This document shows, piece after piece, positions 1 through 23,496 of a stretch of 23,496 bases of DNA. Under the pieces are notes generated by a model. It was given only the letters and a program-made list of their open reading frames with translations. It was not told the origin of the DNA and did no database searches. The position numbers were made by a program, and so were the translations under genes. The DNA is from a virus, in the IMG/VR virus record IMGVR_UViG_3300036857_000123, positions 1 through 23,496 of that record, one strand, 5' to 3'. Within the stretch, counting starts at the first letter, position 1. Every line of letters begins with the position of its first letter.

Positions 1-214
1 GGAAGAACGGACACCAGGGCGTCAGGTAGGTGAAGGTTTCGCGCAGGCCGTTGAGGTTATTCCCGGCCTCGTCCTGCAGTTCGATCTCGCCCTTGCCGTC
101 GATCCACTGCACCATCCAAATGTTGTCGGGCAGCAATGACGAAACGTCGATCCCCTTGGTCGAGCTGTTGTCGACCGACATCAAACCGTGGTCGGTGTTG
201 ATCCACCACCGCAC
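1..214 (-). CDS. Unknown phage protein, N-terminal 71 residues (cut by window edge)
   Basis: An open frame starts at a GTG at 214 and runs off the left edge without a stop. A weak AAGG Shine-Dalgarno-like stretch lies about 8 bases upstream, inside the end of the spike gene. The peptide begins MRWWINTDHGLMSVDN and later has a WMVQWIDGKGEIE segment followed by LRETF and YLTPW. In Mu this position after gp45 holds gp46, but the visible peptide does not resemble gp46. I do not recognise it with certainty; short proteins with a similar tryptophan-rich start occur near phage tail-fibre genes, so a fibre-associated or baseplate accessory role is possible. Real coding is supported by the good coding pattern and immediate continuation of the operon. 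Function is open. Confidence 0.5.
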   Translation of the reverse strand, partial: MRWWINTDHGLMSVDNSSTKGIDVSSLLPDNIWMVQWIDGKGEIELQDEAGNNLNGLRETFTYLTPWCPFF

Positions 215-217
215 GAT

Positions 218-1084
218 TCAGACCTTACAGTGCGGGTCTTTTTTGGTGATGATCGGCACATCCGAATAGCAGCCGGTATCGTCGACCCACACGCGGAAGT
301 CCTCGAAGCGGATGTGCGCGTGCTGGTCGGTGACCTGCGTCGAATGCTTGCGATCGTTATGATAGGTGCTCGTATCGCTGCCACCGCGCTGCGCTGCATA
401 GTATTCGCCGTGCCGCTGCGTCTGCACCTGGCCCTGCTGCTCCATATAGACTTCCGACTTGAGATTGTCATCGCGTGCCGATTTCTGGCCGAGCTCCTTC
501 TGTTGCGTCTGCTGCTGCGGCTGAGCTCCCCGCGCGCCCTGCTGTTGCTGCTGTTGCTGACTTTGCGATTTGGGAACGAGGGCGATGCGCAGCACCTTGT
601 CGTCACGGGTCGACAGATAGGTGCCGTCCTTGTGCATCAAAAGCTGCTGCCGATCGTCCTTGAGGCGATATTGCGCAGTGTCGCCTTCCTCGAGCTCTTT
701 CAAGCGGTGGCGCCGGTCGTCGATCGCGATGATGACCGGATGCGAGCGCGAGCCGTTGATGTAGAGCACGATCGCCTCGGCGGCGTCGCCCTGCGGCTGC
801 TGCCCGACATCGCCCGGCGTATTGCCCGCGCCACCGCCGCCGTTCGCCGCCGGCGCATCGAATTGCGGATTCGGCTGTTGCTGCTGGTCGTCCTGGTCCT
901 GCTTCGCCGGGACGTTGGTAAACCCGTAGCTCTGGGCGCGCTCGACGTCGGTGTGGGTTTCCGACTTCATCACATCGAGCGACTTGGCCTGCTGCCAGAG
1001 ATGCTTGTCGTCGGCCTCGCGCAAGGTCGCGCGTGACGCGCTGGTCTGAACCCGCTGCGCGGTGTCGAGGGTATTCGATCGCAT
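218..1084 (-). CDS. Baseplate spike protein, Mu gp45-like
   Basis: A 288-residue protein matching the Mu gp45 family, the trimeric spike at the tip of a contractile tail that pierces the host outer membrane. Family-like segments are seen: ERAQSYGF near residue 50, then SRSHPVIIAIDDRRHRL around residue 110-126 (Mu gp45 has the equivalent RSHGVVVCVADRRYR), then an acidic GD and a KDGTYL stretch. The C-terminal third carries DQHAH, an HxH at residues 255-257, the kind of motif that binds a metal ion at the tip of such spikes. Two glutamine-rich low-complexity insertions (about residues 62-100 and 170-200) interrupt the usual fold and are unusual for the family. The ATG lies 3 bases after the hub stop, and the GGAGGC repeats coding the hub's glycine tail can serve as its ribosome binding site. 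Confidence 0.85.
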   Translation of the reverse strand: MRSNTLDTAQRVQTSASRATLREADDKHLWQQAKSLDVMKSETHTDVERAQSYGFTNVPAKQDQDDQQQQPNPQFDAPAANGGGGAGNTPGDVGQQPQGDAAEAIVLYINGSRSHPVIIAIDDRRHRLKELEEGDTAQYRLKDDRQQLLMHKDGTYLSTRDDKVLRIALVPKSQSQQQQQQQGARGAQPQQQTQQKELGQKSARDDNLKSEVYMEQQGQVQTQRHGEYYAAQRGGSDTSTYHNDRKHSTQVTDQHAHIRFEDFRVWVDDTGCYSDVPIITKKDPHCKV

Positions 1085-1087
1085 GCT

Positions 1088-2200
1088 TTATCCGCCTCCG
1101 CCTCCGCCTCCGTTGCCGCCGCCGCCGTTCTGGCTGCGGTAGTCGTACTGCTGGCCGCCAGGCCCGCGGCTCAAGCTCAGCGTCGTGCGGGTCCCAGACT
1201 TGTTGTCTTGCGTGAACGTGACCTTGTTGAGCTTGAGGTCCTCGTCGACGATCAGCATCGGCGATGTCACGTGCACCATCTGTCCGGCTTGCCAGAGCCC
1301 GCCGCTCGGCCGCAGCCAGCCCTGCACGACGATGTCGACGTTGAGCTGCTCATAGCCGCTGACCTGATCCTCGAATTTGTTGCGCATCTCGGCATCGTCC
1401 TTGTCGCCGGGGTGCTCGAGCAGAACTTTTTTCGGCGCATAGACGCCCTGCGGTCCGCCAAACGAGGCGAGCATGCTGCCCGGCAACATGCTGAACGGCG
1501 CCTGCGCGGCCTTCGGACCGTGACGCTCGTCGGTGCTCGGCTGCTGGCTCTGGCCGTAGTTGTAGCCGGTCGATCCGCCTTTCAGGGTCATGATCTCGCG
1601 ACCCTCGAGGATGTTGATGCCCTCGATCAGCGCGTCGCCGGTCTGATCCCATTGCACGCGGCCGGTCAAATTCCCTTGTGCATTCGAGCCGAGCACGATC
1701 CCGCGCTGGCGCGCGAGGGTGTCGAGCACGTTCCAGGCGGTCTCGCCTGGCGCCATGCATACGCGTTCGAACTTCTTCTCCGAGACCGCGCCGATCGGCT
1801 TGAACTGAATTCCGAATGGCTTGCATATCGTGTTCGCGATTTGGGTATAGCTGGCGTTCTTGATCTCGTGCGTGTCGTGCATCACCGCGCCGTAGTTGAG
1901 CGCCCGCGTGTAGTTGTGGCCGATGATCTCGATCCCGTGGCTCTCCCCGGTATAGGCGACCTGGCGTGTCTCGACGAAGCCGGAGATCGCAAGCTGGCCC
2001 GCGAGCATAACCGTGCAATGATCGCCGGGCCGGATGCGGATCGCGGTCCAATTTTTCGATAGCGGCTTGCCCTCCGAGCAGGTGAACCGAAAATAATCCG
2101 ATGCGTGATATTCCTCGTCGAATACTGTGACGCTTTCCCAATCGCGATATTTCATCCCGTGGACCGTGATCTCGGCCACTTCCTTCGGGTTGAACGCCAT
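1088..2200 (-). CDS. Baseplate hub protein, Mu gp44 (gpP/gpD)-like
   Basis: A 370-residue protein resembling the Mu gp44 / P2 gpD group, the trimeric hub that sits between tail tube and spike. The N-terminus has the tail-tube-like beta segment (ITVHGMKYRDWESV, then FRFTCSE), followed by a hub-type FVETRQVAYTGESHGIEIIGH segment, where such proteins change from the first to the second barrel. The middle carries the typical TIC-KPFGI-F segment and a WNVLDTLARQRGIVLG helix. The protein ends in an odd run of glycines broken by one Asn, at about residues 357-370. Its place between the DNA-circularisation protein and the gp45-like spike is the Mu order N-P-45. The ATG at 2200 is chosen because it gives the family N-terminus 21 bases after the upstream stop; a GGCGGATGG stretch could act as binding site. 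Confidence 0.85.
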   Translation of the reverse strand: MAFNPKEVAEITVHGMKYRDWESVTVFDEEYHASDYFRFTCSEGKPLSKNWTAIRIRPGDHCTVMLAGQLAISGFVETRQVAYTGESHGIEIIGHNYTRALNYGAVMHDTHEIKNASYTQIANTICKPFGIQFKPIGAVSEKKFERVCMAPGETAWNVLDTLARQRGIVLGSNAQGNLTGRVQWDQTGDALIEGINILEGREIMTLKGGSTGYNYGQSQQPSTDERHGPKAAQAPFSMLPGSMLASFGGPQGVYAPKKVLLEHPGDKDDAEMRNKFEDQVSGYEQLNVDIVVQGWLRPSGGLWQAGQMVHVTSPMLIVDEDLKLNKVTFTQDNKSGTRTTLSLSRGPGGQQYDYRSQNGGGGNGGGGGGG

Positions 2201-2221
2201 CGGGCTGCCATCCGCCGGCGA

Positions 2222-2890
2222 TCACGCCGAAAGTCCCCTGATCTGGTTCGGACAGAAAGCCGGGTGCACGATCTTGTTCTCGTCCACGAGCTCGTCGCTG
2301 CGGTCGCCGACGTGATAGAGAAACTGCGATAGCGCGAGCGCCGGCATCGGGACGACCTGATAGTCCAGCATGCGCGGCAGCGGCCGCGCGACGTCCGAGA
2401 GATAGCGCGTGATCGCGCCCGACAGCGAAATGAGCGCCGCATAAGCCGGATTGTCGGCCTGGTCGGAGGCGAGCTCCTGCGTGATGTCGAACCAATTTTT
2501 CATGCGCGTGAGCATGTCCTCGACATCTTCGCGGCTGGTGAATTCGGTGGCCGCCAGGATGCGGCCGTCCTGCGCCAGCGCCATCAAGGTCAGGTATTGC
2601 GTGACCAGGACCGCGGTGAGCTCGGCCGGCTGCTCGCTGGTCAATTGCTCGAGCACCTTGTCAAGCCAGTCGACCGTGATGCCGGCTTCGGTTGCCAGGG
2701 TGAAACAATTCAGGACCCGGGCGCCGAAGCTCCCGTCGACGACGTAGACATTGATGCGCGCCTGCAGGTCGCCGACCGCATAGCGCAGCTCGGCGCCAGC
2801 GCGGCCGGTCTCACTGATGAACGTCAGCAGCAGATCGGTCGCCCGTTCGACGATGCCCTCGATCTCGCTGACCGCTTTCCTGATCGCCAT
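2222..2890 (-). CDS. DNA circularisation protein, C-terminal part (Mu gpN-like)
   Basis: A 222-residue protein that corresponds to the C-terminal half of the Mu N / DNA-circulation family. The clue is the end: RPLPRMLDYQVVPMPALALS, then FLYHVGDRSDELVDENKI and HPAF, which matches the family ending with its ARADELVARN-type helix and HPGF motif. It begins one base after the stop of the N-terminal partner (TGA-C-ATG), in a different frame, with an AGGACCAGG stretch just upstream, so it is likely translated by coupling. In Mu the two parts form one protein of roughly 490 residues in the tail tip/baseplate region. Here the total is about 400 residues in two chains. A natural split or an ancient frameshift are both possible. 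Confidence 0.75.
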   Translation of the reverse strand: MAIRKAVSEIEGIVERATDLLLTFISETGRAGAELRYAVGDLQARINVYVVDGSFGARVLNCFTLATEAGITVDWLDKVLEQLTSEQPAELTAVLVTQYLTLMALAQDGRILAATEFTSREDVEDMLTRMKNWFDITQELASDQADNPAYAALISLSGAITRYLSDVARPLPRMLDYQVVPMPALALSQFLYHVGDRSDELVDENKIVHPAFCPNQIRGLSA

Positions 2891-2891
2891 G

Positions 2892-3428
2892 TCAGCCTGG
2901 TCCTGTATCGGAATCGACGAGGGCTTTCGTTGCAGTGTCGGTCGACTGCTTAGCCGTTTGCTCGGCGTTGCCGGATTGCTGCAACAGGTTTGCGGTTGCG
3001 TCGATAAAGCCCTGCAGCGCCGGCGCTCCGGCCTCGATGAACTGCATATCGTATTCGAAGAATCCGCCGGTCTGCCGCTTGTCCGAGTAGCTCCACCGCT
3101 CGCACATCACGAGCATGCTGCCGAGCAACGGATGGATGAGCAGACCGGCGTCATCGTCATCGAGCGCGCTATTGAGCGCGGCGACTTGCTGCAGGACGTT
3201 GCCGGGGAATCCGTAGTCGCCGTGGATCAGGTAGCCCGAGAAATTCCAGCGCGTCGCCTCGCGGCCCATATCCTCCGCGTAGGGAACGTTGCGCTTCGGA
3301 TACTGGTGGACAACCATTCGGCGGCCGCCGCCTCGGCTCGAGTTCTCGACGTGAAACAGCGCGCCGCGAAAGCTCGCGGGGATCAGCGCATCGCGCCAGA
3401 CGTTATGGATGTCGCGGATCGAGGCCAT
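2892..3428 (-). CDS. DNA circularisation protein, N-terminal domain (Mu gpN-like)
   Basis: A 178-residue protein with the DNA_circ_N signature: WRDALIPASFRGALFHVE, then GGRRMVVHQYPKR, VPYAEDMGREA, a GYLIHGDY segment, and LLIHPLLGSM followed by FIEAG. These are the conserved landmarks of the Mu N family N-terminus, which acts in tail-tip/baseplate assembly despite its historical name. The chain ends after a low-complexity NAEQTAKQSTD stretch, just where the full-length family continues into the domain coded by the next gene. The ATG directly follows the TAA of the second tape-measure gene, so translation is probably coupled. The order tape measure, N-like, hub, spike is as in Mu. Confidence 0.85.
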   Translation of the reverse strand: MASIRDIHNVWRDALIPASFRGALFHVENSSRGGGRRMVVHQYPKRNVPYAEDMGREATRWNFSGYLIHGDYGFPGNVLQQVAALNSALDDDDAGLLIHPLLGSMLVMCERWSYSDKRQTGGFFEYDMQFIEAGAPALQGFIDATANLLQQSGNAEQTAKQSTDTATKALVDSDTGPG

Positions 3429-6275
3429 TTAATTCGCCGTTATCGTGTCGGGCTCGCGCGTGATCTCGCGCTCGACTGTCGTGTTGCCCTCGAACACGCC
3501 GCCGGATTCGTGTTGGACCTTGATGCCCGGTCGGCCGCGGACGTTGACTCGGAGCCTGATGCGCGATTGCCGCGCGCGCTGCGCGAGTGAGGGGCGATCG
3601 AGGCCGGCATCGTCGACCGGGTGCAGCGGCGTGCCGGCATCGACATGCGCGCCGGGACGCAATCCGAGCGCGGTTGCCGGGTTCGTCGTGCCGCGCTGAA
3701 AGGAGGTGCTTGCGTTGCCGCGTCGATCGAATTCGCTCCACACCGGATTCGGCCGACCACCCGGCAGGAATTGATGCACCTCCTCATAGTGCAGATGGCC
3801 CCTGTTGATGATGCCCAGCGATTGGCCCTGCTGCACGGTCTGGCCGGACTGCACCAGGCTCGGGCCGTGAAAGGCATAGCGGCGGAAAATGCCGTCGCTG
3901 CCTTTGACCACCGCGTAATGGCCATAGCCGCCGGGATTGTTCCCGACCCACGTCACGACGCCATCGATCATCGCGACGGCATGGCTTCCGTCCGGCGCCT
4001 GCCAATCGGTTCCTGAATGCGGCCGGCCGCCAGGACGCCCGGCGCCGTAATGTGAGCGCGATCCGCCTACGAACGTGCCGGTGATCGGCGCAACCAGTCC
4101 TCCGGACTCGACCGTTGAGCCAGACGCCGGCGCTGCGGGCACCGCCGGTGCCGTCGCAGGACGATCGCCGCCTTGCTCGATCTGACGCTGCTGGTTTTCG
4201 GCAAAGCGTCGGCTGTCCTCGTGGGTGTATTCGCGGCCGTCGCGCCGGCCTTTCCAAAAGTTGTAAACCTCATTCGTGCCGGGCACTTTAATGCGCCCGG
4301 GCCCGCGCACATTTGGATCGCTGCCGCTGCCTTGATCGGTTCGCCCTTTGATCAGGTTGCTGCCGCCGGCGACCGCGTCGAGCGCGCTCTGATAAGCTTC
4401 CTGCTCGGCCGGGCCAATCGCCCTGCCCTGCGCGATACCCCTGTTGATCGGGCCATAGAATCCGCTGTGCAGCTCTTGTTTGATTGTGTTGCCGACCATC
4501 ACCGAGCGATTGATGAGCGCCTCGAGCGTGGCAACCTTGCCGAGCCCGCGCGGGCCGGATTCGGTCGACAGCATTTGCATGACCAGCCGTTTGAGCGCCG
4601 GATCGCCATTGATTTCGGCCATCCGGCTCGCGCGCTGCGCCTTGAGAAATTCGTTACCGGATAGCCCGGCCGCAGCCTCAGCATCGGCGCGCCGCCGCTG
4701 ATCGCTATCGCCGCTATCGGCCCGACCGCCGCCTCCGCCGCGCGGAAAGCGCGTCCGGGTGCCTCCGCCACCACCACCTCCTCCGCCGCCTCCGCCGGGA
4801 ACTCCGCCGCCTCCGCCGCCCGAGAGGCGCGTGGCGAAGCCGGCAAGCCCGCCGGCGCCGGCTTCGGAGGTCGTGAACGCCTGCGCCGAGAGGTAGTTGT
4901 TGAGCTCGGCCATGCGGACGGTCGTTTTCTTGACGCTTTCGCCCAGATCCAGGACGAACTCGCGATCCTGCCGGAGCGAGAGCGAACCGGACTGCCCGTG
5001 CGTCGAGGGCGTGGGCGGGGCCGTGCCAGCCGGCGGCGTCAGCGGCGCGCTTTGAGGGAAGCGGCTCCTCCGCCTCACCGTCACGGTCGGGAGCTCGATC
5101 GCGCCCGGTCCGCCAGGAATAAGCGGCGCCTCGTCGGCCTTGGCGGTCGAGGGCGCGAGCACCGCGATGCCAGCGATGGTGGTGACGACCCACATGAGGC
5201 TGCCGATGCCGCTCAAGCCTTTGGCGAAGTTGCCGAGGAACGCGACGAAGCCGATCGCGACCAGCCCCTCGAGCACCGGCGTCCATCCGCCGAATTTCTC
5301 GCGCACGAACTGATCGAGCGCGACCACGATCGGCTTGAGCTTGTCGAAGCCGGCGATCAGCGCATCGATGGCGCCCGTGATGCCCTCGACGAATGCCTTG
5401 ACGTCCGCCGACTTGATCGAGGAGAGCCAGGCGGCGAATTGATTGACGAGCTCCCGCCCGGGCCCGCGAAGATAGTTCTCGATGCCGAGCGACATCTCCT
5501 GGAACGCCGGCAACAGCACGGTGCCGAGCGTCGTCTTGATGTTCTCCCATGTGCGATTGAGGTTGACCCATTGCAGATTGTATTCCTTGAGCGCCTCGGT
5601 TGGGGCCTCGCTGATTTGCGAGAGGCCCTTGACGTTGAACATCTCCGACCAGGCGATCGACGATTGGCCGAAAATGTTCTTGATCGAGACTTGCGATTGC
5701 GTCGCCATCCCGCGCGTCTGCCGCGCGAGAAACCCCATCGCCCGCTCGATTCCGTTCCGGCCTTGAACGAGGCGGATCAGCTCGGCTCCGAGCTGCGCTC
5801 CGCCTTTGCCTCTCGCGAGCTCCTGGAATTCGTGCGCGCGCGTGCCCTGCACGCGCATGTTCTCCAAATGCTTAGCGAGCGACTCGACGTTCGAGCGCGC
5901 CTCCGCCTGGCTCATGCCGAACACGCGGCCGGCATCGGAGAGCTCGCGCAGCCGTTCGGCAGTGATGCCGATCTCCCTTGCAGCGTAGTGCAGCTGCAGG
6001 CCCGCTTGCGCGAACTGGTTCATGGCCTGCGCGGCCCGGGCGAGCCCGGCGAGCATGCCGCCGCCGACGAAGGCGCTGATTCCAGTTATGCCTAAGAGGC
6101 GAGTGAATTCACGGTCGACGCCCTTGGACAGCCCTTCGAGCGCCTTCCACTGCTCGGTGAATTGCGGGAACCGGACGGCATGATCGCGCGAGCGCAGCTC
6201 ACGCTTCATGCGCTCGTACTTCTCGGAGAACTCGTCCGTTATCAGGACTTCGATGAGCGGCGTGCCGGTCGGCAT
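3429..6275 (-). CDS. Second tape-measure protein with M23 peptidase domain
   Basis: A 948-residue tape-measure protein, the ruler that fixes tail length and enters the cell ahead of DNA. Residues about 75-290 are paralogous to the upstream gene (both carry an NL-R-WENIKTT segment, here 238-249, followed by LLPAF). Hydrophobic helices lie around residues 330-375. A glycine-rich linker (about 485-515) leads to a segment at about 542-690 with an ESG (Glu 572) and a later INR, somewhat like SleB/transglycosylase wall hydrolases; that call is weak. Residues about 725-830 form a LytM-type M23 metallopeptidase with the full zinc set: HSGTD (His 753, Asp 757) and HLH (827-829). This would cut peptidoglycan crosslinks during entry. 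The ATG lies 4 bases after the first tape-measure stop; no strong binding site is seen, suggesting coupling. Confidence 0.88.
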   Translation of the reverse strand: MPTGTPLIEVLITDEFSEKYERMKRELRSRDHAVRFPQFTEQWKALEGLSKGVDREFTRLLGITGISAFVGGGMLAGLARAAQAMNQFAQAGLQLHYAAREIGITAERLRELSDAGRVFGMSQAEARSNVESLAKHLENMRVQGTRAHEFQELARGKGGAQLGAELIRLVQGRNGIERAMGFLARQTRGMATQSQVSIKNIFGQSSIAWSEMFNVKGLSQISEAPTEALKEYNLQWVNLNRTWENIKTTLGTVLLPAFQEMSLGIENYLRGPGRELVNQFAAWLSSIKSADVKAFVEGITGAIDALIAGFDKLKPIVVALDQFVREKFGGWTPVLEGLVAIGFVAFLGNFAKGLSGIGSLMWVVTTIAGIAVLAPSTAKADEAPLIPGGPGAIELPTVTVRRRSRFPQSAPLTPPAGTAPPTPSTHGQSGSLSLRQDREFVLDLGESVKKTTVRMAELNNYLSAQAFTTSEAGAGGLAGFATRLSGGGGGGVPGGGGGGGGGGGGTRTRFPRGGGGGRADSGDSDQRRRADAEAAAGLSGNEFLKAQRASRMAEINGDPALKRLVMQMLSTESGPRGLGKVATLEALINRSVMVGNTIKQELHSGFYGPINRGIAQGRAIGPAEQEAYQSALDAVAGGSNLIKGRTDQGSGSDPNVRGPGRIKVPGTNEVYNFWKGRRDGREYTHEDSRRFAENQQRQIEQGGDRPATAPAVPAAPASGSTVESGGLVAPITGTFVGGSRSHYGAGRPGGRPHSGTDWQAPDGSHAVAMIDGVVTWVGNNPGGYGHYAVVKGSDGIFRRYAFHGPSLVQSGQTVQQGQSLGIINRGHLHYEEVHQFLPGGRPNPVWSEFDRRGNASTSFQRGTTNPATALGLRPGAHVDAGTPLHPVDDAGLDRPSLAQRARQSRIRLRVNVRGRPGIKVQHESGGVFEGNTTVEREITREPDTITAN

Positions 6276-6279
6276 TGCT

Positions 6280-8484
6280 TTATTGCGAGTTGAACAGTGA
6301 AGGCGCGGCCCGGTCGGATCCGGTCTTCGCCATCTGCGGCGTGTATTCGATGATGTGCGGCGTGAACAGGTTGCTGCCGCTGCTCCTATCGGCGGACTTC
6401 GACGATGAGACGTCGATGTCGACGGTGGCCGAGCCCTCGAGCGGGCCGCCGTCGGCGCCGGTGCCGGCGATCAGCGAGCGCGGACGCGTGAGCGACGCGA
6501 GCTCGTCCGTATCCCAGCTTGTTCGCGGGGCAAACGAGTGCGGGGCGGGATGGCCGGCGTCGAGCCTCTGCCGCCACAGCACCTCGCTCAGCGAAAGCGT
6601 CGTCGGCTCGACGTGAAACAGCGGTTGATTGGGCCGCCCCTTCATTCCGGTCGGGAACGTCTTGGGCGTGTAACCCATCTTCTCGGCTTGCGCCGCCGAC
6701 ACGTCGACGATCTTTTGGGTTCTGATGCCCGGGCCGACGTCGGTTTGCCGGACCTTGTATTGCTCGCCGGTCGGTGTCGTCAGCAGGAACCATTGGCCAA
6801 GCGTTTCCGTTGAGGCGAGCGCGATGCCTTGTTTCGATTCCGGCACGTCGAGCCCGTTGCTGCCCGGCTTGTCCATCGGGTCGACCCAATTGTACCTGCC
6901 CGCGAAGTTCGCGAACCAGCTGCCGAGTCCCCAGCCCTCGGTGACGCCGCTCAAGATCGAGCCCTTGCGAGGCGGCAGCGGCGTCGCGCCGGTGGTTGGA
7001 AGTTGATAGCCGCTCCTGCCTGCCTTGCCTTCCGGGCCGCCGGGCAGCAGATAAGCATTGAGCTTCTCGAGCTCGTAATCGAGCGAGGCGAATTGATTGG
7101 TGAGATCGCGCTTGGCGGCGCGATCGAGCGCGAGATCGCCGAGTTGAATGCCGCCGGCCGGAGGCTCGAGCGCGCCCTGCTTTTGCGGCCCCTTGCCCCA
7201 CAGATCAATGTTGCCCTTGAAGATGTCTTTCAGGATATCCCAGATCAGCCCGGGCAATGCTTCCGGGCCGCCGCGCGGCGCCTCGGGATGTTCCTTGAGC
7301 GTCTGTTCGCGTTGCTTTCGCAGTTCCTCCCGGATCTCTTCCTTGCGGGTGAGCAGGGTGACCAGCGCGGTGATCACCGCGGCATAAGGCGCGATCTTGC
7401 TGAGCGCGGTTCCCATGCCGAACAGGAACGCGACGATGCGAGTAGCGACCAGCGCCTCGAATACCCTCGGCCAGCCGATTCCCATCGCTTGCACGACGGC
7501 GTCGGCGGCAGCGAATGCGGAGGACAGATCGTCGACGATCTTCGCGGCGCCGGCGCCGATTGCCTCGAGCTGCTTGCCGAAGCCGCCCGAGCTGACCCAT
7601 TCCGTGAGCGCGGCGATCCAGCCCTTGACCCGCTCGACGAGCTTGGCGCCCGATTCCGACTGCAGGTATTTGTCGATTGCCGCATAGAGGTCCTTGAACG
7701 CCGGCAATAGCGCAATGCCGATCGTGGTTTTGATGTTCTCCCACGATCGCTGCAGATTGATGTTGGCGAGATTGTAATCGACGAGCTGATCGCGGTTGAG
7801 GTGGATCAGCGGCCGCAGGCGCGGGAGGATGCGCGCCAGATCGGCGACGGCAAGATTTCCGAAGCCCAGGAAGCGCGAGAAATGCGCCTGCGTCTCGCGC
7901 GACATCCCGCGCAGGCGGGTGATCAAGAGCTGCAATGCCCGTTCCGGCCCCTCGGTCCGGTAGGTGCGCATCAACTCGTTGTAGAGTTGGACGCCGGTGC
8001 CGCGGACGCCGCGCGAGAGCTCCTCGAACAGTCGCGATTGCGTGCCCTTGTGGAACGCCTCCTCGAGCGTCTCCATGGCGTGACTGATGCCGGACTGCGC
8101 CTCTTGCTCGCTCTCGCCGAGCACGCGCAAGCCGTCGGTGTAGCGCTCGAGCGCATCGACCGAGATGCCGAGTTGTTGCGCCGTGTAGTGCGACCGGATG
8201 CCGGTCTGCGCAAATTGGCTGAGCGATCTCGAGGCGGCGGCCAGGCCGGCGATGACGCCGCCGGCGCCGAGGATGCCGCCGACGCCAGAGAGCATAGCGA
8301 GCGAGCGCAGTTCGCGGCCGACCTTCTGAGCGGCCTGGCCCATGAGGCCGAGGTGCTCGCGCGCCTTGTCGGTGCGCAGCTCGTTCAGGCGCAAGACTTC
8401 GGCAACGGTCTTGCGGACCTGCGCCGAGATTTCGTCGCGCAGCGCGAACTTTATCTCGATGACTTGGTCGGTGGCGTTGGCCAT
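6280..8484 (-). CDS. First tape-measure protein with C-terminal double-psi barrel-like module
   Basis: A 734-residue tape-measure protein placed directly after the tail chaperones, the standard site for this gene. The N-terminal 60 residues are charged and helical; about 75-290 form the block shared with the downstream paralogue, including NLQRSWENIKTT at 243-254. A hydrophobic stretch (about 340-380, VFEALVATRIVAFLF and following) may be membrane-active. Residues about 508-627 look like a double-psi beta-barrel of the RlpA/lytic type: LGQWFLLTTPTGEQYKVRQT, then TDVGPG, then IVDVSAAQAEKMGY, the pattern in which the aspartates are usually functional. This suggests a peptidoglycan-active or sugar-binding tail-tip module; catalytic activity is inference. 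ATG follows the TAG of the chaperone extension with no gap (TAGATG). Confidence 0.85.
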   Translation of the reverse strand: MANATDQVIEIKFALRDEISAQVRKTVAEVLRLNELRTDKAREHLGLMGQAAQKVGRELRSLAMLSGVGGILGAGGVIAGLAAASRSLSQFAQTGIRSHYTAQQLGISVDALERYTDGLRVLGESEQEAQSGISHAMETLEEAFHKGTQSRLFEELSRGVRGTGVQLYNELMRTYRTEGPERALQLLITRLRGMSRETQAHFSRFLGFGNLAVADLARILPRLRPLIHLNRDQLVDYNLANINLQRSWENIKTTIGIALLPAFKDLYAAIDKYLQSESGAKLVERVKGWIAALTEWVSSGGFGKQLEAIGAGAAKIVDDLSSAFAAADAVVQAMGIGWPRVFEALVATRIVAFLFGMGTALSKIAPYAAVITALVTLLTRKEEIREELRKQREQTLKEHPEAPRGGPEALPGLIWDILKDIFKGNIDLWGKGPQKQGALEPPAGGIQLGDLALDRAAKRDLTNQFASLDYELEKLNAYLLPGGPEGKAGRSGYQLPTTGATPLPPRKGSILSGVTEGWGLGSWFANFAGRYNWVDPMDKPGSNGLDVPESKQGIALASTETLGQWFLLTTPTGEQYKVRQTDVGPGIRTQKIVDVSAAQAEKMGYTPKTFPTGMKGRPNQPLFHVEPTTLSLSEVLWRQRLDAGHPAPHSFAPRTSWDTDELASLTRPRSLIAGTGADGGPLEGSATVDIDVSSSKSADRSSGSNLFTPHIIEYTPQMAKTGSDRAAPSLFNSQ

Positions 8485-8690
8485 CTATCTGCGCATCCGC
8501 TCCGCCATCTCCTGCTCGGCCTGTATCTGATCCTGCAGGCGGCGCGTCCAATGGAGATTGCGCTTGAGCTCGTCGATTGTCTTGTCGAGGAACACTTGCG
8601 GATCGACGTGATAAAACTGCGCGAGCCAGTAGCTATAGAGGACGAGATCGTCGACGCTCCCGTCCCCTACATAAAAAATCGGAAGATCTT
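8485..8690 (-). CDS. Tail-assembly chaperone frameshift extension (GT-like)
   Basis: In the -1 frame relative to the chaperone gene, an open frame continues past the chaperone stop (8667-8669) to a TAG at 8485, directly before the tape-measure ATG. After the slip site it reads YVGDGSVDDLVLYSYWLAQF and continues with VDPQVFLDKTIDELKRN and a charged helical end, a composition typical of the T part of phage G/GT chaperones. No ATG, and no well-placed GTG, starts this frame: the only early GTG lies well inside it. A run of six T (minus strand, 8673-8678) lies just before the stop, so expression by -1 slippage is the simplest reading. The fused product would run 9098 to 8485, about 204 residues, in register. 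Confidence 0.6.
8667..8680 (-). promoter_or_regulatory. Probable -1 ribosomal frameshift site
   Basis: On the minus strand the chaperone ends CGA TTT TTT ATG TAG. The six-T run (8673-8678) allows the Phe-tRNA to slip back by one base, changing to the frame read as ATT TTT TAT GTA GGG. That frame is open to the tape-measure start. Slippage at a T run just before the zero-frame stop fits the tail-assembly frameshift known in long-tailed phages. No clear downstream pseudoknot was worked out. Confidence 0.5.
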
Positions 8691-9098
8691 GAGCGAGATC
8701 GCGTTCCAGTCGCGCGCCATCAGCATGCGCACGCTCGAGGGCGGGATGGCCGCGAGCTGCGAGATCATCTTGGTCATCTTGATCTCGTCGAACGAGAGCT
8801 TCGGCTCGCCGCCGCCCATGCCGGAGATGACGATCGGATTGCCGGCCTTCTCGATGTCGCCGCCGGTCGGTTCGCGCCATTTGAGGACTGCGACCTCCTC
8901 GCCGTGCGCCTGGATCGGCCTCGTCAGAATATGCGAGAGCGGATCGTCGTTGGCTTGCGGCTCCTCGACGGCGGCGGTCTGCGCGTAATCGAGGCCGCCA
9001 TTCTGCGCCGACGACGTCGGCGTCTGCTGCTGCGGCTCATGCGTCGGCGCCGCCGGCGCCGGCTCTGCGAGTGGTTGACTGTTCATTGCCTCGTTCAT
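8667..9098 (-). CDS. Tail-assembly chaperone, Mu gp41-like
   Basis: A 143-residue protein of the Mu gp41 / phage tail-assembly chaperone group, which coats the tape measure before the tube polymerises. An N-terminal disordered stretch rich in Pro, Gln and Ala (about 1-50) precedes the family core: LSHILTRPIQAHGEEV, LKWREPTGGDIEKAG, then MTKMISQLAAIPPSSVR and DWNAISLKIFRFF. The frame opens further upstream (9131) but inside the tube gene; the ATG at 9098 is preferred because AGGAGG sits 4 bases before it and it falls 11 bases after the tube stop. The gene ends in a T-rich slippery stretch that probably feeds the longer frameshift product. Position between tube and tape measure agrees with the role. 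Confidence 0.85.
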   Translation of the reverse strand: MNEAMNSQPLAEPAPAAPTHEPQQQTPTSSAQNGGLDYAQTAAVEEPQANDDPLSHILTRPIQAHGEEVAVLKWREPTGGDIEKAGNPIVISGMGGGEPKLSFDEIKMTKMISQLAAIPPSSVRMLMARDWNAISLKIFRFFM

Positions 9099-9109
9099 GC
9101 TTCCTCCTG

Positions 9110-9475
9110 TTAAGAGCTGATCTCCTCGCAACTCGTGCCCTCGAACCGCACGCGCACCTGGCCTTCACGGGTGTTGTTCTCGAGGGCCGATTTGCATGCC
9201 GCCTGTTTGAGCACGTAGGTTTTGCCGTTGATGAGCTCGGCGGTCACGGTGACGTCGACCATCGCGTCAAGGTCCTCGAGCAGCACCTCGGGCGTCGTAG
9301 TGACGTCTCCTTCGATCCACGGCACCCGCGGCAGCTCTTGATAACCGTGCACGTAGTCTTGGCCTGCGAGCATCGTGCGCTCGATCGGCGACGACGACAC
9401 GGTGAAGTTGCCGCGGAGTGGGTATTGATCGCCATCGACCTTGAAGAAGGCCGTGCCTGCGACTGCTTGCGCCAT
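9110..9475 (-). CDS. Tail tube protein (Mu gpM-like)
   Basis: A 121-residue protein of the contractile-tail tube family. It forms the inner tube of stacked hexameric rings through which DNA passes. Family landmarks are AGTAFFKVDGDQYPLRG at the N-terminus, then ERTMLAGQDYVHGYQELPRV, WIEGDVTT, ELINGKTYVL, and the C-terminal NTREGQVRVRFEGTSCEE; length is near the usual 115-120. GGAG lies 8 bases before the ATG at 9475. The gene has its own 110-base leader, containing a terminator-like hairpin and a 21-base element shared with the sheath leader, so its level may be set separately from the sheath. Confidence 0.93.
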   Translation of the reverse strand: MAQAVAGTAFFKVDGDQYPLRGNFTVSSSPIERTMLAGQDYVHGYQELPRVPWIEGDVTTTPEVLLEDLDAMVDVTVTAELINGKTYVLKQAACKSALENNTREGQVRVRFEGTSCEEISS

Positions 9476-9523
9476 AGTGGGATCTCCATCTAGCGGGAGT
9501 GACGCGTCTCACGACGGATCGAG
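9476..9523 (-). promoter_or_regulatory. Leader element of tail tube gene (copy 1 of shared 21-mer)
   Basis: Minus-strand bases 9523-9503 read CTCGATCCGTCGTGAGACGC plus one more G. The same 21 bases, with one change, occur at 11182-11162 before the sheath gene. Inside is a small hairpin, CGTC-GTGA-GACG (9505-9516), whose loop is of the GNRA type. A GATGGAGA Shine-Dalgarno block (9483-9490) and the ATG follow at nearly the same distance as in the sheath leader. No -35/-10 pair is clear, so an mRNA-level role (stability or translation) is as likely as a promoter. Confidence 0.5.
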
Positions 9524-9558
9524 CGGTCCTGATCCCGCGCGGGCCGTTTGCGCGGAAG

Positions 9559-9577
9559 AAAAGGCGCGGGCGCCTTT
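9559..9577 (-). terminator. Terminator-like hairpin after the sheath gene
   Basis: On the minus strand, AAAGGCG-CCCG-CGCCTTT followed by a further T, starting 10 bases after the sheath stop. Stem 7 bp, loop 4 bases, with an A run before and T run after: the shape of an intrinsic terminator. It may instead act as a partial terminator or an mRNA 3'-end protector, since the tube gene lies downstream in the same direction. Confidence 0.5.
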
Positions 9578-9586
9578 CGCTTCGAC

Positions 9587-11137
9587 TTACCGGAGAATCT
9601 CGGCGTCCTGGCCGCGGTTGGATTGGAGTCTGAACTGCACCAGCACGGCGTAGATGCGCAGCTGGTTCACGAGATCGGGCGGGTACAGAACGTTGAGCCG
9701 ATTCGGGTTATTAGGGTCACGCTCGACGATGAGGTTCGCCTTGTAGCTGGCGACGTCCTCGACCAGGCCGTTGAATTCGTCGATGCGATATTCGGCGACG
9801 AGCTCGGCCTTGACGATCTTGGGCGTGACAATTTTCTGCCCGACGCCGAAGCGGGTGCCGTCGTTGGCGAGTTTATGGCGCGGGAATTTCGAGGTGATCG
9901 CCTGGCGCTGATTGCGGATCAGCCGCGCCAGCGTTGCCATGGTGGTCACCAGCTCATAGGCATCGTCGCTCTGGCCATAGAGGTTGAGCTGGTAGGTGGT
10001 CGTGTCCCGCATGATCATCGGCTGACCATCGGAGCCGCGTTTCTGCGTCGCGATACCCACGCCGGAAAGGCTGTTGACCTCCGGCAGGATGAACGTGTCC
10101 TCCGGCCTGGCCGGCAGGATCTTGTTGAGCGACAAGGTCTGCAGCGGGCGCGCCGGATCGTTGGTCAGCGCGCGTGCGGACTTGCTGGCATAGGCCGCCG
10201 CCCACTCGTAGGTCGGCGATGGCGCCAGCGGCTCGACGCCCATGATCGAGGTCGGGCCGAAATTGCGCGTCTCGCCGAACACGATGAGGTCGGAATAGTC
10301 ATCGCGCTTGGCAGCGAACAGATGACCATAGAGCTGGCGCATCCAGCCCCAGCGTCCGGTGTCGTCGAACCCCCATTCCTGCTCGAAGTCGAACAGCGTA
10401 TTCGAATCGGTGTTGGCAAGCGCGACATATTCATATTCGTGCTCGCCGAGGTTCGCGATCGCGTTGGTGTAATCGGGCACGCCGGCGCCGCCGGAGAGGC
10501 TTGCGGGCATCGTCACCGCCATGCCGGGCGGGAGCGCCTGGCCGCCGACTTTGCCGTAGTAGTTCAAAGTCAGCGAGATGTCGTTGCCGTTCACGCCCTT
10601 GGTCTTGCAGGTCAACGTGACCGTGTCGGTTGCGGCCGCCGCGGTTACCGGCAAGCTCGGAATGTCGTTGATCGCCGCCGCCAGCGCGGTGGCGATGGTG
10701 TCCGGCGTGTCGGTGGTCCCGCAGACGATGCCGACGTGATGCCCGGCGATGTAGAGATGCAGCATCCCGGCCTCGGTCGGGACCGCGTCGATCGAGATGT
10801 CGCCGGTTGCCGCAATCGAGCCCGCCAGCGGCGCGACCGGCAGCGCCCAAATCTCCTGCGCGAAGTTGTTCGCGAAGCTCGCCGCGAACATGCAAGCGAG
10901 CTCGGATCCTTCGCCATATTGGTGATCCGCCTCGGCCTGCGTCCCGATCGGCCGCGGCACGTCGGGCACGGCGATGCCCGCGGTGACGCCGGTGGTCGCG
11001 TCGCTTTCGGTGATCATCGAGCCGACGAGGAGGATCGGCTGCCGCACGATCGGCAAGCCCGCCATCGACGGATCGATCTCGGCCCAGAATAGCGGCATCC
11101 GCCAATTGGCGGGAATCGAGTCAAAGCTGATGGGCAT
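9587..11137 (-). CDS. Contractile tail sheath protein (Mu gpL-like)
   Basis: A 516-residue sheath protein; its contraction drives the tube through the cell envelope. It shows the Mu L pattern: ISFDSIPANWRMPLFWAEID at the start, RQPILLVGSM, an FGxGS-like YGEGSELACMFA, then AGMLHLYIAGHHVGIV, LPVTAAAATDTVTLT and VNGNDISL, and the conserved C-terminal domain that locks onto the tube (NGLVEDVASYKANLIVERDP, then LVNQLRIYAVLVQFRL). Length is close to Mu L (about 495). GGAG occurs in GATGGAGA about 8 bases before ATG 11137. The leader shares a 21-base element with the tube leader, and both ends of the gene are flanked by hairpin/T-run structures, which would allow a separate, high dose of sheath. Confidence 0.95.
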   Translation of the reverse strand: MPISFDSIPANWRMPLFWAEIDPSMAGLPIVRQPILLVGSMITESDATTGVTAGIAVPDVPRPIGTQAEADHQYGEGSELACMFAASFANNFAQEIWALPVAPLAGSIAATGDISIDAVPTEAGMLHLYIAGHHVGIVCGTTDTPDTIATALAAAINDIPSLPVTAAAATDTVTLTCKTKGVNGNDISLTLNYYGKVGGQALPPGMAVTMPASLSGGAGVPDYTNAIANLGEHEYEYVALANTDSNTLFDFEQEWGFDDTGRWGWMRQLYGHLFAAKRDDYSDLIVFGETRNFGPTSIMGVEPLAPSPTYEWAAAYASKSARALTNDPARPLQTLSLNKILPARPEDTFILPEVNSLSGVGIATQKRGSDGQPMIMRDTTTYQLNLYGQSDDAYELVTTMATLARLIRNQRQAITSKFPRHKLANDGTRFGVGQKIVTPKIVKAELVAEYRIDEFNGLVEDVASYKANLIVERDPNNPNRLNVLYPPDLVNQLRIYAVLVQFRLQSNRGQDAEILR

Positions 11138-11182
11138 GGACGTTCTCCATCGGAGGAAAGGCGCGTCTCACGACGGACCGAG
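11138..11182 (-). promoter_or_regulatory. Leader element of tail sheath gene (copy 2 of shared 21-mer)
   Basis: Minus-strand bases 11182-11162 repeat the 21-mer of the tube leader (one mismatch, 11178 against 9519). They carry the same CGTC-GTGA-GACG mini-hairpin (11164-11175). The element ends 24 bases before the sheath ATG, against 27 for the tube. A GATGGAGA block (11144-11151) provides the Shine-Dalgarno site in both. Beyond these blocks the two leaders differ, so the shared parts look selected rather than a recent copy of the whole leader. Confidence 0.5.
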
Positions 11183-11205
11183 AAAAAGAGGCGAGGCGCG
11201 CCGCT
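11183..11205 (-). terminator. Weak terminator-like hairpin before the sheath leader
   Basis: Immediately after the TAA of the DUF2635-like gene the minus strand reads GGCG-CGCCT-CGCC followed by TCTTTTT. The stem is only 4 bp in this pairing, although the GC content is high and the T run is good. It occupies the same place relative to the sheath leader as the stronger hairpin does relative to the tube leader. Confidence 0.3.
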
Positions 11206-11553
11206 TTAGGTTTGCGGATCGCGCGCGCGCCGGCGTTGGTGCGTTGTGCGCTCGCCTTCGTCCTCGCGCTTGTGCGCCTGCGGCGCGCGGATGGCTTCCG
11301 CGACCGCGTCATCCGCAAGCTTGACCGTACCTTCCCTCAGCCGCCGCCAGGTGAAGGAATCGAGCGGCCACTCGACCGAGTCGCCGATGTTGGGAAGAAA
11401 TTTCTGGCGCGTGACGCCGTGTTGGAGGGCCCGGCGATATTTCTCTTCCGTGGCGACCACGCGCACATGCGTCGGCCGCGAAAGATCGTCCGGCTTGTGC
11501 CGCTTCGCCGCCGGCAGCGCACGACCATGCTGGTGCTTGATCGAGAGGTCCAT
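11206..11553 (-). CDS. DUF2635 / Mu gp38-like small tail-region protein
   Basis: A 115-residue basic protein. The core THVRVVATEEKYRRALQHGV, FLPNIGDSVEW and TWRRLREGTVKLAD resembles the DUF2635 family (Mu gp38), whose members carry a V-DP...G-x-V...WRRRL-GDV pattern and always sit just upstream of the sheath gene; function is unknown. This version has a longer N-terminus and a strongly charged C-terminal tail (HKREDEGERTTHQRRRARD). The frame opens at an ATG at 11616, but that has no binding site and overlaps an inverted repeat; the ATG at 11553 has GGGAG 6 bases upstream and is chosen. The gene sits before the sheath as expected for the family. Confidence 0.65.
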   Translation of the reverse strand: MDLSIKHQHGRALPAAKRHKPDDLSRPTHVRVVATEEKYRRALQHGVTRQKFLPNIGDSVEWPLDSFTWRRLREGTVKLADDAVAEAIRAPQAHKREDEGERTTHQRRRARDPQT

Positions 11554-11592
11554 GGTGGGCTCCCAGTCGAGTGCTTCCAAAGTTCGAATCAT

Positions 11593-11621
11593 ATGTGGCA
11601 TTCGAAATAGCCACATTTTTT
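11593..11621 (+). terminator. Plus-strand terminator-like inverted repeat
   Basis: ATGTGGC (11593-11599) pairs perfectly with GCCACAT (11610-11616) across a 10-base loop, followed on the plus strand by TTTTT. The orientation is antisense to all genes here. It lies in the roughly 105-base gap between the probable tail terminator gene and the DUF2635-like gene. It could block antisense transcription, or act on the sense strand as a processing hairpin (there it is preceded by an A run). Confidence 0.35.
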
Positions 11622-11658
11622 GGGCCGAAGTCCAAAGCCGGCAATTGAGCGGTTTCGT

Positions 11659-12294
11659 CTAGTTTTGCTCGAGGACGTATTCGGTGATGATCGGCTGGCG
11701 GTTGGGATCTTCGGGCCAGGGATAGATGACCTTGACGTGCATCGCCTCGAACACGTCACTGATCACCGGCTCGAAGAACGTGCGATAGGTGACAATCCAC
11801 TCCATCTGCATTTCAGCGATCGGCAGCGTGTTCTGGCGGCCGGCGGTGCCGTAGACGAAGCGGCGAGAGCCGCTGACCACAGCCTCGAGCATCTGGCGCG
11901 TGGCATAGACCTCGGGATCGACCGCCGGCCATTTGGCCCAATCGGGATCGTGCAGGAGCTTCATGATCGACCAGTGCCCCGCGTCGAGCAGTTCCTCGAC
12001 CTGGTCGGTGTCGTTGTTCTCGATGATGTAGGAGAACCCGAGCGTGAGCTTGTGCAGGAAATGTTGCGGGCCGTGATTGTTCTGCCCGAACTCGGCAAAG
12101 GTTTCATCCGGCATCAGGTAGACGCCGAGATAGGGTATGTGCTGCTCCTGGATCGGGCCGATCGCCGGCGTGCGGCTGAACTTGACGACGCCGGCGGCAA
12201 ACGGCGGCACTAGCTTGAGCCGGTCAAGGATGACGTTGCGGATCATCCACGAATAGGAATTTGCATAGATGGGATCGGGAGTCGTCACGTTCAT
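11659..12294 (-). CDS. Probable tail terminator / neck protein
   Basis: A 211-residue protein with no enzymatic motif. It has alternating strands and helices: PIQEQHIPYLGVYLMPDETF, then HKLTLGFSYIIENNDTDQVE, LLHDPDWAKWPAVD, and near the end LPIAEMQMEWIVTYRTFFEP. In myoviruses with this layout the gene between the head-tail joining protein and the sheath is usually the tail terminator, which caps the finished tail and joins it to the neck; the assignment here rests mainly on position and size. The open frame extends far upstream, but the ATG at 12294 overlaps the previous stop as ATGA, which fixes the start. Not confirmed by a motif I can name. Confidence 0.55.
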   Translation of the reverse strand: MNVTTPDPIYANSYSWMIRNVILDRLKLVPPFAAGVVKFSRTPAIGPIQEQHIPYLGVYLMPDETFAEFGQNNHGPQHFLHKLTLGFSYIIENNDTDQVEELLDAGHWSIMKLLHDPDWAKWPAVDPEVYATRQMLEAVVSGSRRFVYGTAGRQNTLPIAEMQMEWIVTYRTFFEPVISDVFEAMHVKVIYPWPEDPNRQPIITEYVLEQN

Positions 12295-12659
12295 GGCGTC
12301 GGCTTCGGTGCCGTGAGTTTGCGCAGCGTGATGGTGATCATCCCGCCGGCATTGCCGGGCGTGAGGTCGAGCACTAAAAACGAGCCGCCTTTGACGCCCT
12401 GGTGAAAGGGAATATCGATTTGATCGCCCTGCATCGGCACGATCGGGAATTCGGCGTCGAGAATGTCGAGATAGGTTTGTGCGTCGGAGAAAACCGCCGG
12501 GCCCTCGGCGATGACGTCGAGCTCTTTCTGGTCGTAATAGCCGCGCGCGTTGTAAGCCGGCGCCCCGGGCTGGCTCACCAGCGGCGTCACCGTGATCGGC
12601 CGCGCCCACACATCGAAGTTCGGCTTGTAGACGCTGTCGCTGAGATTGTAGAGCGCCAC
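12291..12659 (-). CDS. Head-tail joining protein
   Basis: A 122-residue, mostly beta protein. It starts with a GTG at 12659 directly after the upstream TGA, with GAGGG 7 bases before it. Sequence landmarks are DVWARPITVTPLVSQPGAPAY, RGYYDQKELDVIAEG, SDAQTYLDILDAEFPIVPMQ, then GDQIDIPF. The pattern of a SDxQTxLDI segment followed by a GD-V-IP segment fits small head-tail joining/adaptor proteins of the lambda gpFII type, which bind below the connector ring and receive the tail. It lies between the gp10-like neck protein and the probable tail terminator. The family-level name is tentative; the neck location is well supported. Confidence 0.55.
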   Translation of the reverse strand: MALYNLSDSVYKPNFDVWARPITVTPLVSQPGAPAYNARGYYDQKELDVIAEGPAVFSDAQTYLDILDAEFPIVPMQGDQIDIPFHQGVKGGSFLVLDLTPGNAGGMITITLRKLTAPKPTP

Positions 12660-13130
12660 TCAGGAGCCCTCGCGCATGTGCGTGAGAAACTTCTCGGCTT
12701 CGCGATAGGCGATCTGCCGCAGATGGAAGCGCGGGCGGTTGATGACGCTGCTGACGCCGACGTACATGACTTTCTTGTCGGTCGCGCGCAGCAACACGCG
12801 TTTGCCTTTCGGACGGATGAGCCTGCCGCCGTATTTGCGCACTTGAATGCGCAGTGGCTTGACCGGGACCCACAGCAGCGGGTGGCCGACGCTGGTCGCG
12901 CCGTATTCGAACACTTTGAGAAACCCGGGCTTGAGAAAGCATTGAATGACATAGCCGCCGGTGACCCTTTTCACGCTGGTCGTGTAACCCTTCGTGTATC
13001 TGCCGAAGCGGCCGGCGCGGGCGATGTCCTGGCGCGAGCTCTGCTGGATCGCGCGCGCGGTGGCGGCCACGGCGCTGCCCATGATCGGGCCGAATTCGCG
13101 CAGCGGTGCTTTGGCCTCGATCAGGAACAT
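12660..13130 (-). CDS. Neck protein, HK97 gp10-like
   Basis: A 156-residue basic protein. The N-terminal part is helical (FGPIMGSAVAATARAIQQSS), followed by a beta-rich centre (VKRVTGGYVIQCFLKPGFLK, VFEYGATSVGHPLLWVPV, KPLRIQVRKYGGRLIRPKGK) and RFHLRQIAYREAEKFL at the end. This layout is typical of HK97 gp10-like minor tail/neck proteins, which add to the head-tail interface. The real start is the ATG at 13130 overlapping the connector stop by one base (TGATG); a larger open frame upstream lies in connector sequence. No binding site is visible, so translation depends on coupling. Confidence 0.65.
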   Translation of the reverse strand: MFLIEAKAPLREFGPIMGSAVAATARAIQQSSRQDIARAGRFGRYTKGYTTSVKRVTGGYVIQCFLKPGFLKVFEYGATSVGHPLLWVPVKPLRIQVRKYGGRLIRPKGKRVLLRATDKKVMYVGVSSVINRPRFHLRQIAYREAEKFLTHMREGS

Positions 13131-13789
13131 CAGATGAAATACCGCGTATATTTCGAAAGCACGTTTTTGCTCGCGCTCTGCGCCGCCGGCGAGGCCGCAC
13201 CGCCGCCAGCCATCACCAGATCCTTGGGCGAGAAATAGATCACGCGGCTGTCCTTGTGCGCCAACATGCGCACGCCGCTGCCGCTGGTGGTGGCGATCCT
13301 GAGCTCGGCCTGCACGCCGCGCACGCGCATTCCGGTGACCTGCTGCAGCGCGAGCGGCGCCTCCTCGGGCAAGTCGTAGCCGCCGGTATAGGTGACGACG
13401 ATCTCGCTCGAGCAGCCGTTGAGGAGGATGAGCTTGCCGGAAAGCGGCTCGAGATCGTAGCCGGTCGGATCGATCAGGCTGCCGCGCGGGCTCTCGACGC
13501 TCTCGATGTCCTTGGGCTTGACCGGATAATGCGAGAGCCAGATCTTGCAGGTGCCGTCCGGGCAGCAAACCGGCGCGACGCAGCGCCAGGTCTCCTCGAC
13601 CTTCTCCTTGGCAAACACCCGATTGCACTCGACCGCGATCGCCTCGGAGTTCTGCGAGATCAGCATCTCGAGCTGCGAATCGCCGCTCGTATCCCCCTCG
13701 GGAATATCGAGCAGGATCTTGCAGTCTTCGAGCGAGATGAGGTCGTGCGTCTCGGCCGGCTCGAGCACCTTGATGACGACGTCAACCAT
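13130..13789 (-). CDS. Head-tail connector protein (gp6-like adaptor)
   Basis: A 219-residue protein of the HK97 gp6 / SPP1 gp15-like adaptor group that forms the ring under the portal. The N-terminus has LISLEDCKILLDIPEGDTSG, then DSQLEMLISQNSEAIAVECN, the two adaptor helices, followed by FAKEKVEETWRC. A beta segment (IWLSHYPVKPKDIESVES) is the usual middle hairpin, then IVVTYTGGYDLPEEAPLALQ and a long helix. The C-terminal 60 residues (KDSRVIYFSPKDL onward) are an addition to the short family core. The ATG at 13789 overlaps the end of a small upstream ORF by 8 bases and has no clear binding site of its own. Confidence 0.85.
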   Translation of the reverse strand: MVDVVIKVLEPAETHDLISLEDCKILLDIPEGDTSGDSQLEMLISQNSEAIAVECNRVFAKEKVEETWRCVAPVCCPDGTCKIWLSHYPVKPKDIESVESPRGSLIDPTGYDLEPLSGKLILLNGCSSEIVVTYTGGYDLPEEAPLALQQVTGMRVRGVQAELRIATTSGSGVRMLAHKDSRVIYFSPKDLVMAGGGAASPAAQSASKNVLSKYTRYFI

Positions 13790-13904
13790 GGCGGAGCAGT
13801 TCGACGAGTTTGGCCTTGCGACGACGCTCGAGCGCGAACAGCGCGAGCAGCAGCCGACGATCGCGGGCCGGACCGTGGGTGAGGACGACGCGGGCGGGAC
13901 ACAT
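13782..13904 (-). CDS. Small ORF, 40 residues, possibly remnant of a broken gene
   Basis: An ATG at 13904 opens a 40-residue frame starting MCPARVVLTHGPARDRRLLL and ending with basic residues and LVELLRHG; its stop overlaps the connector start by 8 bases. Third codon positions are mostly G or C as in neighbouring genes, which supports recent coding. Two other frames upstream (13905-13980) also look coding in pieces: [10 protein letters not shown] from an ATG overlapping the collagen gene stop, then LADLEHEAAS. Together they suggest one ancestral gene of about 65 residues interrupted by two frameshifts, or overlapping tiny genes. Function unknown. Confidence 0.35.
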   Translation of the reverse strand: MCPARVVLTHGPARDRRLLLALFALERRRKAKLVELLRHG

Positions 13905-13976
13905 GGTGGCGATCAGCTCGCGGCTTCGTGCTCGAGGTCGGCCAAGCGCGCCACCCCAGGATGCACTGCCGCGGAG

Positions 13977-16685
13977 TCATGGCGCGGTCTCATCCTGGAA
14001 TTGCTCGAACAAGCCCCGGAGCTCGAGTGCCGGCCCCTTTTTGCCGTTAGACAAGAGCGGGACGGCGACGTAGCGCGCGGGGTCCAGCGACCAGCCTACG
14101 ATTGCCGGAGCAGCTTCACCCTGCGGCCCGCGCTCTCCACGCTCGCCCCTCTCGCCGCGCGGCCCCGGCTCGCCGGACGCTCCGTCCTTGCCGTTCTTGC
14201 GCTGCACGAGGAGTTGCCAGCCCTCGCCAGGACATGGGCCCGGGTCGTCCTTGCGCGCGATGAACGAGCCGCCGTCGCGGGTAACGATGTCGAGGAAATT
14301 GTAGCGCTCTGCTTCCTTGAAGACGCCGCGGGGCTGCGGCCCGGTGCCGTCCATGCCGCGAAACGCGAGACCGATCCAATCGGGATGCGGCGGCATCTGT
14401 CCGGTATCTTTGGTCGCCTGCCAGGTCGAGCCCTTGTGCGCGACCACCTCGCCCTCGTAGTAGACGCGTTCGGGCTTGAACGCTTTCACGATCGGTAGTT
14501 TTCCGGGAGCGCCTTGAGGGCCAGCGGGTCCCGTGGGGCCCACGTTTCCCTTTTCGCCTTTCTCGCCGCGATCACCTCTCTCGCCGTCGACTCCGTCACG
14601 ACCAGCTTGACCAGGAGGCCCGGCTTCGCCGCGCTCGCCTTTCTCTCCGCGTTCGCCTGGAACGCCAGCCTCACCGGGAGCGCCTCGTTCGCCTAGCGGG
14701 CCGGCAGGACCAGGAAGCCCAGGCTCGCCGTCGGAACCTCGCGGCCCGGGTTCGCCGTTCCTGCCAGGAGGGCCGGGCGGTCCTTGCGGGCCCGGATCAC
14801 CCTGGGGACCAGCAGGCCCAATACTTCCCGGCTCACCCTTGTCACCCTTTTCACCCTTCTCGCCGGTTTCGCCTTTCTCCCCGCGCTCGCCTTGCGGGCC
14901 CGGATCGCCTTTCTCGCCGCGTTCGCCACGTTCGCCTGACGCGCCCGGATCGCCTTGTGGACCCTGCGGCCCCTGCGCGCCCACTTGGCCTTGCTTCCCG
15001 CGTTCACCTGGCTCGCCGCGCGCGCCCGCATCACCTTGTGGACCCTGCAGCCCCTGCGCGCCAGCTTCGCCTTGCTCCCCGCGTTCACCTCGCTCGCCAG
15101 GCGCGCCGTCGAGACCTCTCTCGCCCTGCGGTCCAGGATCGCCTTTCTCGCCGCGTTCGCCGCGCTCGCCTGCTTCTCCGGGCGGGCCGTCGAGACCTCT
15201 CTCGCCCTGCGGTCCAGGATCGCCTTTCTCGCCGCGTTCGCCGCGCTCGCCTGCTTCTCCGGGCGGGCCGTCGAGACCTCTCTCGCCTTGCGGGCCGGAA
15301 GCGCCTTTCTCGCCGCGTTCGCCGCGCTCGCCTGACGCGCCCGGATCACCTTGTGGACCTTGCGGCCCCTGCGCGCCAGCTTCGCCTTGCTCCCCGCGTT
15401 CACCTCGCTCGCCAGGCGCGCCCGCATCACCTTGCGGACCCTGCGGCCCCTGCGCGCCAGCTTCGCCCTTCTCGCCGCGTTCGCCGCGCTCGCCTGTTTG
15501 TCCCGGCGCGCCGTCGAGACCTCTCTCGCCCTGCGGTCCAGGATCGCCTTTCTCGCCGCGTTCGCCGCGCTCGCCAGGCGCGCCCGGATCACCTCGTGGA
15601 CCATGCGGCCCCTGCGCGCCAGCTTCGCCTTTCTCGCCGCGTTCGCCTGCTTGTCCCGGCGCGCCGTCGAGACCTCTCTCGCCCTGCGGTCCAGGATCGC
15701 CTTTCTCGCCGCGTTCGCCGCGCTCGCCAGGCGCGCCCGGATCACCTTGCGGACCATGCGGCCCCTGCGCGCCAGCTTCGCCTTTCTCGCCGCGTTCGCC
15801 TGCTTGTCCCGGCGCGCCGTCGAGACCTCTCTCGCCTTCCGGACCAGGATCGCCTTTCTCGCCGCGTTCGCCGCGCTCGCCTGCTTGTCCCGGCGCGCCG
15901 TCGAGACCTCTCTCGCCCTGCGGTCCAGGATCGCCTTCCTCGCCGCGTTCGCCGCGCTCGCCAGGCGCGCCCGGATCACCTTGTGGACCCTGCGGCCCCT
16001 GCGCGCCAGCTTCGCCTTGCTCCCCGCGTTCACCTCGCTCGCCAGGCGCGCCTGCATCACCTTGCGGACCCTGCGGCCCCTGCGCGCCAGCTTCGCCTTT
16101 CTCGCCGCGTTCGCCACGCTCCCCTGACGCGCCCGGATCGCCTTGTGGACCCTGCGGCCCCTGCGCGCCCACTTCGCCTTGCTTCCCGCGTTCACCTCGC
16201 TCGCCAGGCGCGCCCGGATCACCTTGTGGACCCTGCGGCCCCTGCGCGCCCACTTCGCCTTGCTTTCCGCGTTCACCGCGCTCACCAGGCGCGCCCGCAT
16301 TTCCATGTGGACCAGGCGGCCCCTGCGCGCCAGCTTCGCCTTTCTCGCCGCGTTCGCCGCGCTCACCAGCTTGGCCAGGTGCGCCATCCTTCACAAGCGC
16401 AAGCCGATCGGCGACCTGTGCGTTGATTTCGAGCATCCTCTGCAACGATGCCGCGTCGAACGCCGCGCGCATTTCGACGAGCTGCACCCGGAGCTCGGCG
16501 ATAGTGGCGCTCGATTGCGCCATCGCCGCCCGCGACTGCGCCTCGATGACTGCGAGCTCGCGCTCCCATTGCCGGCGAAGCACCGCAATAGTGTGGCCGA
16601 TGGCATCGCGGACCGCGTCAGAGATCAAGCCGTCCAGCGAAGGTGTCAGCGGTGTGGAGGAAAGTTTGACAGAGCCGTCGGACAT
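13977..16685 (-). CDS. Collagen-like structural protein with C-terminal carbohydrate-binding-like modules
   Basis: A 902-residue protein. Residues 1-100 are a helical, possibly trimerising head ([14 protein letters not shown], then [15 protein letters not shown] and a second heptad-like helix). Residues about 101-729 are nearly unbroken Gly-X-Y collagen triplets (about 210), rich in [12 protein letters not shown] and GEKGEA and lacking large hydrophobics. The C-terminus has two CBM5/12-like modules ([18 protein letters not shown] then PDWIGLA, about 738-778; [17 protein letters not shown] then GWQLLV), a short second collagen run, and a tail [18 protein letters not shown] then LRGLFEQF. A trimeric fibre binding host polysaccharide is the likely role. 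ATG 16685 has GAAGGA 10 bases upstream and overlaps the portal end by 68 bases. Its place between portal and connector is odd for a fibre and suggests a head or neck appendage. Confidence 0.85.
14497..16385 (-). repeat. Collagen-coding tandem repeat array
   Basis: About 1.9 kb of imperfect direct repeats built on 9-base Gly-X-Y units and longer blocks. A block containing CCGTCGAGACCTCTCTCGCC on the plus strand recurs seven times between about 15100 and 15920. An 81-base unit (27 residues, 9 triplets) is repeated head to tail around 15120-15290. The high identity between blocks points to recent expansion and contraction by recombination or slippage, so length is likely variable between strains. 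Confidence 0.9.
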
Positions 16686-18072
16686 TTTCGTCGTAGTCCT
16701 TCGGTGGTGGCGCCGGTGGCGAGGGCGGCGGAGCAGGTGCAGCGGGCGGATGCGGACCACTGGATGTTGGTTTTGCGCCGAGCCCTGCCGCGGCGCTCAG
16801 GGGCACAACCTGCTGCTGGACGCGCGGCTCGTCCCCCTGATCCACGCTGTCGAGTCCTTCGCGGTTGCGTGCCTCGTTGGGCGAGAACACACCACCTTGC
16901 ACCCCGCGGGTCAGCGCCTCGATCCGATCCCTGAATTGCGAGCGCAGGAGCGCCGAGGTGTCGAGCTCGAGGTATTCGTGGGGTTGGCCCTTCAATTGGA
17001 ATAGTTGGCCGAACGCCTCCTCGATGTGGTTGAGAGCAAAACCGAGCCCTGTCCCGATCCAGAACTGCATGAGCGCTTCGGTCGACGAGAACGGCGCGCC
17101 GCCGGAGAGACCGAGAACCTGCAACGGGATGCGGAACGCGAGCGCGATCTGCTCACCGGAAAGCTTCATGACCTCGGCCACCTGGGCGTCCTTGCCTGGC
17201 GTCGTCCAAGGCTGGACCTTTAGGCCGGCGGTCAAGATGGGCGTGCCGCCTGGCCCACAACCGTCGAGGCCTTTGGCCTGTTCGTTCCAGCGCTGGCGTA
17301 GCTCGTCCACCTGCTCGCGATTGAGCACGAGATCGGTCGAGAGCACGGCGGATGGCCGCGCCTGGTTGATGTAGAATTGGATTTGCTGGCGCTTAATCGC
17401 GTCGGTCTGCGCGATATCGGCGAGGGCAGCCATTAACGGCGTCTCGCCTTTCAGCGGAAACGGAAACTTGTGGTCCGTCGTGTGCAGGCGGATATGGAGG
17501 ACATCGCGCTGCGGCACGATCAGTTGCGTGTTGCCGATCCGGCCTAGTTCGAGGCGACGCGCGATGATGTCGTTGCCGGCCAGGTGATAGAAGATCTCGC
17601 CATTGACAGCGAGCTGTGGCGTGCACTGCCGCGAATCCATCAAATGAAGGGAATCGACCTCGAAGCGGGAATTGCGCAAAGCTAGCGCATAGGCGTTGCC
17701 TTCCAGATAGAGGTAGCGCGTCGCGTTTAATAAGAAATCGGAGATTGATTGGTAGTCGTTCGGCTTGCGCAGGATGCGCGAGAGCGCGGAATTGTTGACG
17801 CGGTCGCGACCGCCTTTGTCGTTCGAACGCCAGTGATCGCCGGGGCACATCGCGACGGTCTGTGCATACGCGGAGATGCAGGCCTCCACCATGGCGGAGC
17901 GCTGCCCAGTGCCGCTCGGATCCATCCCAAGCTGCCAGAAATTCAGCGGCGCGCCGTCGGGCAACCAACCCCCGCTAAGCGGCAGATAATATGGCCCCGG
18001 ACGAAATGCGCCCTCGGTGGCTTTTGCCACCAAGGGCCCGATGACGCGAGCGATCAGCGCGCGTGCGTTCAT
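16618..18072 (-). CDS. Portal protein (HK97 gp3-like)
   Basis: A 484-residue portal of the phage_portal / HK97 gp3 family, the dodecameric ring at the head vertex that DNA is pumped through. Family landmarks are [20 protein letters not shown], then [69 protein letters not shown], and [20 protein letters not shown] followed by [11 protein letters not shown]. After the family core the end is proline-rich ([20 protein letters not shown]) and overlaps the next gene by 68 bases. ATG 18072 overlaps the stop of the preceding small gene as ATGA. In most HK97-like phages the portal follows the terminase directly; here it comes after both capsid genes. Confidence 0.95.
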
Positions 18073-18419
18073 GAGTCTTTCTTCTCGGCCGAGGGCGAGT
18101 GTTGCGCCGCCTGCGGTCGCGGTTGCACCGTGCGCGTCTCATAGCTGCCAGACGGCCGCTTGGCCTCTTGCGTTCGCTGGTGCTCTTGTGATCGCTGCTG
18201 GCGGTGCTCGCGTTGCTCGGAGCGATAACCGCTGGCAGCCGGAGCGGTCGAGTCTTGCTCCGGGCTGCCATCCGGCTCCTTGTCCGTGACATGCTCGCCC
18301 ACCGCGGCGCGGTCGTTTTCCTCCTGCGTCGGCGTCGGCTTGTAGACGTCAAATGGATCGACGCGCGGATCGCCGACCTGACCGGCGGACGTGGTGCTTT
18401 GCGGTTTGATCTCTGGCAT
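18069..18419 (-). CDS. Small disordered charged protein between capsid and portal
   Basis: A 116-residue protein rich in Gln, Glu, Arg, Ser and Pro with hardly any bulky hydrophobic residues. It starts MPEIKPQSTTSAGQVGDPRV and later has SEQREHRQQRSQEHQRTQEA. No domain is recognised and it is predicted by eye to be disordered. A very good AGGAG sits 7 bases before the ATG at 18419, and the stop overlaps the portal ATG (ATGA), so it is a real, well-expressed gene whose translation likely feeds the portal. A scaffold-like or head-completion role is conceivable from position and composition only. Confidence 0.65.
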   Translation of the reverse strand: MPEIKPQSTTSAGQVGDPRVDPFDVYKPTPTQEENDRAAVGEHVTDKEPDGSPEQDSTAPAASGYRSEQREHRQQRSQEHQRTQEAKRPSGSYETRTVQPRPQAAQHSPSAEKKDS

Positions 18420-18512
18420 GGATTTCTCCTGGAGGCTGCGAGTTGCGATGATGCCTATACTTCGTGGCTCGCGACGAGTTCGCCGGCGGGGACGATCCGG
18501 CAGGATCACCAT

Positions 18513-20708
18513 TCACCAGGTGACGTTCTGCACCCACGCGACCATGCCGGATCGTCGCATGGTCCAGTTGAGGTTCATGATCATACGCAGAGCCAGCGAA
18601 TCCGTTTGGAATAGAGATCGCACTGGCGCCGAAGCGGGGCCGCTCGGTCCCGGCGCAATCGGTGCGGGTGCCGTATCTTCTTCATGCAGAGTTGCCTGGT
18701 CGCTCATCTCGAAGCGCGGAGCGTCGGCACCGGCGGTGACGAAGTCCGCGGCGTCGATGAGGATAAGAGTCCTCGGCGGGACCGTGAAGGAGTCGATGAA
18801 CGCAATGCCGTCGAGGTTGCCCGCATCGATCTCGGCGCGGAAGGGAAAGACTCCGCTTTGCGAGACGATGACCATGCGCAAGCGATGCAGGTCGCCCGGA
18901 TTTAGCAGCCACACCGGATTACGCACGTTGCCGAGCGTGCTCGTAATAAGCGCGGAGACCAATTGACTGATATCGCCGATCGCCGCATCAAGTCCACCGC
19001 CGGCGGTCGCGGTGAGCGCCGCCACGCCGTTGAGCAGACCAGCGGGACGAACCACGGTCGCCGGATTGGCGTCGAGCAGCACCGAGTCGATCGCAACCGT
19101 GGTGTCCTCTTGGACGGCATCGCGCAGCAAGCCCTCGATCGCGGGCGTGCTGTAAACGTCCATCTCTCTGGTCCAGGTCGTAATGACTGCGAGTTTTTTC
19201 GGGGTCAGCGCCTGGGTCGTGAACAAGCCCTGGCGAACGGGGATCGGTTGTCCCTCACCGACGAACGAGCCGGCGATCGTCGGCGTACGTGCGCGGGTCG
19301 GGATGTTGATCTTGCCAGCTCGGCCGAAGCTGAGCGCAAGCCCGCGCGCGGAGAGCCGATTGAACACCGCTTTGGGCATCAAGAGCGGCATGAAGTCCGT
19401 CCATGTCTGCTGGACGAGTTCGGCTGCCCATCCAACCACGCTGGTCATAGCGGGGGCTGAGGCGGCGCGCAGCACGAGCTCGCACATGCCCTTGGTGCCG
19501 TCGTCCTCGTAAACCTTGAAATGGCGCCCGATCATCAGGCGCGCTTCCTCGATCGGCTTGCCCCAGGATTTCGCGGCGTAGGCGACCACGGCGGCGCGGA
19601 TCATGTAGTCGAGCGGATCGTATTCCTTTCCACGACTCTTGATGAGGTACGGCACCTCGATCGCGGTGCGCTGCTCGCCGGCGCCGTTGTTGTTCGGCGG
19701 CTGGTAGACGGTGAGGTCGCGCTGTTGGCCGTTGCCCCCGCCGCTGGTGCTCACGCTCGTGCCGGCGAGGATCCGCTCGGACGTGACCATATTCTCGCGT
19801 TGCTTGGTGAGCGTCGCGAGCCTAGCGTTGAGATCGTTCGACCGCTGCAGGTCGGCGTCGCTGACATTGGTGTCGTCAACTTTCTCCCAATGGGCGTTTA
19901 GCTCGTCCTGCGTGGCGACGATCCGCCCCTCGAGTTCCTGAATCCTTTGAGCAAGAGGCGTCATGGCTCTGCTCCTTCCATTTGCGTGCCTCTGATTGCC
20001 GTGCTCGGCGTGATATTCCCGCGCGCGGGTTTCCTCGGTTCTCTTGCCGTGCTCGGCGAAGACGAGGTCCATGGTGGCGCGGGAAATGTTGAGAGACTTC
20101 GCGACGGCCAGCGCGTTGGGATTCGCGGGCACGGCTACGAGCGAAGTCTCGACCAGCTCCGATTTGGTGTAACGGGTGCCGCCCCAAGGGTCCTTCTCGT
20201 CGATCGGCTGATGCTCCAGCGGCTTGAAGCCGACGGACACCGCTTTGAGGATCCCGGCCTGCACCAGGCGGCGGATCTCGTCGATGCGATCGGACGTTCC
20301 CTCCGGTGCGAGCTCGAGCCCGCCGCGTAGCTCCTTGTGCTCGACCCGCAGATTGCTCCACTTGCCGACGACGAATTTAGGGTCATGCGAGAAGAGGGCG
20401 ACGGGGTTGCGCTTGAAATCGGCGAGCTGCCAGCCTTCGACCTCGATGATGTCGCCGTAGCGGTCGGGCGTCGCGTCGGAGAGCACGAACTCGAGCGCAT
20501 CGCCGGCGCTCTTGTCGATGTGCAGCTTGTGCATCAGGGGCGGAGTCATTTGGTCCGCCCAGGCCACCTCGCACTCGTTGCGCGCGTCGCTCTCGCTCAT
20601 GTTCTCCTCGTCCATGAGCTCGCCGATGCAGCGGTCCATGAAGTCGCTGCGCGACTCGCCGTCCATGGGTGCTGGTGCTTGCTTGGCCTTGTGACGTTTG
20701 ATGGGCAT
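18513..20708 (-). CDS. Prohead protease fused to HK97-type major capsid protein
   Basis: A 731-residue fusion. Residues about 60-215 form an S78/HK97 gp4-type prohead protease: FVLSDATPDRYGDIIEVEGW, catalytic His 108 in LFSHDP, Ser 158 in AVSVGF, then ELVETSLVAVPANPNAL. Residues about 249-312 form a charged coiled coil like the HK97 delta (scaffold) domain. Residues about 345-731 are the capsid fold, with AMTSVVGWAAELVQQ, FVGEGQPIP, NPATVVRPAGLLNG and an FQTDSLALRMIM C-terminal segment. The protease normally matures the head by removing delta domains. The start at 20708 has GGAGG about 10 bases upstream. An internal ATG at 19964 with an ideal AAGGAG could produce capsid without protease. The capsid part is a paralogue of the preceding gene. 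Confidence 0.93.
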   Translation of the reverse strand: MPIKRHKAKQAPAPMDGESRSDFMDRCIGELMDEENMSESDARNECEVAWADQMTPPLMHKLHIDKSAGDALEFVLSDATPDRYGDIIEVEGWQLADFKRNPVALFSHDPKFVVGKWSNLRVEHKELRGGLELAPEGTSDRIDEIRRLVQAGILKAVSVGFKPLEHQPIDEKDPWGGTRYTKSELVETSLVAVPANPNALAVAKSLNISRATMDLVFAEHGKRTEETRAREYHAEHGNQRHANGRSRAMTPLAQRIQELEGRIVATQDELNAHWEKVDDTNVSDADLQRSNDLNARLATLTKQRENMVTSERILAGTSVSTSGGGNGQQRDLTVYQPPNNNGAGEQRTAIEVPYLIKSRGKEYDPLDYMIRAAVVAYAAKSWGKPIEEARLMIGRHFKVYEDDGTKGMCELVLRAASAPAMTSVVGWAAELVQQTWTDFMPLLMPKAVFNRLSARGLALSFGRAGKINIPTRARTPTIAGSFVGEGQPIPVRQGLFTTQALTPKKLAVITTWTREMDVYSTPAIEGLLRDAVQEDTTVAIDSVLLDANPATVVRPAGLLNGVAALTATAGGGLDAAIGDISQLVSALITSTLGNVRNPVWLLNPGDLHRLRMVIVSQSGVFPFRAEIDAGNLDGIAFIDSFTVPPRTLILIDAADFVTAGADAPRFEMSDQATLHEEDTAPAPIAPGPSGPASAPVRSLFQTDSLALRMIMNLNWTMRRSGMVAWVQNVTW
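19962..19977 (-). promoter_or_regulatory. Internal ribosome binding site and start for free capsid protein
   Basis: Within the protease-capsid frame, AAGGAG (19972-19977) lies 7 bases before an in-frame ATG (19964-19962). Translation from here gives a 483-residue protein beginning MTPLAQRIQELEGRIVATQD, the normal start of an HK97-type capsid protein with its coiled-coil delta domain. This would let the phage make far more capsid than protease from one frame. Confidence 0.6.
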
Positions 20709-20810
20709 AGCGCGAGTCCTCCCGTTGCAGGGCAGCCTCGAGTCGGTTGTTTTCCGCTTGGCGGATTCGGTTCACCGCCCATCAGGGATGAGGGTCGGCC
20801 CAGCCCACAA

Positions 20811-20848
20811 CGCCGCGGTTGATTGGCCTCGATCGCGGCGCTTTTTTT
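20811..20848 (+). terminator. Plus-strand terminator-like hairpin between capsid genes
   Basis: CGCCGCG (20811-20817) pairs with CGCGGCG (20834-20840) across a 16-base loop and is followed by C and seven T on the plus strand. No plus-strand gene is seen here. It lies in the 209-base gap between the two capsid genes, which holds no convincing ORF. On the sense (minus) strand an ACACC/GGTGT hairpin lies nearer the first capsid gene's stop. An antisense block or structured spacer is possible. Confidence 0.4.
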
Positions 20849-20917
20849 CAGGTGGGGGACACCCCGTGAGGAGGTGTTGGCGGAGCCTCCCCCGCTTTCC
20901 CCGTCGACGAGGAGCAA

Positions 20918-22018
20918 TTAGTTCCAGGACGGCGTCAGCCACGCCACCCCGCGAGGATCGCGCAGCGCCCACGTCGCCGGCCAGCGCACCTTGAGGGCGA
21001 TGCTGTCGGTCTGCCATAGCGAGCGTGCCGGTCCCGCCACCATGAGCGGCTGCGGGCTTGAGTCCTCGTGCAGCGTCGCCGCCTTCGCCGTCTCGATGTC
21101 AGGATCGGCGCTGATCGCGGCGACGAGGGTTGTGGGCGCGATGGCGACCAGATCGGCGCCGACGGCGGCCGACGGCAAGACCTGGATGAGCCGATTCTCG
21201 CGATCGAACTGACGATAGAAGCGGCTGTTCATCGTGACCGCACGACCCGCACGGGCCACAAGGATGAACGGTCCCCCGCCGCCAACGGCCGAAACCGAAC
21301 CGACGAGCGTAGAAAAGTCCGCGAGGACCGCCTCTATTGCGTTGGAGTCATTGCTTGCGGTTAGCGCCGCGATCCCGTTGCGGATGCCTGCGGGCCGCGC
21401 GGCAGATGCGGCGTTGGAATCGAAGAACGCGGCGTCGAGCGCCAGGCCAGCGGAACGGACGAGCGCGTCCCCGATCAGCGCCTCGGCGTTGGAGCTCTCG
21501 ATCATCTCGCGCGTCAGCACGACGATGCTCCCGATCTTGTACGGGCTCAGCGTCGGGCCGGCGGTGTTGAGCTGGCACACCGGGATCGGTTGCCCCTCGG
21601 CGACGAAGCTTGCGTACTTCGGATCAGTGATGAGGCCAGGCACCATGATCTGCCCGGCCCCATTGAAATTCAGGACGAGCCCCTCGCGGATCAATTGCGC
21701 CGCAGCCGATGCCGGGCCCAAGGCCTCGACCGCGTCGGCGGTGACCTTCTGCGCGAGCTCTGCTGCCCAGCCCGTGACCGTCGTCATCGCGGGGGAGGTC
21801 GCGGCTCGCTCGACGAGTTCAGCCATGATGCGGTCGCTCGGCCAGTGCCGCGCGACGATGTCGGCGCACGAACGGCCGGTGACCTGGCCGATGACGCGCA
21901 TCACCGCCATTCGCACGAACAGGTTGCCCGGTCGCAACGCCAGCGCGGACGAGCGCGGGCGAAAGCTGCTTTGCTGATCGCGTTGGCGATTGAATGAGAC
22001 TGGTTCGAGGAGCGTCAT
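20918..22018 (-). CDS. Second HK97-type major capsid protein paralogue (no protease, no delta domain)
   Basis: A 366-residue protein clearly related to the capsid half of the downstream fusion: both have AMT-V-GWAAEL, a V-EGQPIPV segment, R-AG--NG-AALTA and ATLHE followed by RSL-QTDS-AL. It has only about 65 residues before the shared part and lacks the coiled-coil delta domain. The frame opens at a TTG at 22051, but the ATG at 22018 has GAGG 8 bases upstream and gives MTLLEPVSFNRQRDQQSSFR; I prefer it. It is the first gene after the terminase and has its own structured leader. It could be a second shell subunit, a penton or decoration-like variant, or a decaying duplicate; intact length and sequence argue against decay. 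Confidence 0.9.
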   Translation of the reverse strand: MTLLEPVSFNRQRDQQSSFRPRSSALALRPGNLFVRMAVMRVIGQVTGRSCADIVARHWPSDRIMAELVERAATSPAMTTVTGWAAELAQKVTADAVEALGPASAAAQLIREGLVLNFNGAGQIMVPGLITDPKYASFVAEGQPIPVCQLNTAGPTLSPYKIGSIVVLTREMIESSNAEALIGDALVRSAGLALDAAFFDSNAASAARPAGIRNGIAALTASNDSNAIEAVLADFSTLVGSVSAVGGGGPFILVARAGRAVTMNSRFYRQFDRENRLIQVLPSAAVGADLVAIAPTTLVAAISADPDIETAKAATLHEDSSPQPLMVAGPARSLWQTDSIALKVRWPATWALRDPRGVAWLTPSWN

Positions 22019-22188
22019 GGCTGCGACCTCGTTCGGTGGGACGGGGATCAATGGCTCCCGACAGCGGGCCGGGACAACGGTTTCCGGTGCCGGGAGCCAC
22101 GGGAGGCGGATCAGAGCGCGGGAAGACGGGTTTTACGGCAGCGCCTGACCACTCCCACCACTTCGCGGTTATGCGCCGCGAAGCTCTT
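22019..22188 (-). promoter_or_regulatory. Structured leader of the first capsid gene
   Basis: This 170-base gap after the terminase holds two inverted repeats. CTTCGCGG (22161-22168) pairs with CCGCGAAG (22176-22183) across 7 bases, right after the terminase stop. GGCTCCCG (22053-22060) pairs with CGGGAGCC (22091-22098) across 30 bases, ending about 35 bases before the ATG. Neither has a good T run on the sense strand. They may be mRNA-stabilising or translation-controlling hairpins. No clear promoter was found. Confidence 0.45.
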
Positions 22189-23496
22189 TCATCCGATGAG
22201 TGACGCGATGTCGATTGGCGCGGCGGTGCGATCGCGGGAGCGCAACCCCATCATCATCGCCAGCGCCACCGCGCCGTCGATGCGGAAGCGCGCCTTATCC
22301 TTATCGAGTTTGCGATTACCAGCAGGGTCCATGGTCGCGACCGCATTAGCCACATTCCAATTGAGCGCCGGGTTATTCGGATGGACGAGTTTCTCCTCGA
22401 CAATGGCAAGCTCGAGCGCGTCGATCGCCGGGCCCATGCTGGCGAAGCCCTGGCCCCACGGCACCACGCGCAAGCCGTCGCCCTTTTTGCCGTCCTCGAA
22501 TGCTTGCAGACCAATGCGATCAAACTCGCGCAGAAGATCACTCATCCGCCATCGATCATAGGCGAGCGCCTTGACGCGGTACTGCTGGCAGAGCTCAGCG
22601 ATCTTGGTGGCGACCACGGCGTGGTCGATGCTCTTTCCGGGGGTCGTGAGTAGGTGACCCTCGCGCGCCCACCACAAATAACGGTGGTTGCCGGTGCCGA
22701 AGTCCCGATCGGAATGGGCGACCAGATGCTCGGCCGGCTTCCAGATGAACGGCACGACGCGGCAAGGATCGTCTGCCGAGCCCATCACCAGCGCAGTGAG
22801 GTCGATTACGCTCGAGAGGTCGAGCCCGAGATAGACCTCCTCGCCCGGTCCGAGCGAGATGTTGCCGGCGCGCGCCATCCATTCAACGCGCGAGATCAGC
22901 GTTGCAGTCGGCGAGACGCGCTGGTTTAGGAAGAGGTTGCGCACCTTCGGCTCCTCGGCCGGCATGCGCTTAGCCTTTCGGATCGCGGCGACCAGGTCCT
23001 CGCGATCGCGAAAGATATCGAGCGCCGGGTTGGCCTTCCGCCATTGTGCCTCGTCCTCGAGGTCGCAATCGTCGTCGGCCGCGTGCAAGTGGCAGACGAT
23101 GCTCGCATCGACACCAGAGATCCCGTCGTCGATGAGCTTCGAAAGGATGTGCTCGGGATCGTTCGATTGCGTGCTGATGACGATGAACAGCGGCTCCTCG
23201 CGGGCCCCAAACGAGGTGTCGAGCACGTCGTAGAGCTCGCGGTTTTTGGCCTGCGCCAGCTCATCGTAGATCACGACGCTCGGCACGTAGCCGTGCTTGG
23301 TGCCGGCCTCTGCCGAGATCGCGCGATAGATCGAGCCCGTGGCTCGTGCCAGCATGGTCTTGGTCGACGGGATGATCTCGATTTTTTCCATCAGCACGGG
23401 CTCGAGCTCGACGATCTGGCGCGCGAACTTGAACACGATCGCTGCCTGGTCGCGATCATTGGCGGCGCTGTAGATCTCCCCGTTTGGTATCGCCTC
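22189..23496 (-). CDS. terL: Terminase large subunit (HK97-like), C-terminal 435 residues, cut by window edge
   Basis: The ATPase-nuclease that packages DNA into the prohead. The frame runs in from the right edge; the visible part opens EAIPNGEIYSAANDRDQAAI, the segment that follows Walker A in this family, so Walker A and the true start lie outside. Walker B is VVIYDE (visible residues 74-79) with the coupling motif IVISTQSND after it. The nuclease domain begins VYLGLDLSSVIDLTALVMG, with further acidic residues in ALAYDRWRM and a final Asp in RIDGAVALAMMMG. All expected acidic positions appear present. It is followed by capsid genes rather than by the portal, which is an unusual order. Confidence 0.95.
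   Translation of the reverse strand, partial: EAIPNGEIYSAANDRDQAAIVFKFARQIVELEPVLMEKIEIIPSTKTMLARATGSIYRAISAEAGTKHGYVPSVVIYDELAQAKNRELYDVLDTSFGAREEPLFIVISTQSNDPEHILSKLIDDGISGVDASIVCHLHAADDDCDLEDEAQWRKANPALDIFRDREDLVAAIRKAKRMPAEEPKVRNLFLNQRVSPTATLISRVEWMARAGNISLGPGEEVYLGLDLSSVIDLTALVMGSADDPCRVVPFIWKPAEHLVAHSDRDFGTGNHRYLWWAREGHLLTTPGKSIDHAVVATKIAELCQQYRVKALAYDRWRMSDLLREFDRIGLQAFEDGKKGDGLRVVPWGQGFASMGPAIDALELAIVEEKLVHPNNPALNWNVANAVATMDPAGNRKLDKDKARFRIDGAVALAMMMGLRSRDRTAAPIDIASLIG

Follow-up and report, generated by a model that had tools for sequence, protein, structure and literature searches.

Two paralogous HK97-fold capsid genes, one fused to a protease, in a group of Bradyrhizobium-type phages

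Introduction

In most HK97-type phages a single protein forms both the pentamers and the hexamers of the head, and it has long been asked what directs a single fold into a pentamer. The DNA analysed here (the window) comprises the complete IMG/VR record IMGVR_UViG_3300041956_000128, 23,496 bases long, in which a first-pass annotation had noticed two capsid-like genes in tandem. This raises the question of why a phage would keep two versions of a shell protein, and whether both are parts of one shell. We followed this up with homology searches, structure prediction, searches for relatives, and phylogenetic and selection analyses.

Results

The genes of interest lie on the minus strand and are ordered, in the direction of transcription, as terminase large subunit (TerL), MCP2, a fusion gene, a 147-aa ORF, portal, a collagen-repeat protein and a head–tail adaptor. 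Farther 3' are genes for tail sheath, tail tube, two tape-measure-like proteins and the baseplate, and this gene set is that of a contractile-tailed phage. TerL (22189..23436, recognised by Pfam) is truncated where the record ends; its counterpart in a related locus, L004, is a 554-aa ORF. MCP2 (20918..22018), which has a GAGGT Shine–Dalgarno-like site 5' of it, encodes a 366-aa protein, and the fusion ORF (18513..20708) encodes 731 aa. The 147-aa protein (18069..18512) contains a short segment, residues 58–83, that recurs in relatives, and it is followed by the portal gene (16618..18072; Pfam and PHROG). The collagen-repeat protein between portal and adaptor is long (13977–16760; Pfam Collagen, E 1e-115). 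The tape-measure-like genes are adjacent (3429–6275 and 6280–8484), and the first of these proteins has a peptidase-like C-terminal part.

The window was first read as carrying tandem HK97-fold paralogues, and several methods confirm this. In BLASTP, residues 1–361 of MCP2 aligned with residues 332–726 of the fusion at 33% identity (146 bits, E 5e-43), and the landmarks listed in the first-pass annotation (GWAAEL, EGQPIP, RPAG..NG, ATLHE and QTDS.AL) all aligned in order. Both proteins matched the PHROG 617 'major head protein' family (fusion E 1e-77, MCP2 E 4e-19). Pfam recognised Peptidase_S78 (residues 99–202) and Phage_capsid PF05065 (residues 433–643, E 7e-9) in the fusion; MCP2 itself matched no Pfam family. 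The AlphaFold2 models, for which alignments of 74 (MCP2) and 63 (fusion) sequences were used, had a pLDDT of 83 for MCP2 and 73 for the fusion, and each showed the HK97 topology of N-arm, E-loop, spine helix and A-domain. The top Foldseek match in the PDB was the R4C capsid (8gta) for both MCP2 (E 7.5e-11) and the fusion (E 8.9e-13), and the leading matches of both were HK97-fold phage capsids and encapsulins.

The fusion is thus an S78 protease, a delta domain and a capsid protein (MCP1) in one ORF. The protease domain covers residues ~70–205 (20094..20501), as judged from Pfam and residue conservation; H108 and S158 are invariant in 63 relatives and are likely the catalytic residues. The capsid half runs from the N-arm to the C-terminus, from about residue 365 (18513..19616; Pfam and the model). 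Between the two, the model contains long helices at residues 252–276 and 284–319 (19752..19955), which form the delta domain. These helices have no counterpart in the MCP2 model, in agreement with the earlier observation that only the fusion copy has a delta domain, and MCP2 lacks the protease as well. Residue 1 of MCP2 aligns with residue 332 of the fusion, which is in the disordered linker after delta. Since processing is expected in this linker, MCP2 resembles a subunit that has already been processed, beginning at roughly the point where processed MCP1 is expected to begin.

The claim that one copy is fused to the protease holds for the 731-aa ORF, but it is probably not the whole account of what this gene makes. 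The capsid half retains a start of its own. There is an in-frame ATG (M249, 19962..19964) where delta begins, with an AAGGAG Shine–Dalgarno-like site (19972..19977) 7 nt before it. A homologous Met is present in 83 distinct upstream sequences, single-copy phages included, and is missing from one relative. The codons 5' of it vary and the Shine–Dalgarno-like element moves relative to the reading frame. The mean anti-SD energy was –6.4 kcal/mol at M249 compared with –2.2 kcal/mol at other internal Mets and –4.9 kcal/mol in synonymous recodings (100 sets, set means –5.5 to –4.4). In two related outgroup phages where protease and capsid are separate genes (L313 and L314), the capsid gene starts at the homologous Met. 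From these comparisons of sequences and gene starts, the fusion ORF probably yields two products, protease-delta-capsid and a free delta-MCP1 of 483 aa, and the simplest reading is that the fusion would have kept the ancestral capsid start. This is similar to lambda C/Nu3, a nested protease–scaffold gene where an in-frame internal start in the protease gene gives a second product; the fusion likewise has a conserved internal start codon and ribosome-binding site. Unlike in lambda, the predicted internal product is a delta-capsid protein and not a separate scaffold.

We rejected the idea that MCP2 is unique to the window record, because relatives occur in viral contigs. They were found at 60 loci with 42–100% identity, including dozens of soil viral contigs at 42–56%, and a profile search recovered far more of them than a search of viral contigs with the single sequence. 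The single-sequence MCP2 search of genome contigs gave no match; an alignment-based search of these contigs gave eight loci. One is a prophage of Bradyrhizobium stylosanthis BR 446 (L142) with an intact pair of MCP2 and fusion. Among GenBank phages there was no relative of MCP2 and only distant relatives of the fusion, and we found no report of a phage with such a capsid pair in the open-licence literature. The paired capsid genes are a feature of a large group of Bradyrhizobium-type phages that is uncultured.

MCP2 and the fusion occur together at 72 distinct loci, counted after removal of duplicate fusion sequences. For loci having both TerL and the fusion, 37 distinct ones have MCP2 and 47 do not, and all 37 with MCP2 have the order TerL-MCP2-fusion. 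Loci with MCP2 have one or the other of two kinds of TerL (36–41% or 68–78% identical to that of the window), and the pair is kept with either kind and despite the insertion of other genes inside it. On a tree of the fusion capsid half, the two-copy state needs three changes (free tree) compared with 35 when labels are shuffled, and a tree constrained to a single two-copy clade had a higher likelihood (p-AU 0.83). Therefore, the arrangement probably arose once. For a recent duplication within the two-copy lineage, lnL was 13 higher (p-AU 0.74; 0.49 when proteins from genomic islands, described below, were added), so that AU tests do not reject this as the possible source of the MCP2 gene.

Both capsid genes are under purifying selection. 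In close pairs with dS above 0.1, dN/dS was approximately 0.03–0.32 for MCP2 and 0.05–0.22 for MCP1. At 27 positions the residue is at least 80% conserved inside each family and different between MCP2 and MCP1; such family-specific sites include a segment of the E-loop, the start of the spine helix and the A-domain. MCP2 also differs from MCP1 by its shorter N-arm and by the loss of ~13 A-domain residues. The E-loop and A-domain make contacts within capsomers. Pairwise distances for the two proteins correlate (Spearman 0.59; the pairs are non-independent). The evolutionary rate of MCP2 is about 1.7 times that of MCP1. In the distinct loci that we examined, the MCP2 ORF is unbroken except where a contig ends. 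Subfunctionalisation after duplication, one of the outcomes proposed at the outset, is supported by a second copy that is conserved, selectively constrained, marked by residues of its own and tied to one group on the fusion tree.

In three relatives the MCP2 ORF has ~310 extra N-terminal residues (L019:1640–3667, L025:3655–5697 and L034:4996–7008); the extension in L034 matches PHROG 2563, a family of unknown function. Additional genes often accompany the pair. A ~400-aa TPR/glycosyltransferase-9-like (GT) protein is encoded at 61 loci (some contigs are counted more than once), mostly between MCP2 and the fusion. We considered this ORF as a further capsid paralogue and rejected it on the lack of profile similarity. 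A ~210-aa class I methyltransferase-like (MT) protein is encoded at 39 loci and has mostly the same location; the stretch L015:1307–3116 is an example of where the GT and MT genes lie. Neither family was found in the window. These two proteins might modify the shell. A third capsid paralogue, MCP2b, is present in about a dozen related contigs (L225:3949–4953, L113:2121–3176, L056:4622–5641 and L026:2885–4255 among them), and in L225 the complete order is TerL-MCP2-MCP2b-GT-MT-fusion-portal. On another fragment, GT and MT genes precede MCP2b (L233:2236–3789), the portal gene comes directly after it, and no fusion was seen.

Five loci in Rhizobiales genomes have one MCP2-like gene each, in what appear to be islands: L143/L316 (L143:8632–10089), L309 (8342–9439, minus strand), L311 (9165–10475), L312 (8952–10451) and L315 (6187–7302). 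Profiles recognised no terminase, protease or portal within the stretches read at these five loci. Three of the five have an AAA_25 replication-type gene 5' of the MCP2-like gene, the L309 island has an integrase and a RepC-like gene, and two of the island genomes also carry a single-copy prophage of the fusion-bearing family; B. cytisi CTAW11 is a strain that has an island with a lone capsid gene as well as a related prophage. In the tree that we built, MCP2, MCP2b and the island proteins form one group (SH-aLRT 88), in which the island proteins branch at the base and the phage MCP2 proteins are nested among them; the island-protein tree has long branches and other origins were not rejected (p-AU 0.41–0.49).

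Discussion

Paired HK97 paralogues kept over long evolution suggest a shell of two proteins. It is quite probable that MCP2 co-assembles into the shell, and its placement in pentamers is about an even call. Taken as a whole, the account we lean towards, by a modest degree, is that MCP2 is a dedicated delta-less subunit that assembles together with MCP1, most likely as pentamers. Because the delta domain presumably acts as the scaffold, MCP2 would not be able to build shells alone and would be drawn into proheads that the delta domains of MCP1 nucleate. There it would take a fixed position, most likely the pentamers, and MCP1 would form the hexamers. The fusion gene would supply full-length protease-delta-MCP1 together with the free delta-MCP1 from the internal start, the latter providing most of the hexamer subunits, and the fused protease would cut away delta during maturation. 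In its anatomy MCP2 resembles the established second HK97 paralogues discussed below: its identity to MCP1 is low, delta is missing, the N-arm is shorter, and the E-loop and A-domain have changed. Its sequence would fit a pentamer, a fixed hexamer position or a conditional subunit alike. Single-copy relatives manage without MCP2, and therefore MCP1-type proteins can form both capsomers there.

A mixed shell where a delta-less subunit relies on its partner, as was suggested on first inspection, appears to be the best reading, and there are experimental precedents in T4 gp24 and SaPIbov5 Ccm. In T4, gp24 is a vertex paralogue of the major capsid protein gp23 (PMC5694885), so that, as here, a phage has two paralogous HK97-fold shell proteins of which the second has diverged. 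By contrast, gp24 has its own propeptide, which is cleaved by gp21, whereas the MCP2 model has no visible propeptide or delta helices, and therefore we do not file MCP2 as a member of the gp24 family. Also, gp24 is a known vertex protein, whereas MCP2 would be a putative one. Our searches revealed no sequence kinship between the T4 proteins and the capsid proteins of the window. SaPIbov5 Ccm is a homologue of the phi12 CP, 24% identical to it, with a short delta domain and a short N-arm; it is confined to pentamers, is unable to build a shell by itself and alters the size of the head (PMC5052747, PMC8569155). MCP2 is likewise a low-identity (33%) homologue of its partner with a reduced N-terminal region and a shorter N-arm; the delta domain that is shortened in Ccm is wholly missing in MCP2. 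Ccm comes from a satellite and redirects the size of the head, whereas MCP2 is a phage protein whose gene lies in the head operon beside that of its partner. The cassettes of PHROG 617 in phages such as Salmonella phage FSL SP-016 also have an S78 protease–capsid fusion and the order TerL-fusion-small gene-portal, but FSL SP-016, like 46 other loci, lacks a second capsid gene. As a further comparison, Family 2B encapsulins have two HK97-fold shell paralogues per operon, for which two-component shells have been proposed (PMC8346489); these are cellular nanocompartments with ~60% identity between copies and without protease or delta, unlike the pair in the window.

Other roles for MCP2 have to be weighed against this. 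Its faster evolution than that of MCP1 and a fragment at a contig end in L062, where similarity is lost in the C-terminal part, could be taken as signs of a decaying or selfish duplicate with no role. Repeated breakage in relatives, which had been named at the start as the mark of decay, was not seen; ORFs are intact except at contig ends, relatives keep both copies, and we rejected decay on this conservation, on dN/dS and on the 27 fixed family-specific sites, which leave it very improbable. It is unlikely, if less so, that MCP2 (with MCP2b where present) is a conditional switch of head size or shape that alters T-number or prolate length and is not in every shell. Ccm does turn prolate phi12 heads into small isometric ones via its pentamers (PMC8569155), some relatives have the third paralogue, and lone MCP2-like genes are in satellite-like islands, where size redirection is expected. 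However, at every two-copy locus checked MCP2 holds the place between terminase and fusion within the head operon, which fits a constitutive part, and two-copy and single-copy relatives overlap in the size of their sequenced contigs (these are not genome sizes).

The occurrence of related proteins in Rhizobiales satellite-like islands also bears on whether MCP2 is not a shell part but a factor that interferes with satellites or other phages, for instance by poisoning the assembly of foreign capsids. Capsid mutants of phi12 escape Ccm, which places capsid homologues in phage–satellite conflict (PMC5052747). We consider this role improbable, since a gene that has a fixed operon place and is strictly kept together with the fusion looks more like part of the virion than like a variable defence gene. 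The islands themselves resemble satellites whose sole recognised head gene would encode a Ccm-like capsid protein. A more speculative view, which we regard as doubtful, is that the delta-less paralogue is a family common to phages and Rhizobiales satellites, with MCP2 and MCP2b being satellite capsid-redirecting proteins that were domesticated, or the reverse, and now serve as an obligate corner subunit in a shell of two proteins. Should satellites have this type of protein too, specialisation of the shell would be linked to phage–satellite conflict.

Paralogous two-protein HK97 shells are already known, and this large uncultured phage group is a further variant of what is a rare arrangement. 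A two-protein shell in these phages would bear on how a pentamer is specified: close relatives with one, two or three capsid paralogues, one paralogue being without the delta domain that drives assembly, provide a natural experiment in soil phages of a tractable host.

Follow-up and report, generated by a model that had tools for sequence, protein, structure and literature searches.

The locus analysed here raises the question of how a phage gene that encodes the prohead protease and the major capsid protein in one reading frame supplies the two proteins, and whether the capsid protein has a start of its own inside the fused gene. The window, i.e. the whole stretch of viral DNA analysed (23,496 bases), harbors a head module on the minus strand in the order terminase large subunit, capsid-like gene, fusion, an ORF of 147 amino acids, portal and collagen-like gene, with the tail sheath further on. 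The following features were assigned.

22189-23436, minus strand: terminase large subunit
20918-22018, minus strand: second capsid-like gene, 366 amino acids, a paralogue of the shell part without delta domain (sequence comparison; HK97-fold match)
20717-20723, minus strand: GGGAGGA, Shine-Dalgarno (SD) sequence of the full-length start (ATG 20708), -10.3 kcal/mol, from the sequence
18513-20708, minus strand: protease-linker-delta domain-major capsid protein fusion ORF, 731 amino acids (translation, Pfam, phrog_617)
20103-20414, minus strand: Peptidase_S78 (prohead protease) domain, residues 99-202 (Pfam PF04586, E 1.6e-09)
19959-20054, minus strand: linker, residues 219-250, low-confidence, probably disordered and variable among relatives (pLDDT < 50; alignment)
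19758-19955, minus strand: delta-domain helices, residues 252-317 (AlphaFold2 model)
18780-19412, minus strand: Phage_capsid domain, residues 433-643 (Pfam PF05065, E 7.2e-09)
16618-18072, minus strand: portal

The S78 domain of the fusion is that of an HK97-type head module (PF04586 match), and the HK97 fold of the capsid part was recognized at the sequence level, by the PF05065 match and a profile match to 8gta and 9d9w. Positions 27 to 626 of the 626 positions of the phrog_617 profile match residues 71 to 731 of the fusion (E 1.3e-77), a single ORF thus covering both parts, and the fused architecture therefore belongs to an already catalogued family. The full-length fold model was good for the protease and the delta helices (predicted at residues 252 to 276 and 284 to 317), while the shell part was modelled with low confidence and was too poor for use. 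An assembly slip as the origin of the fused ORF was ruled out, since the ORF is found at 100% identity on four more contigs and the fused form recurs in well over 150 diverged relatives. The collagen-like gene (13977 to 16760, minus strand), located directly after the portal gene, encodes 927 amino acids with eight collagen-repeat stretches and has matches at the same place in most relatives.

Within the fusion, three further features mark a putative second start.

19972-19977, minus strand: internal SD sequence AAGGAG (sequence; conservation in relatives)
19962-19964, minus strand: internal start codon ATG, in frame, Met249 of 731
18513-19964, minus strand: predicted nested major capsid gene (delta domain and HK97-fold shell), 483 amino acids, with the same start as the capsid gene of split relatives

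The first-pass annotation had described an in-frame ATG at 19964, preceded by AAGGAG at 7-base spacing and located at the border between protease and delta domain, with a product of about 483 residues. The motif AAGGAG (19977 to 19972), the spacer CAGAGCC (7 nt) and the ATG (19964 to 19962) are present as described, and the reading frame from Met249 comprises 483 residues. The position is right as well, as Met249 lies at the end of the low-confidence linker (residues 219 to 250) in the model, three residues ahead of the delta-domain helices, which begin at residue 252. AAGGAG-N5-9-ATG occurs only once on both strands of the whole window, and the SD of Met249 is the strongest among the 22 in-frame methionines tested in the fusion ORF. 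The additional claim that the internal site is better than that of the full-length start held with one 16S rRNA tail only. With the Bradyrhizobium tail, taken from locus L115 (16S rRNA with CACCTCCTTTCT at its 3' end), the internal SD is the stronger one of two similar sites (-11.4 versus -10.3 kcal/mol), whereas with the E. coli tail it is weaker (-8.0 versus -10.3 kcal/mol). No reduction of mRNA structure was found around the internal start (-10.6 versus -11.0, p 0.46).

An alignment-based scan of viral contigs yielded at least 80 loci, most of them sharing 48-59% identity along nearly the entire fusion. Among the matches listed, 81 of 82 aligned fusion ORFs (the window gene, its viral relatives and four distant enterobacterial-type fusions) contain a methionine not more than three columns from the border, the exception being a GTG in L012, and the linker directly upstream varies in sequence and length. 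A single full-length protein query of genome contigs returned no relative, and an alignment query was used instead; it retrieved 21 prophage loci (from Bradyrhizobium, Ensifer, Sphingomonas and others), 19 of which are fused. The border methionine is present in 18 of these 19, with GTG in L103. Weak SDs were observed in several prophage relatives (-1.0 in L113, -2.3 in L098 and L108). In the more distant fusions resembling that of Pseudomonas phage PAJU2, a border start codon was found within six columns in all 83 listed (76 ATG and 7 GTG), a tolerance at which single chance hits are possible, so that the stronger figure is the SD core, present at the border in 81 of 83 compared to 154 of 1238 other methionines. 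Loss of SD and ATG from an intact fusion, for which the first-pass annotation had suggested that homologues be searched, was not encountered. Five of 83 enterobacterial loci had been excluded by a motif filter; four of them are intact fusions with the same border, while the capsid part of L204 is disrupted. In five relatives (L058, L040, L042, L050 and L073) the fusion frame is open for 1183 to 1938 residues, so that upstream genes may be fused, too, and in L074 a stop codon (4110 to 4113) interrupts the capsid domain.

The conservation extends to the bases in front of the start codon. A 4-base SD core at proper spacing is found at the border in 62 of 69 representatives (fusions with a methionine, near-copies removed) compared to 114 of 1385 other in-frame methionines of the same genes. 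The relatives point to alphaproteobacterial hosts, and the SDs of this type were evaluated with the Bradyrhizobium tail; three enterobacterial representatives were left out because this tail was the one used, and 55 of the 66 genes allowed an assessment of the full-length start. The internal SDs have a mean of -9.42 kcal/mol, compared to -6.30 for synonymous recodings with the gene's own codons and -3.06 for the SDs at 1346 other in-frame methionines. In 62 of 66 genes the internal SD is stronger than the mean of the synonymous null (Wilcoxon 1.8e-12, a p value not phylogenetically corrected for the shared ancestry of the sequences), and, taken gene by gene, the synonymous test reaches a p below 0.1 in just 29 of 66. 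The E. coli tail gave a weaker, still positive result (-6.25 versus -5.12, Wilcoxon 2e-4, likewise uncorrected for shared ancestry). Furthermore, AAGG occupies each of the three codon phases at the border (29, 16 and 16 occurrences), different amino acids thus carrying the same bases, and border arginines are encoded by AGG or AGA in 35 of 42 cases, compared to 483 of 3466 elsewhere. Among 49 representatives of the enterobacterial fusions, synonymous identity is highest around the border, reaching 0.84 at codons -35 to +4 versus a gene mean of 0.55, an amino-acid-matched expectation of 0.52 and 0.62 in the best distant window of 40 codons. As judged by these comparisons, the constraint at the border acts on nucleotides as well as on residues. 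In L014 and its relatives among the enterobacterial fusions, synonymous constraint at codons -35 to -10 extends to about 100 nt upstream of the start, beyond the needs of an SD, and possibly reflects an RNA element or a promoter.

Relatives in which the two parts are separate genes were found as well. In L119, which together with L125 was examined out of 30 loci listed in the scan, protease and capsid are separate genes that share one frame; the TAA that ends the protease gene is located between the SD-like AAAAGG of the capsid gene and its ATG. Scans around L119 and a related fused locus gave at least 104 loci, of which 83 are fused, 19 split and 2 partial, numbers that do not represent frequencies. 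The capsid start found by motif is an ATG at the place of the border in all 19 split loci listed. Met249 thus corresponds to the capsid gene's own start, the point at which this gene begins in the split relatives. In a tree of 76 capsid sequences (out of 115 rows, near-copies removed), eight changes between fused and split are the simplest solution, at least five of which are forced by well-supported branches. PAJU2 itself (L284, 100% identity over 664 amino acids) is a fused member with internal SD and ATG and the border sequence MKTTAEQIA. As these comparisons show, part of the wider family has changed between the fused and the split form by gain or loss of a stop codon or by a change of frame between protease and capsid, and the capsid start stayed. 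Taken together, the retained border start, the SD constraint and the split relatives support a major capsid gene nested in the fusion, and we regard it as highly probable that the fusion is in fact two in-frame genes, one inside the other, giving a plain capsid precursor and a protease-tethered chain from two starts.

Three other explanations were considered, of which a polyprotein fares best. Only a single long chain would be made, from which the protease cuts itself off, and the border methionine would merely lie beside the cleavage site. Such a mode is reported in PMC8306868 to have been proposed for PAJU2, and the fusion does contain an S78 domain. Yet a cleavage site needs neither AAGG in three codon phases nor AGG or AGA for arginine, neither synonymous constraint nor GTG substituting for ATG at the same spot, and split relatives begin a gene right at the border. 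We therefore consider the polyprotein as sole explanation improbable; cleavage between protease and capsid may occur as an additional step. Even less credit, at a very low probability, is given to the idea that SD and ATG are a relic of a recent fusion and no longer used. Split relatives with the same start do exist, but the site is retained, within a variable linker and under nucleotide-level constraint, both where the fusion shares 48-59% identity with that of the window and where identity is only 25-28%.

The third alternative concerns the capsid-like gene located between terminase and fusion, which starts with ATG 22018 and was overlooked in the first reading. Its product is 33% identical to the fusion over 402 aligned positions and has a predicted HK97-like fold (best E 2.2e-10, moderate TM-scores). 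Among the matches listed, the gene is present in 28 of 78 viral loci (about 50% identity); among the 14 listed viral loci with the terminase gene in view, it is present in 2 and absent from 12. That this conserved paralogue with HK97-like fold supplies the bulk of the shell, making a nested start unneeded, is very unlikely, because the 12 of 14 listed loci without the second gene still have the internal start, and because its product lacks the delta domain held to be necessary for HK97 assembly (title of a reference cited in PMC10275583). The second gene thus neither takes the place of the nested start nor is required for it. Similar capsid genes without delta domain and without a visible portal or protease gene are also found on plasmids of Sinorhizobium (L010) and Cupriavidus (L011). 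In L022 (2584 to 4321) and similarly in L019, L020, L034, L053 and L089, the fusion is separated from the delta-less capsid gene by a Methyltransf_24 gene and one resembling TPR/glycosyltransferase-9 (weak match), both absent in the window, which are perhaps capsid-modifying cargo.

Fused prohead protease-capsid genes have been described for Arthrobacter phages (PMC5513430). In fusions of the Maggie type, the border methionine (Met160 in Maggie) has the strongest SD of all in-frame methionines in 6 of 7 genes examined, while Schiebs has no border methionine. In the Circum type (11 examined), the comparison was anchored on the capsid start, the scaffold part on the side of Met165 not being alignable. 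The start of the shell part (Met242 in Circum) aligns to an ATG in 9 genes; Pippin15 has a GTG one codon later and Lactococcus phage 1706 a TTG, each preceded by a purine-rich GAAGG or AAAGGAG. A role at the protein level would hardly account for such an exchange of start codons at a single position. Judged from such sequence features, internal starts are also present in two unrelated actinobacteriophage fusion families, Maggie and Circum. Circum and several others of its type contain a second strong site closer to the protease (Met165 in Circum); these genes (L228, 8036 to 10012, and relatives) thus apparently have two internal starts, for scaffold and shell, in a three-level nested gene.

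For the nested arrangement, we infer that the internal site is used, that the two products differ in amount and that the protease is placed inward and cleaves itself. Ribosomes starting at 20708 would produce the protease-linker-capsid chain, those starting at 19964, with the capsid's own SD and ATG, the ordinary capsid precursor of delta domain and shell (483 amino acids). The plain precursor would form most of the shell and the long chain would join the assembly via its shell part. In HK97-like proheads, the delta domain should face the interior together with all parts that precede it in the chain, so that the tethered protease would end up inside the prohead, where it would later cleave off both the delta domains and itself. 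The protease dose would depend on the relative use of the two starts. SD strength by itself does not imply that the short product is made in large excess, because the internal SD exceeds the best candidate for the full-length start in no more than 32 of 55 genes (Bradyrhizobium tail).

On balance, we think it more likely than not that fusions of protease and capsid generally contain a nested capsid start. Several lineages that are very distant or unrelated (the alphaproteobacterial, PAJU2/enterobacterial, Maggie and Circum types) would then retain an internal ribosome site at the border, and the Circum type two, for scaffold and mature shell; the protease to capsid ratio would be set by the sharing of ribosomes between starts on one frame, so that switching between fused and split, via a stop codon or a change of frame, would be almost free. 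Public annotations list such genes as single fusion products, one of them explained as a self-cutting polyprotein. If the internal start is used, the main structural protein is absent from the annotations of many phages, among them cultured phages of Arthrobacter, Gordonia, Streptomyces and Pseudomonas. The fusion might also serve as a clean natural system for copy number and entry of the prohead protease, with the protease tethered to a shell subunit and two starts setting the dose, and the split/fused alternation illustrates how fusion genes can arise without loss of either product. The protease-capsid fusion itself is already known. No description of a capsid start inside a fusion of this kind, or of a nested capsid start across several lineages, was found in the open-access literature as searched by titles and abstract openings.

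In HK97, the gp4 protease and the gp5 capsid protein with its delta domain are encoded by separate genes without nesting; S78 protease and HK97 fold are common to HK97 and the fusion of the window, and a delta domain is predicted in the latter from its helices. In phage lambda, an in-frame internal start in the protease-containing gene C gives an abundant short product, Nu3, from the 3' part of the gene. The likeness to gpC/Nu3 lies in the conserved in-frame internal SD and start codon detected here by sequence comparison. The nested product of lambda is the scaffold, the capsid being encoded by a separate gene, whereas here the nested product is predicted to be the major capsid protein itself. 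A scaffold-protease fusion of lambda is mentioned in PMC5513430. The actinobacteriophage fusions (Arthrobacter clusters AM, AU and AN; Rhodococcus phage RRH1) likewise combine protease and major capsid protein in one ORF; they belong to other sequence families than the window gene, and the relevant passages of PMC5513430 speak of a fusion and mention no internal start. The capsid polyprotein of Pseudomonas phage PAJU2 (P85500), a distant relative, has the same architecture including internal SD and ATG, and differs in being described, as reported in PMC8306868, as an autocleaved polyprotein.
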